Shown in pieces: positions 1-64,000 of a DNA stretch of 64,000 bases. A model generated the notes under the pieces. It did no database searches. It saw only the letters and a program-made list of their open reading frames with translations, and was not told where the DNA came from. The stretch is from assembly GCF_001889305.1 (NCBI RefSeq), contig NZ_CP013074.1, positions 620,001 to 684,000 on the forward strand. Direction: 5' to 3'. Source of the DNA: Dehalococcoides mccartyi. Lineage in GTDB: Bacteria; Chloroflexota; Dehalococcoidia; Dehalococcoidales; Dehalococcoidaceae. How positions within the stretch are numbered: position 1 is the stretch's first letter; each line of letters starts with the position of its first letter. A program made the translations under genes and the position numbers.

Positions 1-7
1 GAAGCAA

Positions 8-1024
8 ATGCAAATAGGGCTGTCATACGATCTTAAACAGGCATTAAAACCGGTTGCCGGCGGCCCTGATGATGCGTTGGAAGAATATGACTCACCGGAA
101 ACGGTAGAGGCTATAACAACCGCCTTGAAGGCAGCGGGTCATACCGTTTACCGCTTGGGCGGGGGCAAAGAATTTTTACGCAGGGTGCAGGAACAGAAAC
201 TTGACCTTGTTTTCAATATTTCCGAAGGGTTGGGTAATTACCGCAGCCGCGAAGCTCAAATCCCCAGTATTTTAGAGATGTTAGATATACCTTACACAGG
301 TTCAGATCCGCAGACACTTGCAATCTGTCTGGACAAACCTCTCACCAAGAAACTGGTAGCCAGTGCAGGTATAAAGACTGCCAGATGGCAATTGGTAAAC
401 AACTGTGAAGAGCTTTCTGCTATAGACTGGTCGGGATTTCCATTGCCGGCTTTTTTGAAGCCCGCCTGTGAGGGGTCAAGCAAGGGTGTAAGGTTTGCTT
501 CACGTGCCGAAAGTATTGACGAGATAATGAGTATGGCTGCGGATCTGCTGACTACCTATGAGCAGCCTGTTTTAATAGAAGAATTTATAAACGGTGAAGA
601 GATTACAGTAGGGGTTATAGGCAACACCTCCCCCGAGGTTTTGGGTATAATGCGGGTTGTGCCTAAAACTAAGACTGATTATTTTGTTTACTCTATAGAG
701 GTTAAGCGCAACTGGCGGCAGATGGTGGAATATGAAGTTCCGGCGGCTTTACCCGGGGAAACTCTGGCGCGGATTGAAAAAGCCACCTTGGATGCGTATA
801 AAGTATTGGAATGTCGTGACCTGTGCCGTATGGATTTCAGAATAAGCCCTGACGGCGTGCCGTATTTTCTGGAGGTAAACCCGTTGCCCGGTCTTAACCC
901 TGTCAGCGGGGATTTGCCGATTATGGTATCTAAATTGGGTATCAGCCATGCAGAGTTGGTGTTAAAAATACTTAACACGGCAATGGTTCGCCACAATCTG
1001 TTAGCGGAGAACTGCCTGCTCTAA
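8..1024 (+). CDS. D-alanine--D-alanine ligase-like ATP-grasp protein
   Basis: The 338-residue protein has the layout of the D-Ala-D-Ala ligase branch of ATP-grasp enzymes. The N-terminal half carries a VFNISEG segment and an IPYTGSDP segment, like the VFN..HG and PYTGS signatures of Ddl. The C-terminal half carries the metal-binding CRMDFRI and FLEVNPLPGLNP motifs. Such enzymes join two carboxylate/amine substrates using ATP. Dehalococcoides is described as lacking a peptidoglycan wall, so the substrate may not be D-alanine. The ATG lies only 8 bases into the window, so a longer upstream reading cannot be tested. A rho-independent terminator follows. Family is fairly certain, substrate is not. 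Confidence 0.8.
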   Translation: MQIGLSYDLKQALKPVAGGPDDALEEYDSPETVEAITTALKAAGHTVYRLGGGKEFLRRVQEQKLDLVFNISEGLGNYRSREAQIPSILEMLDIPYTGSDPQTLAICLDKPLTKKLVASAGIKTARWQLVNNCEELSAIDWSGFPLPAFLKPACEGSSKGVRFASRAESIDEIMSMAADLLTTYEQPVLIEEFINGEEITVGVIGNTSPEVLGIMRVVPKTKTDYFVYSIEVKRNWRQMVEYEVPAALPGETLARIEKATLDAYKVLECRDLCRMDFRISPDGVPYFLEVNPLPGLNPVSGDLPIMVSKLGISHAELVLKILNTAMVRHNLLAENCLL

Positions 1025-1047
1025 GTTTGCTATAGCGGTTATGTCCA

Positions 1048-1070
1048 AGCCTCCTTCGGGAGGCTTTTTA
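1048..1070 (+). terminator. Intrinsic terminator after the ATP-grasp gene
   Basis: A 7-bp perfect stem (AGCCTCC/GGAGGCT) with a TTCG tetraloop is followed directly by a T-run. It separates the ATP-grasp gene from the fur-znu unit. Confidence 0.85.
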
Positions 1071-1096
1071 ATTGGGGACCATTATGTTGGCATGTC

Positions 1097-1125
1097 TTGA
1101 TATTTCAAAAAGCCGAAGCTATAAT
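1097..1125 (+). promoter_or_regulatory. Promoter of the fur-znuACB operon
   Basis: TTGATA (1097-1102) and TATAAT (1120-1125) are separated by 17 bp, a near-consensus housekeeping promoter. The expected start of transcription is about 25 bases before the GTG start at 1156. A zinc-uptake regulator would be expected to bind here, but I could not define a clear operator. Confidence 0.75.
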
Positions 1126-1155
1126 TGAGAAAAGGTATCATTTAGAAGGATTTAC

Positions 1156-1587
1156 GTGTCAACTATTCAAAGCCGCATACGCCAAAATAAATATAAGATA
1201 ACTCCCCAGAGGCAGGCCGTTTTGAAGGTGCTTTCCAGCGCAAACCAGCCGCTAAGTCCAGCCGAAGTGCATAAATTGGTACAGTCAGATAAACCGTCAA
1301 CCGGTATGGCTACTGTGTACCGTTCATTGCAGCTTCTTGCTGAGCTGGGCCTTATTTGTGAGCTCCATACCGCCGGAAATTGTCATCGTTACCTGCTTAA
1401 ACGTATAGATTCCCACCATCATCATCTGATATGTTCCGGTTGCGGCCAAGTTGTTCATGTAGAGGGTTGCGGGCTTCAAGAAATTACAGAAAATTTATCC
1501 CGGCAGACAGGATTTGCCATTGATACCCATTTGCTGGAGTTTATAGGGCGGTGCCGGAATTGTCAGAAGGAGACTGGTAAGGTATGA
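1156..1587 (+). CDS. Fur-family metal regulator, probably zinc-responsive (Zur-like)
   Basis: This 143-residue protein has an N-terminal winged helix (ITPQRQAVLKVL, then TGMATVYRSLQLL) and the Fur dimerisation domain with a histidine run (DSHHHHLICSGCG) and a second CxxC pair (CRNC) near the C-terminus. The HHHH segment and the two CxxC pairs are the metal sites typical of Fur/Zur/PerR. It is followed with a 4-bp ATGA overlap by a zinc-type ABC transporter, so zinc sensing is inferred rather than iron or peroxide. The GTG start has the ribosome site AGAAGGA at a good distance. Confidence 0.88.
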   Translation: MSTIQSRIRQNKYKITPQRQAVLKVLSSANQPLSPAEVHKLVQSDKPSTGMATVYRSLQLLAELGLICELHTAGNCHRYLLKRIDSHHHHLICSGCGQVVHVEGCGLQEITENLSRQTGFAIDTHLLEFIGRCRNCQKETGKV

Positions 1588-2456
1588 AATACAGGACATT
1601 ATTTTTGGGTGTGGCTTTGGGGGTTACACTTTTGAGCAGTTTCCTTTTGGCTGGCTGTCAGGAAGAATCATCTTCTGCAGATAAATTGAAAATTGCAGTC
1701 AGCATAGTACCGCTTAAAGAGTTTACCCAGCAAATTGCCGGGGATAAGGCAGAAGTAGTGCTCATGGTTCCTCCCGGAGCCGAGCCCCATACATATCAGC
1801 CGCTTCCTTCGCAGATGGTAGATATCAGTCAGTCAGATATGTACGTGAAATTGGGTTCTGATTTTGGTTTTGAACAAAACTGGCTTTCAAAGATATTGTC
1901 GTTAAATAACTCTATGCTGGTTGTAGACAGCTCGGTAAATATTACCCTGGAGCGTAGTTCCGAAGACGGTGGGGCGGACCCGCATATCTGGCTTTCACCC
2001 CGTAACGCTATCCAGATGGTTAAAAATATCACTTTGGGATTGATGAGTCTGGATCCTGAAAATCAGAGTTATTACGCAGCCAACCGAGATGCTTATCTGG
2101 CAAAGCTTGGGCAGCTGGATAACGAAATAACCCTGGCCCTCAGTCACCTTTACAACCGCACTTTTTTGGTCTTTCATCCAGCTTGGGTTTATTTTGCCAG
2201 AGATTATAATTTGAAAGAACTTTCCATTGAGATAGAGGGAAAAGAACCCACCCCCCAGCAGATGATAGAAATAATAGATTTGGCTATACAAAACAATATC
2301 AGTATTGTTTTCGCTTCGCCCCAGTTTTCCAGCCGAAGTGCAGAGGCTATTGCTGCTGAAATAGACGGCAGGGTAGTGATGATTGACCCTTTGGCAGAAG
2401 ATTACATAACTAATATGGAGTTTATTTACAAGCAAATGCAAGAGGTTATGAGCTGA
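1584..2456 (+). CDS. znuA: Zinc/manganese ABC transporter substrate-binding lipoprotein (ZnuA-like)
   Basis: The 290-residue protein begins with a lipoprotein signal peptide ending in LLAGC, with the lipidated cysteine at residue 25, so the mature protein should be anchored outside the membrane. Cluster A-I (ZnuA/TroA) metal ligands are visible: His in EPHTYQP, His in DPHIWLSP, His in VFHPAW and Asp in MIDPLAEDY. The long His-rich loop of many ZnuA proteins is absent. It overlaps the upstream regulator by 4 bp and lies 2 bp before the ATPase gene. Zinc is favoured from the context, but manganese cannot be excluded. Confidence 0.9.
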   Translation: MKYRTLFLGVALGVTLLSSFLLAGCQEESSSADKLKIAVSIVPLKEFTQQIAGDKAEVVLMVPPGAEPHTYQPLPSQMVDISQSDMYVKLGSDFGFEQNWLSKILSLNNSMLVVDSSVNITLERSSEDGGADPHIWLSPRNAIQMVKNITLGLMSLDPENQSYYAANRDAYLAKLGQLDNEITLALSHLYNRTFLVFHPAWVYFARDYNLKELSIEIEGKEPTPQQMIEIIDLAIQNNISIVFASPQFSSRSAEAIAAEIDGRVVMIDPLAEDYITNMEFIYKQMQEVMS

Positions 2457-2458
2457 GT

Positions 2459-3223
2459 ATGCCTGCTGTACCTGCCTTGGTGCTCAATGGAGTGAGTGCC
2501 GGTTTTGATGGTCTCACTGTACTGGAAGATATTAATTTTTCCCAGCCCGCAGGACGGATGCTGGGGATTATAGGCCCGAATGGCGGCGGGAAAACTACTC
2601 TTTTGAAGCTGATTTTGGGGCTCATCCAGCCTGATTGCGGCACTATACAGGTGCTTGGCAAGAGCCCTGAAGATGCAAGGCCGGAAATAGGTTATGTTTC
2701 CCAATACCATCTTTTTGACCGTGATTTTCCCATAAGTGTTTTGGAAGTGGTACTCATGGGCAGGTATTCCAAATGCGGGTTGTTTCACCGTTACCGTAAG
2801 GAAGATGTGGCCTTGGCTAAGGAGTATCTGGATAAAGTAGGTATGCTGCCGTTTGCTAACAGACAGATTGGCCAGCTTTCAGGCGGTCAGCAAAAGAGGG
2901 TATTTATTGCGCGGGCGTTGGTTAATCAGCCGAAACTGCTTATCCTGGATGAACCGACTGCCGGGGTAGATGCCGCCATGCAAACCGGGCTGTATGAACT
3001 TTTGGAATCATTGAAAAAAGAGATGACTATTATTATGGTTACCCATGATATCAGTGCGGTGGCAGTTTGTATAGATGATATTGCTTGTTTAAATAAACAT
3101 TTATCATACCACCATGCCGAAGAGGGATTGACCGCTGAAGATTTGGCAGAAACTTACAATTGCCCGATTCAGCTTATTGCACATGGACAAGTGCCGCACA
3201 GGGTATTAAAGGAACACGAATGA
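2459..3223 (+). CDS. znuC: Metal ABC transporter ATP-binding protein (ZnuC-like)
   Basis: The 254-residue ATPase has a Walker A GPNGGGKTT (around residues 43-51), the Q-loop in GYVSQYH, the ABC signature LSGGQQKR, a Walker B LLILDEPTAG and the switch histidine in MVTHD. It supplies the energy for import of the metal captured by ZnuA through the permease encoded next. The last 4 bases overlap the start of the permease gene. Confidence 0.92.
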   Translation: MPAVPALVLNGVSAGFDGLTVLEDINFSQPAGRMLGIIGPNGGGKTTLLKLILGLIQPDCGTIQVLGKSPEDARPEIGYVSQYHLFDRDFPISVLEVVLMGRYSKCGLFHRYRKEDVALAKEYLDKVGMLPFANRQIGQLSGGQQKRVFIARALVNQPKLLILDEPTAGVDAAMQTGLYELLESLKKEMTIIMVTHDISAVAVCIDDIACLNKHLSYHHAEEGLTAEDLAETYNCPIQLIAHGQVPHRVLKEHE

Positions 3224-4041
3224 TAGAGGCTTTGGGTTACAGTTTTATCCAGAATGCTATTTGGGCTGGTCTGCTGGCGGCCATAGGCTGCGGGATTATT
3301 GGCAGTTATGTGGTGGTCAAAAAACTGGCATCTATCAGCGGCGGTATTGCCCATGCTTCCTTTGGAGGAATAGGGTTGGGATATCTGTTGGGTATTAACC
3401 CTGTGTTGGGCGCACTGGTGTTTAGTTTGCTGGCAGCAGCCGGTATGGGTGCCATTACCCGCCGGGGGCGTATAAGTGAAGATACGGTTATCGGTATGCT
3501 CTGGTCTTTGGGTATGGCTCTGGGTGTTATTTTTATAGGGCTGACACCCGGTTATGCCCCGGACTTATTCAGTTATCTTTTCGGCAATATCCTGACAGTG
3601 CCGTCTTCAGATTTGCTCCTTATGCTGGTGCTGGATGCACTGATAATAGGGGTAGTCTGGTTTTTCTATAAGGAATTTCTGGGGGTATCTTTTGATGAAG
3701 AGTTTTGCCGTGTAAGCGGTATGCCTACCGGTTTTTTGTATATAATAATGCTTGGGCTGATAGCTCTGACAGTGGTAATGCTGATACGGGTAGTGGGCAT
3801 AATACTGGTAATTGCTTTGCTGACTATACCGGCAGCAGTAGCCCGCCGTTTTACAGACAACCTTTTTAAAATGATGCTGTTTTCAATAGGGTTTGGGATG
3901 GTCTTCTGTTTGGGCGGTCTGTGGCTTTCATATGTATTGGACTTTGCTTCCGGAGCCACTATTATACTCTTCAGTGTGGCAGTATTTCTGGCGGTTTTGG
4001 TTTTCAAAGGCAAAAAGAAGCAAAAGCCGGCTTCAGATTAA
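3220..4041 (+). CDS. znuB: Metal ABC transporter permease (ZnuB-like)
   Basis: This hydrophobic protein has about eight predicted membrane segments and belongs to the ABC-3 permease family. The longest open frame begins at 3160, but the ATG at 3220 is preferred: it gives the usual family N-terminus (MIEALGYSFIQNAIWAG), 273 residues and an ATGA overlap with znuC. It completes a regulator-binding protein-ATPase-permease operon. No terminator with a T-run follows; the next gene runs in the opposite direction. Confidence 0.9.
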   Translation: MIEALGYSFIQNAIWAGLLAAIGCGIIGSYVVVKKLASISGGIAHASFGGIGLGYLLGINPVLGALVFSLLAAAGMGAITRRGRISEDTVIGMLWSLGMALGVIFIGLTPGYAPDLFSYLFGNILTVPSSDLLLMLVLDALIIGVVWFFYKEFLGVSFDEEFCRVSGMPTGFLYIIMLGLIALTVVMLIRVVGIILVIALLTIPAAVARRFTDNLFKMMLFSIGFGMVFCLGGLWLSYVLDFASGATIILFSVAVFLAVLVFKGKKKQKPASD

Positions 4042-4089
4042 ACCGGCTGTATTCATTACGAATAAAACCCCCTCTTCTCTGTTAAAAAA

Positions 4090-4440
4090 CTAGCGTGTGC
4101 CCAGAGGTCTGGTTTGGGGAAAGACATTCAGTCCAATCAGCTTGCGTCTGGAAAAATTTTGTTGCTGCTTCCATTCCATATTCCCCAAGCGGGTTACCAT
4201 ATCCCTGAGGTCAGGTTCACTGGTCAGGTAATAGAGTTCAGCCCCGCCCTTTTGGCAGAGCTTGATTATGCCGCTTGAAACCAGTGACTGGAGGGTGGGC
4301 AATATATCGCTTCCGCCTTCTATAGTGCTGGCAATGGCAGAGCGGTCAAAACGGGCAAAAGGGTGTTTGCTGAAAAGAAGGATTATCTGGCGGCTGGTGT
4401 AATCTACGGCACTTTGTTTCAGAAACTCATCAAGTTCCAT
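4090..4440 (-). CDS. Small hypothetical protein with a winged-helix-like region
   Basis: A 116-residue soluble protein. The segment from FSKHPFARFDRSAIAST to LVSSGIIKLCQKGGAELYYL resembles a winged helix with a helix-turn-helix and a beta wing, so DNA binding is possible. I do not recognise a named family. The frame could open at 4470, but the ATG at 4440 has the ribosome site AAGGAA six bases upstream, whereas the 4470 ATG has none. It lies downstream of ftsZ in the same direction, with a 13-bp hairpin between them. Confidence 0.6.
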   Translation of the reverse strand: MELDEFLKQSAVDYTSRQIILLFSKHPFARFDRSAIASTIEGGSDILPTLQSLVSSGIIKLCQKGGAELYYLTSEPDLRDMVTRLGNMEWKQQQNFSRRKLIGLNVFPQTRPLGTR

Positions 4441-4493
4441 CTTCGTTTCCTTATCTATGTCAACCCTCATTAGCTTTGCAGACTTTAATGTCT

Positions 4494-4532
4494 AGAGAGT
4501 GGCAGGGGAGGGAGTTCAACCTGCCACTCTCT
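4494..4532 (-). terminator. Long perfect hairpin downstream of ftsZ
   Basis: A perfect 13-bp inverted repeat (AGAGAGTGGCAGG / CCTGCCACTCTCT) with a 13-base loop lies between ftsZ and the small gene that follows. On the minus strand no T-run follows, so it may act as a processing or RNA-stability stem rather than a full intrinsic terminator. Confidence 0.5.
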
Positions 4533-4556
4533 TTCAAGATATAAAAATGTAGAATA

Positions 4557-5687
4557 TTATCTGCTTAAGAAACGCGGCGGGGCCTGATGGGCGGGAGGAG
4601 CCGGTTTCCGGATGGAAGGCTGAGCGGAGCGATAGCGCATAAACGAAGGCACTTCCAGTTCTTCCTGGGTTTTGCTGCGCAGCCCTTTCATCATACGGGT
4701 CATTTCTTTTTCATGATTGTTGGAAAGCATGCTTTCCTTGGTAGCAAAGCCGGTGGCTATCAGAGTTATCTGCACTTCCTTGCCCATACGGGGGTCAGTG
4801 CTTACACCAAAGATGATATTAGCTTCAGGGTCAACCGCTTGGCGGATAACGTCTGCTGCAGAGTTTACTTCCATAAGGGATAAGTCTTCGCCGCCGCATA
4901 CGTTATAAATAACGCCCATGGCACCATCAACTGCTATATCCAGCAGGGGGCTGGCCAGAGCGGCTCTGGCAGCATCGGCAGCCCGGTTCTGACCGGCGCC
5001 TTTGCCGATAGACATCCAGGCCGGGCCGGCGTCTTTCATGACGGCTTTTACATCTGCAAAGTCCAGGTTGATGATACCCGGAACGGTGATAACTTCGGCA
5101 ATAGCTTTGACGCCGTTGCACAGAACTTCGTCAGCCAGTTTAAAAGCCCCGTCAACCCCTGTTTTCTGGTCAACCATATCCAGCAGGCGGTCATTGGGGA
5201 TAATGATAAGCGTATCCACGCTGTCTACTATATTATTTATACCTTCTTCGGCGGTTTGCATGCGGTGAGCGCCTTCAAAACAGAAAGGCTTGGTGCATAC
5301 CGCAATGGTCAGGGCACCTGATTCCTTGGCTATTTTGGCAACTACGGGGGCTGAGCCAGTGCCCGTACCACCACCCATACCGGCGGTCACAAAGACCATG
5401 TCAGCGCCCATTACGTTTTCTTTGAGCTCACTCATGCTTTCTTCGGCAGCGGCTTTGCCCATGGTGTGGTTACCGCCGGCACCCAGTCCGCGGGTGCAGC
5501 GTTCACCAATCTGGATTCGGGTAGCGGCTTCGGTGATAGCCAGATGCTGGGCATCGGTATTGACGGCTATAAACTCTACTCCCTGGATGTTATCCCGAAC
5601 CATGCGGGTTACGGCGTTGCTGCCTGCACCACCGCACCCGATAACTTTAATTTTTGCGCCACTGGGTACATATACTTTTTTTGACAT
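4557..5687 (-). CDS. ftsZ: Cell division protein FtsZ
   Basis: The 376-residue tubulin-like GTPase forms the division ring. The nucleotide-binding [10 protein letters not shown] near the N-terminus, the tubulin signature [10 protein letters not shown] and the NxDxxD-type T7 loop ([11 protein letters not shown]) are all present. The conserved C-terminal peptide that binds FtsA appears as VPSFMRY at residues 346-352, but a further 24 residues rich in proline and basic residues follow it, so the peptide is not terminal. The ATG lies 32 bases after ftsA, in the classical ftsA-ftsZ order. Confidence 0.97.
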
Positions 5688-5719
5688 TTTATTATCCTTT
5701 GTTAACTATTATCCTTTCG

Positions 5720-6922
5720 TTAGTTTTTTGGGTTACCAAACATTCGTGATATAAAGCCGCCTTTGGCACTTTCTTCAGGTGCGGGGTGGCTTTTTGAGGC
5801 ATCCCGGTTATTGATACTCCAAAGCAGCATGCCAACAACATTGGTACAGGCAGGGTCATTTAAAATATCTGATACGCCAAATAAATTGGGGGGAGTGCCT
5901 ACCCGTACCGGGAGCCGCAGTACTTCGCTGCCAAGCTCTGCAATGCCGGGGAGGTTGGCAGTACCGCCGGTTATTACCAGCCCGGAGGGTACCATCTTGG
6001 AATAATCATCGCTGGGTAACTCAAGGATAATAAGGCGAAGCAGTTCCTCAACCCGCATTCTGACAATTTCGCAAAGGTCAGGGTAAGAGAAGGTATGTCC
6101 GCTTTCAACAAAGTTTGCGTCATTACATTCACCGGGTACCACACTACTGTATCTCTGTTTGATATCATCGGCCATTTCAAAGGGTATGCCCAAGCCCACA
6201 GAAATATCATGGGTTACCTGTGCACCGGCAATGGGCAGGACCGATGTGTGGTAGATGCTGTTGCCTTTAAAAGCAGCTATATCTGTAGTGCCGCCACCGA
6301 TATCAGCCAGAATAACGCCCTTTTCGCGTTCTTCATCGGTTAGTGCTGCTTCAGCACTGGCCAAAGGATTGAAGACCAGGTCATCAATCTCTACGCCGGC
6401 AGCACGGATGCACTTGGTTAAATTTTCAATTGAATTGGAAGCGGCGGTAATAATATGGGTTTCAACATCCAGGCGGAAGCCATGCATGCCCACCGGATTA
6501 CTGACGCCTTCCTGTCCATCCACCGAATAATTGCGGGGGATGATATGAAGTACTTTTCTGTCCTGGGGCATGGTGATGCTGCTGGCAATATCTATAGCCC
6601 TTTGCAGGTCACTCTGGCGCACCAGGTGGTCATTGCGGGTTATACTGATAACCCCGCGGTTGTTTTTTGAGTTGATATGTTTTCCGGTCACGCCTATCAA
6701 GGCGGATTTGAGTTTATAACCGGCAGTTCTCTCTGCCATGCTTACCGACTCACGGATGGCTTCTTTGGCTTCATTAAGGTTAACCACCATACCCTTCTGC
6801 ATACCACGGGAGGGGACTACCCCTACACCCAGTATTCGCAGGTCTCCGTTTTCGGTGTCAGCCATAACGGTACAGATTTTACTTGTACCTACGTCTATGG
6901 CTGCTATCTGTCTCCTTTTCAT
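5720..6922 (-). CDS. ftsA: Cell division protein FtsA
   Basis: The 400-residue actin-like ATPase tethers FtsZ to the membrane. The phosphate-1 motif [10 protein letters not shown] opens the protein, [15 protein letters not shown] is the phosphate-2 motif and [11 protein letters not shown] the adenosine motif. The final residues, [13 protein letters not shown], form the expected short amphipathic membrane-targeting helix. The ribosome site GGGAGAGG precedes the ATG. It sits between a 69-residue open frame upstream and ftsZ downstream, probably as one transcript. Confidence 0.96.
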
Positions 6923-6983
6923 TTTATTGCCTCTCCCTCATTTTTTATCCCCTGGCAACCCCCTATATATAATAGGTAGTTAC

Positions 6984-7193
6984 CTATTTGACATGGCGAA
7001 AATGGACATTCCACTTACCGGATAGTGACTCAATAAAAGCTTTTGAATCAGTGCTGGGTGCGCGGTATAATTCAGCAAGGAATCCATGCAGAAGTTCACC
7101 GCCACTCATGCCGGGCATAGGCTCGGCTGGACCGGGTAGATTGATATGAACAATCTCCGTCATCAGCTTCTGATACTCAATTGCAGTCCCCAT
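6984..7193 (-). CDS. Small hypothetical protein at the head of the ftsA-ftsZ operon
   Basis: A 69-residue open frame with a strong ribosome site (GGGAGGG, 7 bases before the ATG) and a promoter-like pair upstream. The product has no membrane segment and ends in a basic stretch (WNVHFRHVK). I do not recognise a family. The gene lies 61 bases upstream of ftsA on the same strand, so it is probably co-transcribed with the division genes. That it is translated is inferred from the ribosome site. Confidence 0.55.
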   Translation of the reverse strand: MGTAIEYQKLMTEIVHINLPGPAEPMPGMSGGELLHGFLAELYRAPSTDSKAFIESLSGKWNVHFRHVK

Positions 7194-7231
7194 AGGTATT
7201 TTCCCTCCCTTTGAAGATTCAGTTGTGCCAC

Positions 7232-7261
7232 ATATTAGTCCGTTCCAAATATACCCGTCAA
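7232..7261 (-). promoter_or_regulatory. Promoter for the small gene-ftsA-ftsZ unit
   Basis: On the minus strand TTGACG (7256-7261) and TAATAT (7232-7237) are separated by 18 bp. A TTGGAA element lies inside the spacer at 7244-7249. Transcription would begin some 30 bases upstream of the ATG at 7193. Confidence 0.5.
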
Positions 7262-7267
7262 ATTTAG

Positions 7268-7284
7268 TCCAAAATAATTTTGGA
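7268..7284. repeat. Palindrome in the divergent ftsA / DUF5343 control region
   Basis: TCCAAAAT and ATTTTGGA flank a single A, a 17-base perfect palindrome. It is one of several TTGGAA-type elements between the two divergent promoters and could be an operator. No regulator is identified. Confidence 0.35.
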
Positions 7285-7386
7285 ATATTCTAGCTGGAAT
7301 TAGAACACTTGGAACTATGATAAAAAATGTCCTTAGGAATACCAGTTAATCCGTGGTTGGAATATGTAATAAAACAGATAAAATTC

Positions 7387-7415
7387 TTGCTATTTCAGAA
7401 TTTGTGGAATAGAAT
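7387..7415 (+). promoter_or_regulatory. Promoter of the DUF5343 gene
   Basis: TTGCTA (7387-7392) and TAGAAT (7410-7415) are 17 bp apart. The expected transcript start is about 10 bases before the ATG at 7433, leaving a very short leader that contains the ribosome site GGAGGAG. Confidence 0.6.
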
Positions 7416-7432
7416 ATCTGGACGGAGGAGAA

Positions 7433-8122
7433 ATGGCTAATCTGAAAGGCTCAAAACCCTTACCCCCATATGTATCATACCGGACCTTTTTGAACTTTCT
7501 TTTAGGCTTACAGGAAGCCATTCCATCCCGTCTTGACCGCAGCTTCTGGGGGGATAAATGGTCTGGCAGTACCGGTACTCAGCTTATGTCTGCCCTGCGT
7601 TTTTTGGGTTTGGCAGACGATGAAGGTATGCCCAGAGAAAAATTGCGTCGCCTGGTAGATGCCAGGGGAGAAGACAGAACTCTGATACTTAGACAGATAA
7701 CCCTTGAAAAGTATGAATTTGTTTTTAATTCGTCTGCAGACTCGGAGTCTCTCACTTATGCCCAGTTGGAAGAACTCTTCCATAATAGCTTTAAAGTAGC
7801 GGATGATGTGGTCCGCAAGTGTATCAAGTTCTTTTTAGGGTTGGCTGAAGATGCTGATATTCCTATTTCGCCTTTTGTTACTAAGAAATCACGCACCGGA
7901 AGATCTGGAATTGGTACTAAAAAGGTTCAGCGTAAAATAGTGCCAAGGACTGCTTCGCATGTTCTAATACCAGATAGTACAGTGAAAGTTCCAGATAATG
8001 CAGATATGGATAGGGTATTGCTTGGTAAATTCCCCACTTTTGATCCGGCTTGGACGGATGAAGTTAAGGTGAAATGGTTTGAGGCTTTTGATGTTTTGCT
8101 TAAAAAAGTGTCAAAGACCTGA
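7433..8122 (+). CDS. DUF5343-domain protein
   Basis: The 229-residue protein resembles the DUF5343 family: YVSYRTFLNFLLGL, then IPSRLDRSFWGDKWSGSTGTQLM and ALRFLGLADDEG, with two helical blocks of about 70 residues each. The remaining third (residues about 140-190) is basic and low in structure (KKSRTGRSGIGTKKVQRK) and ends in a short acidic/aromatic tail. No catalytic motif is seen. The basic linker could bind nucleic acid. It is divergent from the ftsA unit and transcribed alone. Confidence 0.65.
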   Translation: MANLKGSKPLPPYVSYRTFLNFLLGLQEAIPSRLDRSFWGDKWSGSTGTQLMSALRFLGLADDEGMPREKLRRLVDARGEDRTLILRQITLEKYEFVFNSSADSESLTYAQLEELFHNSFKVADDVVRKCIKFFLGLAEDADIPISPFVTKKSRTGRSGIGTKKVQRKIVPRTASHVLIPDSTVKVPDNADMDRVLLGKFPTFDPAWTDEVKVKWFEAFDVLLKKVSKT

Positions 8123-8228
8123 CTCTAAAACCAGTACTATCCTCTAGATTTTGATTGTACGCCCCCGTTCTATTTTGAGATATTAAAAAACATTTTAAAA
8201 AAATACTCCACAGGCTAGATGTATAGGG

Positions 8229-8234
8229 TATAAT
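8229..8234 (+). promoter_or_regulatory. -10 element of the universal stress gene
   Basis: A consensus TATAAT lies 26 bases before the ATG at 8261, with no good -35 at 16-18 bp. The surrounding bases TGTATAGGGTATAATCTTCT nearly match those in front of aspS at about 39274-39293. Confidence 0.5.
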
Positions 8235-8260
8235 CTTCTGAGAACTTTTGAGGGCAGAAG

Positions 8261-9124
8261 ATGTATTTTAAACGCATACTGGTAACCCTGGATGGTACAA
8301 AAATAGCCGAAAAGACTCTTCCGGTAGCTGAACTTATGGCCAAAGATTCTGAAACCGAACTGTTACTGGTAAGCATATGTGATCCCAAACCTAAAATTAC
8401 TGATGAACGACAGAAATATTTAGATGCTAAATCTGCCGAATTAAGGGAAAAAGGCATAAAAGCTAGCGGAAAAATGTTTTGCGGTGAGTTGCTGCCGCTT
8501 ATTTTAAAATGTATAACTGATAATAGTATTGACCTGTTGTGTATGGCTTCTCATGGATATACCGGAATTAAGAAAATGGTACTGGGTAGTGTATCCGAAA
8601 AGCTTATTAAATCTACCAAACTGCCGGTATTATTGGTAAAAGAAGGTTATGAACCGGGCAAGGCACTTTTTGAAAATATCTTACTGCCGTTGGACGGTTC
8701 ACTCTTTTCAGAGACTTGCCTGAAACAGGTATCGATTCTGGCACACGATTTTAAAAGTAAACTTACATTGCTGGTTGTTATTCAACCGCCATGTATACCC
8801 TCAGACCGTTCACCCAATATTCAGCCCAGCTGGGATGAATACTATCAGGCACTGCTTGAAGAACTTAAACAGCAGGCTCAGTCCTATTTGGAACGGCTGA
8901 CCGGCGAATTGCAGTCAAATGGAATTAAAACTGAATTCCGTATGGAAATTTCAGATAATATTCCTGAAACTATTTTAAGTACCGCCGAAGATATAAATGC
9001 CTCGCTTATTTCATTTACCACCCATAACCGCTCTGGAATAGAGAAATGGTATTATGGAAGCGTGGCAGCCGGCTTGATTGAAAATTCCCCTCACCCCATG
9101 CTTTTATGGCGGAACTCCATCTAA
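8261..9124 (+). CDS. Universal stress protein with two UspA domains
   Basis: The 287-residue protein is a tandem fusion of two UspA domains. The first (about residues 1-140) has the ATP-binding pattern GYTGIKKMVLGSVSEKLI, matching G-2x-G-9x-GS. The second (about 145-287) has the related NRSGIEKWYYGSVAAGLI, in which the first glycine of the motif is replaced. The proteins bind ATP or dimerise under stress; a precise role is not known from sequence. It is transcribed singly, and the cyclase gene has its own promoter. Confidence 0.9.
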   Translation: MYFKRILVTLDGTKIAEKTLPVAELMAKDSETELLLVSICDPKPKITDERQKYLDAKSAELREKGIKASGKMFCGELLPLILKCITDNSIDLLCMASHGYTGIKKMVLGSVSEKLIKSTKLPVLLVKEGYEPGKALFENILLPLDGSLFSETCLKQVSILAHDFKSKLTLLVVIQPPCIPSDRSPNIQPSWDEYYQALLEELKQQAQSYLERLTGELQSNGIKTEFRMEISDNIPETILSTAEDINASLISFTTHNRSGIEKWYYGSVAAGLIENSPHPMLLWRNSI

Positions 9125-9131
9125 ATCTTGC

Positions 9132-9161
9132 TTGACACCTGCCTTTATTCCTTCCTACAAT
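9132..9161 (+). promoter_or_regulatory. Promoter of the cyclase-rpe unit
   Basis: TTGACA (9132-9137) and TACAAT (9156-9161) are separated by 18 bp. The start of transcription is expected near 9168, so the leader to the ATG at 9178 is only about 10 bases and carries GGAAAAGG. Confidence 0.7.
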
Positions 9162-9177
9162 TAATTGAGGAAAAGGA

Positions 9178-9807
9178 ATGAAGAAAATTTATGACCTCAG
9201 CCCCGAAATATGCCCTGAAATGATTAGCTGGCCGGGTGATGGTTGCCCGGAGATAACACTGCTTCACAGTATCAAGAACGGTTCTCACAGCAATCTTAGT
9301 CGCCTAACAATGACATTACATAACGGCAGCCATATAGATGCACCCCTCCATTTTTCTGAAGATGGCGACGGGGCAGGTGAGATACCCCTTGAGATACTTA
9401 TTGGCAATGTCCGTGTTTTGCGCTTTAGCGGGGTGAAAACTGTCACCCGTGATATGCTTGAGCAGGTTGACTTAAGGGGGGTAATCCGGCTTATATTGGC
9501 TACGGATAATGAAGCTCTTTGGTATAAGCCTGATTTTGACCGGAACTATACTTATATAGATATCGGGGCTGCTCGTTATCTGACCGAGATAGGTGTACGC
9601 CTGCTGGGCATTGATTATCTTTCGGTAGAGGACTTCGAAGGTCTGGCTGGAGTGCATCGGCATCTTTTAAGCCATGGAGTGGTTATACTGGAAACCCTTC
9701 AGCTTGCTGGTGTACCGGAAGGTGATTATGAGCTTTACTGCCTGCCTTTAAAACTGGGTAAAGTTGATGGGGCACCTGCCAGAGTAATATTAATAGAGAG
9801 AGATTAG
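9178..9807 (+). CDS. Cyclase-family (kynurenine formamidase-like) metal hydrolase
   Basis: This 209-residue protein belongs to the putative cyclase family, which includes bacterial arylformamidase. The family signature HxGTHxDxPxH appears as HNGSHIDAPLH at about residues 42-52 and should bind the catalytic zinc or manganese. A second conserved region is GIDYLSVE. The stop overlaps the GTG start of rpe, so the two are co-translated. No other tryptophan-degradation genes are nearby, so the substrate is unknown. Confidence 0.8.
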   Translation: MKKIYDLSPEICPEMISWPGDGCPEITLLHSIKNGSHSNLSRLTMTLHNGSHIDAPLHFSEDGDGAGEIPLEILIGNVRVLRFSGVKTVTRDMLEQVDLRGVIRLILATDNEALWYKPDFDRNYTYIDIGAARYLTEIGVRLLGIDYLSVEDFEGLAGVHRHLLSHGVVILETLQLAGVPEGDYELYCLPLKLGKVDGAPARVILIERD

Positions 9808-10469
9808 TGAAAGACGTAAAAGTAGTACCGGCCATACTGACAGATGACCCTGCGGCCTTTGAGATGATGATAAAACAGTCAGAAGGTTTCGCTCCTTCTG
9901 CCCAGATAGATATTATGGACGGGCAGTTTGTACCTTCGCTAAGCATTCCGCCTGAAGTACTGGGCAGATACAAGCCCCGTTTTGCCTCTGAAATACACCT
10001 AATGACCATTAATCCCGAAGAATATCTTATCTACTGCAAGCAGCACGGCGCGTTCAGAGTAATATTTCATTTTGAAGCAACAACCCGCCCCGAATATGTT
10101 ATCAGCAGGATAAAGGAACTGGGTTTTAAAGCAGGATTGGCGGTAAACCCAGAAACACCTGTTTCAGATTTTGCTTATCTGGTTTCCCAGCTGGACATGG
10201 TGCTTTTCATGTCGGTTATTCCCGGTTTTTACGGCGCGTCGTTTATACCTGAGGTGCTTCTGAAGGTGAAAGAGTTTAGACACCGTTTCCCCGAAACTGA
10301 AATAGGTTTGGACGGTGGTGCCAAAGAGGGCAACATACCTGAGATTGTGGTGGCCGGGGTAAATGATATATGCGTGGGAAGTGCTATCTTCCGGCAAACT
10401 GACCCTAAGTCAAGCTACCTGTATTTGGATAAACTGGCCAAAAATGCAGCCAAAGAAGCGGGTATTTAG
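9807..10469 (+). CDS. rpe: Ribulose-phosphate 3-epimerase
   Basis: The 220-residue TIM-barrel enzyme interconverts ribulose 5-phosphate and xylulose 5-phosphate. Visible motifs are PAILTDD at the first strand, IDIMDG and EIHLM with the metal ligands, the flexible loop SVIPGFYG and the phosphate site GLDGGAKEGN. Canonical family members read MTVNPGFGGQ in the loop, so SVIPGFYGAS is a divergent version. The start is a GTG inside the preceding stop. It converges on rpiB and tkt, which supply the neighbouring steps of the non-oxidative pentose phosphate pathway. Confidence 0.85.
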   Translation: MKDVKVVPAILTDDPAAFEMMIKQSEGFAPSAQIDIMDGQFVPSLSIPPEVLGRYKPRFASEIHLMTINPEEYLIYCKQHGAFRVIFHFEATTRPEYVISRIKELGFKAGLAVNPETPVSDFAYLVSQLDMVLFMSVIPGFYGASFIPEVLLKVKEFRHRFPETEIGLDGGAKEGNIPEIVVAGVNDICVGSAIFRQTDPKSSYLYLDKLAKNAAKEAGI

Positions 10470-10924
10470 CCCTCTTTTTCAGCCTGAAGCAGCTTTTCAA
10501 GGCGGCGTTTGTGCCGTTCTTCGCCGGTAAAACGGGCATTTAAAAAGGCCGTAATAATCTCTTTGGCTACTTCAATGCCTATTACCCTTGCCCCTAAACA
10601 AAGCACGTTCATATCATCATGCTCCACCCCCTGGTGGGCAGAATAAACGTCGTGGCAGAGACCGGCCCTGACGCCTTTGATTTTATTGGCGGTGATACAG
10701 GCACCCACCCCGCTGCCGCAGATGATAATGCCGCGGTCTGTCTGCCCGCAGGCAACCTTTCGGGCAACCGCTGAAGCAAAATCAGGATAGTCATCCGTAC
10801 TGTCATAGGTACAAGCACCCAAATCCAGCACCTTCGCCCCCAATTGATTTAAAAAGGGTAAAAGGTCTATTTTCAGGCCGTAACCGCCGTGGTCTGCCCC
10901 GATGGCAACAGAGATATTACTCAT
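10466..10924 (-). CDS. rpiB: Ribose-5-phosphate isomerase B
   Basis: The 152-residue RpiB/LacAB-family isomerase interconverts ribose and ribulose 5-phosphates. [11 protein letters not shown] opens the protein, the active-site cysteine is in [17 protein letters not shown] and the base/phosphate site in CLGARVIG. The frame opens at 10930, but the ATG at 10924 is preferred: GGAG lies 7 bases before it and it gives the family N-terminus [14 protein letters not shown]. The start overlaps the end of tkt, so the two are translationally coupled. The 3' end overlaps the convergent rpe by 4 bases. Confidence 0.93.
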
Positions 10925-12917
10925 CTTCATTCTCCAAAAGCTTTAAAGCCTTTTCAGCCATATTTTCCGGGGTTAGCCCAAAGTGTTGGTAAAGCACAGG
11001 CGCCGGGGCTGATGCCCCGAAATGGTCAATGGAAATAATATCACCGTTTGCGCCCAGATATTTGCACCATCCCTGTGCACTGCCGGCTTCTATTATTACC
11101 CGCGGCAGGGAAGCTGGCAAGATGCTCTGGCAGTAGGTCCGGGGTTGGGCCTCAAAAAGCTGCCACGAAGGGAAGGATACTACCCTTGACGAGACGCCTT
11201 TGTTTTTAAGTATTTCAGCCGCCTGAACGGCTATGCTTACTTCTGAGCCGCTGGCTACCAGGGCAACCTGCGGGCGGGAATCTGTTTCTGCCAGTATATA
11301 TGCCCCTTTGGACAAGTTTACGGAATTTGCCTGCGAGTTATCTAAGAGAGGCAGTTTCTGGCGGGAGAGGGCAATGGCGGTCGGGCCGTCCTTGCGGAGT
11401 ATGGCTGTTTTCCATGCCTGGGCTGTTTCATACGAATCTGCCGGGCGGATAGTAACCAGACCGGGCACCGAACGTAAACCGGCCAGCTGTTCAATAGGCT
11501 GGTGGGTAGGGCCGTCCTCTCCCAGACCGATAGAGTCATGGGTAAAAATATAAATAACCCTTTGCCCCATAAGTGATGCTAGCCTTACCGCCGGACGCAT
11601 GTAATCATAAAATATAAGGAAAGTGGCAACATAAGGTATAATCCCGCCATGGAGAGCCAGCCCGTTGGCTATTGCCCCCATGGCGTGTTCCCGCACTCCG
11701 AAATGGATATTCCGCCCCTCATAATGCGGCAGTTCATATTCACCGCCGTCTTTGATAACAGTTTTGTTAGACGGGCTAAGGTCTGCTGAACCGCCCATAA
11801 GGGCTGGCAGGCGGGAAGCCAGTGTATTTATAATCAAACCGGAAGCCTCACGACTGGCCATAGCCTTGTCAAAAAGTTTATCCAGGTCTTTATCCCAGTC
11901 TTCGGGCAGCTTACCAGAAAGCCTGTCCTGCAAAAGGGCGGCTTTTTCGGGATAACGGCTTGAATAGTAGTCCAGCTTGGATTGCCAGACCTGCTGGGCA
12001 GTTTTGCCTTTATCCAGTGCCATACGGAATTCCGCCAGAGCTTCAGGCGGTATTACAAAAGGCTCGTAATCCCACCCTAAAGATTTGCGGCTTTTGGCCA
12101 CTTCGTCAGTTCCCAGCGGCTCACCATGGGCAGAGGCCTTGCCAGCCTTGTTCGGGCTGCCAAAACCGATAATTGTTTTACAAATAATCAGGCTGGGGCG
12201 GGCGGAATCTGACTGGGCTTCTTTAATAGCCACTGAAACTGCCTCAGGGTTAAGCCCGTCTACCGGGCCAATTACCTGCCAGCCGTAACTTTCAAAACGC
12301 AGAGCCGTATTTTCGGTAAAAGCCAGCTCTGTTGAACCTTCAATAGATATTTCATTATCGTCATACAGGTAAATCAGCTTACCCAGTGCCAGATGCCCGG
12401 CCAGAGAGGCTGCTTCGGAGGCCACACCCTCCATCAGGTCTCCGTCAGAGACTATACCGTAAGTATAATGGTCTATTATTTTGCAATCCGGCTGGTTAAA
12501 AACCGCGGCCAGATGGGCTTCGGCCATAGCCATACCCACACCGCTGGCAAAACCCTGCCCAAGCGGGCCGGTAGTCATCTCAACGCCGGGGGTCAGGCCA
12601 TATTCCGGGTGCCCCGGGGTTTTACTGCCCCACTGGCGGAAATTTTTCAGCTCATCCAGTGGCAAGTCATAACCGGCAAGGTGGAGAAGTGAGTAAAGCA
12701 AAGCTGAGGCATGGCCAGCTGAGAGTATAAAACGGTCACGGTTAGGCCAGACGGGATCCTGCGGGTTATGCTTGAGAAATTTTTGCCACAGGGCATATGC
12801 CATAGCGGCCATACCCATAGGTGCTCCGGGATGCCCCGAATTTGCCTTCTGAACAGCATCTACCGAAAGAAAGCGAAGGGCATTTATACATAAACTATCT
12901 AACTTCGTATTTGACAT
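10917..12917 (-). CDS. tkt: Transketolase
   Basis: The 666-residue thiamine-diphosphate enzyme moves two-carbon ketol units between sugar phosphates. The ThDP motif runs from GDGDLMEG to IYLYDDN. The N-terminal substrate histidines are in [10 protein letters not shown] and GPLGQGFA. The central domain carries [14 protein letters not shown] and [22 protein letters not shown]. The length matches full-length bacterial transketolases. With rpiB behind it and rpe convergent, the region holds most of the non-oxidative pentose phosphate branch; no transaldolase is visible. Confidence 0.97.
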
Positions 12918-12968
12918 ATGTGCTTAATTTTAACGTTTAGCGGGTTCTTTTTCAAATCTGGCTTGAAG

Positions 12969-13478
12969 CTACCAGCCATTTTTATGTATATGGCTCTTTA
13001 AATAACGTCCGGCCGGTGGCTTCACCTCTCCCTTTTTGCCAATGGCGATAAGGCTGAGAGGGCTTATACCGGCAGGGATGTTTAGTAGCTGAGAGACAGC
13101 CGCTTTGCGTTCTTCACGCGGGTGCAGGCCTAGCCAGCAGGCACCCAAACCCAACGCCTCTGCTGCCAGAAGAATGTTTTGGGTGGCAGCCGCACAGTCC
13201 TGTATCCAGTAACCTACTTTAGTTTCGGCACTTACATCTGCACATACCATGATAGCCATGGGGGCTTCTTTTAGCATTTCGGAATAAGGGTGAATTTCAG
13301 GTATTTTATCAAGTATGCGGCGGTCATCTATAACTACAAAATGCCAGACTTGCTGGTTTCCGGCGGAAGGGGCGGCCATGCCTGCCCTTAAAAGGGTATC
13401 CAGTTCTGAGGGGCTTATACCTTCGTTTTGATAGTGACGTGTGCTTCGGCGGCTGAATATTGTTTCAAGTGTGTTCAT
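12969..13478 (-). CDS. Nitroreductase-family FMN oxidoreductase
   Basis: The 169-residue protein has the small nitroreductase fold. The N-terminal FMN-phosphate motif is IFSRRSTRHY, the isoalloxazine region is AAPSAGNQQVWHF, and AALGLGACWLG-type residues (AAEALGLGACWLG) lie near residue 115. The family reduces nitro groups, quinones or flavins with NAD(P)H, and some members act in cofactor synthesis. The ATG is preceded by AAGGAG at a 6-base distance. It lies 51 bases downstream of nothing on its strand, and tkt begins beyond its 3' end, so it may share a transcript with tkt. Confidence 0.85.
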   Translation of the reverse strand: MNTLETIFSRRSTRHYQNEGISPSELDTLLRAGMAAPSAGNQQVWHFVVIDDRRILDKIPEIHPYSEMLKEAPMAIMVCADVSAETKVGYWIQDCAAATQNILLAAEALGLGACWLGLHPREERKAAVSQLLNIPAGISPLSLIAIGKKGEVKPPAGRYLKSHIHKNGW

Positions 13479-13603
13479 TTAAAACTCCTTGACTAATCCC
13501 ATCATCTCTTTATATCATATTGTATTATGATCTGCTAAATACTTCCCGAATGTCAGGGGCTTAAGTGCCCGGTTTTCCATTTTTTAAAATAAAGGGGAAG
13601 TTT

Positions 13604-14446
13604 GTGTTTAAAAAACTGGCAGATATAAATAATAAGCCTGAGTTATATCATCAGTACAGTGCATCTGTACTCTGGAATGACCCTCATATTTCCTCCCGTA
13701 TGCTGGAGTTCCATCTCAACCCGGATATTGAGCCTGCATCACGCAAAGCTATCTTTATTGAAAAATCCGCCTGCTGGATAGCAGAATATTTTAGGTTGGG
13801 TGATGGCAAGCTGGTTTGTGATTTCGGCTGCGGGCCGGGACTTTATACCAGTCGTTTGGCGGCTGCGGGTGCGGATGTGACCGGTATAGATTTTTCAAGC
13901 CGTTCTATAGGTTACGCCCGTGAATTTGCATCCGCTCATCATCTGGATATCCATTATATAGAACAAAACTACCTGGAGTTTGCTGCTCCGAAGAAGTTTG
14001 ATCTGATAACACTTATCTATTGTGATTACTGCGCTCTAAGCCCTGCTCAGCGTTGCCGGCTTCTTTCGGTCTGGCGGAAATGCCTGAAAGATAACGGGCA
14101 GATATTGCTGGATGTATTTTCTCTTTCAGCTTACGAAGGGCGGGCAGAAAGTGCCGCATATGGGCACTGTTTGATGGATGGTTTCTGGTCCGGCAGTGAT
14201 TATTTCGGCTTTGTAAATACCTTTAAATATCCGCTTGAAAAAGTGGTTCTAGATAAATACTCTATTATAGAGGCGGATAAGGAGTGGCAGGTTTTCAACT
14301 GGCTGAAGTATTTCTCTGCCCCGGAGCTTGAGGCTGAGTTAGCCGCAAACGGGTTTGAAGTAACAGGTGTATTTTCAGATGTTGCCGGGGCGGCTTTTTG
14401 CGAAACTTCACCTGAAATTGCCGTAGTTGCCCGCAAGAAAAACTAA
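13604..14446 (+). CDS. Class I SAM-dependent methyltransferase
   Basis: The 280-residue protein has the SAM-binding motif I VCDFGCGPGLYTSRLA, followed by an acidic strand end ADVTGIDFS and motif IV-like LITLIYCDYCAL. The substrate is not apparent. The open frame starts at a GTG at 13565, but the GTG at 13604 is better placed because AAAGGGGAAG lies 4-13 bases upstream; the extra 13 residues are hydrophobic/basic and not family-like. It is followed by an intrinsic terminator. Confidence 0.82.
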   Translation: MFKKLADINNKPELYHQYSASVLWNDPHISSRMLEFHLNPDIEPASRKAIFIEKSACWIAEYFRLGDGKLVCDFGCGPGLYTSRLAAAGADVTGIDFSSRSIGYAREFASAHHLDIHYIEQNYLEFAAPKKFDLITLIYCDYCALSPAQRCRLLSVWRKCLKDNGQILLDVFSLSAYEGRAESAAYGHCLMDGFWSGSDYFGFVNTFKYPLEKVVLDKYSIIEADKEWQVFNWLKYFSAPELEAELAANGFEVTGVFSDVAGAAFCETSPEIAVVARKKN

Positions 14447-14470
14447 TTTATTAGCTAAGATACAGGTCTT

Positions 14471-14505
14471 AACAGCCGCAGCTTTATAAACTGCGGCTGT
14501 TTTAT
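14471..14505 (+). terminator. Intrinsic terminator after the methyltransferase
   Basis: An 11-bp perfect stem (AACAGCCGCAG / CTGCGGCTGTT) with a 9-base loop is followed by TTTA. Confidence 0.8.
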
Positions 14506-14537
14506 TGATTGAGATAGCCTGTTTATTGGGGTAAAAT

Positions 14538-14563
14538 GGTTTACAATTGTATATTGTTAAACC
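14538..14563. repeat. Imperfect palindrome upstream of the LOG-like gene
   Basis: GGTTTACAAT and ATTGTTAAACC face each other with one extra base in the right arm, centred 35 bases before the ATG at 14586. It lies where an operator would be expected, but nothing identifies a regulator. Confidence 0.3.
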
Positions 14564-14585
14564 TTAGAAGAGAGAAGCAAGAGTA

Positions 14586-15215
14586 ATGACAAAATCAACC
14601 AAAGTCATTCCGCCTTTTCCCCAGATGACGATAGGCGTTATGGGGTCAGCCGGCGGGAATATGACTGAAGAAACCAAAAAGAGTTTGCGTTGTTTAGGTG
14701 AGTGCATAGCTAAGCGTAAACATGTGCTTATTACCGGTGCCTGCCCCGGTATGCCCCATGAAACCGTGCTGGGGGCTAAAGAAGAAGGCGGGGTAGTGGT
14801 AGGCATTTCCCCGGCCCTGAATCTGGAAGAGCATGTAGAAAAATATCATTCTCCCACCCGTGGCTACGACGCCATTATATATACCGGCTCCGGCCTGATG
14901 GGGAGGGAAATTGAAAATATCCGCAGTTGTGACGTAGTGATATTTGCCGGAGGCAGGTCCGGCACTCTGGGTGAGTTTGCCATAGCTTATGACGAAGGTA
15001 AGGTTATAGGCGTACTTCGGGGAAGCGGCGGTATTGCTGACCATCTGGACAAGATTATTTCCATGGTGGACAAGGAAACCGGTGCCCGGGTCTACTACGA
15101 ATCAGACCCGTATAAATTGCTGGATGTGCTGGAAGCCGTCTATCGGGAACGCATTTTCCCCAGGCATAAACGTTTGATGGAAAATAATGATCCTGATGGC
15201 ATGTCTGACGGTTAG
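14586..15215 (+). CDS. LOG/SLOG-family nucleotide-binding protein
   Basis: This 209-residue Rossmann-like protein has a glycine-rich start (IGVMGSAGGNM), a second glycine motif (VLITGACPGMPHE) and GGRSGTLGE at about residues 123-131. The last is a variant of the PGGxGTxxE motif of LOG (lysine decarboxylase-like) proteins. LOG enzymes release free bases from nucleoside monophosphates, and related SLOG proteins bind nucleotide ligands. Here the proline and one glycine of the motif are replaced, so phosphoribohydrolase activity is uncertain. It is transcribed alone. Confidence 0.75.
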   Translation: MTKSTKVIPPFPQMTIGVMGSAGGNMTEETKKSLRCLGECIAKRKHVLITGACPGMPHETVLGAKEEGGVVVGISPALNLEEHVEKYHSPTRGYDAIIYTGSGLMGREIENIRSCDVVIFAGGRSGTLGEFAIAYDEGKVIGVLRGSGGIADHLDKIISMVDKETGARVYYESDPYKLLDVLEAVYRERIFPRHKRLMENNDPDGMSDG

Positions 15216-15247
15216 TTGCTTCGTAGAACGGAAGAGACTTGATTATT

Positions 15248-15289
15248 CCCCCCCATTATCTTTAACAGGATACGGGGGTTTTATTTTGT
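15248..15289 (+). terminator. Probable intrinsic terminator after the LOG-like gene
   Basis: A C-run pairs with GGGGG, extended by TATC/GATA across a small internal loop, and is followed by TTTTATTTT. The stem is imperfect but GC-rich. Confidence 0.65.
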
Positions 15290-15348
15290 AGTCAAATAGT
15301 TTTGGATATATTCCCTTGAAAATATCTTAGATTTTTGTGACTGATGTA

Positions 15349-15377
15349 TTGACTAATCAAAAATACTGGAGTAAACT
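15349..15377 (+). promoter_or_regulatory. Promoter of the btu-cbiZ-cbiB-cobD operon
   Basis: TTGACT (15349-15354) and TAAACT (15372-15377) are 17 bp apart. The expected transcript start, near 15384, is 14 bases before the first riboswitch stem P1. No comparable promoter is visible between the two riboswitches. Confidence 0.6.
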
Positions 15378-15397
15378 AAAATTTAGTTGAATAAATC

Positions 15398-15536
15398 AAC
15401 GGGGACTATGAGTGCAAGACCGGTGTGAAGCCGTCGCAGTACCGCCTACTGTAACCGCAGGGGATACCTTCGGGAGCCAGAACCTCAAACCCCGTTTACC
15501 GGGTACTCCGCGGAATAGGGAGGGTAGTCATTTTAA
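15398..15536 (+). promoter_or_regulatory. Cobalamin riboswitch-like element 1 (class II type)
   Basis: The closing stem P1 pairs AACGGGG (15398-15404) with CCCCGTT (15490-15496). Inside it are the conserved core GGTGTGAAGCCG and the L5 hairpin CAGTA-CCGCC-TACTG, then GAGCCAGAACCTC-type bases (AGCCAGAACCT). After P1 a second hairpin presents GCGG in its loop (CTCCGCGGAATAGGGAG), complementary to CCGC in L5. This is the L5-L13 kissing contact of class II cobalamin riboswitches. A strong terminator hairpin begins 9 bases later. It lies far upstream of btuF and shares architecture with element 2. Confidence 0.85.
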
Positions 15537-15544
15537 ATGGCTTA

Positions 15545-15579
15545 AATACCTTTGTCCGATGAGGCAGAGGTATTTTTTG
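15545..15579 (+). terminator. Terminator between the two riboswitch elements
   Basis: AATACCTTTG (15545-15554) pairs with CAGAGGTATT (15565-15574) over 10 bp with one G-U, followed by TTTTTGT-like bases. It is the likely expression platform of riboswitch element 1, ending transcription before element 2 when corrinoid is bound, although a ligand-independent terminator is also possible. Confidence 0.75.
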
Positions 15580-15615
15580 TGTCTGGTAGGTTGTAAATGT
15601 ATCTAACAGGGCCTT

Positions 15616-15741
15616 GAACTTTGGGTGCAAGCTCGGTGCAATTCCGGCGCAGTACCGCCTGCTGTAAGGGGTAAATACCCTGAAGTCAGAACCTCAAAGT
15701 TCGTTTATAAAGGCTCTCCGCGGTAAGAGGAGGTATGGCCA
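15616..15741 (+). promoter_or_regulatory. Cobalamin riboswitch-like element 2 (class II type, translational layout)
   Basis: P1 pairs GAACTTTG (15616-15623) with CAAAGTTC (15695-15702). The core CTCGGTGCAATTCCG and the L5 hairpin CAGTA-CCGCC-TGCTG follow. The downstream hairpin has GCGG in its loop, able to kiss L5, and its 3' arm contains GAGGAGG, a consensus ribosome site. This is the layout of class II riboswitches that hide the ribosome site. The site it would control opens only a tiny reading frame at 15735/15741, not btuF. Confidence 0.85.
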
Positions 15742-15758
15742 TGCAGAAAAACTTGTAA
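15741..15758 (+). other. Micro reading frame directly behind riboswitch element 2
   Basis: ATG-CAG-AAA-AAC-TTG-TAA lies 7 bases after the AGGAGG site; an in-frame ATG at 15735 would add two codons. The five-to-seven-residue peptide is too short to judge by codon use. It could be a leader peptide or a remnant. Confidence 0.35.
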
Positions 15759-15816
15759 CAGTAAGTAGCTTCGCCTGATATGTTGGTTCTCAATATTTAA
15801 AATGAATGGAGCAGTT

Positions 15817-16833
15817 ATGCTGGACAATATAAATAAAAAACTTAGCAGTAAAAGTGCTCGTCTGGGTACTACTGTTGCCGGTATTTTTCTGAGTTTGGTT
15901 TTATTGTTGGGTTTGGTGGGTGGCTGTAAAGCTGCTGATGATACCAATAATGATGACGAAAACCCTGTTGTAACCGAGGTAACTTATCCCTTAACTGTTA
16001 CTGACCAGCTGGGTAGAACTGTGGAGATTAAATCTGAACCACAGACCATAGTATCCCTTTCCCCCAGCAATACCGAAACGATTTATGCCATGGGTCTTGA
16101 AGATAAACTGGTGGGTGTAACTACTTACTGTAACTACCCAGAAGCTGCAGCAGCTAAACCTAAAGTAGGCGGTTTTTCAAATGTAGATGCTGAAGCGGTG
16201 ACTGCCATAGGACCTGATATTATTTTGGCATCCAATATCCATGCATCAACAGTTATCCCGCAGCTTGAACAGCTGGGGCTTACCGTAATAGCTATTTCTC
16301 CGGATAATCTGGAAGAGGTGCTGGAATCTATTGAGCTTATCGGCAAATGCCTTAATCAGGTTGAGAAAGCCAATTCACTGGTAGATGAGATGCAAACCCG
16401 TATTGATGCGGTAACATCCAAGGTTAAAAACCTGTCTGAAAGTCAGAAACCGCGTGTTTTATATATCGTTTGGCATGAACCTCTTATGAGCGTTGGTTCT
16501 ACTGCCTTCATAACTGGCTTGATTACTGCTGCCGGAGGCGTTAGTATTACTGCTGATTCTGCAGAATCTTATCCCACCATTAGCTTGGAAACAGTGCTTG
16601 GGGCTAACCCCCAGGTGGTAGTGGTTGGTACAGGCATGGGCTCAGGAGCTGATGCGCCGCTGCTTTTTATGCAGGATGAACCCCGTTTGGCTGATATTGA
16701 CGCCAGAATAAACGGCAATATATATAGTATCAATACAGACCTTATCGGCCGTACCGGCCCGCGGATAGTAGAGGCTCTGGAACAACTGGCTAAGATGCTT
16801 CACCCTGAAATATTTGGAGAATTTAGCGCGTAA
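15817..16833 (+). CDS. btuF: Corrinoid ABC transporter substrate-binding lipoprotein (BtuF-like)
   Basis: This 338-residue periplasmic-binding protein of the BtuF/FepB type starts with a long signal region and a lipobox LVGGC, so it should be membrane-anchored outside. The conserved segments LGRTVEIKSEPQTIVSLSPSNTETIYAMG and GGFSNVDAEAVTAIGPDIILA follow the BtuF pattern. The ATG at 15802 is in frame, but the ATG at 15817 has GGAG five bases upstream and is preferred. Corrinoid as ligand is inferred from the riboswitches in front and the btuCD, cbiZ and cob genes behind. It ends 1 base into a possible long start of the permease gene. Confidence 0.92.
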   Translation: MLDNINKKLSSKSARLGTTVAGIFLSLVLLLGLVGGCKAADDTNNDDENPVVTEVTYPLTVTDQLGRTVEIKSEPQTIVSLSPSNTETIYAMGLEDKLVGVTTYCNYPEAAAAKPKVGGFSNVDAEAVTAIGPDIILASNIHASTVIPQLEQLGLTVIAISPDNLEEVLESIELIGKCLNQVEKANSLVDEMQTRIDAVTSKVKNLSESQKPRVLYIVWHEPLMSVGSTAFITGLITAAGGVSITADSAESYPTISLETVLGANPQVVVVGTGMGSGADAPLLFMQDEPRLADIDARINGNIYSINTDLIGRTGPRIVEALEQLAKMLHPEIFGEFSA

Positions 16834-16842
16834 TGAATTCAG

Positions 16843-16870
16843 GTGGGGCAGGTGATATCACCTGCCCCAC
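16843..16870 (+). terminator. Perfect GC-rich palindrome between btuF and btuC
   Basis: GTGGGGCAGGTGAT and its exact complement meet without a loop, a 28-base perfect palindrome, followed by AGTTTTG. It looks like a partial terminator or a processing stem that would lower expression of the downstream transporter genes relative to btuF. Its presence argues that the permease gene does not start at 16833. Confidence 0.6.
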
Positions 16871-16886
16871 AGTTTTGCGGGTAAGA

Positions 16887-17978
16887 ATGGGTGTTAATAC
16901 AAATCTGAATAAGGAAAACTGCCCGGCAGTTCCCAGCGGTATGCACCCCCACTGGAGGGGACGAATTATTGCTATGGCCGGATTATTTGGACTACTGCTT
17001 TTGGCGGCTATTTTTGCTATATCGTTCGGTTCGGTTGAAGTGCCGTTTTTTACCACTATATCTATCATGATTTCAAAAATTCCCTTCGTAAATATTATCC
17101 CGGACTGGACTGTAAACACACAAACCATTATTTGGGATATCCGTTTACCTAGGGTTTTGCTGGCCGGGGTGGTGGGTATGGCTTTGGCTGTAGCCGGGGC
17201 TACTTATCAGGGGCTTTTCCGAAACCCTCTGGCAGACCCGTATCTTATCGGTGTGGCACAAGGTGCAGCCGTAGGCGCAGTATTGGGGTTGATACTTGGT
17301 ATTGGTTTTGATGTTCTGGGTATTTTTACTACGCCATTGTTTGCTTTTGCTGGGGCTTTCGGGGCGGTAGGGGTAGTGTATATGCTTGCCAGAGTGGGAA
17401 ACCGCCTGACTGTGACTACCTTGATACTGGCCGGTGTGGCGCTGGGGTCATTCCTTACGGCTATTGTATCGTATCTTATTACGGTTAGCGGTGACAAGAT
17501 TCACTCTGTTATGTTTTGGCTGATGGGTAGTTTTTCCATGGCCGGCTGGGAGAGTGTGAAGATAGCAATACCTATCGTAATCATAGGTACTCTGGTTATA
17601 CTCCTGTTTGCCCGTTCGCTGAATCTTATCCAGCTGGGTGAGGAGCAGGCTCAGGAACTGGGAGTGGATGTAGAACGAATGAAGATTATCCTCCTTACGG
17701 CGGCTACCCTGATAACAGCCGCGGCGGTATCTTTCGTGGGTATTATCGGTTTTGTGGGTATTATTGTTCCCCATGCCGTGAGACTGATCTGGGGGGCAGA
17801 CTACCGTTTTCTGCTGCCGCTTTCGGCTCTGGTGGGGGCGGTCTTTATGATAATGGCTGATATCGCTTCCCGTACTCTGGTTGCTCCCAATGAAATTCCG
17901 GTAGGGGCTATTACGGCTCTGGTAGGTGCGCCCTTTTTCCTGTATTTGCTTAGAAAACGCACTCGAATGCTCTTTTAG
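16887..17978 (+). CDS. btuC: Corrinoid ABC transporter permease (BtuC-like, FecCD family)
   Basis: This 363-residue protein has a hydrophobic pattern of about ten membrane segments. The FecCD signatures WDIRLPRVLLAGVVGMALAVAG-type (LPRVLLAGVVG) and NPLADPYLIGVAQGA are clear, as is GFVGIIVPHAVR before the last helices, which contacts the ATPase. The frame is open from 16833, but that start would run through a 28-base palindrome, so the ATG at 16887 is preferred; an ATG at 16941 is the other candidate. It couples BtuF to the BtuD ATPase encoded 11 bases later. Confidence 0.92.
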   Translation: MGVNTNLNKENCPAVPSGMHPHWRGRIIAMAGLFGLLLLAAIFAISFGSVEVPFFTTISIMISKIPFVNIIPDWTVNTQTIIWDIRLPRVLLAGVVGMALAVAGATYQGLFRNPLADPYLIGVAQGAAVGAVLGLILGIGFDVLGIFTTPLFAFAGAFGAVGVVYMLARVGNRLTVTTLILAGVALGSFLTAIVSYLITVSGDKIHSVMFWLMGSFSMAGWESVKIAIPIVIIGTLVILLFARSLNLIQLGEEQAQELGVDVERMKIILLTAATLITAAAVSFVGIIGFVGIIVPHAVRLIWGADYRFLLPLSALVGAVFMIMADIASRTLVAPNEIPVGAITALVGAPFFLYLLRKRTRMLF

Positions 17979-17989
17979 GTATATGAAAA

Positions 17990-18817
17990 ATGTTTGAACT
18001 TGAAGTAAGAGATGTAACCCTGGCATATGGTCCGGTTGATGTTCTGCGGAATGTCAGCTTTAAGACCATGCCGGGTGAGATGATTGGACTAGTGGGACCG
18101 AATGGTTCAGGCAAATCTACCCTGATAAAGTCTTTGGCCAGAGTAATAGAACCGCGTCTGGGCAATATTTATATAAACGGGCGTAATTCACGTTCCATAC
18201 CCCGTCTGGAACTGGCTAAGATGGTAGGGGTTGTCCCCCAGATACCTGTACTTCCCAGTGCTTTTACTGCCTTTGAGATTGTACTAATGGGGCGTAATCC
18301 ACATATGGGTACTTTTCAGTATGAAAGCCACAAAGATATTGCAATTGCCTGGGAGGCTTTGAAAAGGGCGGGTGTGCTGCATCTGGCTGAACGCCAGATA
18401 GGGGAGCTTTCCGGCGGGGAGATACAGAGTGTGGTTATTGCCCGTTCCTTGTGCCAGAAAACCGAAGCAATTTTGCTGGATGAGCCTACTTCCAACCTTG
18501 ATATAGGCCGTCAGATAGAGATACTTGACCTTATAAAGTCTGAGTGCCGTGAACGGAATATTACCGTAATCGCCGCCTTGCATGACCTTAATCTGGCTGC
18601 TCATTATTGTGAGAGGCTGATACTCATTGATAATAATGGAATTCATGCGGATGGCAGTCCGGTTGAAGTAATAACTACAGATAATATAAGCCGTGTTTAC
18701 GGCCCCGGCAGTTATGTTCATACCCATCCCTTAAGCGGTCTTCCGGCAGTATTGCCGCGTTTGGGTAATATCCGCTGTAATACAAATGGTGAAAAGGGAG
18801 GCACGGGTGCCCACTGA
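17990..18817 (+). CDS. btuD: Corrinoid ABC transporter ATP-binding protein (BtuD-like)
   Basis: The 275-residue ATPase shows the Walker A motif VGPNGSGKSTLIK, Q-loop VVPQIP, signature LSGGEIQ, Walker B ILLDEPTSNLD and switch histidine in AALHDLN. The signature is followed by SVVIARSL as in FecE/BtuD-type proteins. It lies in an uninterrupted operon between the permease and cbiZ and overlaps the latter. Confidence 0.92.
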   Translation: MFELEVRDVTLAYGPVDVLRNVSFKTMPGEMIGLVGPNGSGKSTLIKSLARVIEPRLGNIYINGRNSRSIPRLELAKMVGVVPQIPVLPSAFTAFEIVLMGRNPHMGTFQYESHKDIAIAWEALKRAGVLHLAERQIGELSGGEIQSVVIARSLCQKTEAILLDEPTSNLDIGRQIEILDLIKSECRERNITVIAALHDLNLAAHYCERLILIDNNGIHADGSPVEVITTDNISRVYGPGSYVHTHPLSGLPAVLPRLGNIRCNTNGEKGGTGAH

Positions 18818-19577
18818 GAAAATAAATATACGGACTGTTGCTGAATTTCACGGCATAAAGGCAGAGGTTATTAAGCACGAGGTCTGGGGTGTTCCCGCCA
18901 ATGCTTTAGTGGTTACTTTTCCCGAAGAACGGCGGGCACTTTCCGGCAGGCAGGGTTACCGCAAAGTAAAGGCAGTTTGCAATATTTATTTGCCGGATGC
19001 TATCTGGCCGCGTCTGCATAATGATAAATTAAGCTGGAATGGCTATTACCGTCAGGTTTTTTCCAAAGCCCTGAGTGCTATAGGCATTCCCCTTTCCAAA
19101 GTGCTGGTTTTATCCACCGGGGTTACCATGGATCATCTGGCCTTCCATGAGGAAAAACAGGGTGATTTGTGGGTGGCGGTTCTGGCTACTGCCGGGGTGG
19201 AGTCTAATGCCTTACGCATTGGGCAGGATAAGTCTTCGGGGATTGACCGCAACGGCAAGTTTAAACCCTTCGGCACTATAAATACTATTATTCTTACCAG
19301 TGAAAGCCTGCCGCAGTCTGCTCTGGCTTCCTGTTTTATAACCGCTACCGAGGCAAAGACTATCGCTTTGGATGAACTGGGTGTTATGAGTGCTTATACC
19401 CCCGGCCTAAAAGCCAGCGGCACTGGTACTGACCAGATAGCGGCAGTTTCAGGCACAGGTGATAAGGCAACCTACGTGGGCGGGCATACATTGCTGGGCG
19501 AACTTATGGGGCGGAGTGTTACCCTGGCCATAAAAGAAGCCCTGACCAAGCGTATTGCCAGCAGAAAAGGGCATTAG
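18807..19577 (+). CDS. cbiZ: Adenosylcobinamide amidohydrolase CbiZ
   Basis: The 256-residue protein matches CbiZ, which removes the aminopropanol tail (or the whole nucleotide loop, in bacterial versions acting on pseudo-B12) from imported corrinoids to give cobyric acid. Family segments seen are VLSTGVTMDHLAF, VLATAGVESNALRIG, GTINTIILTSESL and ATEAKTIALDELGV. The open frame begins at 18786, but the GTG at 18807 has GGGAGG five bases before it and is preferred; it overlaps btuD by 11 bases. Its place between uptake and loop-assembly genes fits corrinoid remodelling. Confidence 0.9.
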   Translation: MPTEKINIRTVAEFHGIKAEVIKHEVWGVPANALVVTFPEERRALSGRQGYRKVKAVCNIYLPDAIWPRLHNDKLSWNGYYRQVFSKALSAIGIPLSKVLVLSTGVTMDHLAFHEEKQGDLWVAVLATAGVESNALRIGQDKSSGIDRNGKFKPFGTINTIILTSESLPQSALASCFITATEAKTIALDELGVMSAYTPGLKASGTGTDQIAAVSGTGDKATYVGGHTLLGELMGRSVTLAIKEALTKRIASRKGH

Positions 19578-19578
19578 G

Positions 19579-20505
19579 TTGGAAGTCCTTTTTATATTCC
19601 TGCTGGCGCTCATTATTGATTTGGTTTTTGGAGACCCGCCTAATGCTTTTCATCCGGTAGCCTATATGGGCAGGGTAATTGCCTTTTTTGAGCGGGCAGG
19701 GTTTAAGGGCGGCCGGGTCTACCAGTTTGTTTACGGTATAGTCATGGTTTTTATTGCCATGGCACTTTTTTTTATACCGGTATATTTTCTGCTAGGCTGG
19801 CTGCATGGGGTAAACAGTGTAGTTTACATAATAGTGTCGGCCATTTTACTCAAGATGTGTTTTACGGTAACCGGCTTGCGTAAGGCAGCTTTGCTGATTA
19901 AGCAATTGTTAGAAAAAGATGACATTGCCCAGGCCCGTTTTGAGCTCCGCTCACTGGTTTCTCGTGATACCTCCAAACTGCCTCAGCCCAAACTGGTGGC
20001 GGCGGCGGTGGAATCTGTGGCGGAGAGTATCGGAGACGGGTTTGTGTCGCCGCTCTTCTTCTTTCTGATATTCGGCGTGCCCGGTGTTATGGCCTACCGG
20101 GTAGTGAGCACCTTTGACAGCATGGTGGGTTACCGCGGTAAATACGAACATCTGGGCAAGTTTGCTGCCAGATTTGATGATGTGCTTAATTTTATTCCGG
20201 CCAGACTGTCTGCCTTGTGCATACTTGTGTCCAGCCTCTTTGGGCGTTACAGCCCGGCAGGGGCATGGCGGATAATGTGGCGTGACCATGCCAAGACCCA
20301 AAGCCCCAATGCCGGCTGGCCAATGGCGACTGCAGCCGGTGCCCTTGAAGTTTGTCTGGAAAAAGTGGGACACTACTCTTTAGGGGATAATATCAGGGAG
20401 CTTGTTCCCCAAACTATCAGCCGTTCGCTGCTGCTTATAAACAGTGCGGCCTTTATCTGGGTCTTAATAAGCGCGGGAGTGATTTATTTTGTCCATATCG
20501 CCTAA
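19579..20505 (+). CDS. cbiB: Adenosylcobinamide-phosphate synthase CbiB
   Basis: This integral membrane protein of 308 residues joins cobyric acid to aminopropanol phosphate, rebuilding the side chain removed by CbiZ. The typical opening LIIDLVFGDPPNAFHPVAYMGR, the SLVSRDT motif, the FSP-like segment VSPLFFFLIFGVPGVMAYRVVSTFDSM and MWRDHAKTQSPNAGWPMA are present. No ATG is available near the start; TTG at 19579, one base after the cbiZ stop, gives the family N-terminus with AAAGGG upstream. A TTG at 19555 is possible. The gene overlaps cobD by 17 bases. Confidence 0.9.
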   Translation: MEVLFIFLLALIIDLVFGDPPNAFHPVAYMGRVIAFFERAGFKGGRVYQFVYGIVMVFIAMALFFIPVYFLLGWLHGVNSVVYIIVSAILLKMCFTVTGLRKAALLIKQLLEKDDIAQARFELRSLVSRDTSKLPQPKLVAAAVESVAESIGDGFVSPLFFFLIFGVPGVMAYRVVSTFDSMVGYRGKYEHLGKFAARFDDVLNFIPARLSALCILVSSLFGRYSPAGAWRIMWRDHAKTQSPNAGWPMATAAGALEVCLEKVGHYSLGDNIRELVPQTISRSLLLINSAAFIWVLISAGVIYFVHIA

Positions 20506-21595
20506 GCCGCAGGTAGAAAAATTAAAGCCGTGTTATCACGGCGGGCCGAACTATGCCGAGCTTAGAAAACTTGGTATCAGCCCGGATGCGATTATGGATT
20601 TTTCGGTAAGTTCAAATCCCTATCCGGCACCTGCAGAGATAAAAGAAGCCCTGTGTTCCTTGGTTATTGACCGCTACCCTGACTCTGATTCTGTCGAACT
20701 CAAAGAATATCTGGCGGGCAGGCTTTCGCTTAAGCCCGAAAACCTGATTGTAGGCAGCGGCTCTATGGAAATTATCCGTCTGGTTGCCGGGGCATATTTT
20801 GGGGTGGGGGATACGGTTTTAATACTTAAACCCACCTTCGGGGAATATGAACTGGCAGCAGAAGTGGCCGGTGCGGATATAATTGAGCAGTGGGCAGACG
20901 AAGAGAGCGGATTTAAGTTTGATTTGGATTTAACCTGCCGCATTATTAAAAAACACCAGCCCAAAGCGGTATTTATCTGCAATCCCAATAACCCTACCGG
21001 GGTTTATCTTTCCAAAGCGGATATTGAAAAAGTGCTGAGCGTCTGCACTGATACCCTGCTGGTGCTGGACGAAGCTTATATAGCCTTTGCTGAAGACTGC
21101 TGGAAAGCAGCAGATTTGCTTGAAACGGGCAATATTATAGTTATCCGCTCTATGACCAAAGACTGCGCTTTGGCCGGGCTGAGGTTAGGTTATGGCATGG
21201 CCTCGGCGGAGATAATAAACAACCTTAAAAAGGTCTGTCCGCCGTGGAATGTTAATGCTGCCGCCCAAAAAGCAGGATTAGTTTGCTTACGTCACCCCAG
21301 CTATCTAGCGGAATCTGAGAAAAAGATAAAGGCCTCTAAGGAGTATCTCAGGCAGGGTTTTGCAGGCTTGGGCTTTAGAGTACTGCCCTCCGAGACCAAT
21401 TTTTTCCTGATGAAAGTGAAAAAGGCCGCAGATTTCCGTTTGGCACTCCTGAAGCACGGGCTTATGGTGCGGGACTGCACTTCATTCGGCTTGCCGCAGT
21501 ATGTCCGCATTGCTCCCCGCACCCAAAGTGAGTGTGAACGCCTGCTTGCGGTTGCGGCTGAATTGAAAAGTAAGTCTGAGATTTATCCAGCCTGA
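20489..21595 (+). CDS. cobD: Threonine-phosphate decarboxylase CobD
   Basis: This PLP-dependent class I/II aminotransferase-fold protein (368 residues) resembles CobD, which makes (R)-1-amino-2-propanol O-phosphate from threonine phosphate for CbiB. The opening KPCYHGGPNYAELRKLGI, the motif DFSVSSNPYP, IFICNPNNPTG-type (VFICNPNNPTGVYL) and the PLP lysine region RSMTKDCALAGLRLGY are visible. It is distinguished from histidinol-phosphate aminotransferase (HisC) mainly by the HGG opening and by its place after cbiB. The start is TTG. Confidence 0.87.
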   Translation: MSISPKPQVEKLKPCYHGGPNYAELRKLGISPDAIMDFSVSSNPYPAPAEIKEALCSLVIDRYPDSDSVELKEYLAGRLSLKPENLIVGSGSMEIIRLVAGAYFGVGDTVLILKPTFGEYELAAEVAGADIIEQWADEESGFKFDLDLTCRIIKKHQPKAVFICNPNNPTGVYLSKADIEKVLSVCTDTLLVLDEAYIAFAEDCWKAADLLETGNIIVIRSMTKDCALAGLRLGYGMASAEIINNLKKVCPPWNVNAAAQKAGLVCLRHPSYLAESEKKIKASKEYLRQGFAGLGFRVLPSETNFFLMKVKKAADFRLALLKHGLMVRDCTSFGLPQYVRIAPRTQSECERLLAVAAELKSKSEIYPA

Positions 21596-21624
21596 TTGAC
21601 TGGCAGGGTTTTGTCTGATATAGT
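21596..21624 (+). promoter_or_regulatory. Promoter of the riboswitch-cobTSCU unit
   Basis: TTGACT (21596-21601) and TATAGT (21619-21624) are 17 bp apart, and TGA directly precedes the -10, giving an extended element. It begins immediately after the cobD stop. The expected start near 21631 coincides with the first base of riboswitch stem P1. Confidence 0.8.
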
Positions 21625-21630
21625 TTTTAA

Positions 21631-21798
21631 TGGTGATTAGTAAACGGAACACGGTTTGAATCCGTGGCGGTCCCGCCGCTGTAACCGGGGACTTTGGTTT
21701 CTTAAAGCACTTTTTGTGCGGCCACTGTCAGGGCAGTACCCTGATGGGAAGGGCGGAACCGGGGGATAATCCGGAAGCCAGAAGACGTGTTAACACCA
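21631..21798 (+). promoter_or_regulatory. Cobalamin riboswitch 3 (class I, AdoCbl type)
   Basis: This is a classical, long cobalamin riboswitch. TGGTG at 21631 closes with CACCA at 21794-21798. The core reads CACGGTTTGAATCCGTGGCGGTCCCGCC-like bases (GGCGGTCCCGCCGCTGTAA), then GCCACTGTCAGGGCAG, GGGAAGG and GGAAGCCAGAAGAC, the B12 box region. It has the extra peripheral helices missing from elements 1 and 2. It is followed by a terminator and then cobT, so corrinoid should shut off the loop-assembly genes. Confidence 0.93.
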
Positions 21799-21817
21799 AA
21801 CCGGATACCTGATGGTA

Positions 21818-21868
21818 AAGGGGCCGGCTCATCTTGAAGATATTTTGAGATGTGCCAGCCCCTTTTTT
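21818..21868 (+). terminator. Riboswitch-controlled terminator before cobT
   Basis: AAGGGGCCGGCTCATCT pairs with AGATGTGCCAGCCCCTT over about 17 bp with two mismatched or G-U positions, followed by a run of six T. It is the expression platform of riboswitch 3, about 100 bases before cobT. Confidence 0.9.
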
Positions 21869-21966
21869 ATTTGGGCAGGCGCCAGAGGAGGATAAACTGA
21901 GCATAGCCTGAAGTGCTAAAAATTGATATACCCTAATCAAAGTTTTTAATAAAGGAGTTTAGAAAT

Positions 21967-23025
21967 ATGGAACTATTAAATGCAACACTTGCAAAGATAC
22001 ACGGGCTTGATAAAGAGGCCATGACCAAGGCTCAGGCCCATCAGGATATCCTGACTAAACCTCAAGGGTCTTTAGGCAAGCTTGAAGCCATTGCGGTTCA
22101 GCTTGCAGGCATTCAGGGGGATGCCAAGCCCCAAACTGCCCGCAAAGCCATTATAACTATGGCTGGCGACCACGGCATTATTGATGAGAAGTTTCACAAC
22201 TGGCCCAAAGAAGTAACCGCCCAGATGCTGCAAAATTTCGCCCATGGCGGTGCCGCCATAAATGTCCTTTCCAGACAGGTGGGGGCGCGTAATGTGGTGG
22301 TTGCTTTGGGGGTGGCCACCCCCATGGCGGAAGACCCGAATATAATCAACCGCAATATTGCCCCCGGCACCAATAACATGGTTTACGGCCCGGCTATGAC
22401 CCGCGAGCAGGCGGTAAAAGCTATTGAGACCGGTATAGAGATTGTAACCGCCGAGGTTAAAAAGGGGCTGGATTTGGTAGGTACCGGTGATATGGGTATC
22501 GGCAATACTTCCCCCTCCGCCGCTATTTGCTCTGTCATTACCGGGCGGTCACTTGAAGAGGTAACCGGGCGGGGTACCGGTGCTTCAGACGAGCAGATGA
22601 AGCTGAAACGCAACGCCATTGCCAAGGCAATTTCCCTTAACAAACCCAATGCCAAAGATGCGCTGGATGTGCTGTCTAAGGTGGGCGGCTATGAAATAGG
22701 CGGTTTGGCAGGGGTAATACTGGGTGCGGCTGCTAACAGAGTGGGGGTGGTTGTAGACGGCTTTATTTCAGGTGCGGCGGCACTTATTGCGTATACTATC
22801 TGCCCGCAGGTAAAGGACTTTATGTTTGCCGCTCACCAGTCGGTAGAGCCGGGACACCGTATTTTGCTTGAACATATGGGGCTGGATGCTATTTTGAAAA
22901 TGGATATGCGGCTGGGTGAAGGCACAGGTGCCGCCCTTGCCATGAATATTATCGAAGCATCCAACCGTATCCAGCACGAGATGGCCTCTTTTGCAGATGC
23001 CGGGGTTTCCGAAAAGCAAAGTTAG
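21967..23025 (+). CDS. cobT: Nicotinate-nucleotide:dimethylbenzimidazole phosphoribosyltransferase
   Basis: The 352-residue enzyme activates the lower-ligand base (dimethylbenzimidazole or related) as alpha-ribazole phosphate. Visible motifs include LTKPQGSLGKLE, MAGDHGIIDE, NFAHGGAAINVL, GTGDMGIGNTSPSAA and the active-site glutamate in EHMGLDAILKMDMRLGEGTGAAL. The length is normal. AAAGGAG precedes the ATG at about 8 bases. Lower-ligand choice matters in Dehalococcoides because its reductive dehalogenases accept only certain corrinoids (literature knowledge). Confidence 0.95.
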   Translation: MELLNATLAKIHGLDKEAMTKAQAHQDILTKPQGSLGKLEAIAVQLAGIQGDAKPQTARKAIITMAGDHGIIDEKFHNWPKEVTAQMLQNFAHGGAAINVLSRQVGARNVVVALGVATPMAEDPNIINRNIAPGTNNMVYGPAMTREQAVKAIETGIEIVTAEVKKGLDLVGTGDMGIGNTSPSAAICSVITGRSLEEVTGRGTGASDEQMKLKRNAIAKAISLNKPNAKDALDVLSKVGGYEIGGLAGVILGAAANRVGVVVDGFISGAAALIAYTICPQVKDFMFAAHQSVEPGHRILLEHMGLDAILKMDMRLGEGTGAALAMNIIEASNRIQHEMASFADAGVSEKQS

Positions 23026-23033
23026 GTGTATTC

Positions 23034-23042
23034 TGGTATAAT
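23034..23042 (+). promoter_or_regulatory. Extended -10 promoter in front of cobS
   Basis: TGGTATAAT, in the larger word TTCTGGTATAAT, lies 20 bases before the cobS ATG. The same 12-base word occurs at 38352-38363. It would permit cobSCU transcription independent of the riboswitch; there is no clear -35. Confidence 0.5.
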
Positions 23043-23062
23043 CCCGGTTTGAGGAAATATAT

Positions 23063-23827
23063 ATGGGTTCATTCTTAGCGGCTTTCCGCTTTCTTACCAA
23101 TATACCTGTACCCTGGCTGAAAGAAGACTGGCAGGGGGAGAAGTCACATCTGGATTTTGCCCGCTCACTTGGCTTCTACCCCCTGGTGGGTTTAATTGTC
23201 GGGTTGATACTGGCCGGTTTGAGTTGGGTTTTCACCCTTTTTTTACCTGATGTACTCACGGCCGCTTTGCTGACAGTAAGCCTAGTGGTGATTACCGGCG
23301 GTTTGCATCTTGACGGCTTGACAGATACTTTTGACGGTATTGCCGCCGGACACAAGTCATTTGAACGCGCCCAGGAGGTAATGCATTTGCCGGGGGTGGG
23401 GGCTATCGGGGTACTTGCGGCAATCTGCCTTTTACTTTTAAAGTTTGCCGCTATCGTTAGCCTTCCTTCAGGCAGTTTCATAACCGGGCTTATCCTGTTT
23501 CCTTTAATCAGCCGCTGGGCTATGGTCTATGCGGTGGTTTGTTACCCGTATGTCAGGTCACAGGGTTTGGGCAAAGAGCTTAAGGGCGGGTCTGCAAAAG
23601 CCAGCTTGTGGCTTGCTACCATTTTCTGTCTGGCAGTCTGTGTAATACTGGGCGGCTGGGCAGGGTTGCTGGCTATGTTCGGCAGCTGGCTGCTGGTTAT
23701 GTATCTGGCATCTTTCTTTAGACGCAGGCTTGGCGGACTAAACGGGGATACTTACGGCTCAATTAACGAATTTACCGAGGTAGCGGCGCTGATATTTATA
23801 GTGGCCTTGTCCGGGTATTTCAGCTGA
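23063..23827 (+). CDS. cobS: Cobalamin-5'-phosphate synthase CobS
   Basis: This membrane protein of 254 residues joins GDP-cobinamide and alpha-ribazole (phosphate) to finish the corrinoid. FLTNIPVP opens the protein, the acidic motif GGLHLDGLTDTFDGIAAG is the metal site of the CobS/phosphatidyltransferase-like family, and NGDTYGSINEFTEVAAL closes it. GAGGA precedes the ATG. Confidence 0.94.
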   Translation: MGSFLAAFRFLTNIPVPWLKEDWQGEKSHLDFARSLGFYPLVGLIVGLILAGLSWVFTLFLPDVLTAALLTVSLVVITGGLHLDGLTDTFDGIAAGHKSFERAQEVMHLPGVGAIGVLAAICLLLLKFAAIVSLPSGSFITGLILFPLISRWAMVYAVVCYPYVRSQGLGKELKGGSAKASLWLATIFCLAVCVILGGWAGLLAMFGSWLLVMYLASFFRRRLGGLNGDTYGSINEFTEVAALIFIVALSGYFS

Positions 23828-23846
23828 AACAGAGGGAGTTTATAGC

Positions 23847-24449
23847 ATGAAACTGATACTGGTGCGTCACGGGGAGACCGAAACAGATAACTACCGCCGT
23901 TACTGGGGGCATAGTGATATCGGCCTTTCAGACTCCGGCCATGCTCAGGCTAACTCCCTGCGGGAATATTTGTCTGCGGTCAGGATAGATGCCATTTATT
24001 CCAGCCCTCTTAAGCGCTGCACGGAAACTGCTGAAACCATTGCCTACGGGCGGCCTCTTTCAGTCAATAAAAATAATGACCTGAAGGAAATAGATTTCGG
24101 GCGGGTAGAGGGCCTTACCTACGATGATGTTTTAGAACGCTACCCGGATATTGCCCAGAAATGGGCTGAGGGCAGCTTTGACGTGCATTTCCCGGACGGG
24201 GAAGGCATGGAACATTTTGCCCAGCGGGTTGTTAAATTTGTAAAAATGCTCTCCAAGCACCGGGAGGATGAGACTTTATTACTGGTGGGGCACGGGGGTG
24301 TTTTCCGTATCCTTATCTGCCATTTTCTGGGCATTGATTACAAACACTGGTGGCAGTTTACGCTGGGTGTTGGCTCGGTAACTGTTCTGGATATTTACCC
24401 TGAGGGGTCTATACTGGAAAAACTGAACGACAAGTCCCACCTTAGCTGA
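23847..24449 (+). CDS. cobC: Histidine phosphatase, probable alpha-ribazole phosphatase CobC
   Basis: The 200-residue phosphoglycerate-mutase-like phosphatase has the catalytic LVRHGETE near the N-terminus, SSPLKRCTETAE, the acid DFGRVEGLTYDD and the second histidine in LLVGHGGV. In this gene context it most likely removes the 5'-phosphate from alpha-ribazole or cobalamin phosphate. The family is broad, so the substrate rests on the neighbours cobS and cobU. Confidence 0.88.
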   Translation: MKLILVRHGETETDNYRRYWGHSDIGLSDSGHAQANSLREYLSAVRIDAIYSSPLKRCTETAETIAYGRPLSVNKNNDLKEIDFGRVEGLTYDDVLERYPDIAQKWAEGSFDVHFPDGEGMEHFAQRVVKFVKMLSKHREDETLLLVGHGGVFRILICHFLGIDYKHWWQFTLGVGSVTVLDIYPEGSILEKLNDKSHLS

Positions 24450-24501
24450 TTTTGGTGTAAGTTCAGGCAGGGCGTTTTTATAATACCGGAGGGTCATTAA
24501 A

Positions 24502-25068
24502 ATGAATTATTTACTTATCGGCGGTGCCCGCAGCGGCAAAAGCAGTTATGCTGAGGAACTGGCCAAGTCCATAGGCGGCAAGGTTATGTTTGTAGCAACT
24601 GCTGAAGCCGGTGATGATGAAATGAAAACCCGTATCCTGCGGCATCAGCAGGCCCGTCCGCCCGAATGGGGGCTTATAGAGGCCAGTTTGGGGGTGGGTG
24701 AGAAAATAAGTGCTTACAGGGAAAATGCTGATGTGATTATACTTGACTGTATTACCCTGCTGGTAAATAACATAATGTGCCGGTATATGCTTGACCATGG
24801 TGATGAACTTGGTGGTGATGCGGCAGACTATCTGGATGCGGCGGTTAAAAAAGAAATAAATGATATAATACTGGCTATGAAAAAGACGGGTGCGTCATTT
24901 ATTGTGGTGACCAATGATGTGGGTGCGGGGCTTATCCCGCCCAATGCCATGGCCAGAGTCTATCGTGATTTGCTGGGAAGGGCAAACCAGATGCTGGGTG
25001 CATATGTTGAATATGTTTACCTGATGGTGGCCGGATTGCCTATGCAGGTTAAACCGTTACTTCGTTAG
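24502..25068 (+). CDS. cobU: Adenosylcobinamide kinase / guanylyltransferase CobU
   Basis: The 188-residue bifunctional enzyme phosphorylates adenosylcobinamide and transfers GMP to it. It has the P-loop GGARSGKSSYAEELA at the N-terminus, VATAEAGDDEMKTRILRHQQARP with the guanylylated-histidine region, ILDCITLLVNN as a Walker B and VVTNDVGAGLIPPN. GGAGG lies before the ATG. It ends the cobTSCU unit and is followed by a strong terminator shared with the convergent trxA. Confidence 0.95.
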   Translation: MNYLLIGGARSGKSSYAEELAKSIGGKVMFVATAEAGDDEMKTRILRHQQARPPEWGLIEASLGVGEKISAYRENADVIILDCITLLVNNIMCRYMLDHGDELGGDAADYLDAAVKKEINDIILAMKKTGASFIVVTNDVGAGLIPPNAMARVYRDLLGRANQMLGAYVEYVYLMVAGLPMQVKPLLR

Positions 25069-25094
25069 TGGCAGTTTTGTAATATACATTATAT

Positions 25095-25122
25095 AAAAAC
25101 CCCCGGATATCCGGGGGTTTTT
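25095..25122. terminator. Bidirectional terminator between cobU and trxA
   Basis: AAAAACCCCCGGAT and its exact complement form a 28-base perfect palindrome with A-run and T-run on the two sides, so it can end transcripts from both convergent units. Confidence 0.93.
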
Positions 25123-25147
25123 ATAATTTCCGTTATTGGAGAAGAGT

Positions 25148-25471
25148 TTACTTCTGAATCAGCTGGTCAATCTTCTGGCTTAAGGCAGATTCGGGTACTG
25201 CACCTACCACCATATCAGCTACCTGACCGCCCTTGAAAAACAGCAGGGTAGGTATGGACATAACCCGGTATTGGGCGGCAGTGGTTTTATTTTCATCTAC
25301 ATTCAGCTTGCAAAATTTAAACTTACCTTCGTATTTAGTAGATAATTTGTCTATTATGGGGGCTACCATACGGCAGGGGCCGCACCACGGAGCCCAAAAA
25401 TCCACCAGTACGGGCTTAGCTGATTTCAATACTTCAGCTTCAAAGTTCTGGTCGGTTATTTCCATTACCAT
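25148..25471 (-). CDS. trxA: Thioredoxin
   Basis: The 107-residue protein is a typical thioredoxin with the active site WCGPC at residues 29-33, the cis-proline in MSIPTLLFF and the buried aspartate in VLVDFWAPW. It reduces protein disulfides in the cytoplasm. The open frame reaches 25534, but that position lies in the -35 box of the promoter; the ATG at 25471 has AAGGAG seven bases upstream and gives the normal length. Confidence 0.95.
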
Positions 25472-25505
25472 ATCGTTTCTCCTTAGTGTATTCGTATCTC
25501 TTCTA

Positions 25506-25534
25506 ATACTACTTTGGCGTTCATTTGCTGTCAA
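25506..25534 (-). promoter_or_regulatory. Promoter of trxA
   Basis: On the minus strand TTGACA (25529-25534) and TAGTAT (25506-25511) are 17 bp apart. The predicted transcript begins near 25499, about 28 bases before the ATG. Confidence 0.75.
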
Positions 25535-25645
25535 GGCGGTTAAAAACTGGCGGCAGGAGTTCGTATATCACTCGGCTCGGTTAATTTCTTCGGGAAGATG
25601 GCTGTTTATTGCAGAAAAAGGATTTGTTGTGTGGAAGCAATGGGG

Positions 25646-26791
25646 TTAAATGTCATTATCCTCAAGGTTACCGGAATTTGGTACTGCCACTGTTACCATA
25701 GTACCTACATCCGGCTTAGATTGAAGGGAGAGTCGTCCGCCGATAAGCTGTGCCCGTTCCTGCATGCCGGTCAACCCCAGTTTGCCCAAAGCGGCTAAAT
25801 CTCCAACCCGTTCAGGCAGTAAGAACCCTTTGCCATTGTCCTTTATGGTAAGGGTTGCTTTGTATTTACCGAAATCTATGTAAACCCAGGCTTTGGTAGC
25901 CTGAGCATGCTTGCCTACATTACGCAGAGATTCCTGTACTATGCGGAACAGCACCAGTTCGGTTTCAGGGGCAAAGCGGCGGATTTCTCCGTTTACATCT
26001 ATATCAATATTTATTCCGAAGTGTTTTGAAAGGTCAGGTATCAGCCACTCCAAGGCAGGTATTAAACCCAAATCATCCAGTACCGAAGGCCGCAAATCCT
26101 GGGCAAAACGGCGGACTTCACTTAGAGTGCGGTTTACATGGTTTTGCATCTCTTCCAGTTCGGCCAGATTGTCTTCGCCAAGGTTGGGGTTTTTGGTCGC
26201 AAAGCGGTCTATGGCACGTGAAATAACAATTAGATCTTGAGCGGTATCATCGTGCAGTTCCTGGGCAATACGCCGGCGTTCATCTTCCTGAGCTATGGTA
26301 ATTTGTTTGAGGTAAAAACGCAGATTTTGCTGCATCCGCTGGAGTTCTCGCTGGGCGGTTTCCATTTTCAGGTAAGCCTGCTGGCGGTGTTTTTTATCTG
26401 TTTCATAGCTTTCCAGCCAGAGGTTAACTACCAGACCGATTATAATAATGCCAATGATTTCAATAATATCATCCGCGGTTACGGTGTCTGTCACAAAAAT
26501 ATTCGGGATAATAATAGCGATAGCCAGAGTAAGGGATACCAGCCCAGGTCTCAAGCCGAATACCAGAGCTGTATAGGTAACCGGCAGCAGCATTATAAGC
26601 CGTCCTACCGAATGGCGGGTCAGGTACAGAAATGAATCAGGGTCTATCTGGCCGATAAAGGGCAGCAGCTGGGGGTAATGCAGGAAAAATCCCCCGGTAA
26701 ACAGAAGTATCAGTATCCAGATATGCACATTGGCAAGTAATCTGGGCAGGCGGCGAATCTGGCTGTAGAGGAAACTAAATACTTTTTTCAT
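25646..26791 (-). CDS. Sensor histidine kinase (NarL/DegS-type, HisKA_3)
   Basis: The 381-residue kinase begins with about four membrane helices (residues about 20-125) without a recognisable extracellular sensor. A coiled segment leads to the HisKA_3 motif ERRRIAQELHDD with the phospho-accepting His180. The HATPase region has RIVQESLRNVGKHAQA, DNGKGF and GLTGMQERAQLIGG. It lies 14 bases behind its response regulator. The signal may come from the membrane or the quinone pool, but this cannot be read from the sequence. Confidence 0.92.
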   Translation of the reverse strand: MKKVFSFLYSQIRRLPRLLANVHIWILILLFTGGFFLHYPQLLPFIGQIDPDSFLYLTRHSVGRLIMLLPVTYTALVFGLRPGLVSLTLAIAIIIPNIFVTDTVTADDIIEIIGIIIIGLVVNLWLESYETDKKHRQQAYLKMETAQRELQRMQQNLRFYLKQITIAQEDERRRIAQELHDDTAQDLIVISRAIDRFATKNPNLGEDNLAELEEMQNHVNRTLSEVRRFAQDLRPSVLDDLGLIPALEWLIPDLSKHFGINIDIDVNGEIRRFAPETELVLFRIVQESLRNVGKHAQATKAWVYIDFGKYKATLTIKDNGKGFLLPERVGDLAALGKLGLTGMQERAQLIGGRLSLQSKPDVGTMVTVAVPNSGNLEDNDI

Positions 26792-26805
26792 AAGGTCATA
26801 TGGTT

Positions 26806-27480
26806 TCAGGGTAAATCTTCCATGATGAACCAGCCGCGTTTCAACCCGTAGAGAATAGCTTCTGTCCGCGAACCTACAGATAACTTTTTGAAAATATTGG
26901 AAAGATGCGTCTGGATGGTACGGTTGGATAAATATAACTGGTCGGCAATATCCTTGTTGCTGACGCCCCGTGCCGCCATTTTAAGCACCTCTATTTCACG
27001 TTCGGTAAGCGGGTTTACGGCTGATACTTCCTCTGTTTTAGCAGCTTTATTAATCAGCTGGTCAATAACCCGGCGGGTGGTAGAGGGCTGCAGTACCGAT
27101 TCTCCGGCATATACGGAACGGATAGCTTCCAGCAACTGGGTGCCTTTAACGTTTTTAAGCAGAAAACCGGCGGCGCCTGCTTCCAGTATGGCCAGAATAT
27201 ACTGTTCAGATTCGTAAGCGGTAAGTATGAGTATGGCAGTGGTAGGCAGGAGCTGTTTTATTTGTTTGGTGGCCTCAATTCCATTTAAGCGGGGCATGGC
27301 AATATCCATAACAACCACATCAGGGTGAACCTTCATGGACATTTCCACAGCCTCAACCCCGTCTGAGGCTTCGCCAACTACCATCATGCCGGACTCGCGC
27401 TGGATAAGTTCCCGTGTGCCTTCACGCACAATTACGTGGTCATCTGCCAAAAGCACTTTTATCATTTGGGTAGTTTGCAT
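26806..27480 (-). CDS. NarL/LuxR-family response regulator
   Basis: The 224-residue regulator has a receiver domain with acidic pocket LLADDH, phosphorylation site Asp59 in VVVMDIAMPRLNG, and the conserved threonine and lysine (LTAYE, LLKNV). The C-terminal LuxR helix-turn-helix reads LTEREIEVLKMAARGVSNKDIADQL...IQTHLSNIFKKL. It forms a two-component pair with the downstream kinase. GAGGG precedes the ATG in a leader of about 12 bases. Targets are unknown. Confidence 0.94.
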   Translation of the reverse strand: MQTTQMIKVLLADDHVIVREGTRELIQRESGMMVVGEASDGVEAVEMSMKVHPDVVVMDIAMPRLNGIEATKQIKQLLPTTAILILTAYESEQYILAILEAGAAGFLLKNVKGTQLLEAIRSVYAGESVLQPSTTRRVIDQLINKAAKTEEVSAVNPLTEREIEVLKMAARGVSNKDIADQLYLSNRTIQTHLSNIFKKLSVGSRTEAILYGLKRGWFIMEDLP

Positions 27481-27498
27481 AATGTTTCCCTCGTTCTA

Positions 27499-27527
27499 AT
27501 TATATACTCAGGGCAGGGATGGTTCAA
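27499..27527 (-). promoter_or_regulatory. Promoter of the two-component operon
   Basis: On the minus strand TTGAAC (27522-27527) and TATAAT (27499-27504) are separated by exactly 17 bp, the same boxes as at aspS. It lies between the DUF3786 gene and the regulator, so the two-component genes need not depend on the one-carbon operon upstream. Confidence 0.8.
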
Positions 27528-27558
27528 CGCATTTGTCAGGCAGCACATTTTAACGAGT

Positions 27559-28194
27559 TTATTGAGTAAGTCTCCTGCCAAGGTTCTGGCAGATTTCAGT
27601 AATGGCTTCAGTATCCAGATAATGTGAGATGGATCGGTCAAAGATAATATTACCCTCCGGGGGGAATTCATCGTCTCCCTGCCAGAATACCAGCCAGAGG
27701 GGCAGTCGGGGCAGGGCTTGAAATAAGAAACTCATATCAGCCTGGTCTGTTTTTTCACCGCCTAGTGACAGAGCGGATAAGGTCAGTTTAGCCCTATCTG
27801 CGGTATAAAGGGCTATCAGCCCTTTGAGCACCCTGTTATAGAAAACAGGCTGGTAGTTGGCACCCTCAGGCAGTTCTTTAAAGCTTATCTGTTCGTGCAG
27901 AACTGGTGTCCTGTCTGCCTTTAGCAGGTAATGCAGTATCAGGGCTTCTTCACGCAGGGACAGGTCTGTATCAGGGCTAGTTACGGCTGCGTTTCGGGTG
28001 TCTACCTTTATCTTAAACCCGAAATATTCAAGCTGGATAAAGGGTGGCTGGAATACCGCACCTGAGTTTTGGCACATTTTATTAAAATCCTGCACGGCCA
28101 GAAAACGGCTGCGGTTAAGTTCAAGGGTGCGCTGGGTGGCCAGTTCAAAATTACGCTGGTTTGGCAGGCGGAAACCTTCTCCTAAATTCATCAT
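27559..28194 (-). CDS. DUF3786-domain protein at the end of the acs cluster
   Basis: The 211-residue protein resembles the DUF3786 family, seen in LREEALILHYLLKA, ISFKELPEGANYQPVFYNRV, LPRLPLWLVFWQGDDEFPPEGNIIFD and the final SHYLDTEAI. The function of this family is unknown. The gene starts 19 bases after acsC with GGAGGG before the ATG pair, so it is probably made together with acetyl-CoA synthase. A role in corrinoid or metal-centre assembly is possible but only from context. Confidence 0.75.
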   Translation of the reverse strand: MMNLGEGFRLPNQRNFELATQRTLELNRSRFLAVQDFNKMCQNSGAVFQPPFIQLEYFGFKIKVDTRNAAVTSPDTDLSLREEALILHYLLKADRTPVLHEQISFKELPEGANYQPVFYNRVLKGLIALYTADRAKLTLSALSLGGEKTDQADMSFLFQALPRLPLWLVFWQGDDEFPPEGNIIFDRSISHYLDTEAITEICQNLGRRLTQ

Positions 28195-28212
28195 TTAACC
28201 CTCCGGTTTATG

Positions 28213-29559
28213 TTAGGGTTTAAACTGCTTTAAATAGGCCGGTATATGAGCGGCTTCACGCGGACCGACCATTATCTCCCAACCGGATAATTCTTCTTCC
28301 AGACCTCCGCTTTCCATTGAAGCGTAGCCCGGTATAATCAGCTTGCGGTGGTTGATTTTAGCGGCAATGCCGCTGTTTTTTACAAATTTACCAATGGTAT
28401 CAGCCCCGAATTTGCCTGCTGCCCAGGCGGTCATGACCGAAAGCCCTTCGGTGTCTTTTATCATCAGGTAACAGGGTACACGGCTGTTTTCCATCTCACC
28501 GGAGACAATAAAATATGTCAGCGAGAAATTGCAGGTAAGCATGACAGGTGAATTGGCATCCGGGGTGTTTATTTCATAAATACCCTCGGTAGTAGCCAAA
28601 GGCCGCTGGGGGTCGGTGTAAAGGTTCATACGTGTTACCAGCAAAGGGAACAGGGTTTCACCGCTAAAGTCAGACAGCACCAGTATACCTGCATATTTGG
28701 CAGTCAGTATGCCGGCAAAAAGTGATTCTTTCATGGGGTCTTGGGTCATCTGGCAGGGGAAATTGATGACCGAAAAACCCATGGGCCGGAATTTTTTCGA
28801 AATGGCTGAGCGTCTTATGGCAACGTTGTCAGATAAGGCCTGTTTTAAATTTTCGGCAGAGCTGTCCAGCACAATATCTTTTATTCCCAGTGATTGAAGT
28901 TTAACGCTAAGGTCAGCCAAATCTGCCAGGTTAGCCGCTTTGGCTACCAGCGGACAGTTGTATTTTTTAGCCAGCTCTGCCATTTCGCTGCTGTTTTCGG
29001 CTGTGGCGGCGTAAAGAAGCGGTTTGCGTTCAGCGCAAATCTTCAAAGATTCATCAAGTACGGCGGTATCAGCACACATCAGCATGAGGCTGGCCGGGCA
29101 TTTTTCGGCGGCCAGTTTGACCAGCTTCAGGTATTTTTCACCTGAGCCGCTGTCTGCCCTGAGTGCCAGCATATCCGGCTTCAGAATAGCACCCACCCGT
29201 TTGTACTGAAAACGGTTGAAAGCGGCCAGTTTGGCATCCTGTTCCGTCTCGCTCAGGCTGTCTGAGATGAGCAGGGCAATACCCGGCTGGTGCTCAAAGC
29301 GTTTTTCATGGCGGTGCATGACAGTTTCGCCGCCGGTTTTAAAAGAGTAATCACCTGTACCTATGCTCACTGTCCTGACCGGGGGGGCGGAAGCTTCCTC
29401 CAGCTTTTGTTTGGCTTCTTCCGAAACGTAAGGGCAGGCAGAAAGTTCAGCCCGGCCTCCTGCCAGACTCATGGCGAATGCCAGACAAGTGGGTACGCCG
29501 CATTCGCCGCAATTGGTTCGGGGTAAAAATTTATAAATTTCTATACCGGTAGGTGACAT
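28213..29559 (-). CDS. acsC: Corrinoid iron-sulfur protein large subunit (AcsC)
   Basis: The 448-residue large subunit of the corrinoid iron-sulfur protein carries the methyl group on cobalamin to acetyl-CoA synthase. The N-terminal 4Fe-4S domain has the Cys pattern NCGECGVPTCLAFA followed by ACPYVS. The middle is a TIM barrel, and the C-terminal part is the cobalamin-binding region. Its length matches AcsC/CdhE. It follows acsB by 20 bases. The nearby corrinoid salvage operons could supply its cofactor. Confidence 0.93.
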   Translation of the reverse strand: MSPTGIEIYKFLPRTNCGECGVPTCLAFAMSLAGGRAELSACPYVSEEAKQKLEEASAPPVRTVSIGTGDYSFKTGGETVMHRHEKRFEHQPGIALLISDSLSETEQDAKLAAFNRFQYKRVGAILKPDMLALRADSGSGEKYLKLVKLAAEKCPASLMLMCADTAVLDESLKICAERKPLLYAATAENSSEMAELAKKYNCPLVAKAANLADLADLSVKLQSLGIKDIVLDSSAENLKQALSDNVAIRRSAISKKFRPMGFSVINFPCQMTQDPMKESLFAGILTAKYAGILVLSDFSGETLFPLLVTRMNLYTDPQRPLATTEGIYEINTPDANSPVMLTCNFSLTYFIVSGEMENSRVPCYLMIKDTEGLSVMTAWAAGKFGADTIGKFVKNSGIAAKINHRKLIIPGYASMESGGLEEELSGWEIMVGPREAAHIPAYLKQFKP

Positions 29560-29579
29560 AATATCAAACGGGCTCCTTT

Positions 29580-31781
29580 CTAGATAAGTGGCTCAAGGGT
29601 CAGCGCCGGGTGTTGTTTTTCTTCAAGGAAGGGGAGTATTTCTTCCTCGGTAGTGCCTACGCTTTCGTCTGCAATCCGCTCCAGCAAATCCGGTATGCCC
29701 AGTTCGGCGGCTCTGGCATTAAACCGTTCCCGTATCTCGTCTTTCAGGGATTTGGGCATCCATACCAGACGGAGCAGGCCGTTTTCGGCGGAGATAAATT
29801 TGCGTTGGGTAATATTGTATTTGCTGTGGCCCAGAAAACCGGGGGTGGTAATGCCCCCGCCGATAGTCCCGGCCAGAGTAGTAAATTTCATACCGCAGGG
29901 TGTCATCCCGGCATATTCGCGGTTTACGGTCATAACCCCGTTGCACAGAGGGAGTATGGACGCAATACACTCGCAGCAGCCGCAGGTGGTCATGGGGTCA
30001 TGGATTATGCTGTAAAGATTATAATGGCTGACCACCCCGCCGGATGTTTTTTCTACAAACTGGTTTATACCTGACCATTGCCCAAGTTTAGCATCAATAA
30101 CTGCCCCCTTGTTTACCGGCTGGTTGGGCCCTAAATTATTAATCTCATTGGAAGCCCGGCAGTCCATCCAGTTGTAAGCCCCGCATAGCCCGGTTCTTTC
30201 GGGGCTGACTATACAGACGTGGCTGGGGGCAAATGACTGGCAGAGGGTGCAGGAATAAAAAGTCTCGGTATTTTCATCAGTCATGCCCTCAATGCGTTCA
30301 TCCCGCTTGGCATAAATCTTTTTGGACTGCCCGCTTATCTCGGCCACTTTTTCAGGTGTGGTATATAGTTTTATCTGTATTTTGTCTACTATACCTCCGA
30401 AATCCTGATGCAGTTTGGCATGGAGAATAGAGCCGATATGCTTTAAGGAAAAGCCCTTGGCGGCTGCGCCTTTGCTTACACGCAGCCAGGCTATATCTCT
30501 CTGGCCGATATGCATAACACCCTGAGCGTAGTTTAAGAGGTGGTGTATCTGGCGTTCCAGTATAGGTTCGTAATCTTCATTCATCTTGTGTCCGGCTGCT
30601 TCTACCACTATAGCCAGCGGCAGGCGGGAGCCTTCGGGTACATCAGATACATCCTGTCCGAACAGTTCTATTTTGCCGTCGGTAACATTATCCATTTTGG
30701 CGGTTGTTACCAGCTCTACCATCTGGGTGCGTCCGCCACCGCATTCCAGATATATCTGTTCGCCCCGTACCCGTTCTCCTTCGTAGGCAGGGCCGTAAGC
30801 CACCGGAACAGGCACTTTGGTTATATTTACTTTTATTCCCCGGACGTCCATAGCCTTGGAGACGATGCGGTCATAAGGTATTCCTGCCAGCACTGAATCA
30901 ACCGCATCCACCCCCGGCAGAATGGGCAGCACGGATTTGTCCGCAATAATGGGGAAGCCGAAATTGAGCGCCCCGGCGGCATTGGCATACCATTCGTCAC
31001 TTATATCTCCCAGCGGCATAACAAAGGCCTTTATGCGCTCCTGGCTGTATTCAAAAAGTTTGGTACGGTTGCCCGGCTCTACATTGCCGAATGACAGGGC
31101 TACCCTGACGGCAAAGCCGAAGGCAAAGATGGCGGCGGTGGGTTCATCCCCGAAGGAAACCAGACGGGGTGTCCAGCCAAGCTCAACCCCGGCATCAGCC
31201 AGCTGGCTGGCAAAACGCTTGCCTTGAGATTCACCGCACATAAACGTATACAGATTTTTCTGCTGAAGCTCAGCGGCTATGCTTTCGGCCGTGGTATTAT
31301 CAGGTGCCGCACCTATAATGGCGGCAAAACCGGGGGCGGTGCCGTCTACAAACTCTACCCCGCGTTTACGCAGAATAATATCATCAGCCGCACCCAGCCA
31401 GATATTCTCAGGGGTGGGGTCTTCGGTATTGGTGTAATATTCCGGCTGGCTCAGATAACGCAGAGCTTCCAGCATTTCCTCTGCAAACAGGGTGGCCAGA
31501 CCGGCCTCAAGCACCGCACCCAGCTCGGTTACATCTTCGGCTTTTACCTCCGGCGGGGGCAGCATCTTGAAGCATTTATCAAAAACGGTCTCCATATCAG
31601 ACAGTTTTTCAACCTTAATACCCAGTATGCCGTAAATGACCGGCAGGAAATAGGCGGTATTCGGGAAACCCACTGCTGTATCAGGGCAGTTTGCGGCTAG
31701 TGTTTGTTTAAATATTTCATAACTAGCATTTACTATGTTTCTGGCGCCATTTACAGAAGCTTCGGCTACTGTATTACTCAT
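29580..31781 (-). CDS. acsB: Acetyl-CoA synthase (CO dehydrogenase/acetyl-CoA synthase beta subunit)
   Basis: The 733-residue protein is the nickel enzyme that makes or cleaves acetyl-CoA from a methyl group, CO and CoA. The A-cluster ligands are all present: Cys511, Cys514, Cys523 and Cys533 for the 4Fe-4S cluster and proximal metal, and Cys600-Gly-Cys602 for the distal nickel. They are offset by five from Moorella numbering. The N-terminal third, which in Moorella contacts the CO dehydrogenase and its CO tunnel, is retained. No CO dehydrogenase gene accompanies it here. Confidence 0.96.
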   Translation of the reverse strand: MSNTVAEASVNGARNIVNASYEIFKQTLAANCPDTAVGFPNTAYFLPVIYGILGIKVEKLSDMETVFDKCFKMLPPPEVKAEDVTELGAVLEAGLATLFAEEMLEALRYLSQPEYYTNTEDPTPENIWLGAADDIILRKRGVEFVDGTAPGFAAIIGAAPDNTTAESIAAELQQKNLYTFMCGESQGKRFASQLADAGVELGWTPRLVSFGDEPTAAIFAFGFAVRVALSFGNVEPGNRTKLFEYSQERIKAFVMPLGDISDEWYANAAGALNFGFPIIADKSVLPILPGVDAVDSVLAGIPYDRIVSKAMDVRGIKVNITKVPVPVAYGPAYEGERVRGEQIYLECGGGRTQMVELVTTAKMDNVTDGKIELFGQDVSDVPEGSRLPLAIVVEAAGHKMNEDYEPILERQIHHLLNYAQGVMHIGQRDIAWLRVSKGAAAKGFSLKHIGSILHAKLHQDFGGIVDKIQIKLYTTPEKVAEISGQSKKIYAKRDERIEGMTDENTETFYSCTLCQSFAPSHVCIVSPERTGLCGAYNWMDCRASNEINNLGPNQPVNKGAVIDAKLGQWSGINQFVEKTSGGVVSHYNLYSIIHDPMTTCGCCECIASILPLCNGVMTVNREYAGMTPCGMKFTTLAGTIGGGITTPGFLGHSKYNITQRKFISAENGLLRLVWMPKSLKDEIRERFNARAAELGIPDLLERIADESVGTTEEEILPFLEEKQHPALTLEPLI

Positions 31782-31840
31782 TTTTCATGTCCCTCCTTGA
31801 TAATCAGGGCATTACCTGTAAGTGCATTATGCGGGCGGGG

Positions 31841-32782
31841 TTAGCTAAGTTCGTCTATCAGTTCACCCGCCAGCCGCATAGATTCCGGATGGCGTATTAC
31901 CAGTATATCCGCCCCGGCAATAAGTAAAATAGCAGCGGACATAGCTTCAATCATAATAGCCCGTTTTTCGGTCTTGCCCATTTCCGGGCTTTCCGCTTCA
32001 GGTATTTTGGCTTCTTTGGTTTTCCAGGCTTCCCGCCCTATATTGCAGATAAGGGGGTACTGGAGGCGTTCGTCCTGCTGGGTGAGCGCCGCCAGACGGA
32101 TGCGTTCTATCACCGAATACGAATACTCTATGCCGTATCCTATGCTGCTGACAGTGGGGTCCATAATCAGCCCTTCGGCGGGTACGCCCAGATTGCCCAG
32201 CAGGATATTAAGCTGTTTAGCCAAGTTTATATCTATGGGTGACGAAGCGATAATAGTATGTTTATAGGCCATGGCCTGGGCGGCTATTTTCTTATAGTCA
32301 CCCTCTTCCACCGGCCCAAGTATAAGCTTTTTATCAGGGCAGGCTTCACTTGCCTTGCGGAGTACCTCGGTGTCCTTTTCATGGTTAGCCGTTCCCCAGA
32401 CTATCAGGGGTACATCCACGGCATCTGCCACTTCCCGGACAATTTTGGCAGATTCTTCGGCAGAGCGGTCAAGCCCGTTCGGGTCAGTGCTTTCCAGTTG
32501 AAGGCAGATAAGCTCCGCCCCGTATGTATCAACACATTTTTTAGCCCAGATGACCGGGTTATTGACTGCATCCCCAAAGGGCTTTAAAACATCTTCCGGC
32601 CAATCTTCGGGCGGGGTGTCCTGTATTTCCATGGCTATTTTAGGTTTGCGGGGCATTTCCCCCTCAAACAGGTAAAAGGGCATGGAAGTTTCACCGCCTG
32701 CAGTGACGGCTTTCGGCCCTTCACCCAGGGTTATTTCCTTGATACGGCCGTTGTAGTTTATTTTAGGCGTTTCAAATGGCAT
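31841..32782 (-). CDS. acsD: Corrinoid iron-sulfur protein small subunit (AcsD)
   Basis: The 313-residue small subunit forms a TIM barrel that pairs with AcsC and helps hold the corrinoid. Segments such as ELICLQLESTDPNGLDRS, VPLIVWGTANHEKD and MDPTVSSIGYGIEYSYSVIERIR are typical of AcsD/CdhD. GAGGAAAG precedes the ATG. It sits between folD and acsB. Confidence 0.93.
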   Translation of the reverse strand: MPFETPKINYNGRIKEITLGEGPKAVTAGGETSMPFYLFEGEMPRKPKIAMEIQDTPPEDWPEDVLKPFGDAVNNPVIWAKKCVDTYGAELICLQLESTDPNGLDRSAEESAKIVREVADAVDVPLIVWGTANHEKDTEVLRKASEACPDKKLILGPVEEGDYKKIAAQAMAYKHTIIASSPIDINLAKQLNILLGNLGVPAEGLIMDPTVSSIGYGIEYSYSVIERIRLAALTQQDERLQYPLICNIGREAWKTKEAKIPEAESPEMGKTEKRAIMIEAMSAAILLIAGADILVIRHPESMRLAGELIDELS

Positions 32783-32817
32783 AAACTTTCCTCCATGAGG
32801 GGGTTAAAAGTATTTGT

Positions 32818-33708
32818 CTATTTTACCAGACCGGCAGCCCTTTTGGCGGCAGTCAGGGTATTTAGCATAAGCATAATAATAGTCATAGGGCCTACACCTT
32901 TGGGTACGGGGGTAATGGCAAAGGCCTTTTCCTTGACGGCTTCAAAATCAACATCACCGGAAAGTATCCGCTTGCCTTCGGGTGTGTAGCCTATACAGGT
33001 TGTGCCTACATCTATCACCACCGCGCCCGGCCTGACCATATCTGCGGTGATAAATTTGGGCTTGCCCATGGCGGATACCAGTATATCTGCCTGCGAAGTT
33101 ATCAGCGGCAGGTTTTTAGTGCCGCTGTGGCAGATAGTGACTGTGGCGTTTGCCCCCGGAGCTTTTTGCAGCAGAATATTGGCCAGCGGCTTGCCGACCA
33201 GATTGCTCCGTCCCACTATAACCACATGGGTGCCCTCTATCTTTATGCCCGAGCGGATTAAGAGCTCCTGAACGCCGTGCGGGGTGCAGGGCAAAAAGCA
33301 GGGTTCACCCAGGCACATTCTGCCTACGTTTACCGGGTGGAAACCGTCTACATCTTTATCCGGATTTATGGCATTTAAGACCAGATTTTCTGAAATCTGG
33401 ACGGGCAGGGGTACCTGTACCAGAATACCGCTTATTTTGGGGTCTGCATTCAGCATGGCTATCAGGGTCAGCAAATCCTCGTTGGTGGCACTCTGGGGCA
33501 GCGGGTGATGCTCTGAATATATACCCAGATTCTGGCACATTTTTATTTTGGAGTCTACATAAGAGTGCGAAGCAGGGTCATCTCCCACCAGTACGGTGGC
33601 CAGACCGGGTACTATGCCGTGCTTGGCTTTAAGTGCAGTTACTTCACTGCGTATCTCTTCGCGGATGGCTGCGGCTATTTCTGTGCCGTTTATAATATGT
33701 GCGCTCAT
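32818..33708 (-). CDS. folD: Methylenetetrahydrofolate dehydrogenase / methenyltetrahydrofolate cyclohydrolase
   Basis: The 296-residue bifunctional enzyme interconverts formyl-, methenyl- and methylene-tetrahydrofolate. The catalytic lysine region is VDSKIKMCQNLGI, the folate motif is VPLPVQI, PDKDVDGFHPVNVGRM is conserved, and the Rossmann motif is VVIGRSNLVGKPLANIL. The start ATG overlaps the stop of the cooC-like gene (TAATG). Together with fhs it supplies the folate branch of the pathway. Confidence 0.96.
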   Translation of the reverse strand: MSAHIINGTEIAAAIREEIRSEVTALKAKHGIVPGLATVLVGDDPASHSYVDSKIKMCQNLGIYSEHHPLPQSATNEDLLTLIAMLNADPKISGILVQVPLPVQISENLVLNAINPDKDVDGFHPVNVGRMCLGEPCFLPCTPHGVQELLIRSGIKIEGTHVVIVGRSNLVGKPLANILLQKAPGANATVTICHSGTKNLPLITSQADILVSAMGKPKFITADMVRPGAVVIDVGTTCIGYTPEGKRILSGDVDFEAVKEKAFAITPVPKGVGPMTIIMLMLNTLTAAKRAAGLVK

Positions 33709-34490
33709 TATTCTGATACCTCTGTGCGGTTTTTAATGCCAAGCCGGGTTGAAAGTATTTTGGCCACTGCCTGCACTGCCGGAGAGTTGTCAGGCAATTT
33801 AAGCAGGGGGGTTTGCTTCAGGTCAAATTCACGTATCATTTCATCTGCCGGCACGGTATCTGTATAGGCTATGCCCAGTTTATTAATCTCCGCCTCCAGA
33901 CGCGGGTCAAGCGTTCCGGTGACCATGTTTATAATAACAGAAATCTGGCTGACATTAAGTTTCATTTCATCTACCAGCTGGCGTATCCGCCCCAGTGTCC
34001 GCACCCCTTTGACCGAGTGGTCAGATACTATAAAAAGGTGGTCTACATTCTGGGTGGTGCGGCGGGACAGGTGTTCCATACCGGCCTCGTTATCCATAAC
34101 TACATAGCGGTAGTTCTGGCTGAGTTTGTCTATATAACTGCGCAGGATGCTGTTAGGGTAGCAGTAACAGCCGTCACCTTCGCCCCGGCCCATGCTTATC
34201 ATATCCAGCCCTTTGCTTTCCGCCAGAGTGGTATTCAGCTGATACTCCAGATAAGCTTCTTTGGTCATGCCGGGTGGCAGGTTTAATTTTACATTGTTAA
34301 AGCTGGCTATCAGCCCGCCCACAGTCTGCAGGACGTCTAAACCCAGGCTTTCCCCCAGATTGGCATTGGCATCAGCATCTACCGCCAGCACCGGGGTGAG
34401 AGAGTTTTTTAAAAGCTGGCGTATAATCAGACTGGAAACGGATGTTTTGCCTACCCCGCCCTTGCCTGCCAGTGCAATAGTATAGGTCAA
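33708..34490 (-). CDS. CooC/AcsF-like nickel-insertion ATPase
   Basis: The 260-residue MinD-type P-loop ATPase starts with the deviant Walker A GKGGVGKTSVSSL. It has the family sequence DADANANLGESLG and the segment YVVMDNEAGMEHLSRRT. CooC and AcsF insert nickel into CO dehydrogenase or acetyl-CoA synthase. Because no CO dehydrogenase is encoded here, maturation of AcsB is the likelier role. The start is TTG inside the end of the preceding gene, with GGAGG six bases before it. Confidence 0.87.
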   Translation of the reverse strand: MTYTIALAGKGGVGKTSVSSLIIRQLLKNSLTPVLAVDADANANLGESLGLDVLQTVGGLIASFNNVKLNLPPGMTKEAYLEYQLNTTLAESKGLDMISMGRGEGDGCYCYPNSILRSYIDKLSQNYRYVVMDNEAGMEHLSRRTTQNVDHLFIVSDHSVKGVRTLGRIRQLVDEMKLNVSQISVIINMVTGTLDPRLEAEINKLGIAYTDTVPADEMIREFDLKQTPLLKLPDNSPAVQAVAKILSTRLGIKNRTEVSE

Positions 34491-36409
34491 GTATTGCCTC
34501 CGTTGAATTTACTTAAAGCGGCATATACCTCAGGGAAATCACTGGATTTGGTATGAGGCAGGAACATGGCCGCCATATAGTTATCCATAAAGCTGGTGCT
34601 TTCAGACAGCTCTACATTGGTCATCATTTTGGCGGCGGCAGCAGCCTGGGTCTGGGCATTTGCATCAAAAGCACACAACCTGGCACCAGCCAAAGAGCCG
34701 TTGCCTACAAAGATGAAACGTTCTTCGGAAAGTTCGGGTAGCAAGCCTATATTGATAGCTTTTTTAATATTCAGTTTGGCACCGAAAGTCCCGGCAATAA
34801 TCACCTTTTCAAGGTTGTCAAAACCGGCGCCGGCACTTTCCAGCAGTGTCTGGTAACCGGCATACATGGCAGCCTTGGCCCGGATAAGGTTGTCTATATC
34901 TACCTCTGAAAGGGTTATATCTTGTCCCTGCCCGAATTCGCGGCCAAAGGCCAGCACATATTCGCAGCCGTCAGCACCTTTGCGAAGGCGGCTGGTTTTA
35001 ATATTTGAGTTGTATTTGCCGTTTTGTCCCAGCAGGCCGCATTTGAGCAGGGCGGATGCCGTATTTATAAGACCTGCACCGCAGATACCCTTGGGACTGC
35101 CGCCGCTTATAATGCTAAGTTTGGGTTCAAAATTTTGGGTATCCAGTTCAATATCTTCTATCGCCCCCGGTTTGGCCAGCATGCCGTTTTTTATACCGCC
35201 GCCCTCAAAGGCCGGTCCGGCAGAGCAGGAAGCAGTTAACATAAAGTCTTTGTTACCAACTACTATTTCCCCGTTGGTGCCAATATCTATATACAGCACT
35301 AAACCTTCCCGTCGGGGGATATTGGTGCTTATTACTCCGGCCACTATATCACCGCCCACATAGCTGGCAACACAGGGCAGGGTGTATATATATGCCTGCG
35401 GGCAGATGCTCAGATTTATATGGCGGGCGGGTATCAGCGGCAGTTCATTTGCCGCGGGTACATACGGGGCAAGCCTGAGGTGTTTGGGGTCAAGCCCGTA
35501 AAGCAGCTGGGTAATGGTGGTATTGGCGGCTATGGTTGCAAACGAAATATCCTCCGCTTCAAGTCCGTATTCGGAAAGCATGGCGTTACCCAGATTGTTA
35601 AGGGTGTTTACTACTGCCCGCTGAAGCTGAATAAGCCCGCCCTCTCTGGCAGCATAGTTTATCCGGCTGATAACGTCTTCCCCAAGGGGTATCTGACCGT
35701 TGTATTCGGTTGCCTGTGCCAGCACCTTAGATTCGGTAAGCTCCACTAGCTGTCCGCGGACACCGGTAGTGCCTATATCAAAAGCAAAAGCGTATGTTGC
35801 CTTAGTCTGGTCTCCCGGTTGGATATTTATTATCTTTTCCCCGAAGGGGGTTTTAAGCAAACTTAGGGTTACTTCCCAGTTCTTTTCCCGCAGGGTTTCG
35901 GAAAGACCTGAGAGAAGGTGATAATCTATATCAGGCTCTGCCGGACACACAGGTTTAAGAAAACGTTTTAATCTGGCAAGGTCACTTGCGTTATCCGTAC
36001 CGGACGGGGGGGTAAGTTTCAGAAAAACCTTTCGGAGAGGCAAAACGGCTTTATTTTCAGCAGGTTCAGGCTGGCTTTGCAGGGTGCAGCTTATAGTATC
36101 ACCGCTTAGGGCGGTATCAAAACGTGATTCAGCCAGAATCTCCACTGTTACGTTTGATATAAGACGGCTCTGGCAGGCCAGCCGTATTCCCTGGGCAAAC
36201 TCTTCAGCGCTTATCTGGAGGTGGTCTTCGCACTCCAGTTCGCCTTCCACCAGTTTTATACGGCAGCGTCCGCATACGCCTTCGCCCCCGCAGGAGGCAC
36301 ACAGCCCTGTTCCGGCGGCAATAGCCAAATCCAGCAGGCTGTCCCCCTTCTGTCCATTTATAATTTTATGGCCGGGCTCAAAGCAGACGCTAAATTTCTT
36401 CTCGGTCAT
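34487..36409 (-). CDS. Reductive activator of the corrinoid iron-sulfur protein (RACo-like)
   Basis: The 640-residue protein has an N-terminal plant-type 2Fe-2S domain (Cys pattern CASCGGEGVCGRC and a later ACQSRL, about residues 36-90), a linker, and a large C-terminal actin-like ATPase-type domain (DUF4445) with FDIGTTGVRGQLVEL, LYIDIGTNGEIVVG and IIAGTFGAKLNI. RACo proteins use ATP to re-reduce inactive Co(II) corrinoid to Co(I). The place in front of cooC, folD and acsDBC fits. It overlaps the next gene by 4 bases. Confidence 0.88.
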   Translation of the reverse strand: MTEKKFSVCFEPGHKIINGQKGDSLLDLAIAAGTGLCASCGGEGVCGRCRIKLVEGELECEDHLQISAEEFAQGIRLACQSRLISNVTVEILAESRFDTALSGDTISCTLQSQPEPAENKAVLPLRKVFLKLTPPSGTDNASDLARLKRFLKPVCPAEPDIDYHLLSGLSETLREKNWEVTLSLLKTPFGEKIINIQPGDQTKATYAFAFDIGTTGVRGQLVELTESKVLAQATEYNGQIPLGEDVISRINYAAREGGLIQLQRAVVNTLNNLGNAMLSEYGLEAEDISFATIAANTTITQLLYGLDPKHLRLAPYVPAANELPLIPARHINLSICPQAYIYTLPCVASYVGGDIVAGVISTNIPRREGLVLYIDIGTNGEIVVGNKDFMLTASCSAGPAFEGGGIKNGMLAKPGAIEDIELDTQNFEPKLSIISGGSPKGICGAGLINTASALLKCGLLGQNGKYNSNIKTSRLRKGADGCEYVLAFGREFGQGQDITLSEVDIDNLIRAKAAMYAGYQTLLESAGAGFDNLEKVIIAGTFGAKLNIKKAINIGLLPELSEERFIFVGNGSLAGARLCAFDANAQTQAAAAAKMMTNVELSESTSFMDNYMAAMFLPHTKSSDFPEVYAALSKFNGGNT

Positions 36410-36446
36410 CTTACCATTTTATCAGCTTTAAACAGATTAGACCAAT

Positions 36447-38240
36447 TTAGAACAGGCCCTTAACCTTGCCGGTATGAGTATCTATATCTATCCGCCTGAA
36501 ATTGGGGTCAGACGAAGTACCGGGCATAAGTTTGATATCCCCCGCCACCGGCACTACCAGGCCTGCCCCCATATAGGTGAGTATATCACGTATAGGCAGG
36601 GTAAAGCCGCCGGGACGTCCTTTAAGTGCGGGGTCATGCGAGAGGCTGAGGTGGGTTTTTACCATGCAGCTGGGCATAAACTGGGTGTTGCCTGTGTTTT
36701 CCAGGCGGGTAAGTTTTTCTAGGGCTGTCTGGCTGTAGGAAACGCCGTCTGCCCCGTAAACCTTACGGGCAATGGTTTCAATCCGTTCCCTCAGCGGCAT
36801 ATCTTCGGGGTAAAGGAAATGAAAGTCATTAGGTTCGTTACAGGCATCTATCACTGCTTCGGCCAGTTCGGCTGCTCCTTCACCGCCATTTGCCCAGTGA
36901 TAGGAAACAGCTACTCTGGCACCTGCCTGCTCGGCTGTGCGGCGGATAATATCTATTTCCTGAGCTGTGTCTGCGGCAAAGTGGTTTATGCAGACCACAG
37001 GGTTTATGCCTGCCATTTTTACAGTCTGGATGTGGGCAAGCATATTCTGGCAGCCCTTTTCCACCAGCGCCGCATTGGGAGTGGTATAGGCAGGGTCAAG
37101 GGGGGCGCCGGGAGTTACTTTGGGCCCGCCGCCGTGCATCTTTAAAGCCCTGACCGTAGCCACAATAACTGCACAATCCGGTTTTAAGCCGCTTAAGCGG
37201 CACTTTATGTTCCAGAACTTTTCAAAACCGATATCCGCCCCGAAACCGCTTTCGGTTACATGGTAATCAGCCAGTTTAAGTGCCAGCCGGTCAGCCACAA
37301 TAGATGACTGCCCGATAGCAATATTGGCAAAAGGCCCGGCATGGACAAATACCGGCTGACCTTCTATAGTTTGAAGCAAATTCGGGTTTACCGCCCGAAG
37401 GAGCAGGGCGGTCATGGCGCCATCTACCTCAAGGTCTGCGGTGGTAACCGGTTCGCTGTTTTGGCGGTAGGCTACAATTATCTTGCTCATACGTTCCCGC
37501 AGGTCTGCCAAGCCGGTAAAAACCGAAAGTATGGCCATCACCTCGGAGCTTACGGATATGCCGAAGCCGGAGCGCATCTGGTAGCCGTTTGTTTTACCGC
37601 CTATGCCCATAATGATTTCCCTGAGGGACTGGGCGCAAAAGTCTATTGCCCATTTCAGTTCCACTCTGGCGGGGTCTATATCCAGCCGTTTTAAATTGCG
37701 GCTGGACAGAAATTCATCTGTATTATTCGCTTCATGCTGAAGCCTGGCCTGAAGGGCGACCATGGCCAGGTTGTGGGAATTGGTAACAGCATCTATATCC
37801 CCGGTCAGCCCCAGAGTAAAAGGTGAAAGCGGCAGGCATTGGGAGCGTCCTCCCCCGGCTGCCGAGCCTTTTATATTGAAGGTAGGGCCGCTGGAAGGCT
37901 GGCGGATTGCCCCGGTTACTTTCTTGCCCAGATTTCCCAGCCCCTGCACCAGCCCCATAGTGGTAGTGCTTTTACCTTCACCCAGTGGGGTGGGGGTAAT
38001 GGCGGTTACATCTATATACTTGCCGTTTGGTCTGTCTTTCAGGCGGGTAAGTACCCCGGCAAAATCCACTTTGGCAACATATTTGCCGTGGGGGATTATC
38101 TCATCTTCGGTCAGGCCCAGTTCCTCAGCCAGCAATTTTGATGGCTTCAGGAATTCTTCGGCCTTTTCGGCTATTTCCCAGTCTTTCATCAGGCCGGGGT
38201 CAAGGTCTTTTAAGTGGGATTTGCGGTTATTTATAGTCAA
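36447..38240 (-). CDS. fhs: Formate--tetrahydrofolate ligase
   Basis: The 597-residue ligase makes formyl-tetrahydrofolate from formate, ATP and tetrahydrofolate. The P-loop is [29 protein letters not shown] is the phosphate region, and the folate/formate region includes [13 protein letters not shown]. The length is slightly longer than the usual 555-560 residues because of an N-terminal extension. The start is TTG with GGGGAG upstream. It is the first gene of the minus-strand one-carbon cluster. Formate must come from elsewhere, since no formate dehydrogenase or pyruvate formate-lyase is seen. Confidence 0.95.
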
Positions 38241-38354
38241 AATACTCCCCGTAAAATCTTTAAAAGGTACTGAACCCAGTATATCAGACAGCCCCTTTTT
38301 TGCAATGATTTAAGTATAGAAAATGGTAATACGAAAGGTTTTTCCTGCCGGTTC

Positions 38355-38363
38355 TGGTATAAT
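38355..38363 (+). promoter_or_regulatory. Extended -10 promoter giving a probable leaderless transcript
   Basis: TGGTATAAT ends 6 bases before the ATG at 38370, so the normal start of transcription falls on or next to the A of the start codon. No ribosome site can exist. It is the same TTCTGGTATAAT word as in front of cobS. Confidence 0.55.
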
Positions 38364-38369
38364 AAACAA

Positions 38370-38951
38370 ATGCACGAACTATTGCCCTTTTACGGCAAAC
38401 GCCAGAAGTCATTTCTGAAGTGGTATATGCGTCTGGCATCACTCAGCCGCTGGCCGCTTGCAGGCAGTCTGGTAAAGAAATATGCCAATCATTATGCCCG
38501 CAAACAGCATGGCGGGTATTTGCTGAATCTGCCCGAAGCCAAAGAGATACTGGACATGTCCGAAAATATTTATCTCGGTCCGTGCAGCTGCCGTGAGGTT
38601 TTTAAAAACTGTGATGCCCCGGTTATGGCGGAGATTATCATAGGGGCGGGCGGGCATGTATACCGGGATACACTCGGGAAGTTCAAGCCCATCAGCCATG
38701 AGCAGGCACTGGAGGTTATTATATCCTGCCAGCAGGCCGGGCTGATGACCACCCTGGTACACTGCAAAGAGCATTTTTATTCTATTTGCAACTGCTGCCG
38801 CTGCTGCTGTGTGCCGTACCGTTTAAAGCACCAGTACGGCATAGAGTTTGCCCTGGTACGGGATAAAAATATTGTTAGCCGTTTTGCACAGTTTCTAAAG
38901 GAGGAAGGCCTGCATGGAGTACCGGAAAATATACAGCCGCCTAAAACCTGA
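38370..38951 (+). CDS. Cysteine-rich hypothetical protein, possible iron-sulfur protein
   Basis: A 193-residue soluble protein with a basic N-terminus and two Cys clusters: Cys72-x-Cys74 with Cys81, and Cys132 plus a dense group at 140, 142, 143, 145, 146 and 147 (CNCCRCCC). Cys120 is also present. The PCSCREVF and CNCCRCCC segments occur in ferredoxin-related proteins of unknown role that I recall from anaerobes; cluster binding is an inference. It is divergent from fhs and overlaps the next gene by 38 bases. The start appears leaderless. Confidence 0.65.
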   Translation: MHELLPFYGKRQKSFLKWYMRLASLSRWPLAGSLVKKYANHYARKQHGGYLLNLPEAKEILDMSENIYLGPCSCREVFKNCDAPVMAEIIIGAGGHVYRDTLGKFKPISHEQALEVIISCQQAGLMTTLVHCKEHFYSICNCCRCCCVPYRLKHQYGIEFALVRDKNIVSRFAQFLKEEGLHGVPENIQPPKT

Positions 38952-39249
38952 GCTTCTTTTTGATACCCTTAAAGATTTAATAACCAAACATGGCGGGCAT
39001 CTGGAAAGTGCCAGCAGTGACAATTACTCTGTAACCGACTCTTCTTCAGATTTCATTTTCAAAGGGACAATGGTCTTCAGCCGGGTAAAAAACAGCTCCG
39101 CTGCCTGTGCCAGTGTGTATGTAATGGGGTCTGAACGTAAGGATAGCCGGGTAATACTGGATATAGAGCCGGGTGCTTTCGGCGAGGCGGCTGTAAAATG
39201 CCTGATGGATGAGGTGGATTTTTTGCTGGGCGAATACGAAAAAAAATAG
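38914..39249 (+). CDS. Small hypothetical protein
   Basis: A 111-residue soluble protein with no recognised motif. It has an N-terminal helical half, a beta-rich middle (SVTDSSSDFIFKGTMVFSRV) and a C-terminal helix. It overlaps the Cys-rich gene by 38 bases and has its own strong ribosome site AAAGGAGG about nine bases before the ATG, so co-expression is likely. Confidence 0.6.
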   Translation: MEYRKIYSRLKPELLFDTLKDLITKHGGHLESASSDNYSVTDSSSDFIFKGTMVFSRVKNSSAACASVYVMGSERKDSRVILDIEPGAFGEAAVKCLMDEVDFLLGEYEKK

Positions 39250-39259
39250 CTTTCAGCGT

Positions 39260-39288
39260 TTGAACAAACACAATGTATAGGATATAAT
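39260..39288 (+). promoter_or_regulatory. Promoter of aspS-tig-clpP
   Basis: TTGAAC (39260-39265) and TATAAT (39283-39288) are 17 bp apart. The bases around the -10 repeat those in front of the universal stress gene. The transcript should start near 39295, about 30 bases before aspS. Confidence 0.8.
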
Positions 39289-39325
39289 CTTCTCTAATTG
39301 TCTTGACTAAATTTAGAAGGTGCGC

Positions 39326-41122
39326 ATGCTTAAAACTCATAGCTGTGCCTTAACTCAGGAAAATATTGGCACTGAAGTTACTCTGGCAGGTTGGGTACAC
39401 CGCCGCCGCGATCATGGCGGGGTTATATTTATTGACCTTCGTGACAGGGAAGGCATTGTTCAGGTGGTATTTAACCCCGAACAGTCCGCCGCCTGTCTGG
39501 ATATCGGTAAAGAGCTGCGGAGTGAATATGTCCTGCAGGTAAAAGGCACTGTCAGCCGCCGCCCGGCCGGTACGGAAAACAGCCGTATGCCCTCAGGTTT
39601 GGTGGAAGTGGTGGCGGCTGATGCCAAAATCTTAAATGCCGCTAAAACCCCGCCCTTTTATATTAACGAAGAAGTGGAAGTGGACGAGAGCCTCAGGCTC
39701 AAGTATCGCTATCTGGATATACGCCGCCAGGGCATGAAAAACAACCTGATTATCCGCCATAAAGCTGTCAGCTTTATGCGGGAGTTTTTAAATACCCGGG
39801 GTTTTATAGAGATTGAGACTCCCATTCTGATTAAAAGCACACCTGAGGGGGCGCGTGACTATCTGGTTCCCTCCCGCTTGTTTCCGGGGCAGTTTTTTGC
39901 CTTACCCCAGTCTCCCCAGCAGTTAAAACAGCTGCTTATGGTGGCGGGTATGGAAAAATACTATCAGGTCGCCCGCTGTTTCCGTGATGAAGACTTAAGA
40001 GCAGACCGCCAGCCGGAATTTACCCAGCTGGATATGGAAATGAGCTTTGTTGATGAAAATGACATGATGCAGCTCATGGAAGACCTGTTTACCGGGCTGG
40101 TAGCCAGTGTCCGCCCGGATATGAAATATAATAAAAAGTTTCCCCGTATCAGCTTTGCTGATGCTATGGAGAAATACGGCTGTGACAAGCCTGACCTTCG
40201 CTTCGGTATGGAATTGGCAGATATTACCGATATCGGCGCTTCCTCGGCTTTCGGTGTTTTCAAAAATGTGGCTGCTCAGGGCGGGGCTATCAAGGCCATT
40301 TCCGCTCCCGGTTGCGGCGGGTACAACAAGAGCCAGCAGGAAGAACTGATAAATCTGGCTAAGAAGTACGGGGCGGCCGGTTTGGTACCCATTTCACTGG
40401 GTGCGGAAAGCGGGGAGCTTAAAGATTTGACTATTGAAATGGTCAAATCCGTAGCCGCTAAGTACCTTACTCTGGAAGAAATCAAAACCATAGCCGAACG
40501 CAGCGGGGCTAAGTCGGGTGACCTTATTTTGATTGTGGCCGGTGCCCGTAAAATGGTGAACAGTGTACTGGGTGAGATGAGAAATCATTTGGCTGCAAAG
40601 CTTGGTTTGTGTGATAAAAATGAACTCAGTTTTGCCTTTGTAGTAGACTTCCCCCTTTTCCAGTGGGACGAGGAGGGCAAACGCTGGGATTCGGTTCATC
40701 ATCCCTTTACCGCTCCGCTTGAGGCTGATATGCCCCTTATGGATACCGACCCCGCCAGGGTAGGAAGCCGTGCTTATGACGTGGTTTGTAATGGATACGA
40801 GATTGCCGGCGGCAGTATCAGAATTCACCAGGCAGATCTGCAGAGGAAAGTATTCCATCTGCTGGGATATAATGATGAACAGATAAATGAACGTTTCGGC
40901 CACCTTCTGGAGGCCTTTGAGTTTGGCGCGCCCCCCCACGGAGGTGTTGCACCCGGTATAGACCGCTTTGTAATGCTGCTGGCGGGGGAAACTTCCATAC
41001 GTGAAGTTATACCCTTCCCCAAAAATCAGGCTGCTCAAGACCTGCTTTTTGGGGCTCCGTCAGTAGTAGATGATAAGCAAATAAGGGATTTACATATCCG
41101 TATTCAAGCGGAAAAAGAATAG
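39326..41122 (+). CDS. aspS: Aspartyl-tRNA synthetase
   Basis: The 598-residue class IIb synthetase has an N-terminal OB fold for anticodon binding (GWVHRRRDHGGVIFIDLRDR), motif 2 (YYQVARCFRDEDLRADRQPEFTQLD-type, FRDEDLRADRQPEF), the bacterial GAD insertion and motif 3 (GVAPGIDRFVMLLAG). A GTG at 39320 is in frame but overlaps the ribosome site AGAAGG, so ATG 39326 is preferred. Without an asparaginyl-tRNA synthetase check, it could be the discriminating or the non-discriminating Asp/Asn type. Confidence 0.96.
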   Translation: MLKTHSCALTQENIGTEVTLAGWVHRRRDHGGVIFIDLRDREGIVQVVFNPEQSAACLDIGKELRSEYVLQVKGTVSRRPAGTENSRMPSGLVEVVAADAKILNAAKTPPFYINEEVEVDESLRLKYRYLDIRRQGMKNNLIIRHKAVSFMREFLNTRGFIEIETPILIKSTPEGARDYLVPSRLFPGQFFALPQSPQQLKQLLMVAGMEKYYQVARCFRDEDLRADRQPEFTQLDMEMSFVDENDMMQLMEDLFTGLVASVRPDMKYNKKFPRISFADAMEKYGCDKPDLRFGMELADITDIGASSAFGVFKNVAAQGGAIKAISAPGCGGYNKSQQEELINLAKKYGAAGLVPISLGAESGELKDLTIEMVKSVAAKYLTLEEIKTIAERSGAKSGDLILIVAGARKMVNSVLGEMRNHLAAKLGLCDKNELSFAFVVDFPLFQWDEEGKRWDSVHHPFTAPLEADMPLMDTDPARVGSRAYDVVCNGYEIAGGSIRIHQADLQRKVFHLLGYNDEQINERFGHLLEAFEFGAPPHGGVAPGIDRFVMLLAGETSIREVIPFPKNQAAQDLLFGAPSVVDDKQIRDLHIRIQAEKE

Positions 41123-41141
41123 TTTTTGGGATTGAGGTGCC

Positions 41142-42485
41142 ATGAAAGTAACAGATAAAAAGATAGAGGGCTGTCAGGCCAGTATAACGGTAGAGATGGA
41201 TTCAACCGAGGTTGAAGAGGGTCTTTCCAAAACATACCGCCGTCTGGTAAAAAAGGTGGAAATTCCGGGTTTCCGCAAGGGTAAAACCCCCCGGGATGTG
41301 TTTGAAAAGTACGTTAGCCGTGAGAAAATGCTGGATGAGATGGTAGATGATATTGTACCCGAAGCTTGCCAGCAGGCTATTAAAGACGAGGATATAAAAC
41401 CTTTTGCTGCCCCCAAGGTAGCCATGGTTACCACCGAACCCTTTGTCTTTTCCGCCCGCATACCTCTGCCCCCAGTAGTGGAACTGGGTGATTATAAAAC
41501 CATAAGAGCCACTAAAGAAAAGGTGGAAATTACCGAAGAAAATATTGACACCGTGATAGACCAGGTGCTCCACCAGAGAGCCACCTGGGAAAAAGTGGAA
41601 CGCTCCGTTAAAATAGGTGATATGCTGCTTATGAATGTTGAAAGCACCCTTAACGGCGAACCCTACCTGAACCGTGAGGATATGCAGTATTCTGTAAGGG
41701 AAGAAGCTATTTATCCTGCCCCCGGTTTTGGTGAACATCTGGTAGATATGGTAGTGGGTGAACCTAAAGAGATTTCTATAGTTTTTCCCGAAGACCATGC
41801 ACGGGCTGAACTGGCCGGCAAGACAGCCGCTTTCAAGATAACTATCAAGGAAATCAGGGAAGAAAAACTGCCGGAACTGAATGACGCCTTTGCCCACGAA
41901 TTAAACCCCGAATTTAATACTCTGGCTGAGCTTCGCCAGCGTATTCGGGAGAATATGCAGGAAAGACAGGATGACAAGGCTCAGGCCAAGTTTGAAGACC
42001 AGATTGTTGAAGCCCTGATAAAAATGAGTAAAATAGATTATCCGGAAGTTATGGTGGAAGCAGAGCTGGACCAGATAATTGAACAGCAGCTTCAGCGTTT
42101 GCAGAGCAATGTAAAAAGCCCCGAAGAATTCCGGGCTATGTTGTCCCAGATGACTCCGGAAGATATGCAGCAGCGGTATCGTCCTCTGGCAGAACAGAGG
42201 GTGGAGTCTTCGCTGGCTTTGGGTAAACTGGCTACCGCCGAAAATCTTATACCCAGTGACGAAGAAGTGGATGCCGAAATTGAGAAACTCACCCAGGATT
42301 CGGGTGATAAAAAACAAGAAGAAAAAGCTTTCTACAATAAACCTGAGACCAGAGACCGCCTTATTCAGCTGTTGACTGCCCGCAAGACTATGGCTTTTAT
42401 AGATGAAATAGCTCTCCAACCAGCTATTGAGGTTGTTGAACCTAAAGCTGATAAAGGTGAAAAAACAGAGGAGGCAGATAAATGA
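41142..42485 (+). CDS. tig: Trigger factor
   Basis: The 447-residue ribosome-associated chaperone and prolyl isomerase has the ribosome-binding signature [12 protein letters not shown] near residue 45, a central FKBP-like domain (about 150-235) and a long helical C-terminal chaperone domain. In the FKBP region the typical substrate pocket is poorly conserved, so isomerase activity may be weak. The last 4 bases overlap clpP, linking folding and proteolysis. Confidence 0.94.
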
Positions 42486-43084
42486 TAAGCCCTGAAAACG
42501 TAGTACCTATGGTTATTGAGAGCAGTGCCAGAGGCGAACGTGCCTTTGACATTTATTCTCTATTACTAAAGGAGAGGATTATCTTTCTGGGTTCACAAAT
42601 CAATGATCAGGTGGCTAACCTGGTGATTGCCCAGTTGCTGTTCCTTGACCGCGAAGACCCTGACAAGGACATAAGCCTTTATATTCACAGCCCCGGCGGC
42701 GTAATATCTGCCGGACTGGCCATGTACGATACCATGCAGCTTATCCGGCCCAAAGTATCTACCATTTGCGTGGGTGTTGCGGCTTCCATGGCTACAGTTT
42801 TGCTGTGTGCCGGTGCCAAGGGTAAACGTTATGCTTTGCCCAATGCTACCATTCACATGCATCAGGCTATGGGTGGCGCTCAAGGGCAGGCTTCGGATAT
42901 TGAAATTGCCGCCCGCGAGATTATGCGCCAGCAGGATATTCTGCGGAATATCCTGGTAAAACACACCGGCCAGCCTATGGAGAAAATTATCCATGACAGT
43001 GACCGTGATTATTACCTGAATGCCCAGCAGGCTGTGGAATACGGCCTGATAGATGAGATTTTGCAGAAACCCGAAAACAAATAA
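42482..43084 (+). CDS. clpP: ATP-dependent Clp protease proteolytic subunit
   Basis: The 200-residue serine peptidase has the catalytic serine in [12 protein letters not shown], the histidine in [13 protein letters not shown] and the aspartate in HDSDRDYYL. The N-terminal axial loop [18 protein letters not shown] is typical. It forms a tetradecameric chamber with a Clp ATPase; clpX is not in the window. ATGA overlap with tig. Confidence 0.97.
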
Positions 43085-43114
43085 TTAATAACTGGTTATT
43101 TCATATCTAAAAAT

Positions 43115-43146
43115 AAAACGCCCCTTCGCAAGAGGGGCGTTTTTAT
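43115..43146. terminator. Bidirectional terminator between clpP and the PfkB gene
   Basis: ACGCCCCT and AGGGGCGT form the stem with A-run and T-run flanks, serving clpP on the plus strand and the convergent PfkB gene on the minus strand. Confidence 0.9.
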
Positions 43147-43163
43147 TATATCTTGGTGAATAA

Positions 43164-44150
43164 TTAGTTGGTAAAGTAGTGCATACCAAAGCGTTCTTTC
43201 AGCCCCGCAAGGTCAGGCAGCCCTGAGCGGGCTCCCAGTTTGCTTATACAAAAACGAGCGGAAATATCACCCAGCAAACCGCACTCTTCAATAGGTTTGT
43301 CACCCATCAATCCGAAAAGAAAACCGGTAGTAAAAGCATCTGCCGCACCTATTGTATCAACTACGGTACGGATATCTTTCCGGAGGCTTACGGTTGACTC
43401 CATATGGCATTCGTGGTCTTTGTCCCGTATATAGGTCTGGAGTGTTATTTTGCCTTTTCGCTGAAAACGACGGCTCTCCCCCAGAGTTACCACTACATGT
43501 TCACACCCACTGCGGATACACATATCTGTAGCCCGCTGATAGTTTTTCTGGGTCATTTTTTCTATATCCTGCTGGTTGGTGAAGAGGGCATTGGTGCGGG
43601 AAAGAATGGGTGCAAGCCTTTTTAAGCCTTGGGCGGCAAAGAGGGCTCCGGGTGAAAAACTAAAAAGTACACCTGGTGCCAGCCGTTCCGCTATTTCGTG
43701 GCAAAGGGCAAATTCGTTCTGGTTAAAAAAGGTGGACATGTGAACCAGTTTAGCCTGACTTAGGTATTCCAGATTTATATCAGAAAGGTCAAGATAATTG
43801 TTGGCACCGGGATTTACATATGTTGAGCGGCGTCCAGAAGACTCGCTCAGGGAAACCACAGAGCCTGTTTGGGCTTCGTTTTTTACCATCAGATACCGGT
43901 TATCTATACCTGCATTTTCAAAATCCTTAATTAACAAGTTTCCATCAGGGTCATTCCCCACTGCCCCTATGAAACCGCATTTTAATCCCAGACGGGACAG
44001 CCCGTGTATGGTATTGGCCCCCGAACCGCCGGGAAATAAAGCAGATTCGGTAACTACGCATTCCCCGTCATGGAGTATCTGTTCTACAGTGTATATATGG
44101 TCTACATGCACCGCCCCCAGGCCGATAGCCTCAAGACGACAAGCAGTCAT
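43164..44150 (-). CDS. PfkB-family carbohydrate/nucleoside kinase
   Basis: The 328-residue ribokinase-fold protein has the N-terminal glycine motif FPGGSGANTIHGLSRLG, a substrate region and the anion-hole/catalytic motif DTIGAADAFTTGFLFGL near the C-terminus. The family phosphorylates sugars, nucleosides or related alcohols. The sequence does not tell which one. It is the last gene of a long minus-strand run and follows a formyltransferase-like gene by one base. Confidence 0.87.
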   Translation of the reverse strand: MTACRLEAIGLGAVHVDHIYTVEQILHDGECVVTESALFPGGSGANTIHGLSRLGLKCGFIGAVGNDPDGNLLIKDFENAGIDNRYLMVKNEAQTGSVVSLSESSGRRSTYVNPGANNYLDLSDINLEYLSQAKLVHMSTFFNQNEFALCHEIAERLAPGVLFSFSPGALFAAQGLKRLAPILSRTNALFTNQQDIEKMTQKNYQRATDMCIRSGCEHVVVTLGESRRFQRKGKITLQTYIRDKDHECHMESTVSLRKDIRTVVDTIGAADAFTTGFLFGLMGDKPIEECGLLGDISARFCISKLGARSGLPDLAGLKERFGMHYFTN

Positions 44151-44151
44151 G

Positions 44152-44973
44152 TCATTCTCTCCCTTGAATTATATGGTCAATCTCGGTACTCAGGTCATAT
44201 CCCGGTATGGTCTGCCCGCAGTTATCGGTTATTTTACCTTGGCGGATATTCACCCGTTCTTCGCTTATGGCTTTTATACTGCGGACTATAAGCGGCAGTT
44301 CGCGGATAGTGCCCTGATGGCGGATAGCCCTGAAAAGAGCATTATTTTCTCCTTCTGTGGCTTTAATCTCATTTACTGCACGCCCAGCAATATCATCCCA
44401 CAGCGGTTTGAAGGAATCTGTCTGAATAGAAAAGCGGCAGTAACTCACCACCGGCCCTCTGTCCAGTTCAGGTGTTACCAAATGTATCATAGCCCCGGTC
44501 TCGGAGGCTTTTTGCTGCATAAGCTCCCATATGACCTCTTTCCATGTGCCTTTTGGTCCCCAGGGGGTGGCGGGGTGCAGATTTATAATGTTATAACGGC
44601 TGCACATTTCCGGCCCCATTATCAGCATATAGCCGGCCAATACGCATAACTGGGGTTTATACGGCTTAAGGCGTTTTAAGACTTCGCTGTCGTAATCCAG
44701 TCTCCACCGGGGCAGGCTGCCGCCGGGAGTTTCGTCACTGCCGTTTACCTTGGCTTTATATTTCTGGTAGGAAAAGGTAACTAGCGGTATATTATGGCTT
44801 TTTACCAGTTCAAAAAAAGCGTCTGTTTCGGCTGATTCACCGGGTTCGCGGCTGCAAAAGACAAAACTTATTTTTGCCTTAAGCTCTCCCTTTTGGATAC
44901 TGTCCAGCACGGCGGTCAACAGGTTGCGTGACCCTTTGCCTCTGGCAGTTGAAAACCAGCCCAGTTCAAACAT
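44152..44973 (-). CDS. Formyltransferase-family protein (PurN-like fold)
   Basis: The 273-residue protein has the formyltransferase catalytic triad pattern: Asn and His in NLHPATPWGPKG and Asp in TPELDRGPVVSY. It differs from PurN and Fmt, where the sequence is NIHPSLLP and the loop is shorter. The insert WGPKGTWKEVIWELMQQ suggests a different acceptor. The donor would be formyl-tetrahydrofolate, which fhs elsewhere in the window can make. The acceptor is unknown. Confidence 0.75.
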   Translation of the reverse strand: MFELGWFSTARGKGSRNLLTAVLDSIQKGELKAKISFVFCSREPGESAETDAFFELVKSHNIPLVTFSYQKYKAKVNGSDETPGGSLPRWRLDYDSEVLKRLKPYKPQLCVLAGYMLIMGPEMCSRYNIINLHPATPWGPKGTWKEVIWELMQQKASETGAMIHLVTPELDRGPVVSYCRFSIQTDSFKPLWDDIAGRAVNEIKATEGENNALFRAIRHQGTIRELPLIVRSIKAISEERVNIRQGKITDNCGQTIPGYDLSTEIDHIIQGRE

Positions 44974-44975
44974 GC

Positions 44976-45635
44976 TTATTTCTCCGGTTTGATATATTTG
45001 GAAAGTTTGCGTACCAGTGCCCGTATACGTACCATACGGTTCTGGCGGCCGGTTATCCGCCCCTGCCTGAGGGCGGTTATGAACTCTTCAGGGGAATTAA
45101 AATTAGGCATGATTACGTAGGTAGTGCCTATCTCCGGCAAAGTATGGGAATCTGTACCGGCACTCATGGGCAGGTCGTATTGTTTGGCCAGTTTGCGGGC
45201 TTTTTTAAGGCTTCCGTTCAGCAGGGTGCGGGAGTTAAAAACCTCCAGCACGTCTATTTTTCCTTCAGAAGCCAGCCTTTCCAGTTCCGAATCTATCAGA
45301 GCCGAACCCCTTAGTTTGTCATAAGGGTGGGGAATGCAGACCAGAGCGCCCTGGGCTTTTATTCGGGATACACATTCGTCTACTGATATACCGCTGGGTA
45401 TGCTCTCCTTGAGAAACATACCCATAATTTCTCCGTGATGGGTAAGCACTTCTTCGGAGACTATTATTTTGATGGGGCTGTTTTTAGCCAGCATTAAAGC
45501 TCCCTCGGCTGTGCCATGGTCACATAAAGAAATGCAATTCACGCCTTTTTCAACGCACTTTTTTATCAAATCTTCGGGTTTGGTATTTGAGTCCATAGAG
45601 TAATTCGTATGGACGTGTAAATCAGCTTTTAACAT
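44976..45635 (-). CDS. PHP-domain metal-dependent phosphoesterase
   Basis: The 219-residue protein has the PHP-domain metal motifs: ADLHVHTNYSMD at the N-terminus, SLCDHGTAEG, the histidine in CIPHPYD and AGTDSHTLPEIG near the C-terminus. It is short, lacking the insert of YciV-type RNA/AMP phosphatases. It is followed 2 bases later by the formyltransferase gene. A small phosphate ester or a nucleotide is the probable substrate. Confidence 0.85.
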   Translation of the reverse strand: MLKADLHVHTNYSMDSNTKPEDLIKKCVEKGVNCISLCDHGTAEGALMLAKNSPIKIIVSEEVLTHHGEIMGMFLKESIPSGISVDECVSRIKAQGALVCIPHPYDKLRGSALIDSELERLASEGKIDVLEVFNSRTLLNGSLKKARKLAKQYDLPMSAGTDSHTLPEIGTTYVIMPNFNSPEEFITALRQGRITGRQNRMVRIRALVRKLSKYIKPEK

Positions 45636-45637
45636 TA

Positions 45638-46198
45638 TTAAGCGGTTGCCTTTCCCAGATACTGGCCGCTGCGGGTATCTACCCTGATTAAATCTTCGGT
45701 ATTTATAAATAAGGGCACCTGCACTACCAGTCCCGTTTCCAGAGTTGCCGGTTTGGTAGTGGTGGCGGCGGTGTCACCCTTAAAACCTGGTTCGGTATGA
45801 GCTATTCTCAGGTTAACCGATGCCGGCAACTCAACGCCTATTGCTTCTTCCTGAAAGGTCATTACCCTGACACTGCCGTTTTCAAGCAGGTAGTTGACGG
45901 CATCACCCAATACGCTTTTATTTAGAGCTATCTGCTCAAAGGTTTTATCATCCATAAAATGGTAAACGTTATCGTCGTTATATAAAAATTGCATATGGCG
46001 GTATTCCAGGTTTACCAGATTGAACTTTTCGTCTGACTGAAAGGTTTGTTCCATAGTATGCCCGTCTCGTATGTCTTTCAGTTTCAGACGAAGCAGGGCG
46101 GTGTGTTTCATCTTTACATGTTGGATATCCATTACCTGAAACAGGCCGTTTTCCTGTTGGATTATGCAGCTTTTTTTTAATTCGTTTCCAGTGGCCAT
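45638..46198 (-). CDS. efp: Elongation factor P
   Basis: The 186-residue translation factor relieves ribosome stalling at polyproline. The three beta-barrel domains and the C-terminal signature EPGFKGDTAATTTKPATLETG are clear. The tip loop that reaches the peptidyl-transferase centre, normally KPGKGxA, reads KMKHTA with Lys31 at the place of the modified lysine, and is one residue short. No epmA, epmB or ymfI-type modification gene is seen nearby. The ATG has AGAAAGG upstream. Confidence 0.95.
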   Translation of the reverse strand: MATGNELKKSCIIQQENGLFQVMDIQHVKMKHTALLRLKLKDIRDGHTMEQTFQSDEKFNLVNLEYRHMQFLYNDDNVYHFMDDKTFEQIALNKSVLGDAVNYLLENGSVRVMTFQEEAIGVELPASVNLRIAHTEPGFKGDTAATTTKPATLETGLVVQVPLFINTEDLIRVDTRSGQYLGKATA

Positions 46199-46213
46199 AT
46201 AAACCTTTCTTCT

Positions 46214-47302
46214 TTAAATATAGGGGTTTTGTTTATCTGATTTTGAAAGCAACTCTATTTTACCATTTTTAAGAGTACAGGTATCTTCTATACGGATACC
46301 GCCCCATCTCGGCAGATATATGCCAGGCTCTATACTGAAGACCATTCCGTTTTCAAGTATGTCTGTACTTTTGGGGCTGAGACGGGGCGCTTCATGCACT
46401 TCAAGTCCCACCCCATGTCCCAGACTGTGCCCGAAATTTGCCCCGTAGCCGGCTTTTTCAATAACCTCTCGGGCTATAGAGTCAGCTTCCTGTCCTGTCA
46501 TTCCGGAGGTGATTTGGTCTATGGCCTTTTGCTGGGCGGACAGAACTATATCATATATTTTCTTAAATTTGCTATCCGGTTTTCCGGGTAATACCGTCCT
46601 GGTCATGTCACTGACATACCAGCTTGCTTTTGCCCCGTAATCCATAAGCAGGGGCTGCCCGCAAACCACAGCGGCCGGGCGGGTTCGGGCATGGGGCAGG
46701 GCGGAGTTTGCCCCCGTAGCGGCAATAACCTCAAACGGCATAGACTGGCTGCCGCGGTTTCGCATAAATTTCTCAAGTTCCCAGGCCAGCTGCTGTTCGG
46801 TTATACCCGGTTTTAGCAGGAAGGGCAGGGCGGAGAAAGCGGCATCGCCAATGGCGGCTGCTTGTTTAATATCGTCTATTTCTTCCTTAGATTTTATCTG
46901 CCGCAGTTTGCCTGCCAAGTCTGCTGTTTCTGTGAGTAAAATATCTGAGCCGCCTTCGTTAAGTGCGGTCTTTAGTTTGCTGTATTCTTCAAAAGTAATA
47001 TAGAAAGATTCAAAACCCAAACGGCGGATGTTTCCGGAGCTTAACAGTTCAGGCAGCCAGTAAGACATTCCGTTAGTAACTTTACATAAAGTATATTCAA
47101 GGGATTCATTTTCCGCTTGCTCGTAGTAACGGAAATCCACCGCAATAAAAGATTGTGCCTGAGTTATAAGCAGATGACCTTCGCCGCCGGTAAAGCCGGA
47201 CAGATAAAAAATATTTTCAGGCTTGGATACCAGCAGGCCGTCCAGTTCATTTTCAGCCATGAGCTTTCGCAGGAGTGCAAGCCGGGTGTTTGGCTGTTTC
47301 AT
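46214..47302 (-). CDS. M24-family Xaa-Pro aminopeptidase
   Basis: The 362-residue peptidase has a creatinase-like N-terminal domain and a C-terminal pita-bread domain. The metal ligands are in LLMDYGAKASWYVSDMTRTV (two Asp), GHSLGHGVGLEVHE (His), and SIEPGIYLP and RIEDTC (two Glu). It removes N-terminal residues before proline. It lies between xerD and efp, an arrangement common in many bacteria where a PepP/PepQ gene precedes efp. ATGA overlap with xerD. Confidence 0.93.
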   Translation of the reverse strand: MKQPNTRLALLRKLMAENELDGLLVSKPENIFYLSGFTGGEGHLLITQAQSFIAVDFRYYEQAENESLEYTLCKVTNGMSYWLPELLSSGNIRRLGFESFYITFEEYSKLKTALNEGGSDILLTETADLAGKLRQIKSKEEIDDIKQAAAIGDAAFSALPFLLKPGITEQQLAWELEKFMRNRGSQSMPFEVIAATGANSALPHARTRPAAVVCGQPLLMDYGAKASWYVSDMTRTVLPGKPDSKFKKIYDIVLSAQQKAIDQITSGMTGQEADSIAREVIEKAGYGANFGHSLGHGVGLEVHEAPRLSPKSTDILENGMVFSIEPGIYLPRWGGIRIEDTCTLKNGKIELLSKSDKQNPYI

Positions 47303-48222
47303 TCGTCTTCACTCCCTGAAATATCATTCTGAGGTTTGGCCAGCGGGTGGCTGGACATATAGACTTTGCGGGCTTGGCTTTTGGTAACGTGGGTATATAT
47401 CTGGGTAGTGGAAAGGTTTGAGTGGCCGAGTAGCTCCTGTACTACCCTTAAGTCTGCTCCGCCGTCCAGCAGGTGAGTGGCAAAGGTATGGCGCAGCATG
47501 TGGGGGTGTACGTGTTTTTCTATACCGGCTTGGTGTGCCAGCTTATCCAGTCTTTCCTGAAAACTGCGGGCACTCAGTCTGCCGCCGTTTGGATTAAGGA
47601 ATAAAGCCGGAGTATTCCGCTTGCTTTTCAGCAAAGGTCTGCCCAGGTTTAGATAGGTTTGGATAGACTGGATTGCCGGCAGACCCATCAGAACTATGCG
47701 TTCTTTAGACCCTTTGCCCCAGACCCGTATCTGGTGGGAGTGCAAATCCAGGTTTTCTATATCCAGTTTGACCAGCTCACTCACCCGCAGGCCGCTGGCA
47801 TAAAGCAGCTCCATAAATGCTTTGTCCCGCAAACCCTGGGGGGTGGAGGAATCAGGTATCCGCAGCAGTTTACTAACTTCAGCGGTAGTCAGAAACTCCG
47901 GCAGGCGTTTATCCAGACGGGGGCTGGAGGCATTTAGGGTGGGGTTTTTCTGGATAAGGCCTTCCCGCATCAGGTAGCGGTAAAAAGAACGTACAGCCGA
48001 AAGTTTGCGGGCGATACTGCCCTTAACAATCCCTTTTTCTATCAGGCTGGACATATAATCCCGCAAAATATAGCGGTCTACCCTGTCAAAAGAGCTCACT
48101 TTTTTTTCAATCAGGTAGTTAATAAAACCAATCAAATCTGTGCGGTAGTTTCTAAGGGTATAAACCGAAACATTTTTTTCTACCGTCAGATATTCAAGGT
48201 ATTTGTTGAAATTCTCCTGCAT
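47299..48222 (-). CDS. xerD: Tyrosine recombinase XerC/XerD
   Basis: The 307-residue recombinase has an N-terminal SAM-like core-binding domain and a catalytic domain with the pentad: Arg in LLYASGLRVSELV, Lys in WGKGSKER, HMLRHTFATHLL, GHSNLSTT and the nucleophile in IYTHV. It resolves chromosome dimers. It begins right after the topA stop in a housekeeping operon, so a phage integrase is unlikely. Whether it acts alone or with a second Xer protein cannot be seen. Confidence 0.93.
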   Translation of the reverse strand: MQENFNKYLEYLTVEKNVSVYTLRNYRTDLIGFINYLIEKKVSSFDRVDRYILRDYMSSLIEKGIVKGSIARKLSAVRSFYRYLMREGLIQKNPTLNASSPRLDKRLPEFLTTAEVSKLLRIPDSSTPQGLRDKAFMELLYASGLRVSELVKLDIENLDLHSHQIRVWGKGSKERIVLMGLPAIQSIQTYLNLGRPLLKSKRNTPALFLNPNGGRLSARSFQERLDKLAHQAGIEKHVHPHMLRHTFATHLLDGGADLRVVQELLGHSNLSTTQIYTHVTKSQARKVYMSSHPLAKPQNDISGSEDE

Positions 48223-50334
48223 TTAGCTTTCATCTTCAAGTTTTTTGCGTTTACCGCACTTGGTGCATTTAGCCCAGTTCTTGCCGCTCTTGGTCATAAG
48301 GGCGCCGCATTCCGGGCAGGGTTTGCTTAGCGGCTTGTAGAAAGATACAAATTTGCAGTTCGGGTAACCGGCACAGCCGTAAAATATCTTGCCCTTTTTG
48401 CTGTATTTTTCAACTATATCCGAATTGCACTCAGGGCATTTGGCACCTGTTTTTATCTGGTATGAGCGGGTATAACGGCAGCCGCCCTCTTCTTTGGTAT
48501 AACGTGAGCAGGCAATAAATTTACCAAAACGCCCCCGTTTTACTACCAGCTTGGCATTGCATTCGGGGCAAAGCTCGTCCAGCTCTTCTTCGGGCGGTTT
48601 GATTTTTTCAATTTTTTCACTGGCGGCTTCTATCTCTTTGATAAAAGGTTCATAAAAACGCTGAATTATAGGCACCCAGTCCAGTTTTTCAGTGGCTATT
48701 TTGTCCAGTTCGGTTTCCATGGCGGCTGTAAAATCTATACCGATAATATCCGGGAAATACTCTACCAGCAGGTTATTTACCAGCATTCCCAGTTCACTGG
48801 GTTTCAGGCTGCCTTTGAGCTTGGTAATGTATTCCCGTTCCTGTATTGTGGAAATAGTGGGGGCGTAGGTGCTGGGGCGGCCTATGCCGTATTGCTCCAG
48901 CGCCTTGATTAGCGTAGCCTCTGTATAACGGGGAGGAGGCTGGGTAAAATGCTGGCTGGCTTCTAGGTTTTTCAGCTTCAGCTCTTCGCCTTCTTCCATG
49001 GGTGGCAGGCTGGACTGCGCCGCTTCCTCATCTTCGTCCTTGCCTTCTATATATACAATGGTAAAACCCGGAAAAGTATTTACCGAACTGGTGGTTTTAA
49101 GCAGATAACGGGTTTTTGAGGGCTGGTGCTTGGCTTCTATGTCTATTGTAGTATTATCAAAGGTGGCCGGGCTCATCTGGCTGGCCATCATACGCTGCCA
49201 GATAAGCTGGTAAAGTTTGAACTGTTCGGCAGACAAACTCTTTTTTATCAAGTCAGGGGTGCGGGTTATGCGGGTAGGGCGGATAGCTTCATGGGCTTCC
49301 TGTGCGCCCTTAACCTTGCTTGAAAATACTCTGGCCTGTTTGGGCAGGTAAGCCGGGCCGTATTTTTCACTTATATAATCACGGGTTTCGGCTACGGCGG
49401 TACGGGCTACATTGGTAGAGTCAGTACGCATATAGGTAATAAGACCCACTTCCCCTTCGCCCTCTATATTCAGGCCTTCATACAGCTGCTGGGCTATCAC
49501 CATGGTTTGCTTGGCTGAAAAATGGAGCTTTCGCCAGGCCTCCTGCTGAAGGGTGCTGGTAATAAAGGGGGCGGGGGATTGCCTGAGGTTTGATTTCTTT
49601 TTTATCTTCAGTACCTGATAGTCAGATACTTCCAGTTCTTTTTTAATTTGTTCGGCTTCAGATTCGTTATGTATCTCCAGTTTGCCTTTGGTTACATAAC
49701 CTGCCAGAGAAGCTTTGAAAGCGGCTGATTTAACCTTTTTATTCAGCAGGGCTTCTATATTCCAGTATTCGGCAGATACGAATTTTTCTATTTCTCGTTC
49801 GCGGTCAACAATTATTTTAAGGGAAACAGACTGCACCCGTCCGGCTGAAAGCCCCCGTTGTACCTTTCGCCAGAGCAGCGGGCTTAATTTGTAACCTACC
49901 AGTCGGTCAAGCACCCGCCGGGCCTGCTGGGCATTTACCAAATCCATATCCAGTTCGCGGGTGTTTTTAAAAGCCTTGTCTATGGCTTCTTTGGTAATCT
50001 CGTGAAAGACCACCCGTTTAGGCTTAGCCAGATTGGCTTTGGTAACTTCGGATATATGCCAGGCAATAGCCTCACCTTCGCGGTCAGGGTCGGTAGCCAG
50101 GTAAATTGCCTTGGAATTTTTAACTGCGTCTTTGAGTTCCTTTATGACCTTGGCCTTGGCTTTTAAGGAGACATACTTGGGGGTAAAACTGTTTTCAACA
50201 TCTACGCCCAGGGTGCTTTTGGGTAAATCCCGTATATGCCCCATGGTGGCCATAATATTAAAGTCTTTGCCCAGCATTTTGCTGATAGTACGGGCTTTGG
50301 CAGGTGACTCAACGATAACAAGTTTTTCTTTCAT
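48223..50334 (-). CDS. topA: DNA topoisomerase I
   Basis: The 703-residue type IA topoisomerase relaxes negative supercoils. It has the TOPRIM domain (ESPAKARTISKML, LATDPDREGEAIAWH), the catalytic tyrosine in GLITYMRTDSTN and the central toroid. The C-terminus has three tetracysteine zinc ribbons: CPECNAKL...ACSRY, CPECNSDI...CAGYPNC and CPECGALM...CTKC. It lies seven bases behind dprA. Confidence 0.97.
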   Translation of the reverse strand: MKEKLVIVESPAKARTISKMLGKDFNIMATMGHIRDLPKSTLGVDVENSFTPKYVSLKAKAKVIKELKDAVKNSKAIYLATDPDREGEAIAWHISEVTKANLAKPKRVVFHEITKEAIDKAFKNTRELDMDLVNAQQARRVLDRLVGYKLSPLLWRKVQRGLSAGRVQSVSLKIIVDREREIEKFVSAEYWNIEALLNKKVKSAAFKASLAGYVTKGKLEIHNESEAEQIKKELEVSDYQVLKIKKKSNLRQSPAPFITSTLQQEAWRKLHFSAKQTMVIAQQLYEGLNIEGEGEVGLITYMRTDSTNVARTAVAETRDYISEKYGPAYLPKQARVFSSKVKGAQEAHEAIRPTRITRTPDLIKKSLSAEQFKLYQLIWQRMMASQMSPATFDNTTIDIEAKHQPSKTRYLLKTTSSVNTFPGFTIVYIEGKDEDEEAAQSSLPPMEEGEELKLKNLEASQHFTQPPPRYTEATLIKALEQYGIGRPSTYAPTISTIQEREYITKLKGSLKPSELGMLVNNLLVEYFPDIIGIDFTAAMETELDKIATEKLDWVPIIQRFYEPFIKEIEAASEKIEKIKPPEEELDELCPECNAKLVVKRGRFGKFIACSRYTKEEGGCRYTRSYQIKTGAKCPECNSDIVEKYSKKGKIFYGCAGYPNCKFVSFYKPLSKPCPECGALMTKSGKNWAKCTKCGKRKKLEDES

Positions 50335-50340
50335 GACAGC

Positions 50341-51462
50341 TTAATTCATCTCCAGCTGGTAGATTTCTTTCTTTTCACGGGTGCGCACATAATTCATGCC
50401 TCCGGCAGAGCGGACTTGCCCCCTCAGTTCCATTATGGCCAAAGTGCTGCTGACCAAGGCTATTCCCAGGCCGCACTCACGGCAAATCTGGTCAATATGT
50501 ATTGGCTCATAGCCCAGTTTATCCAGTATCAGGCTTTCGGTCTGGTTTTCAGGTATAGCTTTGGGAGTGTTATCCGGCACTGAAAGCAGGCCTATATTCA
50601 GTTCTTCAAGGACATCTTTGGCGGAACAAACCAGCTTGGCTCCTTCCTGAATAAGACGGTTTGTTCCCACTGAAGCCGCTGATAGTATACTCCCCGGAAC
50701 GGCAAAAATCTCGCGGTTTTGTTCAAGTGCAAAATTGGCGGTTATCACAGCCCCGCTGTTTTCTCCCGCTTCGGTTACCAGTATTCCGCGGCAAAGGCCT
50801 GAGAGTATACGGTTGCGGCGGGGAAAAAATTCGGGCCGGGGGCGGATTCCGGGCGGGTGTTCACTCACCAGGGCCCCGTTTTCAGCTATCTGGCGGGCAA
50901 GGCAGCTGTTTTCAGATGGATAAATTATATCCAGTCCGCAGCCGAAAACCGCAATACTTCTGCCGCCGGTTTTAAGGGCGGCAGTATGGGCAACTGTATC
51001 TATTCCTCTGGCCAGACCGGAAACTATAGTCAGGCCTGATCGTGCCAGTGATTCGGCCAGTTCTTCGGTGACCAGTTTGCCGTAGACAGTGGGCTGGCGG
51101 GTTCCCACTATCCCCAAACACAGTTCATCATTCCCCAAAAGCTGTCCCTTTACAAAAATAAGGGGAGGGTAATCATGTATTTGCTTAAGTCTGGCAGGGT
51201 AATCACTATCTGTATGGGTGAATACCTGAATATCGTGACGCTTCAAAGTTTCAAGGGTTTTAGGCAGGTCTATTTTGGGGCGGGAAGTAACTATATTTTC
51301 CGCCAGAGAGTTATCAAGCCCGGCTGATACCAGCGCTTCCTTACCGGCGTGCCAGGCACTTTCCAGATTGCCGAAATAGCTTTCCAGCAGGTTCAGGCGC
51401 ACCCGGCCGACCCCGTTTATATAACTGAATCCTATGGCGTATTTGCACTCTTGGTTTTGCAT
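50341..51462 (-). CDS. dprA: DNA-processing protein DprA
   Basis: The 373-residue protein loads RecA on incoming single-stranded DNA. The Rossmann-fold signatures are GIVGTRQPTVYGK, IVSGLARGIDTVAHTAAL, AVFGCGLDIIYPSEN and FPRRNRILSGLCRGILVTEAGENSGAVITA. The N-terminal SAM-like region (GFSYINGVGRVRLNLL) and the C-terminal winged-helix domain are present. The frame is open from 51531, but the ATG at 51462 starts at the usual place; the longer extension is hydrophobic and not conserved. It suggests a capacity for DNA uptake, though other com genes are not seen. Confidence 0.93.
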   Translation of the reverse strand: MQNQECKYAIGFSYINGVGRVRLNLLESYFGNLESAWHAGKEALVSAGLDNSLAENIVTSRPKIDLPKTLETLKRHDIQVFTHTDSDYPARLKQIHDYPPLIFVKGQLLGNDELCLGIVGTRQPTVYGKLVTEELAESLARSGLTIVSGLARGIDTVAHTAALKTGGRSIAVFGCGLDIIYPSENSCLARQIAENGALVSEHPPGIRPRPEFFPRRNRILSGLCRGILVTEAGENSGAVITANFALEQNREIFAVPGSILSAASVGTNRLIQEGAKLVCSAKDVLEELNIGLLSVPDNTPKAIPENQTESLILDKLGYEPIHIDQICRECGLGIALVSSTLAIMELRGQVRSAGGMNYVRTREKKEIYQLEMN

Positions 51463-51542
51463 CTTGTCTTTTGGAATTCTAGCACAGGCACAATATCCAA
51501 ACAATAAAACATTATTAAGGAAGAAATGCACTGTCCGGACGG

Positions 51543-51571
51543 CAAAAAAATAGCCTTCAATTTTGAAGGCT
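51543..51571 (-). terminator. Terminator of the tRNA-Ser pair
   Basis: On the minus strand AGCCTTCAA pairs with TTGAAGGCT across two bases, followed by ATTTTTTT. It lies 19 bases behind the first tRNA-Ser and upstream of dprA. Confidence 0.85.
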
Positions 51572-51590
51572 TCAATTGTTTAAAACTTAA

Positions 51591-51680
51591 TGGCGGAGAA
51601 GGTGGGATTCGAACCCACGGTCACCTTGCGGCGACACACGCTTTCCAGGCGTGCCTGATAGACCACTCCAGCACCTCTCC
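51591..51680 (-). tRNA. tRNA-Ser (GGA)
   Basis: A type II tRNA with a long variable arm. The acceptor stem is GGAGAGG / CTTCTCC with one G-U, the T-loop reads GGTTCGAATCC, and the anticodon loop CTGGAAA gives GGA. The 3' CCA is encoded. Confidence 0.96.
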
Positions 51681-51713
51681 GTATATTACCCTATATTCCT
51701 TTATTAAGATTTG

Positions 51714-51803
51714 TGGCGGAGAGGGTGGGATTCGAACCCACGCTCCGCTTTCACGGAGACCGCTTTTCGAGAGCAGCACCATCAACCACTCGGACACCTC
51801 TCC
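51714..51803 (-). tRNA. tRNA-Ser (CGA)
   Basis: A second serine tRNA 33 bases upstream of the first on the same strand. The anticodon loop CTCGAAA gives CGA, a long variable arm is present, the acceptor stem begins GGAGAGG, and CCA is encoded. Both are probably transcribed together. Confidence 0.96.
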
Positions 51804-51812
51804 AGAGGCTAT

Positions 51813-51836
51813 ATTTTACTTGAATGCAAGTAAAAT
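51813..51836. repeat. Inverted repeat upstream of tRNA-Ser (CGA)
   Basis: ATTTTACTTG and CAAGTAAAAT flank AATG, a perfect 10-bp inverted repeat 10 bases before the tRNA gene. It overlaps the place where a tRNA promoter is expected and contains TAAAAT on the minus strand. Confidence 0.45.
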
Positions 51837-52197
51837 TAAAAGCCAATCAGGAATGTATCCAAGCCTGCAGGAGTAATAATATAATGAAACCCGCCCTGAA
51901 TTCAAATTTACCTGAAAGTGTCTTTATAAGGTGCTGTCCTGCCGGATAAACAATATTCAGATTGTCCGGGTGGAAAAATTAGTTTATACGCCAAATATCT
52001 GCGTGTATGGGTATTCTCCATGGCACTAAAATATGTTTACATAACGTTTACTGTTTTATAATAGAAAAACATCGCCCCGGCGAAGCGGCATCGAAGTCTC
52101 TAAAACATGAATACAGGATAATTTATTGTTTTAAAATATATTTTTCAGCCGCCAGCTTGCTATAGCAATCAGTAAATTAGATTATCGGGCGTATTTT
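51837..52197 (+). other. Gene-free AT-rich stretch with a short GC-rich island
   Basis: No convincing open frame or tRNA is present in this 360-base stretch. It contains a promoter-like TTTACA...TATAAT (52036-52062, spacing 15), directly followed by a short GC-rich island near 52071-52095 (CGCCCCGGCG) in an otherwise AT-rich sequence. A small RNA is possible but not supported by a clear terminator. Confidence 0.3.
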
Positions 52198-52206
52198 TGC
52201 TAGAAT
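52198..52206 (+). promoter_or_regulatory. Extended -10 element of the antiporter gene
   Basis: TGCTAGAAT precedes the ATG at 52234 by 27 bases; the -35 (TTAGAT, 18 bp upstream) is weak. Confidence 0.45.
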
Positions 52207-52233
52207 AGGTCAAATTATTCTTAAGCGGCTGGT

Positions 52234-53508
52234 ATGGAAACAGAAATATATTTTAAATTTATACTTTCATTCGGCCTCATACTGCTTGTTGCTCGTTTGG
52301 GCGGCGCTATTGCCGAGCGTTTTCTGAAGCAACCGGCGGTTATTGGTGAGCTTTTGGCCGGTATTATCATTTCACCCTTTCTAGTTGGGCAATTCCTTTT
52401 TGCCAATGACCCTATCATTATGAATTTTGCCCTTATTGATGGGGTGTTCAGTCAGAATGGCGAACATCTGAGTGAATTTGCCCCTATGGAAATTATTTCA
52501 CAGATAGCGGTAGTGGTGCTGCTGTTTGTGGCGGGGCTGGAAACAAACGTTGCTTCGTTTATTAAAAACAGTTTTACCGGTGCCATGGTTGCCATAGGCG
52601 GAGTGATTGTCCCCTTTGCGCTGGGGGTGTTTAGCGCCATGTACTTTTTCCCTGATTTGCACATGGCCGGCTGGCTTTTCATCGGTGCTATTCTGACCGC
52701 TACCAGCATTGGCATAACGGTGCGTATCCTGATGGATATGGGTAAACTCAGCTCCCGTGAAGGCACTATTATTCTGGTAGCTGCGGTTGTGGATGATATC
52801 ATCGGTTTGGTTATCCTTTCTGTGGTTATCTCCATGGCTCAGAGCGGCAGTATCAATGCCTTAAGTGCTATCGGCACCGGTGTTATCGGTTTCGCTGTCT
52901 GGCTGGGTATACTTTTGCTGGGTGTGTACGGACATAAATATATATCAAAATATATACTTACTCCGTTCAAGGCCTCCGGTACTATGCCGGTTATGGCTTT
53001 GATTGTGGGTTTACTGGTTTCTTATTTGGTTACTCTGGTAGGCTTGCACCCGGTGGTGGGTGCTTATGTAGCCGGGCTTATGTTTGCTTCCACTATGGAA
53101 AAAGAAGAAATACTTCACCAGACACGCCCTATAATGCTTTTTATCGCCCCGTTCTTCTTTGCGTACCTGGGTATGCAGGTGGATTTAAAAGAAGTCTGGG
53201 CAGTGATTGTGCCGGCACTCGTTATAGTTGTGCTGGCCATTGTCGGCAAGATTGTCGGCTGTTATTTCCCTGCCCGGTTTGTGGGCAAAACCAGCCATAA
53301 TGGTGCTTTGATTGTCGGCGTAGGTATGGTACCCCGAGGTGAGGTTGGACTTATCGTAGCTGGGGCTGGACTTATTGCCGGGGCTATTACCCGTGACCTT
53401 TTCGGCATTGCGGTAGCTGTCAGTATACTGACTACCCTCGTTATGCCCCTAATGATAAACCCTTTATTTAAACCAAAGGCTGAAGCTAACGGCAAGCGGC
53501 TTCCTTGA
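52234..53508 (+). CDS. Cation/proton antiporter (CPA2/KefB-type)
   Basis: This 424-residue membrane protein has about 12 hydrophobic segments of the Na+/H+ exchanger fold. The conserved acid pair region is VAAVVDDIIGLVILSVV, and LGLHPVVGAYVAGLMF and VPRGEVGLIVAGAGL are typical of the CPA2 branch. There is no C-terminal TrkA domain. It may export sodium or potassium against protons. The ribosome site is weak. Confidence 0.9.
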   Translation: METEIYFKFILSFGLILLVARLGGAIAERFLKQPAVIGELLAGIIISPFLVGQFLFANDPIIMNFALIDGVFSQNGEHLSEFAPMEIISQIAVVVLLFVAGLETNVASFIKNSFTGAMVAIGGVIVPFALGVFSAMYFFPDLHMAGWLFIGAILTATSIGITVRILMDMGKLSSREGTIILVAAVVDDIIGLVILSVVISMAQSGSINALSAIGTGVIGFAVWLGILLLGVYGHKYISKYILTPFKASGTMPVMALIVGLLVSYLVTLVGLHPVVGAYVAGLMFASTMEKEEILHQTRPIMLFIAPFFFAYLGMQVDLKEVWAVIVPALVIVVLAIVGKIVGCYFPARFVGKTSHNGALIVGVGMVPRGEVGLIVAGAGLIAGAITRDLFGIAVAVSILTTLVMPLMINPLFKPKAEANGKRLP

Positions 53509-53533
53509 GGAAAAACATAGCTTAAGGTAAAAT
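53505..53533 (+). promoter_or_regulatory. Promoter of tRNA-Arg
   Basis: TTGAGG and TAAAAT are 17 bp apart, overlapping the end of the antiporter gene, with the tRNA beginning 11 bases after the -10. Transcription may continue into the por operon. Confidence 0.6.
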
Positions 53534-53543
53534 TGGGTACTAT

Positions 53544-53615
53544 GCCTCTGTAGCTCAGTGGATAGAGCACCAGCCTCCGAAGCTGGTGGCGAGAGTTCGA
53601 GTCTCTCCAGGGGCA
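53544..53615 (+). tRNA. tRNA-Arg (CCG)
   Basis: The cloverleaf is complete: acceptor GCCTCTG / CAGGGGC, D-loop AGCTCAGTGGATAGAGC, anticodon stem CCAGC / GCTGG with loop CTCCGAA (anticodon CCG), T-loop AGTTCGAGT. The CCA end is not encoded, unlike the other tRNAs here. Confidence 0.96.
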
Positions 53616-53649
53616 CTTTTATAAAACGGGGAGGACTACCACCATAGAC

Positions 53650-54222
53650 ATGAAACATTTTATTGAAATCAGATGGCATGGGCGTGGCGGTCAGGGTGCG
53701 GTAACCTCAGCCGAGCTTATCGCCCAGGCGGCAATTGGCAAGGGGAAATATGCTCAGGCTTTTCCCAGTTTCGGGCCTGAACGCAGAGGTGCCCCGGTTC
53801 AATCTTTCAACCGTATCAGTGACAATAATCCTATCCGTGAGCGTTCCGGCATAAGCCAGCCGGATATTGTGGTAGTACTTGACCCCAGCTTGGTTATCAT
53901 CGGGAATGTAGTTTCAGGCCTTAAAGAAGGCGGCACCCTTATTATCAATACCACCAAGCCGCTGGAGTATTTTGCTTCTCAGTATGGTGACCGCTGGAAA
54001 GTAGCCACAGTTGATGCAACTGCTATTGCCAAAGAAGTATTAGGCGTAAATATTGTCAATACAACCATGCTTGGTGCTCTTATAAAGGCAACTGCTCTGA
54101 CGGATATGGAAGCCTTCGAAGAACCTTTAAAACACCGCTTCGGAAAGCTGGCTGCTAAAAATATGGCAGCTATGAAAAAGGCCTTTGAAGAGACTGCTGT
54201 AAAGGAGCTTAAAGTTGGCTAA
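53650..54222 (+). CDS. porC: Pyruvate:ferredoxin oxidoreductase gamma subunit
   Basis: The 190-residue gamma domain of 2-oxoacid:ferredoxin oxidoreductases is recognised by IRWHGRGGQGAVTSAELIAQAA, FPSFGPERRGAPVQSF and NTTMLGALIKAT. It is the first gene of a four-subunit archaeal-type enzyme (gamma-delta-alpha-beta). The pyruvate reaction gives acetyl-CoA, CO2 and reduced ferredoxin, or the reverse for carbon assimilation. It overlaps porD by 8 bases. Confidence 0.93.
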   Translation: MKHFIEIRWHGRGGQGAVTSAELIAQAAIGKGKYAQAFPSFGPERRGAPVQSFNRISDNNPIRERSGISQPDIVVVLDPSLVIIGNVVSGLKEGGTLIINTTKPLEYFASQYGDRWKVATVDATAIAKEVLGVNIVNTTMLGALIKATALTDMEAFEEPLKHRFGKLAAKNMAAMKKAFEETAVKELKVG

Positions 54223-54511
54223 ACAGGAAAACCAGATTACATGGCAAGAAGTAACACCCGGCTGTATAGTCAGTGAACCCGGGAATGCCAGTCAGTACAA
54301 GACGGGTGATTGGCGTTCTCAATTGCCTATTCATAATTTCAAGAAGTGCATAAAATGCGGCGTGTGCTATATATTTTGCCCTGAAGGTTGCATAAATGAG
54401 ACCAAAGAGGGCTTTTTTGAAGCAGACCTTTTCTATTGCAAAGGCTGCGGTATCTGCGCTCATGAATGTCCCACTGGAGCTATTGTTATGAAGGATGAGG
54501 AGGAGAAATAA
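54215..54511 (+). CDS. porD: Pyruvate:ferredoxin oxidoreductase delta subunit (2 x 4Fe-4S)
   Basis: The 98-residue ferredoxin-like subunit has two CxxCxxCxxxCP motifs: CIKCGVCYIFCPEG and CKGCGICAHECPTGA. It passes electrons from the thiamine centre to external ferredoxin. The start is TTG with AAGGAG nearby. The stop shares a base with the alpha-subunit start. Confidence 0.94.
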   Translation: MAKQENQITWQEVTPGCIVSEPGNASQYKTGDWRSQLPIHNFKKCIKCGVCYIFCPEGCINETKEGFFEADLFYCKGCGICAHECPTGAIVMKDEEEK

Positions 54512-55683
54512 TGGCCAGAGTAGGCTTAGAAGTTTCCATTGCCCTGAGTGAGGCAGTAGGGCTTTGCAATGCTGATGTCATTGCTGCTTATCCCATTACT
54601 CCTCAGACTCATATTGTTGAACATTTGGCCGAGATGGTAGCCGAAGGTGAACTGGATGCCGAATATATTCCGGTAGAATCTGAGCATTCGGCTCTGAGTG
54701 CCTGTCTGGGTTCGGCAGCAGCCGGTGCCCGCACCTTTACTGCAACAGCCGGACAAGGGCTTGAGCTTATGCACGAGGTGCTTTATGTGGCTTCTTCCAT
54801 GCGGCTGCCTATTATGATGGCGGTTGCCAACCGGGCTCTTTCCGGCCCTTTGTCGGTCTGGGGTGACCACTCTGACGTAATGTCTTGCCGTGATATCGGC
54901 TGGATACAAATATTTACCGAAAACGGACAGGAAGTGGTTGATAACACTATCTGTTCTTTTAAAATAGGCGAAGACAAAAGGGTGCTTTTGCCTGTTATGG
55001 TTCACTTGGATGGTTTCCACCTTTCTCATGTTATCGAGCCTATTGATATGCCGGAGAGAGAGCAGGTAGATGCTTTCCTCAGCGTTAATGACTATCCGTA
55101 TGCACTGAATCCTGATAATCCCCGCGCTATGGGTGATTTTGCCCCTCCGGTTATTTTTACCGAAGCAAAATGGGCACAGGAGCAGGATTTCCAAAAATCC
55201 AAGGCTGTTATTTTAGAGGTCTGGAAAGATTTTGAGAAGCAGTTTGGCCGTTCTTACAAGCCGGTTGAGACCTATCGCACCGAAGGTGCCGAGAATCTGC
55301 TGTTTACTATGGGTAGTTTCTCAGAGACTGCCATGGCCGCCATTGATAAAATGCGTGATGACGGCATGAGTGTCGGTCTGGTACGGCTTCGGTTGTGGCG
55401 TCCCTTCCCATTTGAAGAGCTGCGCGCTGCTGTTAAAAATGCCAAAAACCTTATCGTGCTTGATCGTGCCTTGTCAGTAGGCGGTCCGGGTGGTCCGGTC
55501 TGCTCTGAGATTAAGGCTGCTTTATATCCTCTGGAGAAAAAACCCAAGATTGTCAGTATTATCGGCGGTTTGGGCGGACGGGATATTACCGTTGCCAATT
55601 TTGAGGATATCATGAAGAAAGGTATGGCTATTGCAGAAAAAGGCAGTCCTAACGAATATGAAATATATGGAGTGAGGGCATAA
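54511..55683 (+). CDS. porA: Pyruvate:ferredoxin oxidoreductase alpha subunit
   Basis: The 390-residue alpha subunit shows AAYPITPQTHIVEHLAEMV, ESEHSALSACLGSAAAGARTFTATAGQGLELMHE and the conserved ANRALSGPLSVWGDHSD, matching pyruvate-type enzymes. Domain II with LLFTMGSFSETA and ALSVGGPGGPV follows. Stop and start share one base with the neighbours on both sides, implying translational coupling. Confidence 0.95.
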   Translation: MARVGLEVSIALSEAVGLCNADVIAAYPITPQTHIVEHLAEMVAEGELDAEYIPVESEHSALSACLGSAAAGARTFTATAGQGLELMHEVLYVASSMRLPIMMAVANRALSGPLSVWGDHSDVMSCRDIGWIQIFTENGQEVVDNTICSFKIGEDKRVLLPVMVHLDGFHLSHVIEPIDMPEREQVDAFLSVNDYPYALNPDNPRAMGDFAPPVIFTEAKWAQEQDFQKSKAVILEVWKDFEKQFGRSYKPVETYRTEGAENLLFTMGSFSETAMAAIDKMRDDGMSVGLVRLRLWRPFPFEELRAAVKNAKNLIVLDRALSVGGPGGPVCSEIKAALYPLEKKPKIVSIIGGLGGRDITVANFEDIMKKGMAIAEKGSPNEYEIYGVRA

Positions 55684-56624
55684 TGCAGAACTATTCAGTA
55701 TTTGTTCCCAAGCTACTGCCCAAACGTGAGTTGTTTGCCCCCGGGCATCGCGGATGTATAGGTTGCGGCGAGGCTCTGGCAGTTCGTTTGGCTACCAAGG
55801 CTATGGATGAAAATACCATAATGGTAAATGCCACCGGCTGTATGGAAATTATCGCTTCCCAGTATCCGTATACCTCATGGCGTTTGCCATGGATACATAC
55901 CCTGTTTGAAAATACGGCTGCGGTTGCTTCTGGTGTTGAGTCGGCCATTAAGGTGCTTAAACGCAAAAAGCGGATAGAAGACAGGGATATAAAGATTGTA
56001 GCCATCGGCGGTGACGGTGCAACTGTAGATATTGGTCTTCAGGCACTTTCAGGCGCTATGGAACGCGGTCACAATTTCACCTATATTTGTTTTGACAACG
56101 AAGCTTATATGAATACCGGTATTCAGCGTTCCTCAGCTACTCCTTTCGGTGCGTCCACTACTACCTCACCGGCCGGTAAAGTAGGTAAAGGTCAATTCTC
56201 ATGGAAAAAAGATATGCCGGCAATAGCTGTTGCCCACAATATCCCGTATGTTGCTACCTGTTGCCCCAGCTATCCTTTTGACATGATTGAAAAAGTCAGC
56301 AAAGCTTTGGCGGCTGACGGTCCGGCCTATATACACTGTTTATCTGTTTGCCCCACTGGCTGGCGTTGTGCTACCGAAGATACTATTAAGATAGGGCGGC
56401 TGGCGGTTGAGACCGGTGTTTTCCCTCTGTACGAGGTCATTAACGGCCAGTACAAGCTGAGCATGGAAACCCCCGAGCTTAAGCCTCTACGGGAATACAC
56501 CAGTCTTCAGCGGCGGTTCCGCCATCTTACAGAAGAATCTCTTGACCTTATTCAGGAAAGAGTTCAACTGGAATACAATAAGATTGCAGAGAGGGCGGCA
56601 TGTGCACCGAAACTAGAGAAATAG
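55683..56624 (+). CDS. porB: Pyruvate:ferredoxin oxidoreductase beta subunit
   Basis: The 313-residue beta subunit binds thiamine diphosphate and the proximal 4Fe-4S cluster. The Cys pair is in GHRGCIGCGEALAVRL, the ThDP motif is GDGATVDIGLQALSGAMERGHN, and YICFDNEAYMNTGIQRSSATPFGA is characteristic of pyruvate enzymes. Further cysteines are in ATCCPSYP and CPTGWRC. Its end overlaps the NuoE-like gene by 25 bases. Confidence 0.95.
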   Translation: MQNYSVFVPKLLPKRELFAPGHRGCIGCGEALAVRLATKAMDENTIMVNATGCMEIIASQYPYTSWRLPWIHTLFENTAAVASGVESAIKVLKRKKRIEDRDIKIVAIGGDGATVDIGLQALSGAMERGHNFTYICFDNEAYMNTGIQRSSATPFGASTTTSPAGKVGKGQFSWKKDMPAIAVAHNIPYVATCCPSYPFDMIEKVSKALAADGPAYIHCLSVCPTGWRCATEDTIKIGRLAVETGVFPLYEVINGQYKLSMETPELKPLREYTSLQRRFRHLTEESLDLIQERVQLEYNKIAERAACAPKLEK

Positions 56625-57073
56625 TAGCGCCTAAAGTTAAGGATATTCTGAATAAATATGCCAAAGACAAAGGCATGTTGGTAGCCATACTGCAGGATAT
56701 TCAGACTGAGTTTAATTATCTGCCCCGTCCCGCTCTGGAGGCCGTAAGCCAGGGATTGGGTGTTCCAATGAGCCAGGTTTACAGTGTTGCCACTTTCTTC
56801 AAGGCTTTCAGCCTGAAACCCAAGGGCAAACATTCTATTCATGTGTGTATGGGTACTGCCTGCCATGTACGCGGTGCCAACAAGATACTGGATAAGCTGG
56901 TTGAAAAACTGGGTTGCTGTGCAGGTGAAAACACCGAAGACATGAAATTTAGCCTTGATGCTGTAAACTGTGTTGGTGCATGTGCTTTGGGGCCTGTGGT
57001 TGTAGTGGATGGCCAGTATATGGGCAACATGACTACCGAAAAGGTAAAACCTTTGATTGAGGGATGCCAGTAA
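56600..57073 (+). CDS. NuoE-like 2Fe-2S subunit
   Basis: The 157-residue thioredoxin-like ferredoxin has the NuoE/HymA signature: a helical N-terminus (LVAILQDIQTEFNYLPRPALEAVSQ), VYSVATFFKAFSL, and 2Fe-2S ligands C-x4-C (CMGTAC) and C-x3-C (CVGAC). Such proteins are part of NADH-oxidising modules of complex I, NAD-reducing hydrogenases or formate dehydrogenases. Here no such catalytic subunit is seen and the gene overlaps porB by 25 bases. Confidence 0.92.
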   Translation: MCTETREIVAPKVKDILNKYAKDKGMLVAILQDIQTEFNYLPRPALEAVSQGLGVPMSQVYSVATFFKAFSLKPKGKHSIHVCMGTACHVRGANKILDKLVEKLGCCAGENTEDMKFSLDAVNCVGACALGPVVVVDGQYMGNMTTEKVKPLIEGCQ

Positions 57074-58944
57074 TGAGTAATACAGCGATTAAAAAGTTTA
57101 GCAGTGTAGCCGAACTTGAGGCCAAGAGGCAGGAAATTCTTAAAAGCAGGAATTCTGGACAGACGGTTATTGCTATTTGCTGCGGTACCGGCTGCCAGGC
57201 CTACGGGGCTAAAAAAGTTGCGGACGCCTTTGAAGAAGAACTGGCGAAAGCCGGTTTGGGAGATAAAGTTGAGGTAAGGACTACCGGCTGTCATGGTTTT
57301 TGTGAACGCGGCCCGCTGGTAGTTATCCGCCCCCAGAATATTTTCTACCAGCGTTTGAAAATTTCGGATATACCTGAAATCATTGAAAAAACCGTAAAAA
57401 ACAACGAAGTAATAGAACGTCTTTTGTATGTTGACCCCATGACCAAAGACAAAAAGGTGCATGAACATGATGTGCCTTTCTATAAAAAACAGATGCGTCT
57501 GGTTTTCGGCAACAACGGCAATATAGACCCTACCTCTATAGATGACTATCTGGCGGTGGGCGGCTATAAATCTTTGGCCAAGGCTATATCTGGCCTCAAG
57601 CCGGAAGAAATTGTGGAAGAAGTTATCAAATCCGGACTGCGCGGGCGGGGCGGCGGCGGTTTTCCCACCGGCTGGAAATGGCAGTCCTGCCGGGACGCCC
57701 ATGACCCGGTAAAATATGTAATCTGCAACTGTGACGAAGGTGACCCTGGTGCGTTTATGGACCGCTCACTGATGGAGGGCAATCCACATAGTGTTATAGA
57801 AGGCATGATTATCGGTGCTTATGCTATCGGTTCGCATGAAGCTTATATTTATATCCGTGATGAGTATCCTATGGCTGTAAAGCACGCCCTTCTGGCTATA
57901 AAACAGGCCGAAGATTATGGTCTGCTGGGTGAAAACATACTGGGCAGCGGCTTTGACCTGAAAATACATATCAACCGGGGTGGGGGTGCCTTTGTCTGCG
58001 GTGAGTCCACGGCACTTATGGCCTCTCTGGAGGGCAAGGTCGGCGAACCCCGTGCCAAGTATGTTCATACCTCTGAAAAAGGTCTGTATGACAAGCCTAC
58101 TACCCTGAATAATGTGGAAACCTGGGCGAATATACCCCTGATTATGGAAAAAGGGGCAGACTGGTTCAATAAAATAGGCACTGCGGGCAGCAAGGGCACC
58201 AAGATATTCTCACTGGTGGGTAAGGTAAACAACACCGGCCTTATTGAAGTTCCTATGGGTATTACCCTTCGGGAAATTGTATATGATATAGGCGGCGGTA
58301 TTCCCAAGGGTAAAAAATTCAAAGCTATTCAGACTGGGGGTCCTTCCGGCGGCTGTCTACCTGAAAGTATGCTGGATTTACCGGTAGATTTTGATGAACT
58401 TACCAAGGCTGGCTCTATGATGGGTTCGGGTGCCATGATTGTTATGGACGAAGATAACTGCATGGTGGAAATCGCCCGTTATTTCCTAAGTTTCCTTGAA
58501 GGTGAATCCTGCGGCAAATGTATACCTTGCCGTGAGGGTGTAAAACGCATGCGCCAGATTTTGGAAAAGATAACAAAAGGTGAGGGCGAGGAAGGAGACA
58601 TAGAGCTTCTGGAGCAGCTTTCGCAAGCTATACAGGACGCTTCTTTGTGCGCTCTGGGCGGCAGTGCTCCCAATCCAGTCATGTCTACCATAAAATACTT
58701 CCGTGAGGAATATGAGGCTCATATCCGGCAGAAAACCTGTCCGGCTAAGGAATGTAAAGCCCTTATTAACTATAATATCATTGATGCAAATTGTCCCGGC
58801 TGCGGTTTGTGTTATAAAGCCTGTCCGACAGGAGCTATTATTCCTCAAGGCAAAAAGATGCCGGTTATACTTGACCAGAGCAAATGTACTAAATGCGGTG
58901 CGTGTTTTGACGCTTGTAAGCTCCACGCCGTAGAAATCAGATAA
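57073..58944 (+). CDS. NuoF/HymB-like NADH-binding flavoprotein with extra iron-sulfur domains
   Basis: The 623-residue protein has an N-terminal thioredoxin-like 2Fe-2S domain (CCGTGC and later CHGFC), the NADH/FMN domain (GLRGRGGGGFPTGWKW and CNCDEGDPGAFMDR), an SLBB domain, the NuoF 4Fe-4S motif SCGKCIPCREG, and two C-terminal 4Fe-4S motifs (CPGCGLCYKACPTGA, CTKCGACFDACK). It should exchange electrons between NAD(H) and iron-sulfur partners. The frame is open from 57064, but the ATG at 57073 overlaps the preceding stop and is preferred. Confidence 0.93.
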   Translation: MSNTAIKKFSSVAELEAKRQEILKSRNSGQTVIAICCGTGCQAYGAKKVADAFEEELAKAGLGDKVEVRTTGCHGFCERGPLVVIRPQNIFYQRLKISDIPEIIEKTVKNNEVIERLLYVDPMTKDKKVHEHDVPFYKKQMRLVFGNNGNIDPTSIDDYLAVGGYKSLAKAISGLKPEEIVEEVIKSGLRGRGGGGFPTGWKWQSCRDAHDPVKYVICNCDEGDPGAFMDRSLMEGNPHSVIEGMIIGAYAIGSHEAYIYIRDEYPMAVKHALLAIKQAEDYGLLGENILGSGFDLKIHINRGGGAFVCGESTALMASLEGKVGEPRAKYVHTSEKGLYDKPTTLNNVETWANIPLIMEKGADWFNKIGTAGSKGTKIFSLVGKVNNTGLIEVPMGITLREIVYDIGGGIPKGKKFKAIQTGGPSGGCLPESMLDLPVDFDELTKAGSMMGSGAMIVMDEDNCMVEIARYFLSFLEGESCGKCIPCREGVKRMRQILEKITKGEGEEGDIELLEQLSQAIQDASLCALGGSAPNPVMSTIKYFREEYEAHIRQKTCPAKECKALINYNIIDANCPGCGLCYKACPTGAIIPQGKKMPVILDQSKCTKCGACFDACKLHAVEIR

Positions 58945-58955
58945 GGTAGGGTAGC

Positions 58956-59678
58956 ATGATAGATTTAACCATAGACGGCAAGAAGTATCAGGCAGAAGAA
59001 GGTCAAACAGTACTGGAAGTAGCTCACCGGCATGGTATTTTTATTCCTACTTTGTGCGTAGATGAAGCGGTTTCAGCCTATGGAGCCTGCCGCTTGTGCA
59101 TGGTGGAAATTGAGCGGAAGGGGCGGAAAAAACTGGTTGCTTCCTGCCTGTATCAGGCAGAAGAAGGTTTGGTGGTTACTACCCAGAATGACCGTATTAC
59201 CAATATCCGCAAGACTGTTATAGAGCTTCTTCTGGCGCGTTGTCCCCAGTCCGATGGGGTTCAGGCTATGGCCAAGAAACTGGGGGTTACCTGCTCGCGG
59301 TTTGAAAGTGAAAAACCTGAAAATTTATGCACTTTATGTGCTCTTTGCACCAGAGTTTGTTCCGAAGTGGTTGGCAAGAGTGCTATCAGTCTGGTAAGCA
59401 GAGGCACCAGCCGTGAAGTAGCTTTGCCATATTATGATGATAAAACAGATTGCATTGCCTGTGGCTCTTGTGCATATATATGTCCAACCGGTGCTATCAC
59501 AATGAAAGATGGTAATGGTATGCGTATCATTACCTGGCCTAACTGCAAGGTTAGTTTTAAACTTAGGCGCTGTGCCAAATGCGGTGCCGAATGGATTCCT
59601 GAAAAACAGGTCAAGCATATTCTGAATACCACAGAGGTTCCGGTAGAGTTCTTTGATGTCTGTCCTGATTGCCGTTAA
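58956..59678 (+). CDS. NuoG/HoxU-like iron-sulfur subunit, short form
   Basis: The 240-residue protein has an N-terminal 2Fe-2S domain (Cys34, 45, 48 and 64), a 4Fe-4S set at 125, 128, 131, 135 and another at 166, 169, 172, 176, then a separate pair of CxxC motifs (206/209 and 236/239) like a zinc ribbon. The His-Cys3 cluster region of NuoG/HydA is degenerate, and no H-cluster or molybdopterin domain follows. It therefore cannot be a hydrogenase catalytic subunit. It is probably the third part of the NuoEF module beside por. Confidence 0.85.
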   Translation: MIDLTIDGKKYQAEEGQTVLEVAHRHGIFIPTLCVDEAVSAYGACRLCMVEIERKGRKKLVASCLYQAEEGLVVTTQNDRITNIRKTVIELLLARCPQSDGVQAMAKKLGVTCSRFESEKPENLCTLCALCTRVCSEVVGKSAISLVSRGTSREVALPYYDDKTDCIACGSCAYICPTGAITMKDGNGMRIITWPNCKVSFKLRRCAKCGAEWIPEKQVKHILNTTEVPVEFFDVCPDCR

Positions 59679-59696
59679 TAAGGGTATGGGGCTTCC

Positions 59697-59725
59697 TTGA
59701 CCCTGTAACATAGCTTTGTTATACT
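59697..59725 (+). promoter_or_regulatory. Promoter of tRNA-Pro
   Basis: TTGACC and TATACT are 17 bp apart, and the tRNA begins 9 bases after the -10. Confidence 0.75.
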
Positions 59726-59733
59726 GGCGCCTG

Positions 59734-59811
<78 letters not shown>

Positions 59812-60116
59812 GGCCTTTCTTTGTGAGTTCAATCCTTTCCTTTTACATGTTTCCAAGCTGGCAGTTAGTTTCGGCCGTATATTCCATTTTATATACTCCG
59901 TTTTACCTATGCGGAGTAGGCTGCTAACGGAATACCAATATCAATGACTTTATTTCAGCATTGACTCTTTATCTAACATCTCCTCTTACTTAAGCTAACC
60001 TCAAAATTTTTTCAGTGTATCTCTGCAAATGCTTGGAAGTTTGGGATGTTGCCAGACTTTGAATAAGTTTTCTAGGGATAAAAACCTGAGCACAAGTTTC
60101 TTCAGCTTAAAAAACA
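59812..60116 (+). other. Gene-free AT-rich stretch between tRNA-Pro and the flavoprotein gene
   Basis: No open frame with a ribosome site and no RNA gene is recognised. A 7-bp inverted repeat (TACTCCG / CGGAGTA, 59894-59918) is the only visible structure. Confidence 0.5.
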
Positions 60117-60144
60117 TTGACTTGCCGCAAACGCCTGATAGAAT
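60117..60144 (+). promoter_or_regulatory. Promoter of the flavoprotein reductase gene
   Basis: TTGACT (60117-60122) and TAGAAT (60139-60144) are 16 bp apart with TGA in front of the -10. The predicted start near 60151 leaves a leader of about 120 bases to the ATG at 60272. Confidence 0.65.
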
Positions 60145-60271
60145 AAATTAACCCATTGCTGATTGTAAATTACATAATATTGGAATTATTAGATGGATAG
60201 AGTAAACAGGGCAGGGGAGGGGTAAATACTGCATTGTCTTGATGATTTTGCCGGACGGAAAGAGAACAGGT

Positions 60272-61741
60272 ATGAAATATCAATATGATCTGGTGGTTAT
60301 CGGCGGTGGATTGGCCGGGTTTACTGCAGCTGTTTTTGCTAACGGGTTAGGTAAGAAAGTGGCTTTGGTTGAAAGAGGCAAACTGGGTGGTGCCTGTACA
60401 TGGAATGCTTGTGTCCCTTCCAAGGCGTTGCTTCAAATAGGGTTACGTATACAACAGATAGAAAAGTACAACCGGAACGGGGTGAAACTGGCCAGTGTGA
60501 ACCTGCAACCGGGTAATATTATGTCGTACTTGCATTCTATCCTGGGAGATATTGCCCGAATTGATGATTTTGATAACTTGGGTAATATCGGCATAAATAT
60601 ACTTAAAGGCGAAGCCGTATTTACAGACCATCATTATATAAATTTAAACGGACAGGTTATTTCCGCAAAACGTTTTATTATTGCCACCGGTTCAAGTCCT
60701 GCGATTCCGCCGGTAGAGGGCTTAGTCGATATACCTTTCTATACTAATGAAACAGTATTTGACATAAATACCATACCATCTTCCATGATTGTATTGGGAG
60801 GAGGGCCAGCCGGTATCGAACTGGGACTGGCTTTTGCCTGGTTGGGATGCAAAGTGGATATTGTTGAAATGGCAGATCATATACTACCGAAGGATGATAC
60901 CGAGCTAAGTGAATTATTATTTGAGTATCTTAATGTGGAAGAAAACTTGAGTATTCATATTTCCACCAAGGCAATCCGTTTCCAAAAGCAGAATAACGGG
61001 CAAGTGAAGCTTGAAATGCAAACCCGTGAAGGGAAAATTGATGAAATTGCGGCTGAAGCAGTACTGGTTGCAGTGGGCAGGCGGGCAAATGTAAGCGGGC
61101 TTGGGCTGGAAAAAGTCGGGGTAAAATATACCTCACGGGGTATCAGTGTTGATAAAAAACTTCAAACCAGCTCTTCAAATATATTTGCAGCCGGTGATGT
61201 CGCAGGGCCTATCCAGTTGGGCATGATGGCTGAAAAACAGGCTATTTTGGCAGCAAGTAACGCCTGCTTGCCATTTAAACAAAGCATCAGGTATGAAGAT
61301 GTGGCTTGGGTAACGTATTCTGAACCTCAAATGGCCCATATAGGTTTGACCGAAGATGAGGCCAGACGGAAATACGGTAATAATGTGCGTATTATCCGCT
61401 ATCCGCTAAACAAGGTGCGCAGGGCGGTTATGGATCACGACATTCGCGGTATGTGTAAATTTATGCTGGATAAAAAAGACAGGCTGATAGGGGCACAACT
61501 GCTGTGTTCACATGCCGAAAACCTTATTCACGAGCTGCAAATAGTAAAATGTCTTCACAAGCCGTTTTTAAAACTGCATAGCATTCCCCATATTTATCCT
61601 ACTTATGAAGAGGGGATAATAAAACGGGCGGCAGATATCAGCTATACTATGAAAATGCGCCGTAATCCGCTTATCAGGCTGGTACTGCGTTACTGGCCTG
61701 GTTATAAAGATAAGCTGGATGCAGTGATAAATCGCCTCTGA
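60272..61741 (+). CDS. Pyridine nucleotide-disulfide oxidoreductase (mercuric reductase/dihydrolipoamide dehydrogenase-like)
   Basis: The 489-residue flavoprotein has the FAD motif LVVIGGGLAGFTAAVFA, the redox disulfide CTWNACVPSK (C-x4-C), the NAD(P) motif IVLGGGPAGIELGLAFAWLG and the FAD-ribityl motif IFAAGDVAG. The C-terminal dimer domain has HIYPTYEEG in place of the HAHPTLSE of lipoamide dehydrogenase, and vicinal cysteines of MerA are lacking. The substrate is therefore unclear. The C-terminus is basic and hydrophobic (RNPLIRLVLRYWPGY), suggesting membrane association. ATG 60272 is preferred; TTG 60239 is in frame. Confidence 0.85.
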   Translation: MKYQYDLVVIGGGLAGFTAAVFANGLGKKVALVERGKLGGACTWNACVPSKALLQIGLRIQQIEKYNRNGVKLASVNLQPGNIMSYLHSILGDIARIDDFDNLGNIGINILKGEAVFTDHHYINLNGQVISAKRFIIATGSSPAIPPVEGLVDIPFYTNETVFDINTIPSSMIVLGGGPAGIELGLAFAWLGCKVDIVEMADHILPKDDTELSELLFEYLNVEENLSIHISTKAIRFQKQNNGQVKLEMQTREGKIDEIAAEAVLVAVGRRANVSGLGLEKVGVKYTSRGISVDKKLQTSSSNIFAAGDVAGPIQLGMMAEKQAILAASNACLPFKQSIRYEDVAWVTYSEPQMAHIGLTEDEARRKYGNNVRIIRYPLNKVRRAVMDHDIRGMCKFMLDKKDRLIGAQLLCSHAENLIHELQIVKCLHKPFLKLHSIPHIYPTYEEGIIKRAADISYTMKMRRNPLIRLVLRYWPGYKDKLDAVINRL

Positions 61742-61775
61742 ACGTTATTGGCGATATACTCATGGGAAAGAAAGA

Positions 61776-61850
61776 TGGAGCGGGAGACGGGGCTCGAACC
61801 CGCGACAGCCTGCTTGGAAGGCAGGAACTCTACCACTGAGTTACTCCCGC
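61776..61850 (-). tRNA. tRNA-Gly (TCC)
   Basis: The acceptor stem begins GCGGGAG and closes with CTCCCGC, the anticodon stem CCTGC / GCAGG holds loop CTTCCAA (anticodon TCC), the T-loop reads GGTTCGAGCC, and CCA is encoded. Confidence 0.96.
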
Positions 61851-61865
61851 TGATTTTGCATGGTT

Positions 61866-61894
61866 ATTCTAACCTGAACAATCAAACATGTCAA
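61866..61894 (-). promoter_or_regulatory. Promoter of tRNA-Gly
   Basis: On the minus strand TTGACA (61889-61894) and TAGAAT (61866-61871) are separated by 17 bp; the tRNA starts 15 bases downstream. Confidence 0.75.
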
Positions 61895-61929
61895 AGGTGT
61901 TTTATGAGTAGAGAAAGCATCTTTTTTGC

Positions 61930-61958
61930 TTGAACGAAGATATAAAACATGTTAGAAT
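61930..61958 (+). promoter_or_regulatory. Promoter of the FmdB-like gene
   Basis: TTGAAC and TAGAAT are 17 bp apart, with TGT directly before the -10 as an extended element. It is divergent from the tRNA-Gly promoter. Confidence 0.75.
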
Positions 61959-61999
61959 TCTCTGCGGATTAAAGATAACAAGTTCATTGGAGGTAACTC

Positions 62000-62386
62000 A
62001 TGCCAATCTACGAATATTCATGTTCAAAGTGCAATAAAGTCTTTGAACTTATGAGACCGCGGAGTGAGTCCAGCTTGTCAGCCACTTGCCCTGTTTGTAA
62101 TGCGGAATCTCCCCGCATTGTTTCAGATTTTACCCATGGCGTAGCTTTTTCCAAAGATGCACCTGAATCCCGCAAGGATTCTGCCAATGAAAAAATGTGG
62201 ATTTCTCAGCAAAAAGTCGAAGAAAATAAAATCAAAAATCCTGACCCCCTAAAGAAATGGCGTGAAGAACGCGAAAAGTCCTGTGGAAAAGGACCTGAAG
62301 CATGGGTGGAATATGCCAAACAGGAAGAAGCTAAAGTACAGAAAGTTAAAGATTACGGTACCGGATTTACCGGCCGCGAAGTATAA
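62000..62386 (+). CDS. FmdB-family zinc ribbon protein
   Basis: The 128-residue protein starts with the FmdB zinc ribbon (MPIYEYSCSKCNKVFEL, then CPVCN), with two CxxC pairs binding one zinc. A charged, Lys/Glu-rich tail of about 75 residues follows. FmdB proteins were named as possible regulators of formamide use, but the role of the family is not settled. TGGAGGT precedes the ATG. tRNA-Met lies 16 bases after the stop. Confidence 0.85.
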   Translation: MPIYEYSCSKCNKVFELMRPRSESSLSATCPVCNAESPRIVSDFTHGVAFSKDAPESRKDSANEKMWISQQKVEENKIKNPDPLKKWREEREKSCGKGPEAWVEYAKQEEAKVQKVKDYGTGFTGREV

Positions 62387-62402
62387 AACAGTTTTATCCT
62401 GA

Positions 62403-62477
62403 GGGCTCGTAGCTCAGGGGCAGAGCGGGCGGCTCATAACCGCTTGGTCGTAGGTTCGAAACCTACCGAGCCCACCA
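62403..62477 (+). tRNA. tRNA-Met (CAT)
   Basis: The acceptor stem is GGGCTCG / CGAGCCC, the D-arm is AGCTCAGGGGCAGAGC, the anticodon loop is CTCATAA (CAT), and CCA is encoded. The standard G1-C72 pair points to an elongator tRNA; a tilS-modified isoleucine tRNA with the same anticodon is also possible. Confidence 0.93.
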
Positions 62478-62490
62478 TATATAGATAGTA

Positions 62491-62520
62491 AGAGGGGGAG
62501 TTTCAAAACTCCCCCTCTTT
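62491..62520. terminator. Bidirectional terminator between tRNA-Met and the SDR gene
   Basis: AGAGGGGGAGTTT pairs perfectly with AAACTCCCCCTCT across CA, followed by TTTAT on the plus strand. Confidence 0.92.
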
Positions 62521-62542
62521 ATTTGATAATTTACTTCCAGGG

Positions 62543-63340
62543 TTAAACCAGCAGAGCTCCGCCGTCAGCTATAATAACACTTCCCACCATATAATCTGCC
62601 GCCGCACTTGCCAGGAAAAGGACTACTTTTCCAATGTCATCCGGTTCACCCATCCGTTTGAGCGGCAGTTTTGCCACAAATGATTTAGATAACTCCATCA
62701 ACTGTTCGGCTGACATATTTCCGCTTGGCATTAAAGCGGCTGCACCGGGGGTGTTTATACCGCCAGGTGCAACGGCATTCACCAGTATGCCATGAGGTGC
62801 CCATTCCTGAGCCATAGCTTTGGTAAGCATAACTACCCCGCCCTTGGATGCGTCATAATGCGCTAAATTACCGGTAGGGCGGAAGCCATCTATAGATGCA
62901 ATGTTTATTATCTTACCGCCGTGTTTCGCCGCTATCATGGCCTTAGCGGCTGCCTGTGAGAAGAACATAAGCCCCTTAAGATTTATACCAAGAGTTTTAT
63001 CCCACATGGCCTCGGTCATATCTATGGCAGGCATAAAGCGGTAAATACCGGCATTATTCACCATAATATCCAGATCACCAAATTCCTTCAGGGTGGTATC
63101 TATAACTTTTTGAGCGTCACTGATGTTGCTTACATCAGCCTGAACTGCTGCAGCTTTGCCGCCCATAGACTGAATTTCAGCTGCTGTTTTCTGAGCCACT
63201 TCAAGGTTCAGGTCCGGAATCATTATACTGGCACCTGCTTCGGCCAAACGCATGGAAATACCTTTCCCAATACCCATTGCACCACCGGTTACGATAGCAA
63301 CTTTGCCTTTTAGGTCAAATAACTCGGCTACGGTCATCAT
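62543..63340 (-). CDS. Short-chain dehydrogenase/reductase
   Basis: The 265-residue classical SDR has the NAD(P) motif TGGAMGIGKG, the NNAG motif, the catalytic serine in NIASIDG and YxxxK as YDASKGG. The region after the first strand ends in an acid (IPDLN), favouring NAD over NADP. The substrate is unknown; it resembles glucose 1-dehydrogenase and 3-oxoacyl-ACP reductase types. GGAGGAG lies before the two adjacent ATG codons. Confidence 0.9.
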   Translation of the reverse strand: MMTVAELFDLKGKVAIVTGGAMGIGKGISMRLAEAGASIMIPDLNLEVAQKTAAEIQSMGGKAAAVQADVSNISDAQKVIDTTLKEFGDLDIMVNNAGIYRFMPAIDMTEAMWDKTLGINLKGLMFFSQAAAKAMIAAKHGGKIINIASIDGFRPTGNLAHYDASKGGVVMLTKAMAQEWAPHGILVNAVAPGGINTPGAAALMPSGNMSAEQLMELSKSFVAKLPLKRMGEPDDIGKVVLFLASAAADYMVGSVIIADGGALLV

Positions 63341-63454
63341 GGTCTCTCCTCCTAACAGTATTAATCCATTGGTACTAGCCCTTGTTTATTTTGATTTATC
63401 AGATGGGTGTGTGTCAATACGTCATTCAACTTAATTATGGGGACAATATGGTAT

Positions 63455-63460
63455 ATAATA
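63455..63460 (+). promoter_or_regulatory. -10 element upstream of hflX
   Basis: A consensus TATAAT lies 26 bases before the ATG at 63487; the -35 (TTAATT) is poor. Confidence 0.4.
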
Positions 63461-63486
63461 GATAAATACGTATACACTTTACATAA

Positions 63487-64000
63487 ATGGAGGGTGTCAT
63501 TAATAAAACAGTTGTAAATAATGTGATAATCCAGCCGGAAAGAGCTGTCTTAGCGGCTGTAGATACCAATAATAACTCAAATTGGGCTATAGAAGACTCG
63601 CTTGATGAATTATCCCAGCTGGTGCTTACTGCTGGTGCAGCGGTAGTAGGCCGTATAATTCAGAAGCTTCATGCACCAGCCCGCAATTCATACTTGGGAA
63701 AAGGTAAGCTGGATGAGCTTGTGGGGATGAAAAAAGAGCTTAACTATAATCTGGTCATTTTTGATGATGAGCTTTCACCTATTCAGCAGAGACTATTGGA
63801 GGAAGCGCTGGGCGTAAAGGTAATAGATAGGGTGGCACTTATACTGGATATATTTGCCAAACATGCTAATACCCGTGAAGGCCAGCTTCAGGTTGAACTG
63901 GCACAGATGCAGTATTTGTTGCCAAGACTAGCAGGTCAGTGGAGTCATCTTGAAAGATTGGGTGGTGGAATAGGAACTAGAGGGCCGGGTGAATCCCAGC
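63487..64000 (+). CDS. hflX: GTPase HflX, 5' part
   Basis: The frame is open from the ATG at 63487 to the end of the window, giving the first 171 residues. The HflX N-terminal domain is clear: ERAVLAAVDTN, the glycine-rich AGAAVVGRIIQKL, YLGKGKLDEL, IFDDELSPIQQRLLEE, VIDRVALILDIFAKHANTREGQLQVELAQ and GTRGPGES. The GTPase domain lies beyond the window. HflX splits or rescues stalled ribosomes. There is no strong ribosome site before the ATG. Confidence 0.9.
   Translation, partial: MEGVINKTVVNNVIIQPERAVLAAVDTNNNSNWAIEDSLDELSQLVLTAGAAVVGRIIQKLHAPARNSYLGKGKLDELVGMKKELNYNLVIFDDELSPIQQRLLEEALGVKVIDRVALILDIFAKHANTREGQLQVELAQMQYLLPRLAGQWSHLERLGGGIGTRGPGESQ

Follow-up and report, generated by a model that had tools for sequence, protein, structure and literature searches.

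Why is one corrinoid-salvage operon preceded by two riboswitches of the same class, and on what does the second of them act? The question was raised by the leader of btuF in Dehalococcoides, a corrinoid auxotroph whose reductive dehalogenases require corrinoids. The window, i.e. the whole stretch of DNA analysed here, comprises 64,000 nucleotides of Dehalococcoides mccartyi (contig NZ_CP013074.1), and its features are collected in Table 1. Read at the level of sequence, the leader contains two aptamers, an intrinsic terminator, a Shine-Dalgarno (SD) sequence enclosed in a P13 hairpin, a conserved open reading frame of five codons (mini-ORF) and a single promoter-like site. In what we regard as the probable reading, one transcript carries two B12-sensing OFF switches before btuF, and element 2 would act through translation of the mini-ORF.

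Table 1. Features of the tandem leader and of the operon behind it (positions in the window)
Feature	Position	Strand	Remarks
Promoter-like site TTGACT-17-TAAACT	15349-15377	+	precedes element 1
Element 1, cobalamin riboswitch aptamer of class-II type with P13/L13	15385-15532 (full span in the summary of matches 15385-15538)	+	R2 covariance model
P1/P3 helix, element 1	15398-15404 with 15490-15496		
L5 CCGC, element 1	15442-15445		
L13 GCGG, element 1	15510-15513		opposite L5
Predicted antiterminator of element 1	15510-15558	+	fold -13.9 kcal/mol, z -2.25
Intrinsic terminator and U run of element 1	15544-15580 (hairpin 15544-15575)	+	-15.4 kcal/mol, z -4.9
Element 2, cobalamin riboswitch aptamer of class-II type with P13/L13	15595-15740 (full span in the summary of matches 15595-15749)	+	R2 covariance model
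P1/P3 helix, element 2	15616-15623 with 15695-15702		
L5 CCGC, element 2	15655-15658		
P13 of element 2	15712-15740	+	fold -10.7 kcal/mol, z -1.3
L13 GCGG, element 2	15720-15723		opposite L5
GAGGAGG SD of mini-ORF	15727-15733	+	7 nt ahead of ATG; anti-SD duplex -13.4 kcal/mol
Mini-ORF ATG CAG AAA AAC TTG TAA (MQKNL-stop)	15741-15758	+	conserved; length kept in 18 families
btuF (corrinoid-binding protein)	15817-16833	+	PF01497 E 2e-37; BtuF model E 2.5e-31; own SD GGAG 15808-15811
btuC	16833-17978	+	NF007081 E 4.5e-98; PF01032
btuD	17990-18817	+	NF007082 E 1.5e-67
cbiZ	18786-19577	+	PF01955 E 3.5e-44
cbiB	19555-20505	+	TIGR00380 E 3.4e-76, over cut-off
cobD-like threonine-phosphate decarboxylase / hisC-family aminotransferase	20489-21595	+	TIGR01141 4.1e-81, TIGR01140 4e-76, both under cut-offs
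Third cobalamin riboswitch, class I (RF00174), before cobT-cobS-cobC	21617-21808	+	75.2 bits vs gathering 31.5

Two covariance models were used: R1 was trained on 34 elements and R2 on 19 elements, these last all from outside family f1 (which we take to be Dehalococcoides plus Dehalogenimonas), the members of that family being omitted to avoid circularity. R2 scored element 1 at 94.2 bits (E 8.8e-23) and element 2 at 82.2 bits (E 1.1e-19), with a class-I riboswitch as the next-best match in the window at 20.9 bits. A preliminary description of this DNA had proposed two class-II-type cobalamin riboswitches in tandem, each with its own P1 stem, in front of btuFCD-cbiZ-cbiB-cobD. All three parts hold: both elements, not just one, are matched by the model, each has its own P1/P3 helix, and the gene families were confirmed by profile matches. 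Among the Rfam families, RF01482 (AdoCbl) scored best and aligned over the full length of both elements, with 36.8 bits for element 2 and 28.5 bits for element 1 (genome-wide E for the two elements 2.4e-5 and 0.002); the gathering score of 50 was not reached, so a default Rfam scan misses both. For element 2, RF01689 (AdoCbl-II, class IIa) gave 17.6 bits vs a gathering threshold of 36.5, and RF00174 (Cobalamin, class I) a partial match of 18.7 bits vs 31.5; element 1 was listed with neither. Covariance models thus place both elements in the cobalamin riboswitch superfamily (Rfam clan CL00101). The P4-P6 core, L5 and the downstream hairpin are like those of RF01482 / class IIb, whereas J3/4 and J6/3 read GCAAG and GAACC here and GGAAG and GGUC in the family consensus. 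Among 34 relatives, covariation was found for 6/6 pairs of P6, and the CCGC/GCGG match of L5 and L13 is present in 34/34. An L5-L13 kissing contact is consistent with this match but unproven by covariation, because the match is invariant.

The promoter-like site before element 1 is conserved in two other Dehalococcoides species, and in Dehalogenimonas as well as in genomes G035 and G059 element 1 is preceded by a site with a perfect TTGACA. By sequence scan, no promoter-like site was found between the elements in any tandem locus checked. This supports the single promoter and single transcript of the preliminary description; at all other tandem loci checked, too, a promoter-like site stands only ahead of element 1. 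A weak promoter-like site (9/12, near the chance level of the scan) between mini-ORF and btuF was seen in the window only and is not conserved. Upstream, a SLOG-family gene (14586-15215) is followed by a hairpin resembling a terminator (15221-15286; stem CCCC/GGGG, T-rich sequence behind it), which may separate this gene from the riboswitch transcript.

Behind element 1, the rho-independent terminator described earlier was found again, a strong one, and it is kept in two other Dehalococcoides species. In the predicted antiterminator, which would form before the 3' arm of the terminator has been transcribed, CGGA of L13 (15511-15514) pairs with UCCG (15555-15558) and AGGG with CCUU of the terminator 5' arm, enclosing a 7-bp hairpin (15526-15542); the pairing letters are unchanged in two other Dehalococcoides species, and pairing of the L13/P13 strand with the terminator arm has a z of -1.8. 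Since the antiterminator occupies the kissing loop, kissing and antitermination would be mutually exclusive. With corrinoid, L5-L13 kissing would hold P13 and block the antiterminator, so that the terminator forms and transcription stops; without ligand, L13 and the 3' strand of P13 would pair with the terminator 5' arm and transcription would continue.

In P13 of element 2, CUCC (15716-15719) pairs with GGAG (15729-15732) and GGCU (15712-15715) with GGCC (15737-15740), and thus the SD and the stretch beside the start codon are closed; the hairpin alone is not more stable than its shuffles. The preliminary description had assigned the GAGGAGG of this element to a ribosome site in the last hairpin and had proposed a transcriptional gate followed by a translational-type gate. 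The position in the 3' strand of the last hairpin was confirmed, and the order of the gates and the sequestration of an SD are supported; the SD is, however, that of the five-codon ORF, and the second gate does not lie on the ribosome site of btuF, which has an SD of its own. The btuF start used here (15817; 15802 in the ORF list) is 58 nt from the mini-ORF stop and ~83 nt from the sequestered SD. Two other Dehalococcoides species encode the identical peptide MQKNL, one of them with two synonymous differences, and within the genus the 18 nt of the mini-ORF are 89-100% identical, the next 43 nt only 65-72%.

With an intrinsic terminator on element 1, a ribosome site in the output hairpin of element 2 and no promoter-like site between them, the leader has the layout of a bi-mechanism tandem. 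Enclosure of the SD in P13 is the form that a translational platform usually takes. SAM-II/SAM-V tandems have the same order, the first element carrying an intrinsic terminator and the second sequestering a ribosome site (PMC9481103). The leader might accordingly be read as a plain tandem of this type, in which element 1 stops transcription, element 2 directly lowers btuF translation and the mini-ORF is incidental. We consider this unlikely, since the sequestered SD is spaced for the mini-ORF and not for btuF, the ORF is conserved but the spacer is not, and the exact length of five codons recurs in 18 families. Moreover, the SAM tandem joins two aptamer classes and ends on the gene's own ribosome site, whereas here one class is used twice and the mini-ORF is the second target.

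Mini-ORFs at the same place were compared across Dehalococcoidia. Dehalogenimonas encodes MCNTS (two genomes, one synonymous change), MFNTE and MFDAK, and G035 encodes MARET; the distances from mini-ORF stop to btuF in family f1 are 58, 58, 58, 52, 54, 59 and 59 nt. In a class-wide search, R1 matched in 208 of 393 genomes. A first set comprised 33 non-redundant elements (look-alikes removed, ATG 15-27 nt past the start of the L13 motif): exactly five codons were found in 14 of the 33, as compared with a mean of 1.4 and a maximum of 6 in 2000 shuffles, and exactly three codons in 6, while the other two frames gave 0 and 1 ORFs of length five. In an independent set from previously unused genomes of the order (12 new non-redundant elements with ATG), five codons were found in 7 (null mean 0.49, maximum 4, 5000 shuffles) and exactly three in 3. 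By manual count, the five-codon form stands after the last hairpin of the aptamer in 18 Dehalococcoidia families. Since the peptides vary between relatives and UGA, UAA and UAG stops all occur, it is the length that is conserved, not the peptide. For ten mini-ORF elements the translations of the downstream genes were inspected by eye: nine are BtuF-like and one is CbiB-like. In the Dehalogenimonas genomes G004 and G008, the element is the only such riboswitch before btuF, lacks a terminator and has no sequestered ribosome site other than that of the mini-ORF, which is therefore its only visible output. Eight loci of family f57 carry three-codon ORFs at the same place (ML[KRST] or MAS, all TAG-ended), each followed by a near-constant terminator.

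To search for the layout elsewhere, one genome per species (84,980 species) was scanned for L13, GGAGG, ATG, four codons and a stop. The scan returned 66 matches, of which 9 are at a riboswitch of the same kind, all in Dehalococcoidia; the remainder had no recognisable cobalamin core upstream, in a scan that was tuned to the L13/SD letters of Dehalococcoidia and would miss other versions. When the phylum was searched with the model, no aptamer of equal strength turned up outside the class among the genomes sampled.

Most relatives have an intrinsic terminator directly behind the mini-ORF stop, its start lying some 17-26 nt from the A of the ATG. This is approximately where the leading edge of a ribosome positioned on the start codon would be expected. 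A leader ORF abutting a terminator, as a ribosome-mediated attenuator would have, is the layout of many relatives; in Dehalococcoidaceae (Dehalococcoides, Dehalogenimonas), the window included, element 2 has no terminator. Where a true GGAGG is combined with a five-codon ORF, no selected pairing joins the P13/L13 strand to the terminator arm (median z 0.0); G-run elements that lack an ORF do show it (median z -2.2). Pairing is also weaker in GGAGG elements with a mini-ORF of any length than in ORF-less G-run elements (Mann-Whitney P 1e-5, kinship uncorrected). The contrast fits a ribosome as antiterminator in the GGAGG group and RNA pairing in the G-run group.

At seven loci the start and stop of the mini-ORF lie in the two arms of a CAUGU..ACAUGA hairpin just before the terminator, which could be a pause or start-codon hairpin. 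As the 3' arm of UCAUGU..ACAUGA supplies the UGA stop, the constant length may at such loci be due in part to structure. Such hairpins, in which the stop is the complement of the start, occur in many relatives, and together with the strong direct antiterminators of the G-run elements they lend themselves to the view that the five-codon ORF is an untranslated by-product of a small, conserved hairpin that lies between P13 and the terminator and serves antitermination or pausing. This seems quite unlikely to us: five-codon ORFs without the hairpin, some ending in UAA or UAG, are found in several families, that of Dehalococcoides among them (MQKNL, MCNTS, MFNTE, MTKVR, MTRAP, MSGSP), a hairpin by itself leaves the reading frame free, and a near-perfect SD is present at good spacing.

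Beyond the window, tandems were found in two further species of Dehalococcoides, in two genomes of Dehalogenimonas and in two from another family. The double leader with both riboswitches is itself present twice in the Dehalococcoides genome G002 (599-601 kb and 630-632 kb, 31 kb apart) and in one Dehalogenimonas, G010 (about 30 kb apart); in both genomes the copies are the same where compared. In Dehalococcoides, Dehalogenimonas and G035, the first copy has the terminator and the second the mini-ORF without the usual terminator; G059 has terminators on both. Elements 1 and 2 are 97% identical in each Dehalogenimonas tandem, 99% in G059, 90% in G035 and 65-76% in Dehalococcoides, and aptamer identity between genera is about 62-79%. 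It follows that the doublet arose more than once or that conversion keeps the copies alike.

These figures bear on two further explanations. Copies as similar as those of Dehalogenimonas and G059 would suit a pseudo-cooperative doublet, in which two elements for the same ligand steepen the response and the second platform has decayed, and 26 AdoCbl doublets are already known, classed in a review only as pseudo-cooperative (PMC9481103). The second platform has not decayed, however: its SD, start and stop have been conserved, unlike the remainder of its leader, which makes this explanation very unlikely. Steeper or two-stage repression by the tandem, one of the uses put forward in the preliminary description, is possible. 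Its other suggestion, that the two elements sense different corrinoid forms, could draw on the low identity within Dehalococcoides; it is not favoured and must be rated highly improbable, as the J3/4, L5 and J6/3 strands are the same in both cores and the nearly identical pairs in Dehalogenimonas and G059 argue against two ligands.

We therefore return to one transcript with two OFF switches. It would start from the promoter-like site ahead of element 1 and pass both switches before btuF is reached; both elements would presumably bind a corrinoid. At element 2, bound ligand would keep P13 closed and the GAGGAGG of the mini-ORF hidden, and ribosomes would not load; without ligand, the mini-ORF would be translated. 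Where a terminator adjoins the mini-ORF, as in the wider family, its 5' arm would be covered by the ribosome there and transcription would continue. Because the second terminator is absent in Dehalococcoides and Dehalogenimonas, the effect on btuF would in these genera have to run via termination-reinitiation, which in family f1 would span 52-59 nt, via Rho, which is encoded in the genome, or via RNA stability; when folding was repeated with a ribosome on the mini-ORF, no clear gain in accessibility of the btuF SD was obtained. More tentatively, and with confidence a little short of even, we propose a B12 attenuator class of Dehalococcoidia, in which the riboswitch targets a minimal ORF of five or three codons in place of a gene's ribosome site or an antiterminator alone, the ribosome there is the antiterminator and ligand keeps ribosomes off; in Dehalococcoides this module would be paired with a purely RNA-based switch.

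The class-I riboswitch between cobD and cobT gives the salvage cluster its own internal B12 control point; the genes behind it were identified by family matches as encoding CobT, CobS and CobC. Elsewhere in the same genome, a class-II-like cobalamin riboswitch with terminator (L172 97-244; genome 1398796-1398943) sits after a gene with a reductive dehalogenase domain and before a second cbiZ paralogue, and a class-I cobalamin riboswitch of 104 bits (L006 1501-1692; genome 217261-217452) precedes a zinc-type alcohol dehydrogenase-like gene. According to the account of Johnson 2009 given in PMC4285132, D. mccartyi cobalamin riboswitches respond to excess cyanocobalamin in transcriptional studies, which fits OFF switches.

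Tandem AdoCbl riboswitches, bi-mechanism tandems and riboswitch control of a short upstream ORF are already known; the conserved mini-ORF output is new as far as the literature searched goes. In M. tuberculosis ppe2, a class IIb-variant cobalamin riboswitch is likewise coupled with a short upstream ORF (uORF), which must be translated if the downstream gene is to be expressed (Kipkorir 2024, PMC11260477). The ppe2 uORF, much longer than the mini-ORF, extends over the start of the gene (AUGA, termination-reinitiation), whereas here five codons stand 52-59 nt before btuF or are followed at once by a terminator; in the window, the mini-ORF additionally stands behind a second, transcriptional riboswitch. 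The Mg2+-sensing Mbox of M. tuberculosis pe20, with a uORF and Rho-dependent termination (PMC12810186), is similar in layout, as a translational platform acts on a small ORF and the outcome is transcriptional, but differs in ligand and aptamer, in its longer conserved ORF and in using Rho in place of an adjacent intrinsic terminator. A literature search that reached few subscription papers turned up neither an account of tandem B12 riboswitches from Dehalococcoides nor one of leader ORFs of five codons following a B12 riboswitch. The layout is easily missed, because annotation skips ORFs of five codons and Rfam scores the aptamers below threshold.

If the reading is true, the ORF behind the riboswitch, held at exactly five codons in 18 bacterial families, would offer a natural setting in which to study the coupling of ligand, ribosome and RNA polymerase in one attenuator. 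That the layout recurs across the class points to ribosomes on a very short leader gene as one component of the switch. As the reductive dehalogenases of this auxotroph need corrinoids, control of the salvage operon bears on bioremediation.
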